This document shows positions 1-64,000 of a DNA stretch of 64,000 bases, piece by piece. The stretch's first letter is position 1, and every line of letters starts with the position of its first letter. The DNA is from Fragilaria crotonensis (taxonomy: Eukaryota; Bacillariophyta; Fragilariophyceae; Fragilariales; Fragilariaceae): the NCBI GenBank assembly GCA_022925895.1, contig JAKSYS010000209.1, positions 24,739-88,738 on the forward strand, given 5' to 3'. Below the pieces are notes generated by a model that did not search any database, was not told the origin of the DNA, and saw nothing but the letters and a program-made list of their open reading frames with translations. The position numbers and the translations under genes were made by a program.

Positions 1-990
1 GCTCGGGACGCCGGCGCATAAGAGAGCCATGGCACCGCCGGCGCGGGTAGACCGGGCGGAGACATCGGCGGGCGTGAAGGCGGGATCGGGGTAGATAGCG
101 AGGGCCGAGCGAAGGCGGTGAGTGAGGTCGTGTGGAAGGACAAACTGGAGGGGAGCGCCGGGGGCCGAGGCGAAGGCGTTCAACGGGGTGGTCGGGGGGC
201 AAGAGAGGGACCGTAACGCGCATGCACGGGCAGCGAGTGCAAGGACAGGGCAGAGGGTAGGGTGTCCCGAACGGCCATGGCCGATACGTTCGTTCCGGAC
301 GCCATTCTTCTGACGTGTAAACGTCAAGGTGGCGAAAGTGGCCGCGCGTAAGTCAGCGATGGGGCACGTCGCAAGATCCAAAGCCCGGCTCCCAATCCAC
401 AGGTGGAGGTCTTTCAAGCGAAAGAGATTGTCGGCGGGGGTCGGGACGCCGAGATATTCCCCTGGCCGCAGCAAAAAATAGAAGCCAACAATGAGACAGT
501 CGGCGGCGGCGAGCGCAGCAGGAGTGGCCTCCACCGAGGCGAGGTGGACCGTGTTGGTCAAGAGGCCAATGGGGAGGGGTTTGACACGAGATGGAGGGTC
601 GTCGGCGGTGGCCCAAGATCGGTAGAGGGCGCGGAGCCGAAAATCCAACTGGCCGTGGTTGCTCAAGCGACGGTCCGGGGCCCCCATGCCGGCATACGTC
701 TGGCCCACCGCACGGATGGCATCTTCCACCGTGCGAGAGCGGACGGTTGACGGCTGGGAGCGATGGATCCGGCGCGGAGGCGTTGAGCGAAGACTTGGAG
801 GAGAGGAACGGGGTCGGAAGGAAGGGAGCCGGGGTCGACGCCCAAACCGTGGCAGAAGGCGACCCACAGCTGCCAAGAGCTGGAAGTGGATGTGATGCGT
901 CGCGCCGACACGCGCTGCTGTGTCGCTTGCAGAACAGCGCTCCAATCAGCGCTGAGCTGGTGGCGGGTGGCACCGTCCAAAGGCGCCACG
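1..990 (-). pseudogene. YRT-1 tyrosine recombinase, C-terminus cut by window edge
   Basis: This is a phage-integrase-fold tyrosine recombinase that would integrate a circular cDNA. The N-terminal SAM-like region (WQLWVAFCHGLGVDP) is read to about base 740. After a one-base frame change the catalytic domain continues open to base 1. Box I is FLLRPGEYL with its arginine, followed by the lysine region TFTRQKNG and box II near bases 25-60. Box II reads R-S-T-R-A-G-G where YRT-2 has H-S-I-R-S-G-A, so the usual histidine is missing. The nucleophilic tyrosine lies beyond the left edge. A stop and at least one more frame change separate it from the RNase H upstream. The copy is probably dead. Confidence 0.8.
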
Positions 991-991
991 G

Positions 992-1480
992 TTATTCCTG
1001 TCGGTAAGTAGTGTCAAAGTGAGCAAGGAAAGCAGCATCGGGCAGGTGCCATAAACGGGAGGCGTCGTCGGCCATCACGTTAGCGGTACCCGCGATGTGT
1101 GAGGTAGTGGGCACATAGCGATGGCAACGTTGGTGCAAGGAGTTGAGGCGTAGCAAATACGCCCTCGGCCCCAAGGATGTGGAGGAGCCTTTGGAGGACC
1201 AGGACATGGCTGCCACGTTGTCGGTCGCGACCCAGAGGGTGCGTTCGGCCACATTGGCATGGTGGGCGAGGACGTCCTTGTGGCCGATCAACGCGGCGAG
1301 CTCCAGATCTGAGATGGAGATTGTCCCTTAAGGGTTGTCGGAGGTGACGAGGGCCCGCTGTACCTGCTTGGGGAAAGCCATGCGCCATACCGTGGGGGGG
1401 AAGGCGCCGGTGGCCTCATTACTGGAGCCGAACCACACGCCTCCCATCCCGACCCCGCTCGCGTCACTCGCGCCAATGTA
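992..1480 (-). pseudogene. YRT-1 RNase H domain (distal part)
   Basis: This continues the RNase H that begins at YIGAS near 24625. Visible features are the acidic start DASGVGMGG, then a stop codon at about 1330 (TAA between DNP and GTISISDLELAAL), then the ATDNVAAMSW block and the end motif AGTANVMADDASRLW. The trailing linker to the recombinase resembles that of other diatom elements of this type. It is interrupted by a stop at 992, which I read as a point mutation. It was one polyprotein with the RT before LINE-A inserted. Confidence 0.75.
1464..1480. repeat. Target-site duplication of LINE-A, left copy
   Basis: tcactcgcgccaatgta occurs here and at 24619-24635, perfectly identical over 17 bp. 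It lies within YRT-1 RNase H and flanks LINE-A exactly, as expected from target-primed reverse transcription. Confidence 0.9.
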
Positions 1481-1635
1481 AAAAAACTGAACTCTAGATT
1501 AACGTACTGCCACGGTGTTCATACCAGGAACACTCGACCCACAAGGCGAAACCTTGCCTTTCACTTCAGACAAGCCCCCGCTTCCATGCACTTTCATGCA
1601 TCCTTTACCTATGGTACCAGTGATATCAAAAACTG
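1481..1635 (-). other. LINE-A 3' untranslated region and poly(T) end
   Basis: On the coding strand it contains GTGGGTCGAG, then GGCAGTACGTTAATCTAGA, and ends in six or seven T next to the target duplication. It matches the 3' modules of LINE-B, LINE-C and the two orphan tails in order and spacing. Confidence 0.75.
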
Positions 1636-4237
1636 TCAAATAGATCTTGTGCCGGCTCGGATCCTCGTTGCCACGCGTTTCAAATCCGCTTTGATCACTG
1701 GTTCATGTATAGCAATCCAGTTTTTATTAACCCAATTTGGGCGATCATAATGCTCCGTTACCTCTTCATACATCAGGTCTTGCACAGCGGTGCTCAACTG
1801 CGCCTTGAGGTCATACAGTTCCCTCAGCTTCCTCTGTAATTCTCGTGTCTCTGCCTGCGCTCGGGAGCGTTCATCAGCCCCATGTAAATCTTTATTCCGG
1901 CTTTCCCATACTACCCACCATTGTTCCCACAGCAGCCCGATCATTGCAACTTGCCACCGGTGTCCCGTTTGTTTCTTTGTCTTCTTTTTGGTATGTGCGT
2001 TCTCAGCTGCTTTCTGTGCATAGAAAGTGTCTTGCAGGTCACTCCATTCGTTGCTGAAGCGCCCTAGGAACAGTTGCGGCCTCCCCAATTCGTTCTATTG
2101 TTTGATCAACCGATGGACGTCGGACGGATAGTTGCGGAAGTCCAGGATGTAATCATCTGTGTCGTGTGTAAGCCATCCCGTCAAAGCGTCGCGCAGCACC
2201 CTTTTTAGGAGGGGCCTCGTACGAAGGGAATCACATTTCTCGACCACGGCAGTTACAGTCTGGACTCGCCAAGTGGCGTGGCTATCGTGTGTACATTTCA
2301 ATATGTGGCTCCAGTCCTCCACAGCGGTGTGGCATAAGGGGCACTTATTCCTGAGTTGATCACCCCGATGTATGTTTTTGCATGTCGGGAGGATTCCATG
2401 GACCAGTTTCGTATAGTGGGTCTTCCGTTTGATGTTTAGCCGAAGGCACGCGCCATGGGCTGACCAATTTACATTATTCATCGCCTTGGTCGACCATCCG
2501 TATCTCTCCTGAATATACTTCGCGAGACCGGGCTGTGTCGCTTGGTATCTTATGGAGGTTTCGTAGTTTTTGGTTGTGCTCCCGTTCGGTGTGACCAGAT
2601 GTACGCCAGCTGTCTCCGTGAGGAGTACCACTGGTCTAGACATTCCGTTCTCGCATTGGTATGTCGTAGCCATCAAGTCGGCATCGACATTTAATTGCGC
2701 CAATAATGGAAGACGTTCGTACACCGTTTTTCTATCCTGATGCCCTCGAACATATTGGAGCGTAATGCCGGGACAACGGTGGAGTTCTGTAAGAATACTG
2801 CTCAGCAGGTCCCATTCGGGGCCTTTCACGTCCAGATCTTTCACTCGTTTCAATGTTGTGTACAAGGTCCCATCTGTTGCCTCGTCCATTGGTTTGACTG
2901 TGATCGTTTCTAACAGGCTCTGGCTGTCTGTTGCCAAAATTCCGCTCCATGGTTCCATTTGAGTCGTGAACTCTGACAACCGCCGGAGGAAACAAAGTAT
3001 GGCTAACATGCCGTACGCTTCCGCGCGATAGGAGTCGACCTTCGCTCCGCGTGCCGGTCCCATGCCTCGTGCTACTCTATCTCCCAAGTCGGAGCTAATC
3101 ATCCACCCATACGAGCCCTGATTGTCTGTCCATACTGACCCATCACTGACCGCACATACACCGTGGGACAAGACATCACTTACTGTAAAGGGATCTTCAG
3201 ATAGGTCAACCTGTTGAAGTAATTCAGCTTCCCATGGAGAAAGCTGACTCACGTATGCATCAAACGTAGCTGCAGGGCGCACTCGAGTCTCTGGGAAATC
3301 CGTTGCTGCACTATTGGTCAGATTCCACAATGTTGGTGCAATGAGTTCGACCGCGCTCGGTGGCGCTGCGTGGTAAGTTTTCCCATGTTCTGTACTGTGT
3401 AGTTTCTCGGTATACCCATGGGCTAGCAGTCTGGATACAGCGTGTATATGCCTCTCCTTGGATTCGAACCCATAAAATTGTATCGGATCCGCAAAGTTCC
3501 TCGTGTTCGAAATATGCTTGGTGTTGTTGTCTTTGTTGTGGAGTTGGCAAGATCCAAGGGCCTAACGGTTCGCGCAACTTTCCATCTGCGTCGCTCCATA
3601 GCGTCTTGCACATTCGTTTCCATAACTGCCATTCGAGTAAAGACGGACGTTCTTGATAGATTACATTCCCATGGGTACGGCTGCTGACCAATGATGTGGT
3701 TCCCGTCCACTTCGTTTTATCCAAGTAATCTCCAGTAATGACAGTTATATCGGCCAGTGTTACGGCCTGCAGGTATAATCGACAGTAATTGAGTCTTCTG
3801 ATCTCGGCGTTGGTGAACTGCTTTGAATCTAAGATAGCATCCATTAGGTGATAATCGTAACGTCGCTGGAGCTTTGGGATTGATGGGACATCCACTTGTA
3901 AATACATATTTGTCTCTGCAAGGAATTCTCGGAGGGAGCCAATCCATTTTGACTCCAAGTGCGGTAGCGCAGAGTGTACATGCTCCAATATCGAGTACGA
4001 TACGCCGGTCTGTTGTTGAAACCACGACAACGCGACGCGGAGAAGTTTTCCTGCTGTTGACTGTAACCTCCAATGCCGTACGAACATAATAACTTGGCCG
4101 ACTCCTTGCTGAACGTATAGGTGCCGAAAATTTGCACCTCCCAATTCCAAAGGTCCATATAGTATTTCCTTCTTTGTATTCCGATTATACCCGCATCTGG
4201 CTACTATGATTGTCATCGCCTGTCTCTGGATCATCTC
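1636..4237 (-). pseudogene. LINE-A ORF2, C-terminal half (RT thumb, RNase H, zinc knuckle, W-rich tail)
   Basis: This continues the ORF2 that breaks at 19869. It opens with the post-RT region (IIVARCGYNRNTKKEILYGP), one frame change near 3320, then RNase H. The RNase H acidic residues are visible in VSDGSVW, SYRAEAYGM, ATDSQSL and LNVDADLMA, with the VRGHQD loop. A Cys/His knuckle CX2CX8HX3C follows (CPLC...H...C, near 2330). The last part is a Trp-rich tail with GRFSNEW and WESRNKDLHG. An in-frame TAG at 2095 interrupts it where LINE-B keeps a glutamine codon, so this copy carries a nonsense mutation. Confidence 0.85.
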
Positions 4238-4255
4238 GAGCTGTTTCTTTTTTAA
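4238..4255. repeat. Target-site duplication of LINE-B, left copy
   Basis: gagctgtttcttttttaa, 18 bp, is identical to 19851-19868. It lies in LINE-A ORF2 where the reading frame encodes K-K-K-Q-L, and that peptide can be read at both copies. Confidence 0.9.
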
Positions 4256-4382
4256 AAAAAAAGACCTAAAATCGTTTAACGTGCTGCCGCTGTTCTCACT
4301 GACTAGAAAACTCGACTCACACGATTGAACAGTACTCTATACGGGTACTGTCCAATAAAAAGTGCTTCCACAAACAATCAAA
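4256..4382 (-). other. LINE-B 3' untranslated region and poly(T) end
   Basis: The coding strand carries a small hairpin (AGTAC ... GTACT), then GTGTGAGTCGAG, AACAGCGGCAGCACGTTAAA and a run of nine T. The order is the same as in LINE-C and in the non-autonomous insert at 42614-43450. Confidence 0.78.
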
Positions 4383-7302
4383 TCACGTGGAGACAAAATA
4401 TGTACGAATCGACCGCACTCCTTGAATGGCTCGTGACTTAGCCCGACGCATACTGTCTCTTAGAATTTGTGCATTGACAGCAAGCCAGTTTTGATTCACC
4501 CATGTAGGTCGCTGAGCATGGTCCTGAAGAGTAGGAAGCAACAAATGCTGGATCTGAGGTTCCAATTGATGCCGCTGGTCATATATCTCTTCTAATCTCC
4601 GGTTTACCTCTCGGCGTTCAGCTACAGCGTGTGTTTGTTTATCAACCCGTGCACGTCAGCGGGACTTCCAAAGTTCATACCACCATTCCCATATGACCAA
4701 GATAAGTTGTCGCTGCCATCGGGCGCCGGTTCGCTGAGCTTTCGTGCCATGTTTCTTTGGGACCACTCGTCGGTAATAAGCTTCCTGCCTGATGCTCCAT
4801 TCGTTGCTAAATCGTCCATTGAATATCTGACGCCAACCGATAACATTCTGCTGAATAATGATTTCTCGGAGCTCCGTTGGGTAAAATATTGGTGACACCG
4901 TCATATTGTCTTCCGATTGAAGCCACTGGAGCAACGCCTCTTGAAGTAAATGCCGGATTAGAGGGCTAGTCTTCTCTTGATCATGAAAAGTGTTTAAGCG
5001 TGTAAACAGTTCACGTCTCCAATTCGACCGAGCCTCTGCAGGACATCGAATGACATGATCGCGCGTTTCCGGTCACAAGAACATAATGGACACGTTCGTT
5101 TACCCGAGTCGATTCGATTTCGCATGCTGTGTGTTGGAAGACAGTCGTGGACAAGTTTCGAGAAATGAATGCGTCGCTTGATGGAGCTTTTCATGGTTTT
5201 GGCGTGAGCATCCCAATTAATGTGACGCATGATTGTTTCATTCCAATGGTTCTTGACTTTATATATTCGCGAAGTCCAGGAGCGGTGGCTGCATACCGAA
5301 TTACTGCGTCGAAGTTTGCAGTGACCATGCCGTCGTTTAGAAGAAGATATGCTCCTGCATTGGGTGACATTAAAACATGTGGCCGTGACATCCCAAACTC
5401 TTCCTGATAACGAGTGGCCAGCTTGTCAGCATCAACATTGAGTTGAGACATGAGTGATAATCGTTGATAAGGAGTATCGTTGTCTTGATGTCCTTTAACG
5501 TATTGGAGTCGGATATCGGGTAGTCGACGTAGGGATGCTTGAATCTCGATGAGAAGATCCCATTCAGGTGTCAAGACATCCAAGGGTTGCAAATGTGTCG
5601 CAACATACTCCAATGGTTCTTGACCTTCTTTCTGTTTCCCGAATAACCGATCTAGTAAGCTTTGACTATCAGTCCCTATCGTGCCCGTCCACTCACCAAA
5701 CATTTCAGAATATTCGGCCAAACGAATAAGAAAACGAAGAATTGCCAACATGCCACTGCACTCAGCACGATACGAATCTACCGTGGCCCCCCTGGAGGGT
5801 CCGTTTCCACTTGCCATACGTTCACCCGTCGGAGCACTAATCATCCACCCAAATGCACCCTGAGTGTTATGCTTTGACGATCCATCGCAGCCCGCGAAAA
5901 AGCCATCTTGCAACTCCAGAACTGTCATCCGAGGATCATACGATGTACTCGTATAACGAAGGAGATCTTCTTCCCATGGGTCTAATTGCGCAATAAATTG
6001 TTCGAACGTTCTCGGGATAGGAAGCGATGGCTTTTCGGTTCTTTGAGTCGCTTTACTGAGAAGTTCCCACTCATCTGATGCTTCCAGCATTCGGACGGCA
6101 ACCGGAGCGGCAGATCTTGGAAGATGATTATAGGATAATAGCTTTCCTGTCTCTTTTAATTTTCCATTTGTTGTATTGAGACATTCCACGTATCCATCAA
6201 CAGTCCTAATGGCCACTTTGTTCCGATACCCATACGAGAAATACTCCATGCGTCGCTCTCGATGGTCTCTCAGAAATGGTCCGAGGGGTTGTAATAGTTT
6301 TCCCGAAGAGTTACTCCACAACCGATTCGCCTTCTTCCATAACTTCCACGTCGGCGTAGACGGTTTATCCTGGTGAATTTGAATCCATCGAGTACGACTA
6401 CTCTGCAAGGATGGGGCCCCTTCCACTTTAGACAAATCAAGATATGTCCCATCTACCGTCACCAGATCTGAAATAGTAACCACTTGAAGGAATAGACGAC
6501 AGTAGTTAATGCGTCGGATCTCACCTGCCGTGAACTTTCCAGAATGAACAACCCAATCCATTATAAATGAATCATGTTCACGTTCTAAGTGCGGAACGAT
6601 TCCCGAATCAACATGAATACTCGCACGAATGTTTGCCAAATAATGACGCAGAGAAGCTATCCACTTGGAATCAAGGTGAGGAAGTGGGGTAATAACGTCT
6701 TCGAGAATAGATATCGAGATACCCGCAGCATATTGACACCATTCCAACAAGATCCTCAACATATCGCCCACTGGAGTATTAGATCTCCAGTGACGAAGAA
6801 ACAGTCGAATCTGTCCAATACCTTGTTGATCGTACAAGCGTCGAAAGTTTGATCCGCCGTATTCAAGAGGACCATACAAGATTTCTCTCTTCATGTTACG
6901 ATTGTAACCACACTTTGCAAAAATAATCGACATAGCCTTGCGTTGAATTTGTGTTAGCTGCCGTTCAGTGAAATGGGAATTTGCCAATGGATAGCTCATA
7001 CTTGGTAGATAAGTCGCGAAGTAGAAAGTCCATGATTCCTCACGAGTGAGATGTGGACCACAGAAAGATGTTAACTCCTTACTTTTGTCCTGTAATTTCT
7101 TGAATTGCACTCGTTGGGTACCCGCAGGCTCTTTATAGTGTCCAAGAGTTTTATGCGCCTCATACGTGGACAAGTATTGAGTTCTTGGTCTTCTCCTGCC
7201 AGTGCATCTGGGACCGTGACCGTACCATAATTTTCCTGATCGTTGTATAACACCGGCGAGCCTGATGCAGTGAATTTCCAGGTTAGGACATGATAGGAGC
7301 AT
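4383..7302 (-). pseudogene. LINE-B ORF2, RT thumb, RNase H and C-terminal zinc/W-rich region
   Basis: This follows the RT core after a frame change near 7190. The thumb/connection region (HLTREESWTFYFATYLPSMS, KCGYNRNMKREILYGP) leads to RNase H at about 5940-5400. Acidic residues sit in CDGSSKHN, SYRAECSGM, GTDSQSLLD and LNVDADKLA, with VKGHQD. A frame change near 5230 leads to the cysteine knuckle CPLC at about 5090, damaged after the second cysteine. The tail motifs GRFSNEWS and LWKSRN follow, ending with the stop at 4383. The C-terminal part is spread over three frames. Confidence 0.82.
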
Positions 7303-8204
7303 TTAGAGAGTTCGAGTGATCCCCCAGATACTGCCAACAATCTCGACCAAGCGGTTGCATTCGCTTTCATCTTCTGTAAGATTTGTTTCGGGGTATGTAT
7401 CGTTTCTGGATCTTCAAATGCGTTCGTTTGTCCATTCGAATCGTCGACAAAACCTATCATCCCCAGTTCTGTTCGCCTTTCTCGATTTGGACTAAGATAG
7501 GCTGCTTTAAATGCGACTTCGTCATAACAATCATATAAGATACTTGACAAGAAACACCAAATGACTGGAGAGTTGCCACTACCCTGTCCTGTTCCGTATA
7601 TTGGCTGGTCTGACGTATGTTGATAACCTTCCGTTGCAAGTCCCAATTCAGTACGAATCCGATAATCAGTGTGCTCTAACGTTCGTGCATTGGACAATGT
7701 AACTTCCCGGGGACTGAATCTCCGACTTGCCAACATAGCCAGATTGGGAATGATCCTATCGTAGCATGCGGTCGCATCATAATTAGTAAGTATCATAGTT
7801 TTCCGAGTGATACGTGACATTTCCAGTTGCAACTCCTCAAGAAAAACAGGATCAATAGCAGTCCGTTTCGGTCGCGAGCCGTACTGTCCACTGTTGAGTT
7901 GATCATATGCCTCCGCCTGTAGCAACGCAGATCGCCATTTCAAACCCAGCATCAAGTTGTAATCCGCCTCGTAAATGTGTATGATTCGAGTTCTGTGAAT
8001 CTTTATATTCCCAGGCTCTTTGAATAAGACCGAATTCGCCACATTACGCCATCTCATATATGAATACCCACGCTCCAATGCATAGTTCATCAAAATAAGA
8101 TGAACTCGGAGAATCTCGCTTTGCATGAATGTGAGTGCTTCGCGTTGTTGTTTGTGCTCCTCACTTTCATCTTCAAGTATCTCGGGAGTAGGAATGCTTT
8201 GCAA
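7071..8204 (-). pseudogene. LINE-B ORF2, reverse transcriptase core
   Basis: This is the non-LTR reverse transcriptase palm and fingers. Motif A is TNYDATACYDRIIPN, motif B is YGTGQGSGNSPVIWC and motif C is IGFVDDSNGQTN with the catalytic Asp pair. The lead-in block YSYMRWRNVANSVLFKEPGN is shared with LINE-A and LINE-C. The catalytic residues are present. A short deletion after ASRRF (no GVP before REVT) and frame changes at both ends mark decay. Confidence 0.85.
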
Positions 8205-9955
8205 TCATTGCCTTGTAATGGCCTAGATGCATTCTGGACGGTGAGGTCACGGTAGACTCACGCCAAGCTTTCAACTTTCCAACATAATCCTCTTTACTTA
8301 TTGTAGGATATACTCGCATAGACGCGAGCTCGTCGGATATCTGTAAATGCTGTATCACTCGTTGCACGTCACTATCCATCCCTGCTGGGTACTTGTAGCG
8401 ACCGCTGAGAATATGATCTGCTTCTGGACCGTCACCGCAATATCCTAACTGATCACGCAACGGCGCTACCGTAAACGGTGTTCCATCTGCCTGTCCAAAA
8501 TGGCGACGATTCCTCTGCCGCAATTGCTCAATCACCTCCGTAGGAACATCAACTTGTCTCCACTCAGTACACGTTTTGGGGTCCTGGTCTGGGTGCACCG
8601 GAATTTCTATCCTGGATATTCCACTTCTCTCACTTTTCTCCTGAAGACGGCGAAGCTTACCAAACAACCTGTTCAATGCCTCTGCTTTATGCAATTGCCG
8701 TAATACTTTGGCCTGTGCATGATCTTTACTTGATGTGGAGGCTTCGAGACACGTTATACGACTCATTCTTTCGCTGTCCCGACGTCCGTATTGTTCTGAA
8801 ATTATGGATCGTACTTGCTGACGCGCCTCTTTTAATTCTCTGGTGCATTCTTTCTCTGTCACAGGTGGATCATTTGCAAGGCCAGCCTTGCTCCATGCAG
8901 TGCGGATAATAGCTTCATTGTTCAGACGAGTTTTTGCCATCGACAGACATTTTGTTAATATCTGCGCTTTTTGTCTCGCTTTGTGGAGAGCGACGGACCA
9001 TGGCGCTGTACCAACTCGTTGAATGGATTTTTCTGCCGCAAGACTTGCTTCAACAACATCTTTATCCAACCTCTCGGCAAAAGCATGTCGATCTCCTAAC
9101 CATGTCAATTGATCAATTCGTCGGAAAACATTATGATCTTCCAAAATTTTATACTTCCGTCGAATGTACGCTGTTACTTGTTGGCGATGGTTGGAGCGGA
9201 GAATTCGCGGTTCCAATTTCGAGAGAGGCTGGATCATGGTTCCGAATAGACTCGTGACAGAGAAATCCACAAAGTATGGTCTATGATCCGTGGTATATCT
9301 TGCGTTAAACGCTTCATATCCTGATTTGCGGACGGATTCCACAACCTTGGGTGTGGCAAGCGCATAATCCAAACATCGTGAACCTCGTGCATATGTTGCC
9401 GGCAACGTCGTTCGATGATGATGTCGCATAATATCAATCATACCCAAAGCGTTCATGACGCTTATCATGCCATCCGCTTCGCACCCGATCTCTTCATTAA
9501 AATCCCCCACCAAAAGAATCTCATGACCTGCCTGGCGACATTTTAGAAGGTATTTTTGAAGATCGCGCCGAAAAGCCTGTCGTGGATGTATAACGTCATC
9601 TTGCTCTTGGATGAGAAGGCTGTGTTGTTGTGAAGCCGCAGTGGTAAGACCTGGAGCAGGAGTCTGTGACAACTTGGTATGCTGACACGATAGTAATTAC
9701 ACTACCAGCACTGCCTAGGAAAGACTGGCTTGTCCAACGTCCCCATTTATCCCGAAATCGGTCTCGAACACGAGCACACGTATCTCCAACTGTCAATACA
9801 AACGTTCCTCCTGGTTTATACATTCTCTGAAATTCCATTGGCGTGGTACTAAAATCAAGGCGAGAACGTTGCCAGTACTGTTGTGTCGTATGATACAGTG
9901 TACTACGAACATATGCCTTTGTGGTATCCAAGTTGTGTTCTTGTCCGCATGACAC
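8173..9955 (-). pseudogene. LINE-B ORF2, apurinic-type endonuclease domain and linker
   Basis: This endonuclease-exonuclease-phosphatase domain would nick the target DNA. Visible motifs in order are CGQEHNLD (catalytic Glu region), WTSQSFLGSAG, LLVGDFNEEIG, GSRCLDYALATP and YTTDHRPYFVDF, followed by a basic helical linker of about 300 residues. A frame change lies near 9650. The domain start is at 17226-16902, separated from this part by YRT-2, which entered just before the CGQEH motif. Confidence 0.87.
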
Positions 9956-10254
9956 CGAAATAAATTCCGAGTCTTGTCCGCATTTCTCTAAGTCCGTTTA
10001 GTCGGATGAGTCGGCCGCCTAGTGGTTTCGTCGTACCGCTGTCTCGCGTACTGTCGCGTCGATTCGTGTGTTGCTGTGTGTGGTTTTCTGGATTCTCCTT
10101 CATGTTCACGAGGCTAGTGGAACTAAATAGATGGCATCGGAATCTGGTCCTAATAGTTTTGTCTCTCTCTCCTGGTTCGTCTCGCGGGGTCGGTCCCGTG
10201 ATATTCATCTAGCGGGGGTCCGTCGCGTCGTTGTGAGTCGACCTGGTTTCCGCC
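9956..10254 (-). repeat. YRT-2 split repeat b2 (3' end)
   Basis: This 299-bp repeat is nearly identical to 10493-10788, with a few short indels such as an extra 'gtg' and one extra g. Its outer end cgaaataaattccgagtc is the 3' terminus of the element. Confidence 0.92.
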
Positions 10255-10343
10255 CCATGCAGTGCATGGCCAGGAGGTAACCGGCGCCGGAGGCGCCGAT
10301 GAACCTAGGCATCGGGCCAGGAGAGGAGGTGTGGGTGGGTGGG

Positions 10344-10492
10344 ATTAACTAGAGTAGTGTCTTTGTTGATTCGAGTTCGTCCGGATTGTGAGCAATTCGC
10401 ATCTTGTGTTGTGTCCGGGTGTTCGTCTGTCTGTGTCTCGTGTTCGTCTGTCTGACGGCGACTGCTCTCCCTTTCGAACTTCGGACATGCCA
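10344..10492 (-). repeat. YRT-2 split repeat a2 (internal copy of the 5' end)
   Basis: This 149-bp repeat is nearly identical to 16751-16901. It abuts b1 with no spacer at 10492/10493, so b1-a2 forms the same junction that joining the two element ends would give. Confidence 0.92.
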
Positions 10493-10788
10493 CGAAATAA
10501 ATTCCGAGTCTTGTCCGCATTTCTCTAAGTCCGTTTAGTCGGATGAGTCGGCCGCCTAGTGGTTTCGTCGTACCGCTGTCTCGCGTACTGTCGCGTCGAT
10601 TCGTGTTGCTGTGTGTGGTTTTCTGGATTCTCCTTCATGTTCACGAGGCTAGTGGAACTAAATAGATGGCATCGGAATCTGGTCCTAATAGTTTTGTCTC
10701 TCTCTCCTGGTTCGTCTCGCGGGGTCGGTCCCGTGATATTCATCTAGCGGGGTCCGTCGCGTCGTTGTGAGTCGACCTGGTTTCCGCC
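10493..10788 (-). repeat. YRT-2 split repeat b1
   Basis: This 296-bp copy of b2 directly follows the recombinase. The recombinase frame runs about 45 bases into it before its stop at 10744. Confidence 0.92.
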
Positions 10789-12001
10789 ATTTTCCGGTTG
10801 TCGTTCGTCCGCAGGATCATGGGCGACTGTGAAGAAAGTTTGTCGATTCGTCATGCGCGTGGCGACCCTGATCGTGGTGTCTGGCACTTGGATGCGTAGG
10901 TATCTCATGAACGTCCTGCTCCGCCAACGGCCCACCATCTGTATCGTTTCGCTTGGCACACCTGCCAAGTGCATTGCCATGGCCGCGCCCGACCTAATCG
11001 AGTGCGTACCGATTCGATCGGCCTGGAGTCCCAGCCTCCTCTCCCGATAGTATTGTCGCGGCCTCAGCTGTTCGAGGATCGTTTTCGAAGAGACGTGTTC
11101 GAGCTCGTTCGATGTTGTCGATACGAAAGCGTTTATCTTCGGGTTCGTCCGACCAAGTCGTTCGTAGCCTCTAATTCTGTGAATCAATTCCGCAAGTGTC
11201 CGTACCGGACATATGTCTGCCTGACCGGGGTTGTTGTTCCTGTGCTGCGTCACCTTCGCTCCTTTGTCTCCGTTCTTTGTTGTCGATAGGTGATCGTTAC
11301 GGCGTCTGCATTTCGGGTTTGTTCGTAGGAGAAAGTCGTCAGCGTTTCGTCCTGTTTCCTGAATCGAACGTCGTCTACTCTGACTACCGATGTTCGTCTG
11401 CCGCCTCCCACGTCGGAGTATTCGCAAGACCTCATGGCGAAGAAAAAGGCCGTGACCACCAGTTGTCCGACTGCCACGTCCAACTCGTTCCTGGACCAGG
11501 ATCTCACCTTCCTGATCACTTCAAGAGGAATGGCTTGTTGTTGTGCGACTCCCGGGTCGTCGTCCGCGTACTTCTTCAATTGTAAAGCCAGAAGGGGGTC
11601 GAGGCGTCCGGCGGAGTCGTGGATTGGGCTCTCAAGTTTGTTAAGCCTGAAGGTCTGAGCCACACCGTCGAGGGTGGCACGAATGGTACCGGACATGGCT
11701 CCATTGCCATCTGTCGCAGGCTGTCTGGAGCGAAGCCGTCCGTCCCGAAGGGCGGCAGCGAAACACGCGAAGATTTCCGTCCTTTCGTTTCGTCCGAACC
11801 GGCGGAGAAAAGGTCGAGGTCGACTCCGACTCGCTCGAGGAATCGTGCGTAGCAGTTCCAGCTGCTGCTGCGCTTGGCGCGGGTTGAGTCGGCAAGAGCT
11901 GCGTTTTGCAGACGCAGCCAGTCTCCAATCTGCGAAATGAGGGCTGGCTGCAAGGGGATGATCCTGAAGTTCTGTGGGACAAAGGGTGAGCCATGTTTCC
12001 T
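10744..12001 (-). pseudogene. YRT-2 tyrosine recombinase
   Basis: This recombinase domain would integrate the circular cDNA of YRT-2. The N-terminal SAM-like region holds SSSWNCYARFLERVGVD (about 11850). Box I is FFFAMRSCEYSDV with the first catalytic arginine. Box II is HSIRSGAAMAMHLAGV with His and Arg, followed by the VGRW motif and the presumed nucleophile in FMRYLRIQV (about 10900). All four key catalytic positions are present. A single-base frame change near 11270, in an AAC repeat, and another near 11680 break the chain. Confidence 0.87.
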
Positions 12002-14243
12002 GATGAGCGAGGTGACCTCGTCGTCGTCGAGCGCGAAGTCTCGCGATAAAATGTCCGCCACCTTGTTCTCTCGCCCGGGAACCATTGAGTGTAGTGGTCG
12101 ATCTCGTGCGTCAGACAGAAATCAGCGAAACTCCTCGCGATGGTGAGGTGAAGCGGACAGTTGTCGTCGGCTGGACTTTGCCAGCCACCCTGCGGCCGAG
12201 GTGCTATCCCCTTGGCTTAGCAGGACGTCCGAGACTGGCGACCACTTTTTTCCTTCGCGGAATTCGACTACCATTCCCACGAAGGCTGCTAGAAACTCCA
12301 ACGTATTAAGTGTCGCTCGTCCCGCTAGATCTTCGGGCAGTTGGTATCGCCAAGCAATCCCGCTTTGGAGACCATATCCTCCTATCCCTTGCGGGCAAGC
12401 GTCCACCCGAACGATTCGCGTCGGCCACCTGCAGACCAATCTGTTGATGGAGATCCCTTGCGCCGCTCTTCGCAGGAAGCTCCTCCAAAGGCTCAGGTCA
12501 TCGCGTTGGGGATTCGTCAGTCTCGTCTTTCCACTTCGTTTCGATCTCTCGCATGCCTTGTAGAGTCGCCCCATGAAATGCCTGGAGTACGGGACGACGT
12601 ATGCGGCGTGGCTGAGTCGTCCGAGGGTCTTCTCCAGATCGTTCGTCGTTACGTGCGCATGCCTGTTCGCTAGGATCTTGTCGATCACTTTCGTCCATGC
12701 GTGGTATTTGTCCTCAGGCAGAGCGACCGTGAAGCGGCGTGTGTCTACCAGCCATCCCAAGATCATCTTCCGCTCAGATGGTTTCGCCTCGGCCAGGAAC
12801 TTCGGGATGGCAAGGATGTCGTCTCTGGGAAAGGATTCGTTTCCCTCTGCGTTGTGGGGTCTTCCCACTATGTGCAATGCAAGGGAATCGCTGCCGAGCT
12901 CTTTTCTGCGTCTCTTGGGTTGAAAGCCCCAAAAATGTCGTCCAGGTAACAGTCGAATCTGGGTAGATCGTCGTCGTTTGCGATCGGGTAGTTCACAGCG
13001 AAGAAATCGGCTTCTCCGAATTCGCTCGACCCGTCGATCATTCCATCGTCGTTATCTACGGCTTCGTCAGAATCAAGCAAGTGTTGATGCGGCGAGTGGA
13101 ATACCTTCGGGTCCCAGTCTGATCTCCTGACGAGGTCATTCGCAAGGTCCGTGATTACTTCGGACACGTCGCTCCACTGGGACGGGTTTGGTGCTCCTCC
13201 GAAAGTCATCCTGAGTGCCACGAGGAGCAGGTCGTCAATGCTAGTGCAAGACTTCAGGGCGGTTCGTGCCTTTAAGTGTATTCGTCTGTAGGCGGATTTG
13301 CAGTCCACCTTTGTGAGGAGGATGGGTTCTTTCGGCCACAATTGTCTGAGGTACGAGATGTGGTACATCAGTCGACTGAAAGCCCTGCCAAATCGTGCGG
13401 TCGTCAGTTGTGACGTGTCCACTCTGTCGTTTACGCTTCGTCCTGGGATCCCGCTGGGGTTGAATGACTGGTCGTGTGAGCCTTAGCTTCTCGATGGTCT
13501 GTCCCTTCTCGTCGATCGATGTCTGTGCCACCATGCCCAAAGGCGCCACCTCGCAGCCTTCTAATTCCAGAGCGGCCTCCCCTCGGTAGGGGCAGTTGCC
13601 AGCCCCTTTCCACTTCTTCTTTTAGCATTGATATCAACTTCGCTTCGTGGCCTCGGGCCGATTTGTGATTGCCACGGGCGAGGTTGTCGCGGACGTCGGC
13701 GAGGCGGTCGGCGTCGGAAATCTCGCGGAGGGGAAAATCCGCGCCGTCTGAAATGCGCTCTTGGAAGCGCGACCAGAGCGGGTGTGCGGAGAGGAGCGGC
13801 GCCAGGAGCGCGGCGGATCGAAATTCGGATCCGGGTGTCACCGCGCTGAACGGTTGGGCGTCCACGGCTGCCCCGAGGTCCAGCGCGTAGCGCCGGAGGA
13901 CTGCCAGGTTGTGAGCGGCCGCCTCGTGAGTCCATTCGAAGCGGAATTCGGTCGGGTGCGTCGTCGGCTGGGGGGCGTCGAGGATGCTGGCCAGAGCATC
14001 GGCGAGTCGAGGTTCGGGAAGGCGCGGGAAAGGCGAGTCGACATTCGGAAGCGGTATCGTCGGAAGTGGAACCAGGGCGAGTGACTTACCGTTGGTCCTA
14101 GGACCCCCAGAGGGGGGTGTCCAGGAGTCGTGACGTGAGACGAACGTCCTCGTTCGCAGTGCCGGGGCGGTCAGCTCCGCGGCGGACGGTCGTGGGCGGT
14201 CGGGCGGGGCGAGGCGGTGTCGCGGCCGCGAGCGATGTCTCAT
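12002..14243 (-). pseudogene. YRT-2 reverse transcriptase and RNase H
   Basis: The N-terminal stretch is Pro-rich. RT begins around FPLREISDADRL, then VAPLGMVAQTSIDEKGQ (the block before the fingers). Motif A is ILLTKVDCKSAYRR, the motif B region is MTFGGAPNPSQWSDV, and motif C is FDCYLDDIFGAF near 12945. RNase H follows with RVDACPQGIGGYG, NTLEFLAAFVG, LSQGDSTSAAGW and the closing block VPGRENKVADILSRDF near 12030. It would copy element RNA into cDNA. Frame changes occur near 13480, 12870 and 12120. Confidence 0.85.
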
Positions 14244-14398
14244 GCGTGGCGATCGTTGCCGTCGGGCGTGGTTGTGCAGCCGGGATTGCTATGGACGGAC
14301 CCGCTATGGGTCCATCGGTCGGCTGGCGCGAGTCGCGGAAAGGCGGTGCGTCCCCTGTCGTTCGTCGATTGTGAAATTCGCGATGGGCTGCCTCGTGA

Positions 14399-16686
14399 TC
14401 AAAGGACCACCGGGAAGGCTGAGCGACGAAAAAGTTGTAGTGTAAGCAGATGCAGAGGTCCTAATTTCGTTTTCTTGCTGGGCGGCGTCGAGTCGGACGA
14501 GGGTCGGCGCATGCGCGCCCTGCATTGTTCGATCCATGCCCTAACGCTCGCGGTTTGTTCGGTCGTAAGGGCGACGTGCGAAGCGCTCAGGAAGCAGCTC
14601 CGGACACACTTGCCGTTCAAGTGCCAGCGGCAGCACATGTTCGGGAGCGGCCCGCTCCGCACGTGATCGAGGAAGACCTGCCAGACGTCGTTGGCGTCCT
14701 TCGTGAACAGGTCCTGCTGCGGGTTCGTGACAGCGTCTGCTGGTTGTCCCTTTCGTCCAGATCGTGCGCCGCCTCCTCCTGATGCGCTGGGGGCTTCCGC
14801 CTTCGCGGCAGCGCTGCCCCCGGACCCCATCCTGTCTTTCAAGAAGTCGCAGGCGGGGAAGACGAAGGCTCCGTCCTCCAGTTGCTGACGCGTCGAACGG
14901 AAGTCTAGCAGATTCAGGTTGATATCGTCCTCGTGTTCCACTCCTGCGCACAACACCAAGTATTGTTGCGTTTCTCGATGAACCAACCGAGGCGACAGGC
15001 GGCCGAGTTGTCTTCGTGAGCTAGCTGTCGTAACGTCGCTAAGGTCGATCCGACTGCTCGCGTCAGGAAACGACACCACTCGTCCAACATATGCGTCAAC
15101 GGGGACCGCGGGCCGAAGAGGAGCTCGGCCACCCCGCCATGTTCTCGAGTAGTCGCGCGAGCTCGTGAAAATCACGCGGGATAGTGAAATTGAGCTTCGT
15201 CATGCTCTTGATGTCTTTGTCCGAGAATCCAGTTGTCGTGTCTGTCGTCTTAAGTTGCATTTGAACAAGGGTGCTTGCGTGGTCGAGAGCATCCCTGCCC
15301 GTCGCGTTCGATCGTGCGAGCGTCTGGGGCCCGCAGCAAAAAAGGCTGAAGGCTCCTGGTCTGTCCGAAGCGTCGGCTAGGAAGGATGCGGTCCGAATGG
15401 CTGCGCAGAAACCCATTGGGATGAATGCATCCCTCCCTTTCGTGTTGCGCAAGAAATGGTGTATGTGGTTTTGGACGTACGCCACGTTGCTGAGCGCTAG
15501 GATGTCTGCGAAGGTCTGGACGGGGCGAGTTGGGGTCCTCCCAAGGCGTCCTTCTCCGAAACGAACAGGATCATCCGCTTTGTCGACGGGGGAACGAGTC
15601 GAATCCTGTCTTCGGGATTTGAGGAGATGACGCGACTGCGCTAGCGACCTGTCTTTCGAGGAGGCTCGACAAGTTTCTGATGGCGTCGTTCTCTCGTCCT
15701 GGCGTTTCTGACTGATCGTCCGATTGGATGAGGCTTTTAGCCTTCACGGCCAGGTACTTCATGTGTAGGACTTTCGCCCAGTCGTCCGCTCGCCTAGAGT
15801 AAGCTGACGAAGCCGCCACTCCCACTTTGTTGGACCGTGAGTGGTTCTGGTGCTCGCTGCAACGCAGAGAACCCATCGAGGTACGTAGGACGCTGCTTCG
15901 GCCAACCTCGACGCCCGGTCGGGGTCCGGGTCCTCACTCGCCCTCTGTTTGATGGTCCTGACTATCATCAGGGCCAATTCCTCAGGGTCGGTGACGTATG
16001 ATTCCATGATGGCTGCTGCGATGAACGCCGGAACTGGTACTGTCGGTTTCATGGTGAAACCGACGACCGTGACGTCTTCTGTGTCGTCCGCGTCCGCGTC
16101 GTTCGTCTTGTCTTGGTCGTTAGTCTCGTTAGTATGTTTGCTCGACTTGGATCTGCCTCTTGGGGCACTGCCTTCTTGGGGCGTCCTCTCGTCGCTGCCA
16201 CAGGAGGTGGCTCCCGCGCCGGCGCCGATGCCTGTCCGGCGCTCGCTGACGCCTGACACCGAAGATCTCGTCGTCACCAATTCTTCAATCGCTCTTCGTA
16301 CGTCGGACGTAGAATTCCACGTGAGCATTTTGGACCAATCGTAAGGCGTTCCAACGTGGCTTCTGACGATCTGTTTCGTGTCGACCGCCATGGCGGCTGC
16401 GAATCCACCGCCGCCGAGAAGTGCCCATAGGGCGTTCGTTCCGTCGTTTAGTCCGTCGTCGGCGTCGTGGTGAAAGTGGTGGAACAGACGGATCGTCCCG
16501 TGCGTGTTTACCATCAGGTGTGCGATGTCCGGCGAACACAGGTGTACAAACCCTGTAGACTGTATTAATCGAATTCGATTTCGTGTGTAATCTGTTGAGC
16601 TTCGGGACCACTTCCCACTGGTCAAGGGCACGGAAGACGTCTTCCCACGTAGACGTCATCGTCATAGGGGACGACATGTCGGCCAT
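14399..16686 (-). pseudogene. YRT-2 Gag-like protein
   Basis: The first ORF of YRT-2 starts at ATG 16686 (MADMSSPMTMTSTWEDVF), 65 bases after repeat a1. It reads through five or six pieces in different frames. There is a helical region with AVDTKQIVRSHVGTPYDW, a Ser/Asp-rich linker, a mid block GRDAFIPMGFCAAIR and a C-terminal Cys/His cluster CX8CX3CX5H (near 14610: CCRWHLNGKC...). The same cluster spacing ends the Gag of YRT-1. A nucleic-acid-binding capsid role is inferred from position and cluster only. Confidence 0.7.
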
Positions 16687-16750
16687 CCTATCTGCGTTCG
16701 TCGTTCGAGTCGTCGGTCGGTTGGTGGTTTGAGGGAAGAGGCCAGATTAA

Positions 16751-16901
16751 ATTAACTAGAGTAGTGTCTTTGTTGATTCGAGTTCGTCCGGATTGTGAGC
16801 AATTCGCATCTTGTGTTGTGTCCGGGTGTTCGTCTGTCTGTGTCTCGTGTTCGTCTGTCTGACGGCGACTGCTCTCCCTTTCCCGAACTTCGGACATGCC
16901 A
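16751..16901 (-). repeat. YRT-2 split repeat a1 (5' end)
   Basis: This 151-bp copy of a2 forms the 5' terminus of YRT-2, starting tggcatgtccgaagttcg on the coding strand. It is likely to hold the promoter, but I recognise no motif. Confidence 0.9.
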
Positions 16902-17226
16902 ATCGGCTTGCACTTCTTTGAGCACTCGACAAAACATATCATACTGACCTCCCATTCGATCAAGTGTAAATCCATTCACATTTGCACAATAAACCCGAAA
17001 AATATCCTCTCCTTTGTCCTCCAAAGCCTCCCCATTGTACATTTGATTTCATATTAGAGTGTGTTAGGAAAATTCCTGATTGACATTGATTCGCTATGGC
17101 CACGTTCCGCAGCGAAGAGTCTTTTCCATGCCGCTTGAGCTGTTGCAAGACAAGCAGACTCCTGTGGGGCATTCTGGTTGGGTGCCAGAACACCCTGTTC
17201 ACGTTTACCTCGATGGGCGCACTCAT
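16902..17226 (-). pseudogene. LINE-B ORF2, N-terminal segment
   Basis: It starts at ATG 17226 (MSAPIEVN). That ATG overlaps a TGA in the ORF1 frame as ATGA, although ORF1 now stops two codons earlier at a TAG. The early part matches LINE-C ORF2 (NMKSNV-WG, VNGFTLDRMGGQYD, FCR-LKEVQAD), with a frame change near 17010. It ends at KEVQAD where YRT-2 begins. Confidence 0.8.
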
Positions 17227-17231
17227 TTTGA

Positions 17232-19772
17232 CTACATAGGATTGGTCAGCCCACGAGATTCCGATCGGGCCAACCGGGTTTGATCCTCTTGATTAGATAT
17301 ATCGCCTCTAGTCTCATCTCTGTGAGGTTCGGCGCTCGGGATCGACGTTTGTCGCGTATCTTGGTGTTGGGATGCAATATCTTGTAGCTCATCGCTACTA
17401 ATGACGTCATCAGCTAGAACTCCTGGCGTTGATTCGTAATAAGAATGATGAATGGATGATTGCTCTATCGTCGGCAATTTGGCTCGAGTCAAACGACAAC
17501 TCTTTGCTGCAATCGTGCAACGGGTGACTGGGATGGTCCGATACATCGGGCTCGGGGTCTTGCACGTAGGGATTTTCTGGCGTCCAGACTGTAGAACGAT
17601 GAGTTGACCGAGATCTGAACTGCTGTGTCGCTTGTTCTTCTGACATGTCTGATTCGGATTCTGCAGTTTCGGGAGGTAAAGAAGCATGCGGAGGATACAT
17701 TACTGGAGACGCCTGTTGTTTTGCAGGTGATTCACGAATAAATTGCCGTTTACGGCCGCTCGTCAATCGCCTACCACGAACGTCGTGCACTTCCAGGTCA
17801 TCTTCCGTGGTATCGGCATGTTCACTGGCTCTTTGTACTGATTAATTCCAACATTAGGAAAAGATGTCGATTGTTGCATCATTTGCATCACCATCTCGGT
17901 TAACATTTGCATGTGCCGATTTTGAGCTGCCATAAACGTCCGAAAATCTGAGTCTGAATTTTGAGCAATGAATGATGTTGGCTGTTGACTCGGTCGCTGC
18001 TGGAGTATCGCTTCACTTGCTTGCCGATTCGCGATCCATCTCTTGCTGCTGAGTTGCAACTTGACGTTCAAATTCCTGTCTTTGGTTCTGCCAATTGTCG
18101 TTCCATCTCCATACGCTGTTCTGCCACCTGACTTTCAAAAGACGTTGTTGATCAGCCGCTTACGTTCCAACTCTCGCTGTTTATTTTCTGCCTGACGTTC
18201 AAGCTCTAAGGCTTGTTGTTGCAGTTTTAAATCCATTTCGCGGCGTTGATGCTCGGCTTGACGTTCAAGTTCACGTTGATAAGACTCTTTCGACACTTCG
18301 AATTGATGCAACTTCATTTTGAGTTCCTCTACTGCTCTTGACGCCAAGTCAGACATGTACTCTTCATCGTATGTGGTTTGCGATGTGGAGGGTGCTTCAG
18401 AAACCGACGCTTGACGAGAGGTTCCCTTGACTCGTTGTGCCCATGTCTTCGAACGGGAGCTCGATCGATCACTTGGTTCTTTGGCTGTCAAGTCAATAAT
18501 AGACGGTGCATTATCCGATGCTGAATCCTCCGACATTGTTGCTGCGTACGACATTGCAGTGTTGATACTCGATGACAAATAAGTACCTTCGCCACTAGAA
18601 TATCCATCAGAAAACAACGGAGCAACTTCGGTGGGGTCACGAAATCGCTCATTGATAAGTTTTGCATCAGCAGATACATGGGTTTCGAACCAATCTTGCA
18701 GTTGAGATATAACACTGTTTCGAGCCTGATGAAAGGCTGCCTTATTCACCAACACTTTGTGACGTCCATCGTGTACAACATTTGAACCTGCAATAACATC
18801 TCTAATTCCAGGAACCGCTTTGATATGATCGGACATGTAATACATAGCATCTATACTCACGTTGTTCATGATGAAAACGTGATTGTCGTGCATGTGCTGT
18901 GTTTGTTGTCTGATAAACCGAACATAGGCCTCTGGATGCTTAGATCTCAATTGAAATGGAACGAAGTCATGTGTATCGCTATATGCGCGTTTCAACGTCT
19001 TCAGCAATTCCATCGAGTCCAGTTTTGCGGTTTCGATTGCATATGCTTTCGTCTTGATGGTCTTCCCGCAATGTTTGATCTGTGGAGTGGTGAAAGCCAA
19101 TTGAAACTTTGGAATTTTTGTCCGGGCCGGCAATTTACTCTGTATGTCTTGTCGCAATTTTTCGGTTGCGGTTGCGACGTCATAAAACTGTGGGTCTAAG
19201 CCCATGACAAATCCAAGTTGAGTGGTATCCCAGATATCCTCGGTCCATCGGTGCTCAGTAAGGAAGCAGTTGTTGTCTCGGAGAAGACGATACACTTTAG
19301 GTATGTTTTTGATTTCGGAAAGGGTTACAGACGTCCGAATTCTGTGAATAATCAACGCGGAACCTTTCGGAGATGCGATATACTTCTGGTGTTCACCTTG
19401 GACAGTATCTCTGACTCTAGATCTTGAATTGGAGTGATGAATTTGAAACTGTTTGGAGTGCTGCCCTATGGTCCACCTCATAGTGTCTACAATAGGCATG
19501 GTTTGCCCATTGTTATTCATGATCTGAATATCTGCACCACAATATTCTTGGACTGCTTGAATCCAATGAAGATGGATCTTGGACGGCGACACTGGTTCTC
19601 CATTGTTGTTCAGAAGAAATCGGAATTTCACTGTTTTCTCGACAAGGTGTTGGACATTTGTCCTTCCACCACGTCCACCGGGTGGCGTAACATCTGAGGC
19701 ATCGTCTGAGATTCCTCTCACAACCGATGGTACACTCCCATCTCTGGGAGAGCCGACGGGGAGGTCGGTCAT
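17232..19772 (-). pseudogene. LINE-B ORF1 (coiled-coil RNA-binding-type protein)
   Basis: It starts at ATG 19772 (MTDLPVGSPRDG). The first 545 codons are open. An N-terminal domain of about 330 residues, with no motif I recognise, is followed by a Ser-rich linker. A long Gln/Glu/Arg-rich coiled coil begins near residue 470 (LERQAEHQRREMDLKLQQQ). Frame changes near 18150, 17780 and 17640 interrupt the rest, which carries a basic patch (GRKRQF) and an acidic tail. It is homologous along its length to LINE-C ORF1. By analogy with LINE ORF1 proteins it would bind element RNA; that is inference. Confidence 0.82.
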
Positions 19773-19850
19773 GGTCAGTTTCGTTCAGTACAAAACCTAC
19801 CTAAGATTCACGTAGAAATTAGTAAGGGTCTTACAATTTTTCCTAGAGCT
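19773..19850 (-). promoter_or_regulatory. LINE-B 5' untranslated region
   Basis: The coding strand reads GGAAAAATTGTAAG, then CTTACTAATTTCTACGTGAA and TCTTAGGTAGG before the ORF1 ATG. It is nearly identical to 30662-30733 of LINE-C, so both copies reach the same true 5' end. An internal promoter is expected for a LINE but I cannot place one. Confidence 0.65.
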
Positions 19851-19868
19851 GAGCTGTTTCTTTTTTAA
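19851..19868. repeat. Target-site duplication of LINE-B, right copy
   Basis: gagctgtttcttttttaa, an 18/18 match to 4238-4255. Confidence 0.9.
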
Positions 19869-22800
19869 TGAGGAGCACGCGAGTGGATACCCAACACTAG
19901 GGAGGTAACATGCGTAATAATACGTCCACGCTTCCAATTTTGTCAGAGGACATGTCCACAAGAAGGCGAGTGCGTCGTCACTTTTTCGTTTTAGTTGGCG
20001 AAACTGTTCCATCTGATTTCCGATGGGGGCCTTATAATGGCCAAGGGTTTTGTGTGCGTCATACACCGATAGCATTTTCAAGTTATGGACTTCATTCGTT
20101 TGACGATCCGTGACTTGAAGTATATTTTGGAACTCCTCGTGGGAGGGAACTAGTACTGGTGCTCCTTGGCTAGAGAACTTCCATTGCATCACATGACTCG
20201 AGCATTTGGACAATCCGAGAGCTCCACCACTTGCAGTGAGTAGATCACTCCATTCTTGAGCATTTTTCTGAGTTTGGGTAAACAGCTGTTCCACCGTTTC
20301 GGTTGACCCATCGGACGCGAATTTGTTTGTTTGACCATTACAATCGTCAACAAAACTGATCATGCCCAATTTGACCACAGTCGGATTCTCTGAGGATCCC
20401 ACATACAATGCCGGGGCGGCTACTTGGTCGTACCCATCAAGTAACGCGCTGGACAGCATGCACCATATAGCCGGGGAGTTTGCACTCCCTTGACCTGTGC
20501 CGTATATCGGGAATGTTTCCTCATGTCGGTAGCCTGTTGGTGCTAAGCCCAATTCGGTGCGGATGCGATATTCTGCAGTTTCAAGAGTTAGCGCGTTGGT
20601 CTGTGTGACCTCCAGCGGGACCCCGTATTTCCGACTGGCAATCATACCCACATTTGGTATAATGCGATCGTAGCATGCCGTAGCGTCGTAATTCGTTAGA
20701 ATAACTGGCTTCCTGGTTGCCCGCGAGATTTCGCACTGTAGCTCTTCAATAAATACTGGGTCCGGAGCGCTTCGGGCTGCCCGTGATCCATATTGTCCAT
20801 CGTTAAGAGAGTTGCTATCTTCGGCTTTGTGCATTGCTTCTCTCCACTTTACTCCTAATGCTAAGTTGAAGTCTGCTTCGTAGATATGAATCACTCTGGT
20901 GCGGTGAAGGCGAACATTATCGGGATCTTTGAACAATATGGTATTCGCAATTGTTTTCCATCGACTGTACGAATATCCTCTCTGCAGCGCATAGTTGAGC
21001 ATGTGTAGATGTAACTCAAACAATTCTTTCTGTTTGAGGTCAAGTTCGTCACGTTGTTGCTTGAATTCCTCCGTGAGCTCATCGTCGAATGCGTCCGTCG
21101 TGTAACTGTGTCGTGCTATCAGGGCCTTGAAATGTCCAAGATGAAGTCCTGATGGGGATGTTGTCGTAGACTCTGTCCATACTCGGAGCTTGCCTCTAAA
21201 TTCCGCCTCTGTGATAGTTGGCTTAGAGGGGTTTTGGTAGATGTCCTGTACTTTTTCCAGATGACTCAACAGACTTTGCACATTACCTGCTAATGCAGTA
21301 CTGTCGTACTCGCCATCTAGTATTTGCTGTCCCTGAGCTGTTGCTCCGTCAAATCCTAAGTCGGTGGCTAGGGGCGGTATAGTAAACGGTGTGCCAAAGG
21401 CTTGACCAAAATGAGCACGATTTCTTTGCTGCAATTTGTGTAATACCTCAGTGGGTACGTCGATTTGGACCCAGTCTGTACATGCTTTAGGATCTTCGCC
21501 CTCGAGCCTTGGAATTTCCACCCGCGTAACTCCTTGTCGGACCTGTTTTTTCCTCACATTTGCCAATTTTCGGAACATATTGTTGATATCCTCCGCTTTC
21601 TTGATTCGTCGCAATTTAATTGCTGTTTTATGATCCGCCGCTTCTATAGAATTCTCGAGATGTGTAATCTTCCGTTGGAATTCTTGGTCTCTGCGTTCCG
21701 TACTTGTTGCTATGAGATCTTTGATTTCCTTGTCAGTAACTCTCATTGCATGCGAACATGTTTGAATGGTATCGGGGAGAGTGAACGATGTGTCCAACTT
21801 CGCGATGTCGCAGCGTAGGACTTCCTGATGATTTAATCCAGTTTTCAGTGCTGTGAGTTGTTTCGTAAGAATAATCTTTTTCCTGCGTACCTGTGCTAAG
21901 TCGACTGACCATGCGGGTTCGAAGAATTTTGGAAGATCTCTTTCTGCGTTCAAACTTGCGTCCAGAACATCTTGATCGATGCGTTCCGCAAACATATGGC
22001 GATTTCCGGGAATAAAGAGGCGGGTCGAGCGTTCGAACGCATTACACTTTGTAAGCAGTTCGTGCTTTCGTCGTATGTATGCTGTTACTTGTTTATGGTT
22101 TCGTGTCGACAATTCCCGTTTTGTACGATTGACGAGCTTCTGAGTCTCGGACCCAAACAGCAATTCGGTGTCAAAGTCCATAAAGTATCCCCTATGATCG
22201 GTTGCGATCTCCGTATTAAACGCATCATATCCTGCGTGAATAAGTGCATTGCATACAGTGGGACTCGCGAGTGCATAATCTAAACGTTTCGATCCTCGTG
22301 CATACGTTGCTGGTGGGGTAGATGAGTGGCGGATTGCCATGACATCCATGAGCTGGTGGTCTCCTGCCAATTTACTCATACCATCAGGATCTGTGCCGAG
22401 GGGTTCGTTGAAGTCTCCAACAAGTAAGAGTTCATAACCCCGAGATTGGTAATCTATCAACCACTTTGATAAATCGCGGCGGAACGCTAGTCTTGGGTTC
22501 GTAACGTCATCTTCAGAATTGAGCAGCAGACTGACATGTTGTGCTGCGACTGTGATCTTGCCGGCTACACCTCCTTTGACAATGGGTTGATACGCTGATA
22601 TGATTGCGATGTTTCTTCCAGCCTGTCCTTGGTATACTTGGCTTGACCACCGACCCCATTTGTCCCGTTCTTGTTTGCATAAACGGCCAGTGAGCGAGCC
22701 CACTGTCATGACCATCGTGCCTCCTGGTTTAAACTGAGTTTGGAAGGGAATTGGCGACGTACCCATAACGAGACGACTTCTTTCCCAGTGTTGATGAGCG

Positions 22801-23193
22801 GTGTCGAACATGATTTTTCGAACGGACGCTTGTGTCGTGTCTACTTTGTGTTCTTGACCACAAAACACATCCGCTTGTATCTCTTTGATTGAGCGGCAGA
22901 CCGAGTCGAATTTGCCTCCTTTTGCATCGAGTTGGAGACCATTTAGATTGATTGCATAGACTCGCGTGATAGCTGCGGTTTTCTGTTGACGTTCATCGCC
23001 CCAAGGGTTATTTACCCGACTGTTTGCTGTACTTAATTTCGTTGCTCTTTCGACATACTGCTCTATTTCTGGTCCGCTGTGACGTAACGTAAGGGTCCGC
23101 CATTGAGCTTGGGCTCGCGTTAACGCTGTTTGGATTTCTGGGTTGATACTTTGTAATGGAGGTGGAGTCGTGAGGCCCGTACCACCTATTCAT
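19869..23193 (-). pseudogene. LINE-A ORF2, N-terminal half (endonuclease and reverse transcriptase)
   Basis: ORF2 starts at ATG 23193, which overlaps the ORF1 stop as ATGA. After one frame change near 23010 it is open for more than 1,000 codons to the LINE-B insertion. Endonuclease motifs are FCGQEHKVD, LLVGDFNEPLG, GSKRLDYALASP and IATDHRGYFMDF. RT motifs are TNYDATACYDRIIPN (A), YGTGQGSANSPAIWC (B) and ISFVDDCNGQTN (C). The last element codons encode CSSLKKKQL, and the protein resumes at 4237. This is the longest open stretch in the window. Confidence 0.9.
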
Positions 23194-24618
23194 GAGTCCG
23201 CCGCCCCAGCTGGACCCGTTTCGAATGTGTATTGGGGGTCCAGGGGAGCTGGTGGAGTGCAACTCGACTGCTTGCTGTCGTCGTGTACAATCGAGCGAGT
23301 ATTCGTGTTGGTAAATCGTGGTGTGACCGCATCAGGAGTTGGTGATTGAGTCATTGTGTAGTTGTCGGAATGGATATCATCTGTTTCGGTCGCTTCAAAC
23401 CGATTGTTCAAATCGACACACACTTCCTCTTGGGATGAGAAGTCATATTCAACCTCTGCATGATATGTCTCATTCTCGACGTCATCCTCGTTGTCGTCAT
23501 CGATCGTCATATCACCAAGGACTAATGATTCTTCTGACTGGTCAAAGAGCATCGAGGCATCATCCTGTTCGCTATGAGTATGGAGAAGTGTGACGCCTTC
23601 TCGAGTTCGCTTTGGTGGTGGAGATCGGATCATGCCTTCTGCTGAGGACCCTGTCGTTAGATCACTCGTATGGTAACCGCTAGGCCTCATATTCGTACCC
23701 TGGGTTCCGCCTGGTATCAGAGTCAAGGGAGGTTGATGTGCCTGTGACGCATTCCGCACTGCGATGTCCTGGGCCATTAATCCGAATAGCCTTGCGCGTT
23801 CTGCCCTGATATCCGTCATCGAACTCGTCAGAATACTCACGTTCTCTCCCGACGCTACCAAATGTTCTCCGATTTGTTCAAATTGTGTTGCGGTGTTGAC
23901 TTGAATTGCAGACAAACTTCCCGAGATTTTACCTTAGGTGTCCACAGATTCCTCTAATTGTTTTACCACTTGCTGCAATTCTGACTGGACTTCTTCAATC
24001 TTTTTACTCGTATCTGTCGCAAAGGTCTGGAACTTTTCTTCGAGGGATTCTAATTGTTTCGATGCTGCTCGCCCCGCGATTTGAAGGGATTCCAACTTTT
24101 TCTTTGTTGCGACTTCCAATTCTTTGAGTTTGGTTTGGTATTTGGAGTCCGATGCCAGTGTTAGAGATTGCGTGGATGCTGTACTGAGGTCGTCTGTGCC
24201 CACAGATAGCCGGCCTTCAAGACTTAACGAGTCATCTTCGCTTACTTGTTGGTGTTCTTTTGCTTTGTCGGACGAATTCTGATCTGACTGCGCCGGCGGA
24301 GTCGTCCATGCGTTTTTTGACTGCTTTGTCGGAAACTGTGTACTGATGTTCTTCTTTTTGTCCTTCCCTACTAACGACGAGGAGTGTGGCTTTCCCAGAT
24401 ATGTTGGTAGTTTTTGCCAAACATCAGCCGTAGATAAGGTATCCATGAACGAAACATTTGAATCGGCTGCCGTTTTAATATGTATCTCATCTGGGAGATC
24501 AAGCACGCTGTCTCGGAATCGTGCTTCTCGATGACTTGGAGGCGAAAGCCTTAATCGGTACAACCTCAACTCTTCCTTAGCTTGGTCAAAATACTGTGCC
24601 GGTACTAAAAGATATGCC
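23190..24618 (-). pseudogene. LINE-A ORF1, 5'-truncated
   Basis: This codes for the C-terminal part of ORF1: a Ser/Lys-rich stretch, a coiled coil (YQTKLKELEVATKKKLESL ... LEEKFQTFATDTSKKIEEV), then an acidic tail ending GPAGAADS. A TAA at 23934 splits the coiled coil. The frame continues cleanly after it, so it looks like a single nonsense change. Because of the truncation the frame is fused in frame to YRT-1 RNase H at 24619, giving a chimeric ORF with no upstream stop. Confidence 0.82.
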
Positions 24619-24635
24619 TCACTCGCGCCAATGTA
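24619..24635. repeat. Target-site duplication of LINE-A, right copy
   Basis: tcactcgcgccaatgta, a 17/17 match to 1464-1480. Confidence 0.9.
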
Positions 24636-26178
24636 GTGGGGCTCCCGGGGATGCAGTTCCGGCAGGCGCGTTGGGCGATCCTGTAGCGCGTCTGCTAAGT
24701 CGCGGAAGTCAGCTGCCATGTCACGTACTCGCTTCGTGATGCGCACGCGGTTACCACTCGAGGTGTGCAGAGAATGCTGCAAGATGGAGAAAAGCCCTTT
24801 GGAGCCCGGCAGAGCTGGCGACATGGAGCGCAACTCCCCCAGCAACTTGTGCCAGAAGGTGACGGATGCACGTTTGCGGGGTGGGTCAAGGTGTTGGAGA
24901 AGGTCGTACAGACGCTCGAGTCTATGCTGCGGCAGCTGCATGGTGTTGGCACGGGTGTCGAAATCCCATCCAAGAATCCGTTTTCGTGTACTCCAGCAGG
25001 CATCCCCTTTTAGCATCTTCTTAACGGATGCTGGCTCTTTGCAATGGAGGGGATCTGCTGGTTCCAAGGGGCGAAACACGTCGTCAATAGCTTGGAGTGT
25101 GTTCCGAAGGACGTTGCGTTTCTGGGGCTCCGTTTGGGCCATGAGCAAGAAATCGTCGACATAGACGTCGACACGTGCTACCGGGGCCGCCCGTGCTGTG
25201 GCCGGTGCCGACAGCTTGCGGGCTGCCATGTGGTGCTTTCCTCAACGACGTCGGATGGGGGCGTTGCGGCGATTGCCTCCAACCGATGCATCGTGCTGCG
25301 GGGTCGCTCGTCGGTCGAGAGGCGGCGCAGGCGATAGTTGGAAAGATCACACGCGGTCTCGGTGAAAGCACAAAAGTAGGGTGGGGATTCCACCCACCCC
25401 ATGGGTAGTGCCAAAGGAAACGCCACAAGGTGCGGCGCTCCAGTAGATGTTGGCAAAACGACTCCTAATTTAGGTATGTCGCGAAAATTCAGCCATACAC
25501 GGTAGAAACCGATGTCAATTTTGGACAGATAGACGGGTCCGTACCTGGGGTCACTTTCCACGATGGTTTGGATAACCCGCTGCAATGCTCGCCCGAATTG
25601 CATCGCCTCCTTTGGAGCGAGCGCGAGCGTATCATCATTGAGGCAGAGTAACTGTAATCGACGATCAGTCTCGGCCGTCGATCGCGCTGAGGTACCACTC
25701 CCAACGGCGACAAACGGAGGTTTGGCCACTCGCGGACGCTACCGTAAGGCAGAACTGCCCAGTATCCCTGGGAACAGAAGTCGAGTATCTCCTCGAAGAC
25801 AAACTCGCGTTCCCCTTGCGAAGACTTATGGGGGCCCCTGTGCATAGCCTGGTCCCGTCGCTCCAGCGTCCACAGTGGTGTGGAGGTTGTTACATTGGCA
25901 CCCCTCAGCCGTAGGTGGTTTAACAGGCGCGCGGCTTTGTGGGGGAGATTGCGCACGTGCGTTGCTATGTTGGACGCCCCCCGGGCACTCACGACGAACG
26001 AGGACCAGCCATGCGAACGAACAGACGATGCGGTGCTCTGTGCTAACTTACCGAGTGTGGCTTCCGCAGCTGAGATGGATGACGCTTTCCGTTTCTCTCT
26101 GATCGAATTGCGACCCCCACCTCCGTCTTCCTCCTCCGCCGTAGTGCGCCAAGGCGGCGCGGTGCGAAGCCAGGACAA
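24636..26178 (-). pseudogene. YRT-1 reverse transcriptase and start of RNase H
   Basis: Three frames are needed (changes near 25640 and 25200). The pre-palm block reads LRLSPLGVVPQRDRRPRLIVDY. Motif A is VYLSKIDIGFYRVWL, the motif B region is FPLALPMGWVESPPYF, and motif C is VDVYVDDFLLMAQ near 25160. The connection block RKRILGWDFDTRANTMQLP leads to the RNase H start HYIGAS at 24636. No ATG opens the frame cleanly (the first codon at 26178 is TTG), so the start is uncertain. Confidence 0.8.
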
Positions 26179-26208
26179 CTCTTCGTCCGAGTCGTCCTGG
26201 CCTGCACG

Positions 26209-28396
26209 TCAGGCGGTGGTGCTTGCGGCTGGGGCTGCAACGTGATCGCGGCAGTAAGAGAGGAGCCGCGAACGTTCGCCCGGGGATGCGAAGTTGACGT
26301 GTGTTTGTGCTCGACCGCAGTTATCGAAGCACGCTCCCCGTATCCACCAGGCTAGGCAGAACTCGTGTCCCGCGTCGTTCGTTGGGGGACGGTGAGCCCA
26401 AATCACCGGGCGTGTGCCCCCCGCTCGGACTACGATATTCGCGAAGTCGTTGTCCCGCGTTGGGTTAGCGACTCGCGTCGCTTGTTGCTCGGGTGCTGAG
26501 GCACGCGTAGTTGCTGTCGTGAGAGACGACACTCCGGTGCTCACGGTTCCTGCACTGCCCAAAGCGTTTGCGACTGTGCGTACTCCGCCTCCGCTGTTAC
26601 TGGTTCGGGCCACCACGTACTCGGCCGGTAGTGGGATCCAGTTCGATGACAACGGAAAGGTGCCCCACTTGAGCTCGGTCACAAGTGTGCGGAATTCTGG
26701 CAGCTCAACGCCCGTGGTGTCGTCCGCCAAGTTAGTGCTTACAGCGTGTAAGTACTCGAAAACGTTGACCTGCACGGAACGTACGATGCAAGGGAAATAT
26801 ACGTTTGCGATGTTTGGGTTCCCGGCCACCTGTTGGAAACGTTCGGTTATGTATGGAGTGGCGTTGTTGATGGATGCCGCCAACTGCCACACGCGTTCGA
26901 CGAAAGGGTGGCCCGGTCCAACACCTTGGAACAACGTCTGGCACAGCACGGCATACCGCGTCAATGTAATAGCCACATCCACCGTGTCACGCGGAAACCT
27001 AACCTTTTCTTTTTCTTTGATGGTGGCGTAGTCAGTTAGGCTGGTGGACTGATCCCCTTGCGCCAGTTGATGGCTGATGCTTGCCACAGCCAGGGACTCT
27101 AGATGATTCGCCGTGCCCGAGTAAGCCACTTGAAACGGTTGGCAGCCCGAGCTCAAATCGTCGACGCCGTGCCCAACAAATAGGAAACCCACAATCATTT
27201 GCTTCAGACTGGTTGTGACAATGGGGGTATATAGTTCCGTGTCGAGGCCTCGTGCTTGGCAAACCCGCTGGAACTCCTGTATGAGAAGAGTGTGTTGTTC
27301 ACTCTTCACACAATTGGCCAGGCGCCCCCAAACGGGCGCTACGTCTTCGGGCGCGACACATTGTTGAATCGGAGGAGCGTTCGAAACGTTTCCTTGTACA
27401 CGTCCTGGATGAGCTTGGGCTCTTTCACTGCGCGCTCGCCTGCTGTTGCTCCATCCGCGGCACGTGCGTTGGTGAGAGTTCTCAATGCACCCGCCAGAGT
27501 GCCGGTTGCCTCAACAGTTGCAGGATCAGGCTCCCCCAGTGCCGGCAGGTCAGCGCGTACCTTGCTTATGAGGTACCGATACACCTGCTCCGGCAGATGC
27601 ACCGCGGTTAATGGATATAGCACACTGGGCAAACCATTCTGCGCTCCCCCGCCACCGCGAGCGGTACATGCTGCCCTCAACCATGTGAGGACGTCCGCAC
27701 ATGCCACAACCTCGTCACATGCGAGCATGCTGCCGTATAGTTCTTGGTAGACTGCCTTTGCCGTTACCGCTCGGCGGTGGATGAGAAGCGATGCGTAATA
27801 TCCCGGGATTAACTGGACGTGACGTGGTCGCACGACTTCAGTCTCTGGGGGTCCACATCAGTGTACGGTCCCAGGGGCACCGACGGATCTTCCCATGTCG
27901 GGAGGAGAGTGATCATGGCCGCCACTGTGGGGACGCGAACTGGCGTTTGAACTAGATGAAATGCGGAACCCGGGACTTCCACCACGGGGTATTGATGTGG
28001 CATGATGTCACCATGAAGCCCCAGCACTTGGTCGTTGAATCCGGAGTCAGGTTCTCCCGGCATGTCCATGTATCGCATTAGTCGATGGAGCACGGTGACC
28101 TCGAGAGTGTCACCCGGACCATTGGTGAGAACCAAAAAATTCATGGGTTGTCTATCGCACAGATGGACCGTTTGATCACGTAGGAGTATAGGTGCTGGCA
28201 CCGCGCCCGCGCCTCCGTCAAAGCGGTAGCCGAATAAATACGCCGCGATGCGGTCACGCGTCGGTCCGATGGCGGCGTCGCTCAGAAGCTCACGATACGT
28301 ACGCGGGCGTATCGCAGCGCCCACCGGGGCCGGTGGCACCTCGGGTGCTACGAAGGGGGGGCCCGGTACATTGGGCGGTGGTACTGGTAGGGCCAT
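26209..28396 (-). pseudogene. YRT-1 Gag-like protein
   Basis: It starts at ATG 28396 (MALPVPPPNVPGPP, Pro-rich) and reads through three frames with changes near 27830 and 27330, for about 720 residues. There is no recognisable fold in the N-terminal two thirds. The C-terminus carries CLAWWIRGAC...C.....H (near 26330), a CX8CX3CX5H cluster like that in YRT-2 Gag. Its position upstream of RT and the cluster suggest a nucleic-acid-binding Gag. Confidence 0.7.
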
Positions 28397-29196
28397 CTCA
28401 GGATCGGGCGATCGGTCCTATGAGTGTGCCCGGATATGTACGTTAAACTAAACTCAGGTCTCGCGATGTGCAAGGCGCCTTGGCGGTGACCGACGCGATC
28501 GCGGTGACCACTATTGTGCTTTGCTTATGCCGTCTGAGTGCGGTGCCGTTGCGCCGTATCCAAACGAACAATGAGGCCTGAGCGGGTATCTGTTCACGAC
28601 ACCAGAATTTTCTCTTTGTTGTTTTTATTACGTAGGGCTACTACTCGCTGGATGACGACGTCATGCGTTGCGTAGCCGATGTGTAGTGTGTAGCATGTAG
28701 TGTGCCGCCCTGCCTTGTCACCTACTACGCAACTACTGACGGTTCCGGTTCCTCACCGGACACAATCTCATACGGAGAACTCAGTACAACGATACGGATA
28801 CGATTCAAATTCGTCCCGCTTTTCTGGTACAAGCACGGGTGCATTGCCTGCTATACTGCCATCCTTCCTTTCATTTTCTTACATCTCAAAACGCAATTGA
28901 ATCGAAATTTCCATTACGAGGTGGTGAGTACTCCCAGCACACTTTTATGGACTGATGGAGTGAGTGGGTATTCTTGACTTTTCAGCCTTCTGGCTCGACA
29001 GGACTGTGAGGAGTTGTCAATGTTGGCAACTTCGGAGCAGAAGTGCTCCAAATTCTTGGACGCCGTAATTCGCTGTCGCATCAACGGTTCAACTCACGTG
29101 CACACTGAAAACCGAAAATTCAAACTGAAATTACATTGTTACTGATCTACTCCAGTTCTCCAGTTCTCCTCTACAGGAAAGCAATTCTTTCTTCTG
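28397..29196. other. Intergenic between YRT-1 and the LRR gene
   Basis: I see no gene. The left part may include the YRT-1 5' leader or repeat a1, but without the partner repeats I cannot bound it. Confidence 0.4.
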
Positions 29197-30506
29197 ATGC
29201 AGGAGAATCGCGATCGCCGCAGAGCTCTAGAAGGTAACGCAAGTGTTGCCAAAAGGATTGGTCCATGCAGCACCACCGAGTGGACCAATCTGTGTACCCG
29301 AGTTACGAACGGTAGTCTCGTTGAAAACACCTCAGGTTGGTTCCGCAAGCAATCCAGACATTGATCCCGGAGCGATTCCAGTACCACCATCTCGAGTCAT
29401 TGTCACAACTTGGACAGTCAGGCCTCCAAGTACTCAGGTTGAATTCTCCAGCGAGTTTACGAATGAAGATTCAAAGCAGGATGAGGAGGTGCCCAGCTTT
29501 GCAGGAACGACTACTGGAACACCCGACGACAGTCGCATGCCTCATTATAGCGGTTTGTACACTACGCAAGACCAAGGGGTATCGGATGTACCGCATGGAA
29601 ATGAGGTGGGATCGACGATGGTAGGCGATGCCCAAAACGTCGGAACGCAATGGTATCAACGTCCCGTGTATCGATGGATTTTGGTGGGCTGTATCTTGTT
29701 CGTGTGCGGACTTGTTGGCGCGGTTGTTGCACTGGTTACAACTCTCAGTCGATCAGGGCAAACTACGACTCAAGAAGAAACAATTGCATGCCAATTTCTT
29801 TCTATTCCGGATCTGACTGTTTGTCAATCGACTACATCGTTTGACTCGGTCAATACTGACGACAGAACGACCGGTTCTACAATTCCAAGTGCGATCGGAC
29901 TCTTGACACAGTTGACATACTTGGATTTCTACGGCAATCAGTTGACTTCCACGATTCCAACCGAGATCGGACGCTTGACAAGGCTGAAGGCTCTGGCGTT
30001 CTACAATAACTCGTTGACGTCCACAATTCCAAGTGAGATCGGACTCTTAACACTATTGACCGAGTTGTATTTTTAACAACAATTCATTTGCGTTCACAAT
30101 TCCAAGTGAGATCGGATACTTGACACGATTGACGGGAATGTCGTTCTGGATCAATGAGTTGACTTCGACTATTCCAAGTGAGATTGGGCGCTTGACAATG
30201 TTGACATTCGTGTCGTTCGCCAGAAATGCGTTGACTTCGGCAATTCCAAGTGATATTGGACTCTTGACACGATTGACGTACTTGGATTTCTCCGACAATT
30301 TGTTGACTTCCACAATTCCAAGTGAGATGGGACTCTTGACACAGTCGACGGTCTTGTTTCTGGACAATAATCAGTTGGGGGGGACAATTCCATCATCGCT
30401 CTGCTCACTCCCTTCTCTCAACTCGAAAATCTACGTCGACTGCGGTGAAATCGCATGCAATTCAGGATGTTGCTCGGATTATTACTCTGGTTCTTCTTGT
30501 GGCTAA
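29197..30506 (+). CDS. Membrane-anchored leucine-rich repeat protein (frameshifted)
   Basis: This is a type II-like LRR protein of the diatom kind. A Ser/Pro-rich presumably cytoplasmic region of about 140 residues precedes one transmembrane helix (RWILVGCILFVCGLVGAVVALV). The ectodomain has at least eight repeats of the form LTSTIPSEIGLLTRLTYLDF, closing with the Cys-rich cap IACNSGCCSDYY. There is no kinase domain. ATG 29197 opens another frame (MQENRDRRRALEG), so a frame change near 29300 is assumed; the repeat frame itself has only a GTG at 29243. A second change sits in a T5 run at 30070-30074, with repeats resuming at once. Cell-surface recognition is inferred. It may be a recent pseudogene. 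Confidence 0.75.
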
Positions 30507-30629
30507 AAAAAAGGAACGAATAAATGCATTAATGAGCAAGGGGATGTGTGGAACAAGACAAGGCGCAGGAGACGCGTTGGTGTTGTTTCGTGTTTAAGTT
30601 TGATGGATCGGAAATGAACGATGGTATGA

Positions 30630-30648
30630 TTAGTGTTGGCATGAATGG
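30630..30648. repeat. Target-site duplication of LINE-C, left copy
   Basis: ttagtgttggcatgaatgg, 19 bp, is identical to 39215-39233. The first one or two T may belong to the poly(T) end. Confidence 0.9.
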
Positions 30649-30733
30649 AGAATTTTCACTCTGGAAAAACTGTAAGCCCCTTACTAATTTCTACGTGAAT
30701 CTTAGGTAGGTTTTGTACGTGACGAAACTGACC
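30649..30733 (+). promoter_or_regulatory. LINE-C 5' untranslated region
   Basis: The stretch from GGAAAAACTGTAAG to the ATG at 30734 matches LINE-B almost base for base. The first 13 bases, next to the target duplication, have no match in LINE-B and may be extra bases added at insertion. Confidence 0.6.
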
Positions 30734-33294
30734 ATGACCGACCTCCCCGGCGGCTCTCCCAGAGATGGGAGTGTCCCATCGGTGGTGAGAGGAAACCTAG
30801 ATGATGCCTCCGACGTTACGCCACCAGGTGGTAGTGGTGCAAGGACGAACGGCCAACAACTTGTCGAGAAAACAGTGAAATTCCGATTTTTAGTGAACCA
30901 AAGCGGTGAACCTGTGTTACCGTCTAAGCTTCACTTGCATTGGATCCAAGCTGTACAAGAATACTATGGAGACGCGGTTCAGATAATGAACAACAATGGA
31001 CAAACCATGCCCATAGTCGACACAATGCGATGGACTACGGCGCAGCATGTCAAACAGTTTACAATCCATCACTCAAGCTCCAGATCAAGAGTAGGTGGTA
31101 AGACTCCAGGAGAACAAGAGAAATATTTTTTGTCGTCAAAATTCCTCGTTGGTCATTCATCGAATCAGAACTTCGGTCACCATTTCTGAGATCAAAAATA
31201 TACCGAAAGTGTATCGTCTCCTTCGCAACAATAATTGTTTCCTTACCGAGCATCAATGGACGGAAGATATCTGGAACACCACCCAACTTGGATTTGTCAT
31301 GGGACTAGACCCACAGTTCTATGATGTTACAACTGCGACAGAAAAATTGCGCCAAGAAACTGCAGCAGAAATTGCCTACTCGGTCCAAGATTCCGAAGTT
31401 CCAACTAGCCTTCACAACTCCACAGACCAAACACCGCGGGAAGACTATTAGAACAAAGGCATATGCAATTGAAACAGCGAAGCATGATTCAATGGAATTG
31501 TTAAAACAACATTTGAAACGGGCGTACAGCGATACGCATGAATTTGTTTCCTTTCAATTGAGATCCAAGCATCCAGATGCGTACGTCAGGTTCATCAGGC
31601 AGCAAACAAAACATTTGGCTGACAATCACGTGTTCATCATGAATAATGTTAGCATCGATGCGATGTATTATCTGTCCGACCATATTAAAGCGGTTCGTGG
31701 AATTAAAGATGTTATCGCCGGACCAAGAGTCCTCTATGATGGCCGTCACAAAGTGTTGGTGAATAAGGATGATTTTCACCAGGCTCAAAACAGTGTCATA
31801 TCCCAGCTGCATGAGTGGTTCGATCTTCATGTCTCAGCTGACGCAAAAATTATCAATGCAAGGTTTCTTGATCCACCAGAGGTAGCACCTTTATTTTCTG
31901 ACGGATATTCAAGGGGAGAAGGTACTTATCTGTCCTCAAGTGTCAACACAGCAATGTCTTATGCAACGATGTCGGATTGTGACACCGATACATCGCCCAT
32001 CATAGATATGTCAGCCAAAGAACCTAGTGAACATTCTAGCAGTCGGTCCAGGACTTGGGCACAACGAGTTAAAGGCAACCCCCATCAAACATCGGCTTCA
32101 GTAACGCCTTCCACATCACAAGTCACTTATGATGATGAATACTTGTCTGATCTGGCATCTAGCCGTGCGGAAGTTGAAGAACTCAAAATGAAATTGCATC
32201 AATTCGAAGTGTCGAAAGAGTCTTATCAACGGGATCTTGAACGACAAGCAGAACATCAACGTTGTGAAATGGATTTAAAGCTGCAACAACAAGCTTTGAA
32301 GCTCGAGTGCCAGGCAGAACTTAAGCAACGAGAGCTTGAACATAAAGCAGCAGATCAACAGCGTATGTTAGAAACTCATGTGGCAGAACAACGCACGGAG
32401 ATGGAAAGGCAATTGGCAGTGCAACGGCAAGAATTTGAGCGTCAAGTAGCAACTCAGCAGCAGGAGATGGATCTTCGAATCACACGGCAAGTCGAGGCCG
32501 CTCTCCAGTTGAGGAATGTGCAACAACCCGCACAAGTTACAACTCCGGAACCAGATCCTGATCTTCGGTCATTTATGACAGCGCAGAATCGGCACATTCA
32601 GATGTTGACTGAAATGGTTATGCAAATTATGCAACAACCTCAACATTCACATAGCATTGTTGGTACCTATTCACGACAAGGAGTAAATAACCATCCAGAC
32701 GCTGCAGATGACGATCCTGAAGTGTCAGAAGTACCTGAGAAGCGAATGATTAGTGGACGGAAACGGCAATTCACTCGAGCATCACCCAACAAGCATCCCG
32801 CTACTACTGAGACTTATCCACCGTATGCTTCATTACCCCGGGAGACTGCAGATTCTGAATCCGATATGTCCACAGGACACGCCACACAACCGTTGTCTCG
32901 GTCGAATCAGCGCTCTACGGTTTGGACTCCTGAAGATCCATATGGTAACGACCCACCGAGCCCAATATATCCCGACCACCCCAATCACCCGTTGCACGAA
33001 TGCAGCAAAGAATTGTCCTTTGACTCCAGTCAAATTGCGGATGACCGAGAGCAATCATCTCTTCACCATTCTTATTATGAATCCACGCCAGGGATTTAAG
33101 CAGAAGATGTCATCAGTAGCGACCAACTACAAGACATTACATCACAACATCAAGAAAGGCGACGAACGTCGATCCAGAGCGCCGAGTCTCACGCAGAGTT
33201 GAGACCAGAGGCGATACATCCTACTTCAGAGGATCAAGCTTGGTTGACCCGACCAGAATCACAAGGGACAACCAACCCAACGCAGTCACAATGA
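30734..33294 (+). pseudogene. LINE-C ORF1 (coiled-coil RNA-binding-type protein)
   Basis: It starts at ATG 30734 (MTDLPGGSPRDG) and is homologous throughout to LINE-B ORF1. Two frame changes (near 31140 and 31350) precede a long open stretch. That stretch holds the conserved N-terminal domain, a Ser-rich linker and a coiled coil of about 150 residues (LERQAEHQRCEMDLKLQQQ onwards), then a basic patch GRKRQF and an acidic tail. A TAA at 33098 stands where LINE-B has a leucine codon, after which the frame runs to TGA 33292-33294. That TGA overlaps the ORF2 ATG. Confidence 0.85.
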
Positions 33295-35336
33295 GTGCAA
33301 GCGTTGAAGATGACAACGCACGTGTTCTGGCTACAACTTATCAGAACGCCACAGGGGAGAGTGCATGCCTTCAAACCGCTCAGGAGGCGTGGAGGAAGAT
33401 ACTAACGGCGACTGGAAAACGAGAATCACAAGTAAATCGGGAAATATTTTTAACAAATTTGAACATGAAATCAAACGTACCCTGGGGAGACTCACTGGAG
33501 GAAAAAAGAGATGATACCTTTCGAGTCTATTGTGCAAATGTAAACGGCTTTACACTTGATCGTATGGGAGGTCAGTATGATACCTTTTGTCGAATGCTCA
33601 AGGAAGTGCAAGCTGATGTGTCACGCGGACAGGAACATAATTTGGACATCACAAAGGCGCACGTCCGAAGTATATTGTATCACACGACACAACAGCATTG
33701 GCAGCGTTCTCGTCTCAATTTTAGTACAACACCAATGGAGTTTCAGCGAATGTACAAACCAGGAGGCACCTTTGTATTGACAGTAGGGGATACCAGTAGT
33801 AGAGTTCGTGACCGATTTCGAGACAAATGGGGTCGCTGGACGAGTCAGTCATTTTTAGGAAGTGCAGGACGGCGGGTTATCACCATAGTATCTGCATACC
33901 AGGTTGTCACCGATTCACCGGTTCCGGGTCTCATTACTGCGGCCTCTCAACAACACAGCCTCCTTCTTCAGACGCAGGACGCAGTTACAAATTTCGGAGG
34001 GACCTTCAAAAATATCTACAAGAGTGTAGACAGGATGGTCATGAACTTCTATTGGTGGGCGATTTTAACGAGGAGATTGGACGAGAAGTAGACGGTATGC
34101 TCTCACTCATACAAGCATTGGGTATGGTAGATATCATGAGGCATCAACATCCAGTCACATTACCTGCAACATACGCAAGAGGATCGCGGTGCTTGGATTA
34201 CGCTCTCGCTACGCCCAGACTAGCGGACGCAGTTCAAAAATCCGGATATGAAGCATTCAACGCAAGGTATACAACGGACCACAGGCCATACTTTGTGGAT
34301 TTCTCAGTCGAGCTCTTATTTGGAATCACGATAAAGCCTTTCTCTACACTCGAACCGCGTATCCTCCGTTCTAATAATCGTCAGCAGGTGACAGCTTATA
34401 TACGGCGGAAGTATAAAATTTTGGATGATCATAATGTTTTCCGACGGATTGACCGGTTGACATGGTTAGGTGATCGACATGCCTACGCTGAAAGACTGGA
34501 TAAAGCTGTTGTCGAGGCAAGTCTTGCGGCAGAAAAATCAATTCAACGTGTCGGTGTTTCACCGTGGTCCGTAGCCCTACATAAAGCCAGACAAAAAGTG
34601 CAGATATTAACAACATGTTTGGCGATGGCAAAAACGCGATTGCAGAATGAAGGCACCATTCGGGAGGCATGGACTAAAGCAGGTTTTCCAAATGATCCAC
34701 CTACGACAGAAAGGCAATGCACTAGCGAACTAAAGGAAGCACGTAAGCAGGTGAGATCCATCGTCTCAGAACAGTACGGACGACGGGACAGCGAAAGACT
34801 CAGCCGCATTAGCCATCTTGAGGCATCTGCTTCCAGCAGAGACAAAGGACGGGCAAAATACTACGACAGATCCATAAAGCCGAAGCATTGAATCGAATGT
34901 TTAATAAGCTCCGTTGCATGCAGGCTTGTACGGAGAGAAGTGGAGTATCGAGAATTGAAATTCCAGTACATCCAGATGAGGATCCCAAGACGTGCTCCGA
35001 GTGGAGAGAGGTTGACGTTCCTACGGAAGTGATTGAGCATTTGCGACAGCGGAATCGCCGACACTTTGGCCAGGCAGACGGTACACCCTTTACAGTATAG
35101 CCCCTTTCTGAGCAACTAGGCTATTGTGGCGACGGGCCAGAAGCCAGAAATATTCTCCACGGCCGATATCAGCATCGAGCAGGGATGGATAGAGATGTGC
35201 AACGGGTGATACAACACTTGCAGATTTCTGACGAGCTCGCACAATTGCGAGTTTACCCCACCATTAGCGAGGCAGATTACGTTGGAAAGTTAAAGGCGTG
35301 GTGGGGAGTCTACAGTGACGTCCCCTTCAAGCAAAA
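33291..35336 (+). pseudogene. LINE-C ORF2, endonuclease domain and linker
   Basis: It starts at ATG 33291 in the ATGA overlap (MSASVEDDNARV). Endonuclease motifs are RGQEHNLDI, LLVGDFNEEIG, GSRCLDYALATP and YTTDHRPYFVDF. The basic linker follows with frame changes near 34000, 34855 and 35100. The stretch around 33620 (EVQADVSRGQEH) is uninterrupted and is the equivalent of the YRT-2 insertion point in LINE-B. Confidence 0.87.
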
Positions 35337-36980
35337 ATGCATTTAGGACACTATAAGGCAATGATTGCAAAACATTCCTATTCCGATATACCAGACGAGG
35401 AAAGTGAGGAGCACAAGAAACATCGTGAAGCCCTAGACTTTATGCAAAGCGAGATTCTACGAGTTCATCTGCTTTTGATTAACTACGCCTTGGAATGTGG
35501 GTACTCCTATCAGAGATGGCGTCACGTGGCCAACTCGGTCCTTTTCAAAGAACCTGGTAACATCAAAATTCACAGGACTCGGATTATACACATTTATGAA
35601 GCGGATTACAATTTGATGCTGAGTTTGAAATGGAGATCCGCCTTACTTCAGGCCGAGGCTTACCAGCAACTTAACAATGGACAATACGGATCGCGGCCAA
35701 AACGGACTGCAATCGACCCAGTTTTTCTTGAGGAACTACAACTGGAAATGTCTCGGATAACTAGGAAAACAATGATACTTACAAATTATGATGCGACGGC
35801 ATGTTACGACAGAATTATCCCTAACTTGGCAATGTTGGCCAGCCGGAGATTTGGAGTTCCTTTTCGAAGTCACCATGTCAAATGCAAGGATGTTGGAGCA
35901 CACTGACTATCGAATACGAACGGAGTTGGGGCTTGCAACAGACCCCGGCGATCTGGTGCTTCCTTTCAAGCATCCTATACGATTGCTATGATGAGGTAGC
36001 GTTCACCGCAGATTATCTTAGCCCGGATCGAGTAAGGAGAACCGAATTGGGAATGATAGGTTTCGTCGATGACTCGAACGGGCAAACAAACTCCTTTGAG
36101 GAACCCGAGACAATACATACTCCAACACAAATCCTTAAGAAGATGAAATCAAACGCGACGGTATGGACCAAGTTGTTAGCGGTTTCGGGAGGCTCACTCG
36201 AATTATCAAAATGCTCCTATCACGTTCTAACCTGGAAGTTCACTGCGTCGGGATCGCCGGTGTTATATAATGATCGGGATGAGTGTGGCGGCGTTACGGT
36301 ACTTGACGCTACGGCAGGAGTTGAACACGAACTTCAATATCTGTCTACGTATGAAGCACACAAGACCCTCGGACATTATAAAGAGCCTGCGGGAAATCAA
36401 CGAGTGCAGTTCAAGAAGCTACAGGAAAGGAGCCGGGAGCTCACATCATTCCTATGGAATACACATCTCACTCGGGAAGAAGCATGGACCTATCATTTCG
36501 CTACGTATTTACCACGTATGAGCTACCCCTTGGCCACCTCCCACTTCACCGAACGACAGCTAACAACAATTCAACGTAAAGCTATGTCGATTATGTTTGC
36601 AAAATGTGGATTCATTCGCAATACTAAACGAGCAATCTTGTATGGTCCTCTCGAATATGGCGGATCAAACTTTCGACGGCTGTATGACCAACAAGGTATT
36701 GGACAGATTCGTCTGTTTTTGCGTCACTGGAGATCTAACAGCCCAGCGGGTGATATGTTCTTGGTGTCAATACGCGACGGGAATATCGGTTTCCATCCTG
36801 GAAGACGTAAACACTCGAATACCCCACCTCGAGTCTAAGTGGATTTCCTCGTTGAGACATTATTTGGCAAGCATACGTGCTATTATCCAAATCGACTCCA
36901 ATCTGGTTCCACCACTAGAACGTGAAAATCATGCATTTATCATGGATCGAGTGGTCCATTCAGGCCAATTTTAAGCAGCG
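35337..36980 (+). pseudogene. LINE-C ORF2, reverse transcriptase (motif B deleted)
   Basis: Motif A (TNYDATACYDRIIPN) and motif C (IGFVDDSNGQTN) are present. Motif B is absent: the frame jumps from ELGLAT to AIWCFLSS at about 35940, missing roughly 20 residues that LINE-B and LINE-A keep (the GTGQGS block). This removes a catalytic element, so the RT cannot be functional. The thumb region (KCGFIRNTKRAILYGP) follows after further frame changes. Confidence 0.85.
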
Positions 36981-39088
36981 GAAATTTGAAGGATCAATTA
37001 TTGTCGTTTATTCCTTCAAGTGGTTACCATATCCGACCTGGTGACAGTAGACGGTGTATTTCTTGATCAGTCTAAACTGGAGGGTAACCCATCCCTATGT
37101 AGTAGTCGCACCAGATGGATCCATATTCATCAGGATAAACCGTCAATGCCTACGAGCTAATTGAACCCCTCGCGAAATTTTTGCGCGATCACCGAGTGAG
37201 ACGCATGGAGCAATTTTCTTATGGTTACAATAATAAAGTGGCTATTCGAACGGCCGGAGGTTTTGTAGAATGTACCAAGACAACAACCGGTGCATTTAGA
37301 GAGACAGGGAAGATCTTAATGTACCATCATCTTCCGAGGCACGCAGTTCCTGTCACAGTCCGAGTAACGGACAATGCTCATGAATGGGAACTTTTAAGTA
37401 TCGCATTCTTGACAACAAAACCAGTGAGCTTAATCCCGAGAACGTTCGAACAATTCGTAGCGCAACTGGAACCGTGGGAAGAACATCTCCTTCGGTACAC
37501 GAGGTTGTCGGTGGATCCTCGCTCGATTGTTCTTGAGTTGCAAGAAAGTTTTGTCGCGGGTAGTGACGGATCTTCTAAGGAACATTGTACTCAAGGAGCA
37601 TTCGGGTGGATGATCAGTTCAACGGCGGAAGAACGAATGGCAAGCGGTAAAGGACCTTCTCGGGGAGCTACGATAGATTCATATCGGGCCGAGTGTAGCG
37701 GAATGCTGGCGATTCTTCGGTTTCTTATCCGATTGGCTGAATATTCCGACATGTTCGGCGATTGGATAGGCACCATTGGAACTGACAGTCAAAGTTTACT
37801 AGATTGACTCTTTGGAAAACCGATAGAAGGGCAGGCAACGCCACCAGAGTACAATGCAACACATTTACAACACCTGGACGTTCTGACACCCGAATGGGAC
37901 CTTCTTATCGAGATTCAAGCATCCTTACGTCAGTTACCGGCTATTCAACTTCAATATGTCAAAGGACACCAAGACGACCATACGTTATACCAACAATTGC
38001 CTCTCATGTCTCAACTTAATGTCGATGCTGACGCGTTGGCCACAGAATATCAGGACGAGTTTGGGATGTCACGTCCTCAAGTCATAATGTCGCCTAATGC
38101 TGGGGCGCACCTCATTATAAATGAGGGCACTGTCACTGCCAACTTTGATGCGGTCGTTCGTTATGCGGCAACTGCTCCGGGGACTTCGTGAGTACATCAA
38201 AGACAAGAATCACTGGAGTGAAACAATCATGTGCCACATACACTGGGACGCCCATGCCAAGGCCATGAAAAGCTCCATTCATCGTCGCATCCATCTCTCC
38301 AAGCTCGTACACGACTGTCTACCAACAAATAGTATGAGGAACCGCGTGGACTCAGGTAAACGAACGTGCCCATTATGTTCAAGCGACAGCGAAACGCGAG
38401 ATCATGTTATTCGATGTCCTGCGGAGGCTCGGTCACATTGGCGACCTGCATTGATTTCACGATTAAACTCCCTTCACAATCAATCGCAGACAAGTCCTTT
38501 ACTCAGACATTTACTCCACGAGGCATTGCTACAATGGTTTCAGACGGAAGGTGATACAGTAGTATCGCCGATATTTTATCCAGTGGAGCTCCGGGAAGTC
38601 ATTCATCAGCAGAATGATATCGGGTGGCGTCAGATATTTAATGGGAGATTTAGTAAAGAATGGAGTCTCGTGCAGGATGCATATTACAGACGAGTGTTAC
38701 CACACCGTGGTGGTACAAATGTTCGACGAACTGGAGCTCGGTGGCAGCGTCAGCTTGCTTATCTTGGCGATATGGGATTGGTGGTTCGATCTCTGGAAGT
38801 CTCGCAATGAGGACGTTCACGGAGCAGATCAGCGCACGCAGGCTGAAGCCCGGCGCCGAGATGTGACTCGCAGATTAAGGGGAAATATATGATCAACGAT
38901 CCCAACTGGAGCCACAAGTTCAACAATTGTTACTCCCTACCCTTCAGGACCATATTCAGAGACCCACTTGGGTGAATCACAACTGGCTTGCAGTCAACGC
39001 CAACATTTTCCGAGATAGCATGCGTCGGGCCAGATCACGAGCAATACAAGGGGTACGATCAACACGCACATACTTCAATCCCGCGTGA
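36981..39088 (+). pseudogene. LINE-C ORF2, RNase H, zinc knuckle and C-terminal tail
   Basis: A deletion of about 20 codons near 37155 removes the WKLWKK block found in LINE-B. RNase H shows SDGSSKEH, SYRAECSGM and GTDSQSLLD, then a TGA at 37805 where LINE-B has arginine, and LNVDADALA with VKGHQD. The knuckle CPLC...H...C (CX2CX8HX3C) lies near 38370 and is intact, followed by GRFSKEWS, LWKSRNEDVHG and the stop at 39088. Confidence 0.83.
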
Positions 39089-39214
39089 CTGGAATGTTTT
39101 AGTGACAAATTTCTTATTGGACGGTACCCTCGCAGAGTACTGTTCAATCGTGCGAGTCGAGTCTTCTAGTCAGCGAGGACAGCGGCAGCACGTTAAACGA
39201 TTTAAGGTTTTTTT
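39089..39214 (+). other. LINE-C 3' untranslated region and poly(T) end
   Basis: It contains GTGCGAGTCGAG, GACAGCGGCAGCACGTTAAA and GATTTAAGG followed by eight or nine T, directly next to the target duplication. It is colinear with the LINE-B 3' end. Confidence 0.8.
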
Positions 39215-39233
39215 TTAGTGTTGGCATGAATGG
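39215..39233. repeat. Target-site duplication of LINE-C, right copy
   Basis: ttagtgttggcatgaatgg, a 19/19 match to 30630-30648. Confidence 0.9.
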
Positions 39234-39422
39234 TTGTTAAATTCATAAGAAATGCTCTGAGTTTGTGAAGGTTGTTCACACCGAGAATATGTCTTTGAAG
39301 GTTAGGAATGTCAGTAAACCAGATTATTTTAAGAATACGAGCCTATTAGCGTTTGTTTCGTCCTTCCTCCAACAGACCGTTCATGGTCGCAAAACAATTC
39401 CAAGGCTGGTCGTTGTCGTCAT

Positions 39423-39755
39423 TCATTCAGGAACCTGTTCCTGATAATCATCTGAGACCTCCGATTCCTCAAACATTGTTTCTCCGACCACCAGCAACCT
39501 CGTGCTTACCATGATGCGAAGGCAAATACCGATCGCTTTCTCTTCGGTTCTATTGACCTTCAGTACATCGTCATTAGCTTCTGACAATGTCCTGTCATTG
39601 GTTCCAACGAAACCTAAAGAATGCGCGACGGCTTTTGCAAGTGTGACTCGGCACGTGATCGGAGAAATATGGATACGAATACACTCGCGTATGTTGATGA
39701 GTTGATCTAACTGATTCTTGTTTCGGGAAATCGATAAGGAAAGGTATTTGTGCAT
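39423..39755 (-). CDS. Hypothetical protein, possibly one exon
   Basis: There are 110 codons from ATG 39755, and the frame is open upstream to about 39890. There a TTTTAG could be a 3' splice site, so a larger spliced protein is possible. The sequence is mixed helical with an acidic C-terminus (FEESEVSDDYQEQVPE). I recognise no family. It lies close to the LINE-C end and converges with the LRR gene. Coding potential is uncertain. Confidence 0.3.
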   Translation of the reverse strand: MHKYLSLSISRNKNQLDQLINIRECIRIHISPITCRVTLAKAVAHSLGFVGTNDRTLSEANDDVLKVNRTEEKAIGICLRIMVSTRLLVVGETMFEESEVSDDYQEQVPE

Positions 39756-40307
39756 TCGCGACCAAGCAGCTGCTTTGTCATCGGCGAACCAATTTTTCAA
39801 TTGACCTTGTCTCGGTGAAATCGTGGACGTCTTTGGGAGAGCCAAATTGCAATAGGTATCATCAGTCTGTCGACACTGCAACCCATGCTAAAACTTGTTA
39901 CGTGCTCTCGTTGTCGAACAACAAGGCATTCATAGAACGCGTCGGTCGCTGATTTGCGACAAGCGATAATATTAGAAGAAAGCTTGTGAAAGAGTCGCTT
40001 CGAAGAATGCATAATTCAGAGGCAACGAAGTTTTTCTGCAGGCGTCCCAATAACACAGGACCTATGGGGTAGCGTCGTCAGTCCTTGTCTGCGTCTCACA
40101 GCTTGGGCCGTTGGGCATCAGCGTGGAATTGGCATTATGGTTGCAGTTCCATGCTACCAGATTTTGAGTTTCAACGTCAATGTGCTGTCGCTGGTGTAAG
40201 AACTCATTATCGTTGATACATTCCTTGGACAATCCCAAGTGTTGGGACAACAAACGTCAACTCTGGATGCTTCCGACCCTAGTGATTGACCATCGTCACG
40301 ATGATGA

Positions 40308-40347
40308 TTGTGTGAGAACATTTAAAGTTGTGTGAGAACATTTAAAG
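40308..40347. repeat. Two-copy 20-bp tandem repeat
   Basis: ttgtgtgagaacatttaaag occurs twice, perfectly and directly adjacent. Confidence 0.9.
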
Positions 40348-41631
40348 TCGCTCGACGCAGTTGGATTGAATGCTCCAATCTGCAATTTAATCAGCACATT
40401 CACTGGACAGGGTTTTGTCACCGGAACTATTGTTTCCAAAACTTGTTCAATTTTGGACGCAATAATCACACATGAACATGCACAGGTCAACGGCAGCAAA
40501 CCCTGCAGGTCGCAAAAGGGCAAATACACAGTTGCAGATCACAGGATTTCATGTTGTTGCAACCGGAGCATGCATAATGTCACGATGAAAGCAGTATTAC
40601 TTGTTGCATCAACCCATCGTTGTGATCCAACAAGAATGGACGAGGACAGCGATTTTGCAAATGTTTGGATAGCATCTTTGGAACAACAGCAAGTCGCATC
40701 GTCGCATTGACAGAGTTGTTTCGCCAGCTGCCGTGCCATTCCCAGTAGCAAACACAACTTGATTGTCCTTTGTTGTTTGGGGTGTTGTGCCTTCTGATAA
40801 TTGCGATCTAAAGGCCGAGCCATTCTCATGGAGCTCAAGGGGAAAACAGTTCATCGGAAGTACGTTGGCACACACTGCACCTCGATCGCATTCGACAGGA
40901 CATTGAATGAGTTTCCTTCATGAAAGACACATCTGAAACCATTGTCATCTCTCGCTCTCTGCGCAAAACAAATCCCAAACGTGTGGGGCAGAAGTATATT
41001 CAACATGACGCGCAAAAGACGTTTGACGATTCAAAATTGCCAAATTTCTCATCCTACACCGACATGTGTTCCTGTATGCATACAGGCACGCGACACGGTT
41101 CCCAACGACAATGTGTGAACGACTCGTTTCGTTGGATCGACGAGGAAATGATGCCATTGTTCATCAAGTCCAACAACAACAACAAGCATGACAATACACT
41201 GATGAGAATACAGTGAAGTCAGTACGCATTCCAGAGGTGATTGTTTTGGTAGACGTCTGTGGTTTGTTGTTCTTCATCAGTACACCGGTACCAATAGAGT
41301 TTGATTGGCGATGCTTTGACTTTGGACGAGTCATTTCGGATAAGCCACACCGTCAATCCGTCACGTTCGTTGGCCATGTTGTCTTGCAGAAGTGCAAGCA
41401 AGCATGCAATGGATTGACACTTAGTGTGTGTTGGAATGATACAGTAGTGAGATTATTGTGGTTATAATACAGTTTCAGACATGTTCGACTGGTGTGTCAT
41501 ATCCTATATCCTGTACTGTATGCTCACAGTCGTTTCGAACGTCGACCAACGTTAAGTTACCGGTAAAATGCTAAACACTGACAATTGAGCAGTTGGATTC
41601 CGCCGCCGACCGAATGTGACAGGTGAGGGCA

Positions 41632-41659
41632 GGCGGTGGGCGGTGGGCGGTGGGCGGTG
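41632..41659 (+). repeat. Heptamer array GGCGGTG x4
   Basis: Four perfect tandem copies on the plus strand. One of four G-rich heptamer arrays between 41.6 and 50 kb. Confidence 0.9.
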
Positions 41660-42598
41660 CGCCATCTTGGAAGATTTGGCGCTGTATCGGTTCGACAGAA
41701 AACTCATATCTCATATCCAAACATATATATGTCATACGACAGTATGCCACAGCAGCGCGCATTTCTGGATAGAACCGACTCTCCTCCTCAAAGCATTTTG
41801 CTGATATGGACGGAGTCATCCAATATAGGAGTGAGCAAGTGAACAAGGTTGCCACCACAGGATGCACGATGACAAGAAAAAGAAAGAAGAGAACATGTTT
41901 TTAGAATTGTACATTGTTGTCACTAGTTACTACTACATCGTTTGTTGCCGCGTGAAAATGGCAGATGCAGGCAAACGAGATTTTTAAAAAAAATGAATTG
42001 GAGTTGTTTTCCATTCAAAGGAGCCAAATGATGACAAGAGAAGCATGTCGTTCACAACCAATCACTGAAATGAGCAAGCTGTGCAGAGACAACAACGCGA
42101 AGTCTCCTCCTCCTATAGAACAACTGACTTTAGCACACTGGATGGATGGACTATGAGTGTTGTTTCGCAAATATGCGATTTCAATTTCTGCAAATTCCTG
42201 CTCGTGGCGATCGGCAACACTATTCTCAGATTCTTGCAAATAACATCCGTCAGGACTCCTTGCATTGCCAATGACAATGCAAAATGTCCTTTACTGTTTG
42301 GAGCGATACGACCACAAACTGATAATTGAGTTCTCGACAGTGTGATCGAAGCTCTCGTTGCTGAAGGCGCAGCTCTTTATCATGGAGAAAGTTCACGGAA
42401 CCTTGGCCGTTGGCACCAAACACCTCAATCGAACACGACAAGAGGTAAGGTTTCTCTATCATCACCTTTCCATCTCCATGAACAGATGATGCATCAAGCA
42501 AATGCCACATACTGCACACCATGCCAACGTACCAAGCATGGTGAGTCATGGACCCAAGTACGAGCCATCGAATAGCGCAAAGAAAGGGTCAATCGGAA

Positions 42599-42613
42599 TT
42601 GCCTGGCTCTCCA
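42599..42613. repeat. Target-site duplication of the non-autonomous insert, left copy
   Basis: ttgcctggctctcca, 15 bp, is identical to 43451-43465. Confidence 0.85.
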
Positions 42614-43450
42614 GAATTTTTTCCGAGGAGTTTTTGCCAAGTAAGTGGTTGTTTCTACGTGAGTTCTGGTACGTTTTCTACGCAACTTAGAGCACAACAA
42701 AGTCAAGTCAACGGATGGCACTACAGCCTTCCCCGACCTCTCGTCTACAAGTATCAACACCAATATGCTTGAGAATGATTGTGGTGCAATTGGCATCAAC
42801 GCGTACGGAGCGGTTGCAGCGTTTGAGTACCATCAGATGTGCGGCGTGATCGATTTTCCTCATGTAGAAACCGGTATTGTTTCTACGCTGTCTATCCCCC
42901 AAATTTTGCTTGATTCAACACCATCAGAGACGAAGGACCTCCGACCGATTGTTGGTATCCATACCAGCACCGTGACCTATTTTACTGCTGACCGAAGTAC
43001 TGTGACGAAATCGATATGACTATTGGGGTGACTCCACCCAGTTCCATGACCCCCCTTTCCGCTGCGCCCTTTGGCGTTCAAATGACCGAACACACCGCTA
43101 CCAAATTCCGAACGAAAGTTGGAGTGACCCGATCCTCCGAGTATACCGCTACGCACCACATGGTGGTGCTCTACATCTACCGACGTACACTGCGACTACT
43201 AAACCTACGGCAACTAAGTTCAATGATCCAAGGTTTTTCCCGCACTACAGTCACCCTCCCTATGATACAACGACTCCATGCAGCATTATTTGGCACAATT
43301 GCAGTACAACAGGCGTATTGCAGTAACACAAAACAATTATGGTGGCCTCTACTGTACCCCAGGGTAGCGGTCATCCGTGTGAGTCGAGTTCCGTCGTCAT
43401 CCGGAACAGCGGCAGCACGTAAAATAGATATTCGGTTTTTTTTTTTTTTT
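42614..43450 (+). mobile_element. Non-autonomous LINE-tailed retroposon, about 0.84 kb
   Basis: This insert is flanked by a 15-bp direct repeat. It ends with the LINE 3' module (GTGTGAGTCGAG, GGAACAGCGGCAGCACGTAA, ATAGATATTCGG) and a run of about 16 T. Its body shows no RT, endonuclease or other LINE coding sequence and no clear ORF of its own. The simplest reading is a SINE-like or chimeric RNA mobilised by the LINE machinery through the shared tail. The origin of the body is unknown. Confidence 0.72.
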
Positions 43451-43465
43451 TTGCCTGGCTCTCCA
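43451..43465. repeat. Target-site duplication of the non-autonomous insert, right copy
   Basis: ttgcctggctctcca, a 15/15 match to 42599-42613, directly after the T run. Confidence 0.85.
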
Positions 43466-43791
43466 AGCGACGCACACAAAACCGCATCCGACAGTGTCGC
43501 GGTCAGAGTCAAGCATCAACTCCTCGGTGATGGTGATCTTGGTACCTAGTGGAAGTTCCTTTTATTGGTTGGTAACACACTTGATTCTTCATGTGCCTTT
43601 CATCGACGGATTTGGTTTTTTTTGTTTGCGTTTGCTAGCGAAAGGTTGATCCGAATGCCGCCTCTAGGGAGTTGGTGACACTGGTGTCAGGGCATTGAGT
43701 GAACAGTTGCACCCGTCCTTCAACAAGCACGTCTGCAATGTGGAGAACCTTGATAATTTCGTAGCTGTTTATATTCAAGATTTCATTTCAG

Positions 43792-43819
43792 TTGGGAGTT
43801 GGGAGTTGGGAGTTGGGAG
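43792..43819 (+). repeat. Heptamer array TTGGGAG x4
   Basis: Four perfect tandem copies give four GGG tracts on the plus strand, fitting the G-quadruplex pattern. Confidence 0.92.
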
Positions 43820-44280
43820 CATCATTCGAAGACTGAGACTTGAAATCAGTACAAAAGCATCATACGTAACGCGTAAAACATCGCCAAACCCTTCGACGCT
43901 TCCATCCGTTTAACCTAGTTTCGGACTCCAGAACCAGAGCGATACGATACATCAGCCCTTCCATTACTGTTCGAACATAGCCGTCCGCTCTAACGATCTC
44001 ATGTCTGTTTCAACAGTATCATACCGCATGGTGTTGGTCAGAATGACGAAATCGCAAACAAAAACGTCGACATGCCCCATTGTGTTGGAGCTTGGAGCCA
44101 TTGGGACACAAGAACATACAGTACACGTACACACGGTGCACGGTAGGCATTAACAGCAAACGCCAGACAAAGGATGGTTGGTCAGAAAAATCTCGCAGGC
44201 GACGTGGCAGGTTGATAAACATGGGAAGACTACAGACGACAAGATTCGATGGAAGTCAACGAAAAATCTCCCGAAAATGG

Positions 44281-44307
44281 TGATGGGTGATGGGTGATGG
44301 GTGATGG
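44281..44307 (+). repeat. Heptamer array TGATGGG x4 (last copy one base short)
   Basis: tgatggg is repeated three times followed by tgatgg, about 40 bp upstream of an orphan LINE tail. Confidence 0.9.
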
Positions 44308-44324
44308 CCAATCTCGAACAACTC

Positions 44325-44427
44325 ACATCTCTACTGGTATACGGTACTGGTAGCGTCTAACCGTGTGGGTCGAGCTTCTGAACGCAGCGGCAGCACGATA
44401 AATTAGATATGTGATTTGTGTTTTTTT
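44325..44427 (+). mobile_element. Orphan LINE-type 3' tail
   Basis: It contains GTGTGGGTCGAG, GAACGCAGCGGCAGCACG, a TTAGATAT block and a run of eight T, aligned in order with the tail of the insert at 42614-43450 over about 100 bp. I could not find a matching target duplication upstream, so the 5' boundary is unknown. It may be a heavily truncated or old copy. Confidence 0.6.
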
Positions 44428-44459
44428 TCACATCGCAGTGCGATCGAAGGAATCAGCCG

Positions 44460-45020
44460 ATGGCATCCAATTCCTTCAATTCTCCTACTACCGGTAATAG
44501 TATCACCGAACGTTGGATGGAGCGTGTGGCACAGACTGAAGGATTGGAGCACGTGATGCAGCAATGGTGCCAGAGAGAGATTCCGGCAATCCAAGATCTA
44601 AACGTTCTTGCTCCTTGCGTCTTTGCGAACGAATGCTGCACAATCCCAGATGGCGAAAAGTGCTCCTCCACCATGTGCAAGGCCGCGACCACGCTGAAAG
44701 CAGAATGTCAGAGTTTCATCGAATGCAAGGACGAATATGCTGTAGCTAGAGTGGCACATGCCGACGCTCTCAAGAAACTTGACGACATTCAAACTCAGTC
44801 CGATCAGCATGACGTGATATCGTTGGAACCGCTGGCTTCGATACACGCCAAATTGGTTGCCGTGACAGAAACGGTTGTTTCCAAAGACGCCCAGGCGTTT
44901 GCTGCGAAAGTCCAGATGATTTTTGATCGTCACTTTGGGGTCCGGATCATGTTACAAGCATTGAGGGCTTCTAGGAACAAGACTTCCCTCGTACTATTTG
45001 ACGGAAAGCCAGACAAGTGA
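44460..45020 (+). CDS. Hypothetical protein, 186 residues
   Basis: It opens at ATG 44460 (MASNSFNSPTTGN) and is uninterrupted to TGA 45020. The protein is helical, with a Cys-rich stretch (APCVFANECC ... KCSSTMCKAA ... ECQSFIECKD, residues 60-105) and a longer helix after it. I recognise no family, signal peptide or membrane segment. The start lies 33 bp after an orphan retroposon tail, so the promoter may have been altered or the gene may be older than the insertion. No introns are evident. Confidence 0.45.
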   Translation: MASNSFNSPTTGNSITERWMERVAQTEGLEHVMQQWCQREIPAIQDLNVLAPCVFANECCTIPDGEKCSSTMCKAATTLKAECQSFIECKDEYAVARVAHADALKKLDDIQTQSDQHDVISLEPLASIHAKLVAVTETVVSKDAQAFAAKVQMIFDRHFGVRIMLQALRASRNKTSLVLFDGKPDK

Positions 45021-45706
45021 CGCTAGTGCGAGACTCGATCCGATCGCAAGTCTGTGTCTTTTATTCCTGATTTCGATACACTTTGCAGTCCTTGTGAAAT
45101 GGAATTGGATAACGTTGCGGAGTTCCTTCCTCTTCTTTGACGAGGAACACGTCGAAATCGCTTACTCCGTTCTTCACACACTAAGATAGCGGTTTGGGAA
45201 TGGCATCAGTGCTTGCTTCCGCAGATGAGCAATGCATCCTTAAAATTGATAAATCAGGCAATACTAAGATTGGATAGAACATCAACGACAATTTGAGAAC
45301 AATGATTGAAAAGTTCTGTCAGTCAAAAGTTCCATGATATCATGATGATCTCTGACCGACTGTAGCGTTGATCTTGATGGGAAGCGTTTCAAGCTGCCCC
45401 GGACGGCGATGCACAAACGCATTGCACGTGCCCTTTTTTGTATTCCCTTCTGTGATGGCATTGGGGTTTATCGAGGTGCTTGCCATGTGTGCCGCGCACG
45501 CTGTGTCACATTTCCTCCTATTACACGCAATTTTCCACTGTAACCTGATAATGTAGATCTTTTGTCAACCTACCAAAAGCAACTCTGTTCACTATAATAG
45601 ATTCATACACAGAGCTAAGGCGAAGAATTTCTTCAAATTGCGATAAGGAATGGAATGGACCGAAATGTTTGCACGGACGCCGTTTGACTGCACACAAGCA
45701 GCAGCC
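45021..45706. other. Intergenic between convergent genes
   Basis: Nothing recognisable. Two short plus-strand ORFs with hydrophobic stretches (near 45000 and 45370) are not supported as genes. Confidence 0.4.
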
Positions 45707-48700
45707 TTACATTGGCAGGAGGAGACCTTCCAGAAAATTGCGAGCTTCGTCCTTTCCAAATTTGTCATTGAGTTTCTTGACAGACGTATGGAGGGCAGTC
45801 AATTCGTTGCCTTCCAAAGGATCTTCGGGAACGTCACCGTCATACGCTTCCAAGGCAGAAAGCAATTTTGATTCTCCGTCGGTCACGTTATCATCGAGAC
45901 GGTAGCGGCGGAGCCAAGGCATTAGGGCAATCACAAAGATCAAGCGCCATTGGCCGCCGGCGCGGTTTCCAAATTGGTCGCCGTACCTAAGCTTAAGTAA
46001 ATAAATGACTCCCAGACGTTCCATGTAAGGATGGCGATGGGCATCATGGAGCAGCAAACCCTTTCGGAACTGAATTGGGTGGCCGTCTAAAGCTATGGGC
46101 CCAATCATCCCAACACCAGGGGCAAAGATAGGTGTATCAAGCCGCCCAATGTAAAAGGCGCTAATGGCGAGAAGCTTCACCAATCGAATGAGCATGGTTC
46201 CCACAGTTAGCCCAAGGGCCCAGCATTCTTCCAACAAATGTTAGAGTTGTAGTGACAAGTTATTTGCACGGGTTAGAGAGACACTTACCGAGGACAAGCA
46301 TCAGGAAATTACCTCCAATCGGCCTCTTGCGAAAGAACCCTACAAAGAGAATTCTGCGCACGAAAAGAAGAAGGAGTAACTTGAAGACAAGGGTCACCAA
46401 GATTCCAATCACGTTGGCAAGCAAAATCATCACATATGTTCGCGTGACGCTCCAGACCAAAGCAAACGTAACCAATCCAACAATGATCAAGATAGACAAG
46501 GCACAGTAAAAGGTCCCCCAGAAGGCTGAACCAAACAGGATGGTGGTAAGGTCAGGCGCCATGCGATATTCAGGGAAAGACCGGCAGCGAAGGCTGCCAA
46601 TGTGACCGCAGCGAAACTGCAGGATAGTGCTGACACTCGATGGAATCCAAACAAGCGCGAGTGAAGCCGCAGCGAGAAACGCAACAACACAACCCACACT
46701 GCCAGCAAATCGTACTTCAGCCTCGGTTGGGAACCAATCAGGATCGGAAGAATCACTTGAAGCCTCTTCCTGAAGGTGTCTGTATTGCTGGTCGAGCTCA
46801 AAGAGGTGTCTAGTGGTAGCGGTGGAATTTGAAGCAGTCCCATTGGCCATGGTTTGCGCCAGAGCCGCTGCAAAAATGGCGAGTGTCTCTTGTTGTTGTA
46901 GGCTTGCGACGGACTGAAGGATCTCTGGGTTACTGGCATTGAGGAGATATGCAACAAACTTAAAAGCAAGGTCCGGGTTTGATACTGCGTAACTCTGCCA
47001 CACTTTCCAAAATAATTCTCCACCAATACTTAACATCTTTTCGACGGCCTCAGCTACGTAAGGGACGTACGTAGCGACGAGTGCTTCAATATCGACGCTT
47101 GGAGCTGGTGACATTGTTGGCGATGGTGTTATTGTTGGTGAAGGTGACACGGAAGGGGCTTGCGTTTCAGGGTTGTAAATCGCTTGGATGAGTAGGTCGA
47201 TGCTTGCGTATAGGATAATGTAGAAGATGACGATGAACCATTGAGCAACATTCATGGAGTAGAGGCCGGCGTGGATGTACACGCCGTCCTCCTTGAACAA
47301 GGAACCGTTCCACATCTTTCGAAATGTATCCAGAACGCCTCCCACTGGTTCGCGGTGGTCGGCAGTCGCTTGAAAGTGCATCATGGCTTTCGCATGGGAG
47401 CTATTTAACGAAGTACCCCTCAATTTGAGACTGGCGGTTTCTGATTTTTCGGCTCTTTCAAGACAAGTACCACTGTGCTGTTCCAAAGCATGGTCAACCA
47501 TGCTGTTGATCTTGAACGCCGCAGCTTGCTTCGAGCAACACTCGGATTTGGCCATTTCGCACGTCAACCAGAAGTTCGAGAAAGGGAGTTTCTTCCACAT
47601 TGACCTTGGAACGAGGACGTAGAGGAGTGCCTTTATCTGGAAAGGAGAAGAAGCAGCCCAAAGCAAGCGCAAAGCCGTAAACGAATTGATATTGATAATC
47701 CGGAGCCTTGTATGTGTTGATGAGAAAGAATTTAACACTGTAGATGTATGACAAAATGCAGGAGATTGTGATCGATGCAATTCCAACCACAACACTAAAA
47801 AGCCAGGAAGATCGTGTTGAGGTAAATGGAGTTACCGGCGGTAGACAAAACGACGAAGATCGTTCCCAAAACAATGAGCTGCAACATGATCATCATCCAG
47901 GCAATGATGGAGTTGGCGACGCGACATCCAAACTCGGACATGAACGACGTCGGGCAATCCTGTCTGTTGGAGTATAACGATGTGTCGTATTGGGTGAGAA
48001 ACAAGAGATTTTCGGGCAAATCGCAAAACGTTTCCGTGTGACGGCGTTGGTAAACTTACTGTCCAAGCTTTGTTCTAAACTCAAACGCATACGCGAAAAA
48101 AGCAACAACTACCAACACCCAGAGATAGATATTGAAGGTCTTGGACCGATAATTCTCGGCGACGGTATCGATCGTAGGCAAAGTGAAGAGTCGACTAATC
48201 TTGTCAAGGGCATCGTCAAAGTTCGACTTGGTGACTTCTTCATCTGGATCGTTGTCTTCCAAATTTGCGTCGAGAACCGTTCCATCAAGAACATCGTCGT
48301 AATACGTGGTTTCTCGATTTTCCCATTCCAGATCGTATTGTTGAATGTCTGACGTTGTGGCATTTACCAATACATTGTAATCAAACATTGTGGTACCGTC
48401 TTGGTTTGCGCCAGCTGCTTTGAGCATCTCATCCACCATCGCTAAAGGCACATCATCCTCACCATAGGTCTTCATGATATTGATCATCATTTTTCGGTCC
48501 AAACGCACGGGTTCTGTAGATCCGGTGACATCCAACATGATCATCTTGAGGACTTCGCCAACGAGCACTTGAGCATGATCATCATCAGCCCCAGTCTTGC
48601 GAAGGTGTGGTATGAGCAAAATGCTGGTAAGCTCAACGAGATCAAAGACTGCGGTGGGGGAATCGTCAATAGCGCCGGCCAAGCCGGGCATAAGATTCTT

Positions 48701-48971
48701 TTCGACGTACGCCAAATCGACTTTGATGCCATGTCGAGAGACAAGGAAATTGACAACGTCTTGGGCTGTAGAAGCAAGGATTCACTGGGTTAGATGATAA
48801 TTCATAGTCTGCATCGTATGAGGATGAGGACATCATGGAGGAATGAGGGGCATGCATACCTGTTATAGATGCGTCCTGTCTGAGCGTCGGTCCAGATTGA
48901 TGCAACGCTGAGATGTACTCGAGTTCCTTGACATCGGCGTGTGCGCCAATCGGTTTCTCAAAAGTAATCAT
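45707..48971 (-). CDS. Multi-pass membrane protein, four exons, two frame breaks
   Basis: Exon 1 is 48971-48860 (ATG MITFEKPIGAHADVKELEY). Intron 1 is 48859-48766 (GTATGC...CTACAG). Exon 2 is 48765-48060. Intron 2 is 48059-47964 (GTAAGT...CAACAG). Exon 3 is 47963-46289. Intron 3 is 46288-46228 (GTAAGT...GGAAG). Exon 4 is 46227-45707. Exon 2 holds a weak EF-hand-like helix-loop-helix (MLKAAGANQDGTTMFDYNVLV) and ends in a TM helix. Exon 3 adds TM helices, a long soluble part, a PSPSPTITPSPT linker and more TM helices. Exon 4 ends with YIGRLDTPIFAPGVG and HDAHRHPYMERLG, which faintly recall STRA6-like proteins. Frame breaks lie at an A5/T5 run (47797-47801) and near 47490. Confidence 0.7.
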
Positions 48972-50054
48972 GATGTATGATCAATATGATCAAGTCAGAT
49001 CAAAAGATCAGAGGGTAGATAATGAGAATGGAGAGTGCTGCCGATTGTACTTGAGAAGATATTCGAACTTTCGAAGGTAACAAGTTACGTGCTGGCAACC
49101 TATCCAGTAAGCCGACTTGAAAATCCTGGTACATAAAGTTTTATCTATGTACTTGGCGTACCATGTATGCACACATGTCTTACCGAAGTAATTTGTACTT
49201 TACGTACGTTTGCGAAATACTCCGAGCTACATTGATGACATGATGACGCCTGCCTTGTCCGTTCGTCTCTATGTATTCAAAAAAAGGAATCTTCAGCCCT
49301 TCAGTGCGAACTCCAGTATGTCGCTTCCCTGTGTCACACAAAAGATGTCTGACAACATTAATGCGTTTTTTTGTAGTATGTAGTATGTACTATGTACTGT
49401 ATTATGTACTGTATACATACTACTCTCAGAGTTCGCCTTCATGAGGATTTCGGGTCACAATTGCTGATGTCACCCAAAGTTCAAGGGCAAGTTGAAGAAT
49501 CGTACATCCTCCGTGGCGTCAAGATGGACAACTACGCTATTGGTTGTACGACGTACAGCTGTACCTGGCATTACAGCAATTACAGCACACGTCTTGCACA
49601 TGATGTTGGACTACCTGGTACTGTATTTAGTGGTACCAGGTATTTGAGTACGGAATACACGAATGCAGATACAGGTATGCTGGAGCAGATACGAAATGCT
49701 ATGAATACAAGTGTATTCTCACAGGATATCATATAGCATGTACCCTGGTACAGTACTCGGAGTAGTTGAAAACCTACCGGTAGTTTCAGTAGAGTGTCAA
49801 AATCACTTTCCAATCGAAAATTGTTATCGCGCGCGCCTCCATTAAGATTTACAACTGGAGCACCCGTACTCTCGTACTCTGGTACGTGGTTTCTGGCATC
49901 ATACCTGGTACATGTACTGTCTGGCGATAATCTGGGTTCTGGGGTCTGGGGTCTGGGGTAGCTATACGCATACAACTCGATTGTACACAATGACACTTGC
50001 AAGAAGACTACGTAAGCAAAGTACACCCAAGCTCGGGGTATACCTCCACACTCC
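48972..50054. other. Upstream region of the membrane-protein gene
   Basis: AT-rich and full of short GTAC-type palindromic words (gtatgtac, ggtaccagg). It contains the palindrome CTACCGGTAG at 49774-49783. No convincing gene. Confidence 0.4.
49931..49958 (+). repeat. Heptamer array TCTGGGG x4 (first copy TCTGGGT)
   Basis: Four tandem copies with one mismatch give four G tracts of three or more on the plus strand. Confidence 0.9.
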
Positions 50055-50813
50055 CATCCCCACCCGTCGGGGTCTTTTTGGGACGCTATTTTTCGAGTAG
50101 CGTCCTTAGAAGCTTATTTAGGACATTTCCGATATGTCCGATCACTCCTCCAATTCCCACCCGATGCGCTATTATATGGGGTTTAAAAAGGGGGCGCACC
50201 CGTGCGCCGTACTATTTCACTATACGAGTACAGTACGATATTCGGATTTCATTCTTTTGTCGTCTTCCTCGTCTCTCGTTCTATCATCATATCATCATCA
50301 TCGTGGTTGTAGAATGGATCCACCTGTCAACAATGACGATTTGCTCATGAAGCATTTCGTTTTCAAGCGTGAAATCACCTCCTGGTGTGAAGAACAACAT
50401 CATCACTACCGGTAGGTAGATGAGTGAGGTCACCATTGTCATCCCAAACGACGTCCATTTTGTTGCGATTTTTTTACAAACGTAGTCGAGTAGTTCAAGT
50501 AGTACAAAGTATGGCGCACCGAGCACAAATATGGCGCACCATGCCTGAATCCAATGTTGAATAGATCTAAAGTCTCGAATCGAGTTGATCAAATAGGACG
50601 TATTGAGCAACGCTATTTTATTGCCAGGAAGCAGAAATCATATTAATTCTGCCATATATGGCAGAATGAATAGCGTTATATTCCAAGATATTCCATGAGC
50701 TTTTACGAAAATGTCCATCGGGCCCAACCGGTGGTATGCCGATTTCTAAAAAAAGACGCTTAAATGAGGCTAAAATCCAAAATGTCCGAGAAATACCCCC
50801 ACGGGTGGGGATG
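50055..50813. mobile_element. Candidate terminal-inverted-repeat element (MITE-like)
   Basis: The first 30 bases (50055-50084, starting CATCCCCACCCGT) and the reverse complement of 50784-50813 match at 26 of 30 positions. The 759-bp interior holds a second inverted repeat (50609-50677) and a 107-codon minus-strand frame with two hydrophobic stretches. That frame opens only with TTG, so I do not call a gene. I see no clear target duplication at the ends, which leaves a chance pair of inverted repeats possible. Confidence 0.45.
50609..50677. repeat. Nested inverted repeat with a 20-bp perfect palindrome
   Basis: The outer arms are AACGCTATT (50609-50617) and AATAGCGTT (50669-50677). Between them TTCTGCCATATATGGCAGAA (50647-50666) is its own reverse complement. 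Confidence 0.85.
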
Positions 50814-50899
50814 CTCTTATAGGGGCGTTGTTAACTCCCAAAAAATGCACCAAAACCGGATACAACTCCGGGTATTTTTGTATCATGCCGTTATTTTTT

Positions 50900-51020
50900 G
50901 CCGTTAGCTTGATACGGTATCCGTGAACCTGATACGAATTTTTTGGAACGAAAATATCAGGATCAGGATCACGGATACCGTATCACGATGCCGGCCAACG
51001 ATGAAATAACTTCTAACGGC
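50900..51020. repeat. Long inverted repeat
   Basis: TGATACGGTATCCGTGA (50910-50926) pairs perfectly with TCACGGATACCGTATCA (50969-50985). Outer arms GCCGTTAG (50900-50907) and CTAACGGC (51013-51020) also pair. Confidence 0.88.
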
Positions 51021-51537
51021 AACAATTTCTCCATGTTTGATAAATAATGTGAAATAACGCATGTTGCAGAGTATTACATACGGAGTACTGCGGTATAATA
51101 TATCATACATGGATAAACATACAGTACCTAATATCATGAATACGCACATTATCATTTTGCTACATATATTTTGTATGCATATTCTCTCTTGTTGAACAAC
51201 TATGCTGAGTGTGATACGAACGCCAATACAAGGTGCAATGTACAAGCTGCAATGAATACGTGTATGGTGCGCATACATATGTCTATTGTCTCAATTGTTG
51301 ACGTATCGCTGTACGTGTATGTTGTACTCCGGTATGATTCTCAACCGAACCAATGCAATGCCAGCACTGTGCACTGTGCACGCGAGGCACAACGACGATT
51401 GAATCCCACGAGGAGTTTGTCTCAGTGGACAGTGGACGCATAGAGTAGCGTTGTGTGTCGTTTTTGCTGAACGAACGAATCAAAGTGTGTGACGTTATGT
51501 GGGCAGTTAAAATAAGTGTGGATGCGTCAGCAATCAT

Positions 51538-51580
51538 CGTGATACAAGCTGTTGAGTTAATAACGAATTCTTGTATCACG
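51538..51580. repeat. Hairpin with 11-bp arms
   Basis: CGTGATACAAG (51538-51548) and CTTGTATCACG (51570-51580) are perfect reverse complements around a 21-base loop. The TGATAC word is shared with the hairpin at 50910. Confidence 0.85.
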
Positions 51581-51812
51581 GACTTTCAGGTGAATAAAAA
51601 AAATATTTAACGTTAAGTTCACAACTGCCTGATACAAAATTTTGTGATACGCGAAGGAGTTAACAACGGCCCTTAACGGATTGATCGTCCTCTCTACCAT
51701 CACAGAAATCACTGAGTACTGGAAGCTACTACTGGTAGCGGAATCTGAGGTATGTCCTATCGGAACTGTTGTCATTTCGAATGAGCATTTTGATCCGTAT
51801 ATACTGTAACAC

Positions 51813-51938
51813 GTTGAGCATTGCACACAACTTAGTAGTATGCAGCATCCTGAAGAACTCGAGAATGCTCTGGAGTTCTGAAGTACCTCGCATATATGAG
51901 AACCAGAGAGCTACCGGAGTAGAGGTAGAGAGATGATG
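51813..51938 (+). promoter_or_regulatory. Remnant duplicate of the 54345 gene upstream region
   Basis: Blocks gttgagcattgca, ctctggagt, gaagtacct and gaaccagagagcta occur here in the same order and similar spacing as at 54224-54318. Both series run up to an ATGATG (51933-51938 and 54345-54350). Here the frame after ATGATG stops after four more codons. Confidence 0.5.
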
Positions 51939-52427
51939 GCGAGTTTTTGACAACTCATGTCGACGTGATGACGTCGCACCAGAATGAATGAAGATGTGAA
52001 ATTCGGTGGTGGTGCGACTGTGTAGAAGAGGACATACACAAATGGGTCTCAAGAAAAAGGCCAGTTCAACCGCGCAAGGAGGACCTGTACCGATCGAGGC
52101 GATACCCGTTTAGACAATCCATAATGGAGCTGAGCTTTCAATTGTCGGAAATGTGTACTGGTGATGCCTGTATGATGTATGCCATATGGTTGTACTGTGT
52201 TATGTTGTACTGCTTGTGCTAGTACCTACGGAAGCTCTGGAGGCCAAGACCAGAGTGACGCTTGCGGGCGAGGGTACGTTGTGGATCTGCAGGTGGGTAG
52301 AATAACTCTCGTGATCATTCTATGATGCTGTGTTGTACTTCTACAGCTGTGCCCGTGAATTTGCATACTGAACCTCCATTTGACTCAAAGCGTGGTACGT
52401 TGTTCGACGAGCGGGCCTCGTCACCGG

Positions 52428-53373
52428 TTATTCCGCCACTTCGCCAAGGAACCCTTTCGGATTGGTCCGCCGGGCTTCCTGGAGCCATGCATCCATTTTT
52501 TTCTCATCATATCTCTTATTCTGAAAACGAGGTTTCAAGAACGGCGACGACGAAGCTCTATTGTTGCTACCGGTAGAGCTGCTGCATTTTCGTAACGCCA
52601 CCAGATTCATACCCCATTCGACTCTACACAAATCCTCGTCGCCCGGCATTATGCCCGAGAGTTCCTTCGCTCCCAGTTGATGCCTCATGAGTACTTGCTC
52701 GATTTGTTTTAGTTTGGTCACCACTGAAAACTCTGGTCCAGCTCCAATGCCTGCGTGGTTGATTGTGTATCCATAAATCTCACTTCCATCAGGCCAGTAC
52801 GACGTTTCCAAATCTTCAATCACGTATATCCCACCCTCCCGGAGCGATGATTTCCAGAGCGAATAGAGGAAAACCGGACGTGCTGTGGTACGTGCGAGCC
52901 ATCATCAATAATGATATCAAACGGACCTGCATCGGCCAACACCTGCATGGTTTCTCGAGTGGATTGATCTCCAAAATGGACTCTAACATTTTGGCGCATG
53001 CCGGGGATCACTTCCGGCAAATTCTCGGTGCCATACGCATAGGCTAATCCCAGGATTAACTCAGCATGTTCAAAGTAATTGTCCCATAATGAGATTGATT
53101 TGCCTCCTTTCGCACCAATTTCGAGAATCTTGAGGTTTCGTTTCTTCCGAAACGGTTCAGACCAATCGGGTAGTAGCGTTCAAAATGATGTCGATAATAC
53201 TTGTCCGATCCGGACTCTTCCAAGAGTTCCGTAAAGTTTTCCGGACCACTTACCTGATTGGGAGTGAAATCATCTTCCAACAGCTTTGCAGAATAATTCA
53301 TCGTAACAATGATGTAACCGGTCATAAAACCGACCAGATAACTTGTAATAACTCTCATATTGTACGACCGCAT
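52428..53373 (-). CDS. Membrane-anchored class I SAM-dependent methyltransferase (two frame breaks)
   Basis: ATG 53373 or 53358 starts a signal-anchor helix (VITSYLVGFMTGYIIVTM), so the catalytic part would face the lumen as in type II proteins. The domain runs SGSDKYYRHHFERYYP, then motif I LKILEIGAKGGKSISLW, then FDIIIDDGSHVPQHV, then GGIYVIEDLETSYWPDG, and a tail ending GFLGEVAE. The DDGSH and YVIEDLETSY motifs fit the family of demethylmacrocin O-methyltransferase-like and cephalosporin-hydroxylase-like proteins, where sugar O-methylation is one known activity. The substrate is unknown. Two single-base losses (near 53167 and 52867, beside CCC and TTTT) shift the frame. No introns are seen. 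Confidence 0.75.
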
Positions 53374-54223
53374 GACTATAAAGGACTGTTTTGAGGAAAA
53401 CAAGGAGAGTATTTTGAGTCTCGAAGATCCCCAGCATTGCAAGTGTTGAGACATGCAGTCCACAGCCAATGACCTTTCTTCCTTCCCTACGAATCACACT
53501 GGTGGTAATCACTCCCCAAACAGCGACAACTCTCCCTCCAAACAAAAGCAGTCGCAATGATACTATTAAGAACTAACCGTAATAACGATACTCACATTGA
53601 TGATATGCGCACGAGAGACCGCTGACAAATGTGATGGAAGCACGACGTTTATGAGTTTGGACCGTTGAATAAGCGAGATTGTGCATTGCATACACAGTAT
53701 CCTGTCTACTCCCTCAGTCCATATGTAGCAGTCACCTTTCAACCATGAATGCGGAAAATTACTGTATTGCCCCAAAACGTCATTTGCTTCGCATTCACCA
53801 GTATTCGCATGATCTCCACTGATAATATGTATGAATATACATGTTGAAGTAAAGGAGTAACAGAATGCTCAAAATTGAGTTTACAGATTGTGATTTTGGA
53901 ATTTTCGAGTTTTCTTGTCATAACTCACAATGATTCAACACCTTTTAAGGCCTTTGGGGCACCGTTACGTATTCTTTATACAATTGAAAAACGGACAAAA
54001 ACGTTTTTGTATTTTGAGTTCATTTTACCACTGTTAGATGATACAGAAAACATGTGGCGACAGTCGACAGTATTACGTTCTCCTGTAGCCTGTAGACTAC
54101 CGTAAACACAAAAGACAACACAAATGAGTTCTCGGAGTGGCTACTTGGTACTAGGTACTGTAGTATTGAGTACTCCACCACGCATAAATAATTCATTGCT
54201 TCAAGCTTCAACCAAGCGCCGGG
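53374..54223. other. Intergenic between divergent genes
   Basis: AT-rich, no convincing ORF. It would contain the promoters of the methyltransferase (minus) and, further right, of the 54345 gene (plus). Confidence 0.4.
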
Positions 54224-54344
54224 GTTGAGCATTGCAACGTTACGTCTCCTTGTACAAAGCAGCTTTACTCTGGAGTCTGGACTATTGAAGTACCTGGAAT
54301 AAGAACCAGAGAGCTAACGATAGTGGTGAGAGAGGGAGATACAT
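54224..54344 (+). promoter_or_regulatory. Upstream region of the 54345 gene, duplicated at 51813
   Basis: It shares ordered blocks with 51813-51932 (gttgagcattgca, ctctggagt, gaagtacct, gaaccagagagcta) and directly precedes the ATGATG start. Confidence 0.5.
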
Positions 54345-56331
54345 ATGATGCCAGTGTATGAAAATGAAGAGCCACACAGAAATGGCGATTCTTTGCCTAA
54401 CTCGAACCAACCGGTAGATCAACAACAACAGCGAGCGAATAGTATGATCTCATCGCAGTCAAGATCATCCTTCAATTTCACCGAGGCTGTACCTCTTTCT
54501 CTATCGAGTTTGGCGCACATGGCAGTGCCTTTGGATGAGGGGGTTATGGATGGTATTCGTGAGATTGTCCACCACATGCAGCTCGCGTGTGTCAATTATG
54601 CAAGAGCAACGACAGCCGTCCAATACTCTCTCAAGGAATTGTGGGTGGATGATTGGCAATGGACCACATCGGCAGCTTCCGATTTGCCACCGGCACTTGC
54701 GAAATTAGGAATGAAACACAAGTATTGCCAACGCGTCAATATATGTGTCGGACAGCCCCAAGATGGGAAACCAGAACAAACTGAGAATTCTAATTCCAAT
54801 TCGACCACGACCGCTGCTGCGACTGTGACTGTACAGGAGAGTGACAATTGGTTGGATGACCCTTTAGTATTGGGAACACTCAGCTTTTGGTACAGTTCTC
54901 AAGAACTATTCACCGAGGAAGAGCTTCAAGACGAAAATCACGATGAACTCGAAATGAATGACGATGATGACATGCCAAACTGTATTCTATACAAGGTTGC
55001 TGTTGAATACCGATCCTTGCCACCGACTGCGAATAAAATGGCGGTTGAAGCGGAAGAACTTAGCATGTTGAGTTTTGGTGGTTCGGTGGATGACGCCGTC
55101 AAGTACGGTGCTCTAGCGAGTTTGCATGACGAGAATGCCAAGTATGTCATGGAAATTTGTTCGGTACGTGGCAAGAAGTATAAGTTCGACTTGATGGATT
55201 CCACATTGAGTGATGGTCGATTGCCTCGATGGAGGCCAAGGAAGGATCCGAACCCCCTTTGTCAAAGTCTCTGTGTCACCGTCACGGACCACACCCACGA
55301 CGACAATGTTGCTCGCCTATCCCTTGTCCTCGATGGCAATCTTCGAAAACCAAAGGAATGTCATCAAAATTGCACTTTTACACCAAGAAACTAGTGTCAT
55401 CTTTTTTGATCTTTCGAAAGCCTGTCAGTGTCACGGCCGTGCCATCCTCAGCAGTCGCTCCTGTTGGATGCCGACTTGGCAGGACAAGTCTTTATCGATG
55501 GTCGGTACGTGACAACGTGGGGACGGATTGCAAATTGGATCCCATGTGGAAGCTCTCTTTGGGTTGGATCTCAATTCCATACCAGTATGGCACGGCCGTA
55601 TTGTGGACTATAATGTCATGATGCAAGTGTATTCTCTCTTGTGGCAGGACCTTTTGGTCGACTCGCGCTTGATGGGATTGGATTTGGCCAACATGTTGCT
55701 CTCCCGTCTCATGTACGGCAAGGACGAGACGGAAGTATACGACGACGACGATGACAATATTGATACGTCTCAAGATACTCTCGAGTCACAAATCTTCTCC
55801 TCGTCCAAGTACGACCCAGTAGGGATTTGTCCCAAGGCATTGGCCACTCGCTTTGCCAACGAATTTGGAAAACTAGCAATTCCAGTCCTTGAGGATGATG
55901 TGCATGTCGTCAAACGATTGTTGGGTCATCGCACTCCAGTCGTCGTTCCACCTCGTTTAATGTCTGTCTTGATGCGAGGTGGATACTTTGGTTTGGGGGC
56001 CATTACCACATGGTTTACCGATGGCATCGTTGTCGTTCGACCACCACAAGACGACCATGAAACGAAACTCATTGTCGATGCCGTGCAGCTCTTGATCGAT
56101 GTTGGTGTTGACGACGTGACAACGGAGCAAATGGTGTTTGCCAAGATTGATGATCCAAATCCCGAACGGCATTTCAACATGTGTCGTTATTACGAGACTG
56201 AGCAGCAATACTATCTGAACGAATGTTTGGCAACATCCACACCATTTTGGGTCGCACATGCGATTGTTCGAGAACATCCTGCCGGAGGATTGGCAGAACG
56301 GAAGCTGTTGGAGAAGATGATGATGAAGTAA
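54345..56331 (+). CDS. Unrecognised conserved-looking protein, frame broken four times
   Basis: ATG 54345 (MMPVYENEEPHRNGD) opens 340 clean codons. These hold a Gln-rich N-terminus, a Ser/Thr/Asn-rich insert, an acidic patch and no TM helix. From 55528 to the stop at 56331 another frame is open and protein-like (LDLNSIPVWHGRIVDYNVMM, YDPVGICPKALATRFANEFGKLAIPVLEDDV, VVVPPRLMSVLMRGGYFGLGA). Between 55340 and 55530 the best-looking protein alternates between all three frames (NVIKIALLHQETSVIFFDLSK, then PVSVTAVPSS, then LLLDADLAGQVFIDGRYVTTWG). I found no intron that resolves this. The family is not known to me. It could be a pseudogene or an assembly error. Confidence 0.55.
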
Positions 56332-56734
56332 AAACCTGTGACACTTGTTTGTGTGGGGGGCAGATGCATGGCATGGAACGAACGGGACTTGGTTAATTAG
56401 TAGTGAGTTGTGTTTGGTGTTTAGCACCTCTTGGCTGTCCTGATATTTGCATAATAATCAGCCACATATTAAATGCTTTTGCACGCTTGCGAAGGTTTTG
56501 GAACCTCAACCGGCATGGAAAAATGTAGCAAATGGTCACACAGGTGGATGAGCACCTTCGTATTGCCGACTGCCCTACGTGACTTACGGTAATGCACAAA
56601 GACACATGTAGCTTATTAATGTTTTACTTCTGTGAGAGCACCTGACGAGAATAAACTTTTACATCGATATCTCGGAGAAATTGTTACCAGTCCAAACAAA
56701 CTGCACACACAGCCAAGGCTTGGATGTAGCGCAT
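56332..56734. other. Intergenic between convergent genes
   Basis: Two genes end here facing each other. Short ORFs only; nothing else recognised. Confidence 0.4.
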
Positions 56735-57898
56735 CTAGCCTCTGTACTTGTTAACTTGTCTTGTTCGTCTCACCATAATGTTGTTGTTAAAGTTGGTGTT
56801 CATGTTCTCCATGGCAGTCGAAGGACGGGCAGAGGGAAATGCGGTTGGCAATGCCGATGGTACGATTGTGATGGATGGCGATTGAGATGGTCTCAAGGAA
56901 GGAGCGGCACTAATGGTCGGGTGCGCACTAACAGAAGGCTTACTCGATGTCGACGGAACTTGTGAAGGACTCTTGGATGGTGGCGAAGTCGATGGAGACG
57001 ATGAAGGTTGCATGGTGGATGGGAAAGCACTTGATGTAGGTGCTGACGATGGAGATGGACTGGGTGCCGGAGAGTCGGTGGGTTCCAAACTAGGAAGTGG
57101 AGTTGGAGCTTTCGTCGGAAATTGCGTCGGGGGTTGGGTTGGAACCGTCGTTGGGATCAAAGTAACAGGCGCGTCAGTAGGAACCTTGACAAATTTCGTG
57201 GGTCGGGGAGAGATTGTAGGGGCCGCAACAGTTGGCATGGGAACCTTAGTTCGCAGGGGGTACCTAGTGCCACCTTCAGGCTCTTGGCTGCTTTAGTACC
57301 AAAATGGAAAACGTAAAAGATGAGAAAATCACATGTTGGGCGAAAAAGAACATATAATAGCAACGTGAAAATGATCGTACCTTGAGGCTCCATCTTGTGC
57401 CCACACGGGTGTTTGACTAGCAGAGTTGTTGTTGACCCCAAATATAACTCCGAGAGTGACCCCGATCACGATGAGGTCGTGACAATAGCGACAATAATGA
57501 TCATTCGGTTTCGAGCGTTATCTGCTTCTTCCTTCGACTTGATAATCTTTTGAAGTGACGGCATCAATCGTGGATTTGGGAACCGACTGGTTGGCACTGC
57601 CTGGGCCACCATCAAATTCGTCTTCGACAGGCGTTGGTGCTTCCGCAGCTGCCGCTGCAGCAGCAGCTGCTGCAACTGCTGCAGCTGCGGCTGCTGGTGG
57701 GGGTGGTGGTGGCAGTGTCTCTGACTCTGAATCCGACTCGGTCTCTGGTGCATTACCATCTGGATTATCCGCATCGTAGCTGTCACTGCCGCTGTCACCT
57801 TCGATGGGTTCATCACCCGAAGCAACCGAAGGCTCATACTCCTCATCAATGTCAGACATTACCATTTCGTGTCGGAAGCTGTCGATGCCAGAACTCAT
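56735..57898 (-). CDS. Single-pass membrane protein with Pro/Thr/Ser-rich region, one intron
   Basis: ATG 57898 (MSSGIDSFRHEMVMSDIDEEYEPS) starts an acidic N-terminus. A Pro run and an Ala tract encoded by a GCN repeat (57640-57700) follow, then a transmembrane helix (MIIIVAIV ... VIGVTLGVIFGV) at about 57490-57430. The intron is 57380-57288 (GTACGATC ... AAAGCAG). Exon 2 begins SQEPEGGTRYPL and then has a repeat region of the PTxxPSxxPS type, about 130 residues, likely O-glycosylated and extracellular. The stop is at 56735. Such Ser/Pro/Thr stretches are common in diatom surface proteins. Two frame changes (near 57530 and 57475) flank the TM helix. The function is unknown. Confidence 0.62.
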
Positions 57899-59407
57899 GG
57901 TGCGATTTCGTTTATTCGTGATCTCCTTGGAGGTTTTTATGTGATATTCTTTAAAGTCACGGTGCTCTACCGGTAGTCGATGCAGATTTGATGGCAGTGG
58001 ATGTCTGAAAGGCAGGAAGTCCCACAAAAACACAAAATCGGACCGACGTGGGAGTTGGATCGTGCCAATGCTCCAATGCTCTCGGAAAAATGAATCTCGT
58101 GTAGTTCGCGAATCATTGGACCATATGGTACTGTCGTCGATACTGGTAACTCGTAGGTCATTCTACTCAGTACGCATGCAACGTCAACCTTCGCACCCTT
58201 CACAACCAACCAGAACTTGTGATGACGTATGCATCGGGTACTGTACTAGTGATGTCAGTACAAGTAGTACCATAGCAAATGTAGTAGCACGATAGGAAAC
58301 ATCTCAACGCTGGACAACCAATTTTTGGGCAAGGTTGGGCAGATTCACTATTTCGAATTTCAGCTCTCGTATTATTTGACCAAACGGATGCGACGTTCTT
58401 AGCTAAATAGAGTACTGTCGCAAAATTGTGGGTAACCGTAGATTGAGATTCGATAGATTCAGCTGTTTCAACAGTTAATAACGGTTATAACCGAGTTACT
58501 GCTGGGTGCGCACTATCGTGTAGAAGCTCCTGTAATGAGGAATACTCAGAATTTGGACCTGGTACTCCGAGTACTCGTAAACTCTTTGGAAACACAATTT
58601 CTATGTATAATGGGACATACGCGAAGAGGTGCACAGTGCACAGTAGTCCCAGTAGTTACCTACTCCTTGAACCACGGAGGGGCGGTATTACTCTCAACAA
58701 ATCAATGCTAAATAAGCAGAGGTGCACCTTGCTGGTATTGGATTTCATGCTTGGCGTGCGCCGTCTACTCCTTATCACGTATCATACAGTACAAGAGTTT
58801 CCAGTACATGTACAGTACAATGTACGATGGCTCTATAGCAGATTAGTAGTCCACTGCACTTGTAAATTGTTGTTATGTTAACAACTTATGCATACTACGT
58901 ACGACATACCGTACTCCGAAGACTCTCTATGTACTCCAGTACAAATCGCCAACTCAAGAACCTGACGTCATTCATGCATGTTCATCAGGATGATCATAAT
59001 ATGGAAATAGCAGTCTCAGAACGATGTCTACATTCACTTAAGGACCACTGGCAGTGGTGTTCCTCCCACAAAATTAGAATGACTGAGGAAACAAGATATA
59101 CATATATACGATTCCGACTAGAATTCCCATGAATCGAAGGCGAACGAAGCCTTATAGTTGTCGCGAAAGAAACCGTCATTCATCTCCTAATGATAAATAC
59201 GAACGGGGGCATATAGGCATAGACTTTCCTCCCGAAAAAGTGATTCGAATAATGTCTGGCGGAGAGACATTTCGGAACCGTTATAATATAACCAAAGAGA
59301 TCTGACTCGGCCTTTGAACTTCGGCACCGTCGGATTGGTTGACATTACTACACCTGACAGTCGTCGTCCTTGATGATCTGAAACGACTCTACAAGCGACA
59401 GCAATCA
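57899..59407. other. Intergenic; promoter of the 56735-57898 gene and nothing else clear
   Basis: A CTACCGGTAG palindrome at 57967-57976 lies 69 bp upstream of the minus-strand ATG. The remainder is AT-rich with GTAC-type words. Several short ORFs are not convincing. Confidence 0.4.
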
Positions 59408-59683
59408 ATGATTCAAGCAAGTTCACATGACGATTTTCCTTCCAAATCAGAGGTTTTGGATTCCAAATCCATGTTGGGGTCGCAATCGGACTGTGGCCGT
59501 TCTGAAAGTGCCGAGAGCCATACTGTGACGTCGTGCCGTCAAGGACAACCACAATCCTCTCATCAAGTGACTGCGAAAGTTTCTTCGGAATCTACATCCG
59601 ACCTCAATTTGATGCAATCAAAGCAGGACTTGTCGTCGTCAAATATGGGTGATGATGCTAATCAAAAGGACGGAAACTGTTGA
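59408..59683 (+). CDS. Ser/Gln-rich ORF truncated by the Copia insertion
   Basis: There are 91 codons from ATG 59408 (MIQASSHDDFPSKSEVLD); the frame is open upstream to 59339 without an ATG. The sequence is low-complexity and rich in Ser, Gln and Asp, with no recognisable domain. Its last codon and stop (TGT TGA) are the first six bases of the Copia LTR, so the natural C-terminus was removed or lies beyond the right edge. It may be the start of a host gene or a chance ORF. Confidence 0.35.
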   Translation: MIQASSHDDFPSKSEVLDSKSMLGSQSDCGRSESAESHTVTSCRQGQPQSSHQVTAKVSSESTSDLNLMQSKQDLSSSNMGDDANQKDGNC

Positions 59684-59907
59684 AATTGATACCCGAGATC
59701 AATACTTGTCTTCTTGTATCCCTTCAGGATACGTCAGGGGTCAAATAGGTTGTAGTATACACTTTCCGAATGTAATCTTTCCTGAGTTTAATTAAAGTAT
59801 GAGTTGTTGTCTTGTTTCTCGTTGATTGAATCTGGTCTTGTTTAATCGTAGTTTCACACTCAAATGACTGCATAGATATATATATAATGACTCGTGATAT
59901 TCCAACA
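59678..59907 (-). repeat. Copia 3' long terminal repeat
   Basis: On the element strand it starts TGTTGGAAT at 59907 and ends ATTTCAACA at 59678, giving the imperfect inverted ends TGTTGRAAT. A purine-rich AGCAGGAGTG stands immediately upstream as the polypurine tract, 22 bp after the pol stop. The LTR is 230 bp. The partner LTR is outside the window, so the ends are inferred from one copy. Confidence 0.75.
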
Positions 59908-59929
59908 CACTCCTGCTGGCCGAGGATGA

Positions 59930-60895
59930 TCACTTTGCATGCATTAGATGCTCGCGGAAACGGAAGAATTTCGCTCCGACTAGTGGTTTCGTCATGTAGT
60001 CCGCGATCATTGCATCCGTCGGACAGTATTCTATTTGAACTTCGTTGCGTTGGATCAAGTCGGTAATGTAGAAATACTTGATGTTGAAATGTCGAGTTCG
60101 CTTTCCTGAACTCGCTTTTCCGTTCTGTTCCAGCTTCATGGAACTCGTATTGTCCCTGTAGATTACGGTCGTTTTCACCTTGTGGCCTTGTGCCTCAATA
60201 AATAGCTTAGACCATAGGACCTTTGATATGACATCGTCCAGACCGACCAACTCCGCTTCAGTGGAGCTCCGCGACATAACCTTTTGTTTTGTTGACACCG
60301 AACTTAGAGTCCCTTCTCCGGTCATAGTAGCTCCAGTATGGCTCTTGTAGTCCTTGTGCACTGCAAATGCCGCGTCGACGTACCACTTGATAGATTGCGT
60401 ATCGTCAGCTTTCATCGCAGTAACCTCGTCTCGAGTCTCCTTCAAGAACGTCAAGATCTTAATCAACTTCATCCAATCGCCTTCGTTCGGTTCACTCGTT
60501 CGCGTTGCGAGGAATGCAATACCGGGCTGGATATCCTGTCTCGCTCGTTTACAAAGGAACATACCTTTCATTACGAACGTATGGAAAATGCTCGCTCTCA
60601 CGTCGTCTAACTTTTTAGATTTCGGGTCGACAGTAAACAACTTGTTTGTCCAAGGGAATGTACCGATGCCTTCAAGTTTCACGGGAAAATCATCGATCAT
60701 CGCTTTGACGTAGTTCGTCATATCCACTTGTAACACTCCCGGACGAGAAAAATCTAGAACCATCGCTAGATAGTCATGCCGATGTCCACGCACGGCTTTG
60801 ACTTCTCCGATTTCGTCGGAGGCGTACTTCCAGAGCCATTCCAGAAACTCGTCGTTCACTTTCGGGTCTACGTGACTCGACTTTAGGTCATCCAC
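59930..60895 (-). pseudogene. Copia Pol, RT C-terminus and RNase H
   Basis: This continues from 60888 after a two-base loss that breaks the catalytic block TW-HVDDLKSSH: the histidine codon is gone, while V-D-D and the following residues remain. RNase H shows WYVDAAFAVHKDYKSHTGA, TKQKVMSRSSTEAELVGL, YRDNTSSMKLEQNG, RHFNIKYFYITD and the end block YCPTDAMIADYMTKPL. These are all standard Copia landmarks. The stop at 59930 lies 22 bp before the LTR. RNase H would degrade element RNA during cDNA synthesis. Confidence 0.88.
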
Positions 60896-61353
60896 GCCAG
60901 GTAACGGTATGTTGCTTTCCGTTCACAATACGATTTGCAACACATGGATCGTACGGATTCACCTTGAATCCAATGGACTCGATATCCTTGCGAAATTTCT
61001 TGTAATAGAGCAGCGACGATTGGAGCATTCCGTATAGAGCCTTCTCCATAACTACGTAGAGGACCTTGCTGTTACCTTCGTACACAACGTACGGCGCGTA
61101 AGTCTCTGGACTTAATTCCAATAGCATGTCGACCAACGGTCCACGAATCTTCATGATGATTCTCTCACCAACCTTCTTTTCATCGATGTCTGTCTGCACA
61201 AATGCGTTTGGGATGTCTGCCGTCATAACGTCACGACGTTGTTTCGCGTCAATCACTCCGGTGATGACTATAGACTCCGTCATTGCTGTCGGACTCGCTG
61301 CTTCGTCGCGATCCGTGTACTCTCTGAGACTCCCATTTGCGCATGTTCGTCCC
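60888..61353 (-). pseudogene. Copia Pol, RT palm region
   Basis: In-frame reading from about 61353 gives RTCANGSLREYTDRDEAASP. MTESIVITGVIDAKQRRDVMTADIPNAFVQTDI follows; its D-I-P-N-A-F is the Copia motif A. KALYGMLQSSLLYYKKF is the motif B region. It ends at HTVTW before the broken VDD motif. An intact RT would need the frame changes on both sides repaired. Confidence 0.87.
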
Positions 61354-62127
61354 TTAATTGTGCCATCTCTTCTCCACCAAGAATATCAAACTCTCCATCG
61401 CGCGTCTTTTCTCTTGTTCTGTCAATTCTTCGACCTTAATGGGCCTGAAGACAACTCGGTCGTGAAGTTGCTTCATCTCTTTGTACGCAGCCTGTCTTCC
61501 TTTTTGGCCAAACTTCTTAAGGCCCTTCATCAGACTGTACGACTGCGTGAATTGATGTGCAGTCTTGCCCGTGGGATTCAAAAACATGTCGCTTATGCGA
61601 ATCATTGTCATCGCAATCACTCGTGCACTCTCGTTGCTATACTCTTCTCGTATGCTGTGTGCCTGTACTAATGTCAACTTTGATGGAGGTCTCGAGGTTC
61701 TTCCTGACCTCGTCACTCTCACTGTTGCTCCTTCGTCCCGATCAGTGGTTGGATTGGCTTCTTCTGCAACCGATTCTTGTTCTGGTTCTTCACTTTCGCT
61801 TTCTGATTCGTCGACATTATTGTTCTCTTCGGGATCTTCTTGTTGGACTTCTTGTAGCACTCCTGCATTATCGACAGGTGGTCCTTCGTCGTCGTCGTCG
61901 TCGTCGTTATCAGACTCTAAATCGCCGACGTCCGTTGCATCGTCTTCTGGGTTGTCTCCGTCCTCTTCGCCGGGTTCTGTGATTTCTTCCTCCTCGTCAT
62001 CATCTGCAAAATCTTCGTCGTCGAGATCGTCGTCGAACTGTTCGTCGTCGTAGTCCACTCCTGCAATCCAAGCACTGTCGTAGAAAATCTGACCGGTTCG
62101 ATTCTGAATCTTGAGACCTGTAGGCAT
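61354..62127 (-). pseudogene. Copia Pol, integrase-RT linker and RT start
   Basis: It starts with MPTGLKIQNRTGQIFYDSAWIAGVDYDD. A very acidic Asp/Glu-rich linker of about 90 residues follows, encoded by GAC/GAT repeats. The conserved lead-in to RT comes next: LMKGLKKFGQKGRQAAYKEM, QLHDRVVFRPI and RRAMESLIFLVEK. A frame change at 61370 connects it to the next segment. Between 62128 and 62340 the same polyprotein can be read in another frame (ALGTYVQAHDEPKHSSTNAP, CIYLRYTDNVQGGHELLHLQ). Confidence 0.83.
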
Positions 62128-62409
62128 ATCGTCTTGCTCTGCAAGCGTGCACTTGTTTGATAATCGCTGGAGTAATGGGGACAGGTGTTACCTTACGTCG
62201 CGTTATAACCGAATTCGTTTGTAGGTGAAGGAGTTCGTGTCCGCCTTGGACATTATCCGTGTATCTGAGATAAATGCAGTCTAAACTGCGCGGTGCATTC
62301 GTACTGGAATGCTTCGGCTCATCGTGAGCCTGTACATAAGTCCCCAGTGCATACTGGCAATGGCGCGAGCGAGTAGTCCAGATTCCTCTGGTGCATTAAC
62401 ATACGCGGA

Positions 62410-64000
62410 CTATAATACTGCGATACTCCGTTCTTTGCTGGAAAGAAATTCAGCTTCTTTGCTGATTCCGTAACCAGAATCTTGACAAGAGTTCTTGTCA
62501 AAGTGACGATATGGCAAACGGTGATAAGTAGCGCGAACGCGTTCCTTGATTACGCGATTGTTCCGCTCTGCCTCTGGTACATGCTCCTGTGCATTGGCAA
62601 AGTTCATGCCGACGTTGAACTCGTCAGCAAGTGGTTCGATCAATGGACGAAACTCGTTGTCACATCGAATTGACGTGATTCGAAATCCGCCAGCGTTGTA
62701 GATGCGAAAAGTCTGCCCAACCGCTGCCGTTTGGTGTTTCACATACTGTGCAGTTCGATACTGCAAGTTTTGCGACACCGTTGTAAGAAAAGAGAGTCCG
62801 TTGACCTTCATTCCGTCCATGTTGAGAGTCACTTCGCGTTGCGCGGCGATTAACTCTTTTGGAATCTCTACGTAGTCGTTAACGACTGGAGCTGGTTTGC
62901 GACGCGTAGTCTTACCTTTAAGTGCTCCTATATCGGGTCCAAATATCTTCTCGGCCACGATGATATCTTCCGTTGTCACTGGATTGTTCGTAATTGTGTT
63001 CATGCGTAGCATGGCCTTGAAATCCTTGATCGATGGCGTGCCAAGAGCGTGATAGAGGTCTCGAGCTCGCTTGGCTTTGTCAAACTGACGCTGCGTGTAG
63101 AACGTCTTATTTTCTTCGATCGTATTCAACAGCTGTACTCCCTTAATTGGAGGCTTGAAAACATACAAATTATTTCCGCGTCTAGCGAATCGTACGGTCT
63201 TGTCGTCGCTCAGATGAACGACAAACGCATCTTCCTTTCCTGAATCGTATGTGATTCGGTAACGGTCAGCCATTTCCGCATAGCTGATGATGTTCGTGAT
63301 GGCCGATTCGTTGAACCATACTTCTCCCCACTGTGGGAGGTCGGCCTTCTTGTTTGTTACTAATACTCCGCCGTTAGTCGACAAATGCATGTTCCCATCG
63401 TTCGACTCCCGAATGTTCTGCACCAGGTCTTTATTGCAGAAGACACTGACGCTCGATTGATTATCTAACAGGATCCAATTGCGCATTTCGTGCGCTTCAA
63501 ATTGCTGGAACTGCATTTCAATATGGGCTCCTGCCCATCCAGTTGTGCTCGAGTTCGAGCTTGGCGGTGGCGTGCTGTTCGTTGTCGGTGTTGATACCAC
63601 GCTTACGTCCGACACTGTTGCCTGCGCATGACTTTGTTGCGCTTTATTGATTGCCCATTTGTCCTTGGGCTTGTCTTTCTCGCGGCACGATGGCGACTTG
63701 TGTCCCGCTTTCCCACAGCAATAACACTTGCCCTCCAATTGGGCAAACGACAGATTAACCTCGTCGTCTTCCTTGTCGTCATCTTTCTTGTCTTTATTCT
63801 TATTACCGTCTGCCGAATTGTTCTTGTTCTTTCCACCAGACTTGTTGGGCATTGTATCGAACTTGTGGTTGCTTAGTACATTGTTTGACTCGGTGATGCT
63901 TTTTGGATATTGGTCGTTTCCCAGCGACTGTTGAGTGTTCAAACCAGCTAGGATTGATCCATACTTTGCCTTATCGGCATTGTCAAGGTACATGAAAGCT
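62410..64000 (-). pseudogene. Copia Gag C-terminus, protease and integrase
   Basis: Open from the right edge. The zinc knuckle CX2CX4HX4C (CYCCGKAGHKSPSC) lies near 63720 after a Lys/Asn/Asp-rich stretch. The protease region has the active-site block WILLDNQSSVSVF (DNQS, near 63465). Integrase follows: the IFGPDIGALKGKTTRR block, first Asp in LNMDGMKVNGL, second Asp in IRCDNEFRPL, and Glu in VPEAERNNRVIKERVRATYHRLPY. After a frame change near 62500 the integrase C-terminus continues as KILVTESAKKLNFFPAKNG to about 62340. The D-D-E residues are present. Confidence 0.9.

Follow-up and report, generated by a model that had tools for sequence, protein, structure and literature searches.

The element analysed here most resembles Ngaro retrotransposons described from the stramenopile Cafeteria burkhardae (PMC8547959) and from the brown alga Ectocarpus, which has 15 Ngaro families (PMC12477816). 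They have the order A1-[ORFs]-B1A2B2 and encode Gag, RT/RNase H and a tyrosine recombinase. Compared by description, the diatom element has the same order and proteins, and it shares with them a length of about 6-7 kb, a GC-rich composition and the lack of a methyltransferase. In a published key, split repeats that have their internal copies downstream of the recombinase indicate Ngaro or Viper when a methyltransferase is lacking and PAT when one is present (PMC4157794). The PAT-like elements Pat1 of echinoderms, Toc3 and Kangaroo have split direct repeats in common with the diatom element, and Pat1 likewise has a zinc finger in its Gag; unlike the diatom element, PAT elements encode a methyltransferase, and the recombinase gene of Kangaroo is inverted (PMC4157794). 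DIRS1 of Dictyostelium is similar in its RT/RNase H, tyrosine recombinase, circle junction and lack of target duplication, but it has inverted repeats, a methyltransferase and, in the published model, a 3-bp identity with the target (PMC3266345). Crypton and CryptonS (diatom, oomycetes) are likewise tyrosine-recombinase mobile elements of stramenopiles, but they have no RT and carry short terminal direct repeats of 4-6 bp (PMC3212892). Models of cDNA closure and insertion in tyrosine-recombinase retrotransposons have been built mostly on repeat anatomy.

We analysed a copy within a 64,000-nt stretch of a Fragilaria crotonensis contig (the window). Its features are as follows.

9956-16901, minus strand (the transcribed strand): whole element, 6,946 bp, with ends common to 37-46 copies and with empty sites at 100%
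16751-16901, minus strand: a1 terminal repeat (5' end), terminal A at 16901
14399-16686, minus strand: Gag region, frames broken in the window copy
12868-13600, minus strand: putative reverse transcriptase core, from motifs, start approximate
12041-12412, minus strand: putative RNase H, D-E-D-D in VRVDACPQG, TLEFLAAF, QGDSTSA and VADILSR, kept in sister families
10803-12000, minus strand: tyrosine recombinase, from a weak PF00589 match, a PHROG integrase match and residues invariant in sister families
10493-10788, minus strand: b1 internal repeat, from repeat comparison
10344-10492, minus strand: a2 internal repeat, from repeat comparison
10255-10343, no strand: spacer between a2 and b2, 89 bp, present in 40 scored copies
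9956-10254, minus strand: b2 terminal repeat (3' end), from repeat comparison and the ends of other copies

The earlier note had proposed the layout a1, Gag, RT/RNase H/recombinase, b1, a2, spacer, b2, and once the repeats were located and ordered on the minus strand, exactly this order was found on the coding strand, with an 89-bp spacer. The a repeats contain a 132-nt pair (10344-10475 and 16751-16882) that is 100% identical; counted to the terminus, the repeat is 151 nt, and over the full spans (16751-16901 and 10344-10492) the two copies differ by short indels only, with no substitution. The b pair (9956-10254 and 10493-10788) likewise differs by short indels, with 0 substitutions. The terminal sequences are thus copies of the internal a2 and b1, not of each other. 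Between 9000 and 18000 of the window, no inverted repeat reached 30 nt, and the inverted terminal repeats and internal complementary region of DIRS1-like elements are absent. The element is a real, complete and recent split-direct-repeat tyrosine-recombinase retrotransposon, as dozens of copies and the empty sites described below confirm. The description "structurally complete" holds for the DNA but not for the reading frames, which are broken in the window copy, most probably by assembly indels.

The same diatom genome (62.1 Mb, 881 contigs) contains at least 40 copies with exactly the same ends. Searches with the b end, the a end or the spacer each scored 40 or more places, and these counts are lower bounds. 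The main element falls into two subfamilies with ends about 80-90% identical. On the left (b2) side, all of the about 37 distinct intact insertions begin with CGAAATAA, that is, at 9956, and on the right (a1) side all 46 copies (41 distinct) stop at GCCA, that is, at 16901. The borders proposed beforehand are therefore exact to the base, and no copy ending elsewhere was seen among the intact ends (about 37 for b2, 46 for a1).

For 14 copies, the left and right flanks were joined and then sought in the genome. Seven insertion sites had ungapped or near-perfect empty matches, 99-100% over about 140 bp. For the window copy there were two, C279:56966-57105 and C218:709541-709680, each matching at 140 of 140 bp (100%). 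The empty sites of C722, C264p and C665 were also at 100%, those of C40, C411 and C53 were at 99%, and the matches of C841, at 97% with small gaps, and of C74, at 90%, were in rough agreement with clean insertion. These empty sites are copies of host repeats elsewhere in the genome rather than proven alleles. Because the joined flanks match uninterrupted genomic copies, nothing was duplicated or lost, as the earlier note had claimed for this insertion. The note had pointed to a LINE copy in the window as the empty counterpart:

33549-33687, plus strand: LINE-C, diverged empty site, 86% over 139 bp (C125:58287-58425 is this window interval)

LINE-C is indeed the same LINE without the insert, but it is a diverged paralogue, and the sites in C279 and C218 are better.

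The encoded proteins were recognised with different ease. Gag starts near MADMSSPMTMTSTWEDVFR (16630-16656) and contains a zinc-knuckle-like CCRWHLNGKC...H near 14606-14635; long Gag ORFs are present in copies C785 and C249 and in sister family C409. The putative RT and RNase H were identified from motifs; all the expected ones are present and conserved across eight relatives. In RT these include motif A KVDCKSAYR (13285-13311), FGGAPNPSQW and YLDD (12931-12951). RT and RNase H gave no match to Pfam, PHROGs or PDB profiles. About 80 residues separate FGGAPNPSQW from YLDD, an interval longer than is usual, which may be the reason why the profiles miss this RT. A profile comparison with the RT of the LINE in the window was not significant, though motif A lined up; the RNase H piece of the window copy, predicted without an alignment, had a pLDDT of 34, too low for a usable fold; and a search for relatives in public viral and genome contigs found none. 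In contrast, Pfam recognises RT and RNase H in the Cafeteria Ngaro (PMC8547959). The recombinase matched Pfam PF00589 (E 7e-5 to 8e-4, under the curated cut-off) and a PHROG integrase (E 1e-4 to 3e-4). It has the R in FAMRSCEY (11418-11441), the HxxR in THSIRSG (10987-11007) and the Y in FMRYLR (10894-10911), and R, HxxR, W and Y are kept in three families.

Pairwise comparison of six copies showed 2-22 substitutions in about 6.9 kb and 26-67 indel events, most of them 1-3 nt long and over half located in homopolymers. Repeat pairs inside single copies differ by 0-1 substitutions. The element, judged by its sequence, is young and probably recently active. We read most of the frame breaks as unpolished long-read error, because true decay would add substitutions; the majority are homopolymer indels and probably stem from the assembly. 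A programmed frameshift from pol to recombinase was also considered and dropped, as the sequences showed no slippery site in common and the frames are confused by assembly indels. Sister families, which are less numerous than the main family and show 52-62% protein identity, have kept long frames. C24 encodes a Gag of 481 aa, a Gag-RT-RNase H of 1,257 aa and a recombinase of 455 aa, and C409 has a 1,586-aa frame from Gag through RNase H. The families C24, C144, C597 and C187 all have split repeats with the same CCA/CGAA junction.

With a probability of about 0.9, we interpret the element as a recently active DIRS-order tyrosine-recombinase retrotransposon, Ngaro-type by structure, whose cycle would pass through RNA and a circle to a recombinase joining without homology, duplication or loss. 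A tyrosine recombinase in place of a DDE integrase or endonuclease and the absence of target-site duplication at seven base-exact empty sites are features of the DIRS order. The split direct repeats whose internal copies lie downstream of the recombinase, seen also in C24, C597 and C187, are those of Ngaro. Ngaro elements are said to be usually without ORF overlap (PMC3266345), unlike family C24, where the recombinase ORF shares about 520 nt with that of pol. This overlap counts against Ngaro, though its lack is a typical rather than a defining feature, and it also sets C24 apart from the Cafeteria and Ectocarpus elements. The earlier note had left the choice between PAT and Ngaro undecided. 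A PAT-like element, of the DIRS group proper and bearing a methyltransferase, would also fit the split repeats, the internal copies downstream of the recombinase and the Gag zinc knuckle, as in echinoderm Pat1 (PMC4157794), and brown algae hold both Ngaro and PAT-like families (PMC12477816). However, no ORF matched a methyltransferase, an absence that is weak by itself since RT equally escapes the profiles, and there is no space for one: the recombinase follows RNase H within about 100 codons and runs to b1. We therefore keep the Ngaro part of the name and consider the PAT part unlikely. RT, RNase H and a Gag-like ORF, by their motifs, are also common to LTR retrotransposons, so that an LTR or other integrase element with repeats merely appearing split might be imagined. 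The tyrosine recombinase argues against it, and it is ruled out by the seven base-exact empty sites without target duplication and by the repeat order, in which the termini copy a2 and b1; its chance is negligible. The assembly does carry many homopolymer indels, but an artefact origin of the repeats or of the element is just as improbable: the same layout occurs in at least 40 places with differing flanks, and empty sites at 100% exist elsewhere. Ngaro-type elements are now documented in a diatom; the literature searched held reports for brown algae and Cafeteria and none for diatoms.

The insertions also define a target rule. We numbered the presumed circle junction so that GGACATGCCA ends at -1 and CGAAATAA starts at +1. 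Over distinct host sites, the rule is loose: A or T at -1, any base at +1, G or T at +2 and C or G at +3. Host -1 was A/T in 30 of 37 sites (p 4e-4), +2 was G/T in 39 of 41 (p 8e-10) and +3 was C/G in 35 of 41 (p 9e-7). Identity to the circle junction was required at no position (+1 C in 9/41, +3 A in 2/41, -2 C in 15/37). Every intact insertion showed the same single phase: at the left end the host base is kept at -1 and followed by CG, and at the right end the element's A is always followed by host bases. This is directly visible where host -1 is T or C and an empty site is available (window, C722, C40).

The presumed circle junction, GGACATGCCACGAAATAA, has a copy inside the element, and this copy is a nested palindrome:

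10481-10518, no strand: internal a2/b1 junction, with arms 10482-10487 and 10512-10517, inner palindrome 10493-10506 and exchange point 10492/10493

From the main family and C24, a fold was predicted in which -12 to -6 pairs with +20 to +26 and +1 to +14 is self-palindromic, with five unpaired bases per side and the inner hairpin rising from the exchange point. Junctions retrieved after the prediction obeyed the pairing: 13 of 13 in C144, 12 of 13 plus a G-T pair in C597 (inner palindrome 17 nt) and 11 of 13 in C187, each with P of about 5e-5 against base shuffles. Over seven junctions, 92.9% of cells pair and four pairs change on both sides. This covariation exceeded 500 of 500 shuffles, which overstate its significance since the junctions are related, and slid controls fell to 25-46%. 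DNA folding z-scores were -4.7 for C24 and C144, -4.2 for C597 and -2.3 for C187; with -1.7 for the main family and -0.5 for subfamily 2, the family of the window copy folds weakly. The literature searched held no report of the junction palindrome or the target rule for the Cafeteria and Ectocarpus elements.

The covariation of the arms could reflect paired binding sites for the recombinase or, alternatively, a single strand that folds. For the former, a double-stranded circle would be joined by the usual two-strand tyrosine-recombinase reaction over a short overlap matching the target, as accepted for DIRS1 with 3 bp (PMC3266345). Host sites mildly favour the circle's own base at two positions, A at -1 (20/37) and G at +2 (22/41), which agrees with this, and the inverted arms could simply be two recombinase binding sites. 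On the other hand, no position of the junction is shared by every target, so the 3-bp identity of the DIRS1 type is absent. A mismatched two-strand overlap is expected to yield both reciprocal phases after replication, but one phase was seen in all intact insertions. The dyad also implies cuts 14-17 bp apart, and the usual spacing in the family is 5-8 bp. We give the two-strand reaction an even chance. Palindromic crossover folds have a precedent in integrons, where IntI, also a tyrosine recombinase, acts on attC sites defined by a conserved palindromic fold and not by sequence, with a single exchange point (PMC4792948). In the diatom element, too, the crossover site is a conserved palindromic fold, its arms predicted from two families and holding in three more. 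Integron cassettes differ in being bacterial and in having no reverse transcription, and single-strand use is proven for them whereas here it would be deduced. By analogy, the cDNA circle might be integrated as a folded single strand, with a nested a/b hairpin, one-strand exchange at the hairpin base and replication completing the insertion. Though doubtful, this possibility is worth testing because of the palindrome position and the single phase. If true, it would account for the use of one exchange point, for insertion that requires no homology and for the looseness of the target rule. The evidence makes it conceivable that a eukaryotic retroelement uses a single-strand step like that of integrons.

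A few aberrant copies suggest where the transcript may start and end:

16797, minus strand: putative RNA 5' end, from an aberrant junction in copy C366b, a single case
10133-10140, minus strand: putative RNA 3' end, from three shortened copies and the C366b junction

In C182, C249 and C366b, b2 is cut at the equivalents of 10133-10140, and no other breaks inside b2 were found among about 40 spacer-bearing copies. In C366b, b2 at 10138 is joined directly to a1 at 16797. The only further candidates for such a junction in the genome were two one-mismatch matches (C122, C658), both unrelated. These copies would fit a transcript that starts at about 16797, stops at about 10135 and once had its two ends joined directly; for the 5' end there is one case. 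In C249 the a1 end is normal and a 36-bp host duplication lies beyond the shortened b2 end, as if the a end alone had been joined by the recombinase. Copy C431 starts within the spacer.

In the cycle we propose, an RNA would start within a1 (about 16797), end within b2 (about 10135) and be copied by the RT and RNase H. The outer parts of a and b that it lacks would be restored on the internal b1-a2 template. The circle would then be closed at the a/b junction, GGACATGCCA followed by CGAAATAA, which is seen directly in its internal form. Finally, the circle would be joined at its A/C step to host sites of the target rule, with no homology, duplication or loss. For this integration step, the ends, the target rule and the empty sites are observed, and the tyrosine recombinase is the presumed actor. 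The evidence on integration is unusually rich for this diatom element: dozens of near-identical copies, exact empty sites, a target rule, putative transcript-end copies and a co-varying palindrome allow direct tests of an old model.

The host is a diatom, as 19 silicon-transporter matches in its genome show (best E 4e-193); some of these genes are fused in tandem.

Some copies of the element elsewhere in the assembly (G000) had aberrant structures, described here with positions numbered as in the window copy. In copy C366b, a2-spacer-b2' was joined to a1 at 16797, followed by the body, b1, a2, the spacer and a final b2 that stopped at 10133. This structure looks like a direct joining of transcript ends. 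In copy C249, b2 was cut short at 10135 and 36 bp of host DNA were duplicated with one mismatch; despite the truncated b2 and the host duplication, its a1 end had the usual exchange point.

Copy C665 had an a1-body-b form, without a2, spacer and b2, and its outer ends were normal; this form was probably produced by recombination between b1 and b2. A single b stretch and a single a stretch were found in sister family C409, possibly representing the same form. At C722:69852-83235, the element ends were separated by about 13.4 kb as compared to the normal 6.9 kb, and the extra length is probably a nested insertion.

In a joined-flank search of sites across G000, at least 9 of the 14 examined insertions were inside other genomic repeats, and some of these host repeats occur five or more times. 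Throughout the assembly, young repeats had many homopolymer indels and few substitutions; gene models within them do not warrant a pseudogene label without polishing.

The window carries two further elements or ORFs with reverse transcriptase (RT) or recombinase motifs:

23190-28396 (minus strand), second, truncated Gag-RT element in a GC-rich island, with zinc-knuckle and RT motifs
1-945 (minus strand), tyrosine-recombinase-like ORF extending past the window edge, with motifs LRPGEY ... SARSTRAGGAMALLCAGVPS

The Gag-RT element, with zinc-knuckle CLAWWIRGACFDNCGRAQTH and RT motifs YVDDFL and ILGWDFDTRANTMQLPQHR, looks DIRS-like. Long repeats and a recombinase were sought in it and neither was found, and Pfam gave no recognition. 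The ORF at 1-945 resembles a tyrosine recombinase of a family other than that of the main element. Its customary HxxR histidine is apparently substituted, and it had no Pfam match.

Other window features were:

59930-63993 (minus strand), Copia-like polyprotein pieces with a CCHC knuckle and an RNase H end, at the right end of the window
29243-30076 (plus strand), repeat-rich receptor-like ORF

Among host genes, some silicon transporters in G000 occur as tandem fusions:

C97:29749-33762, three domains fused within a single 1,456-aa reading frame
C771:21664-24330, two domains fused within a single 1,008-aa reading frame
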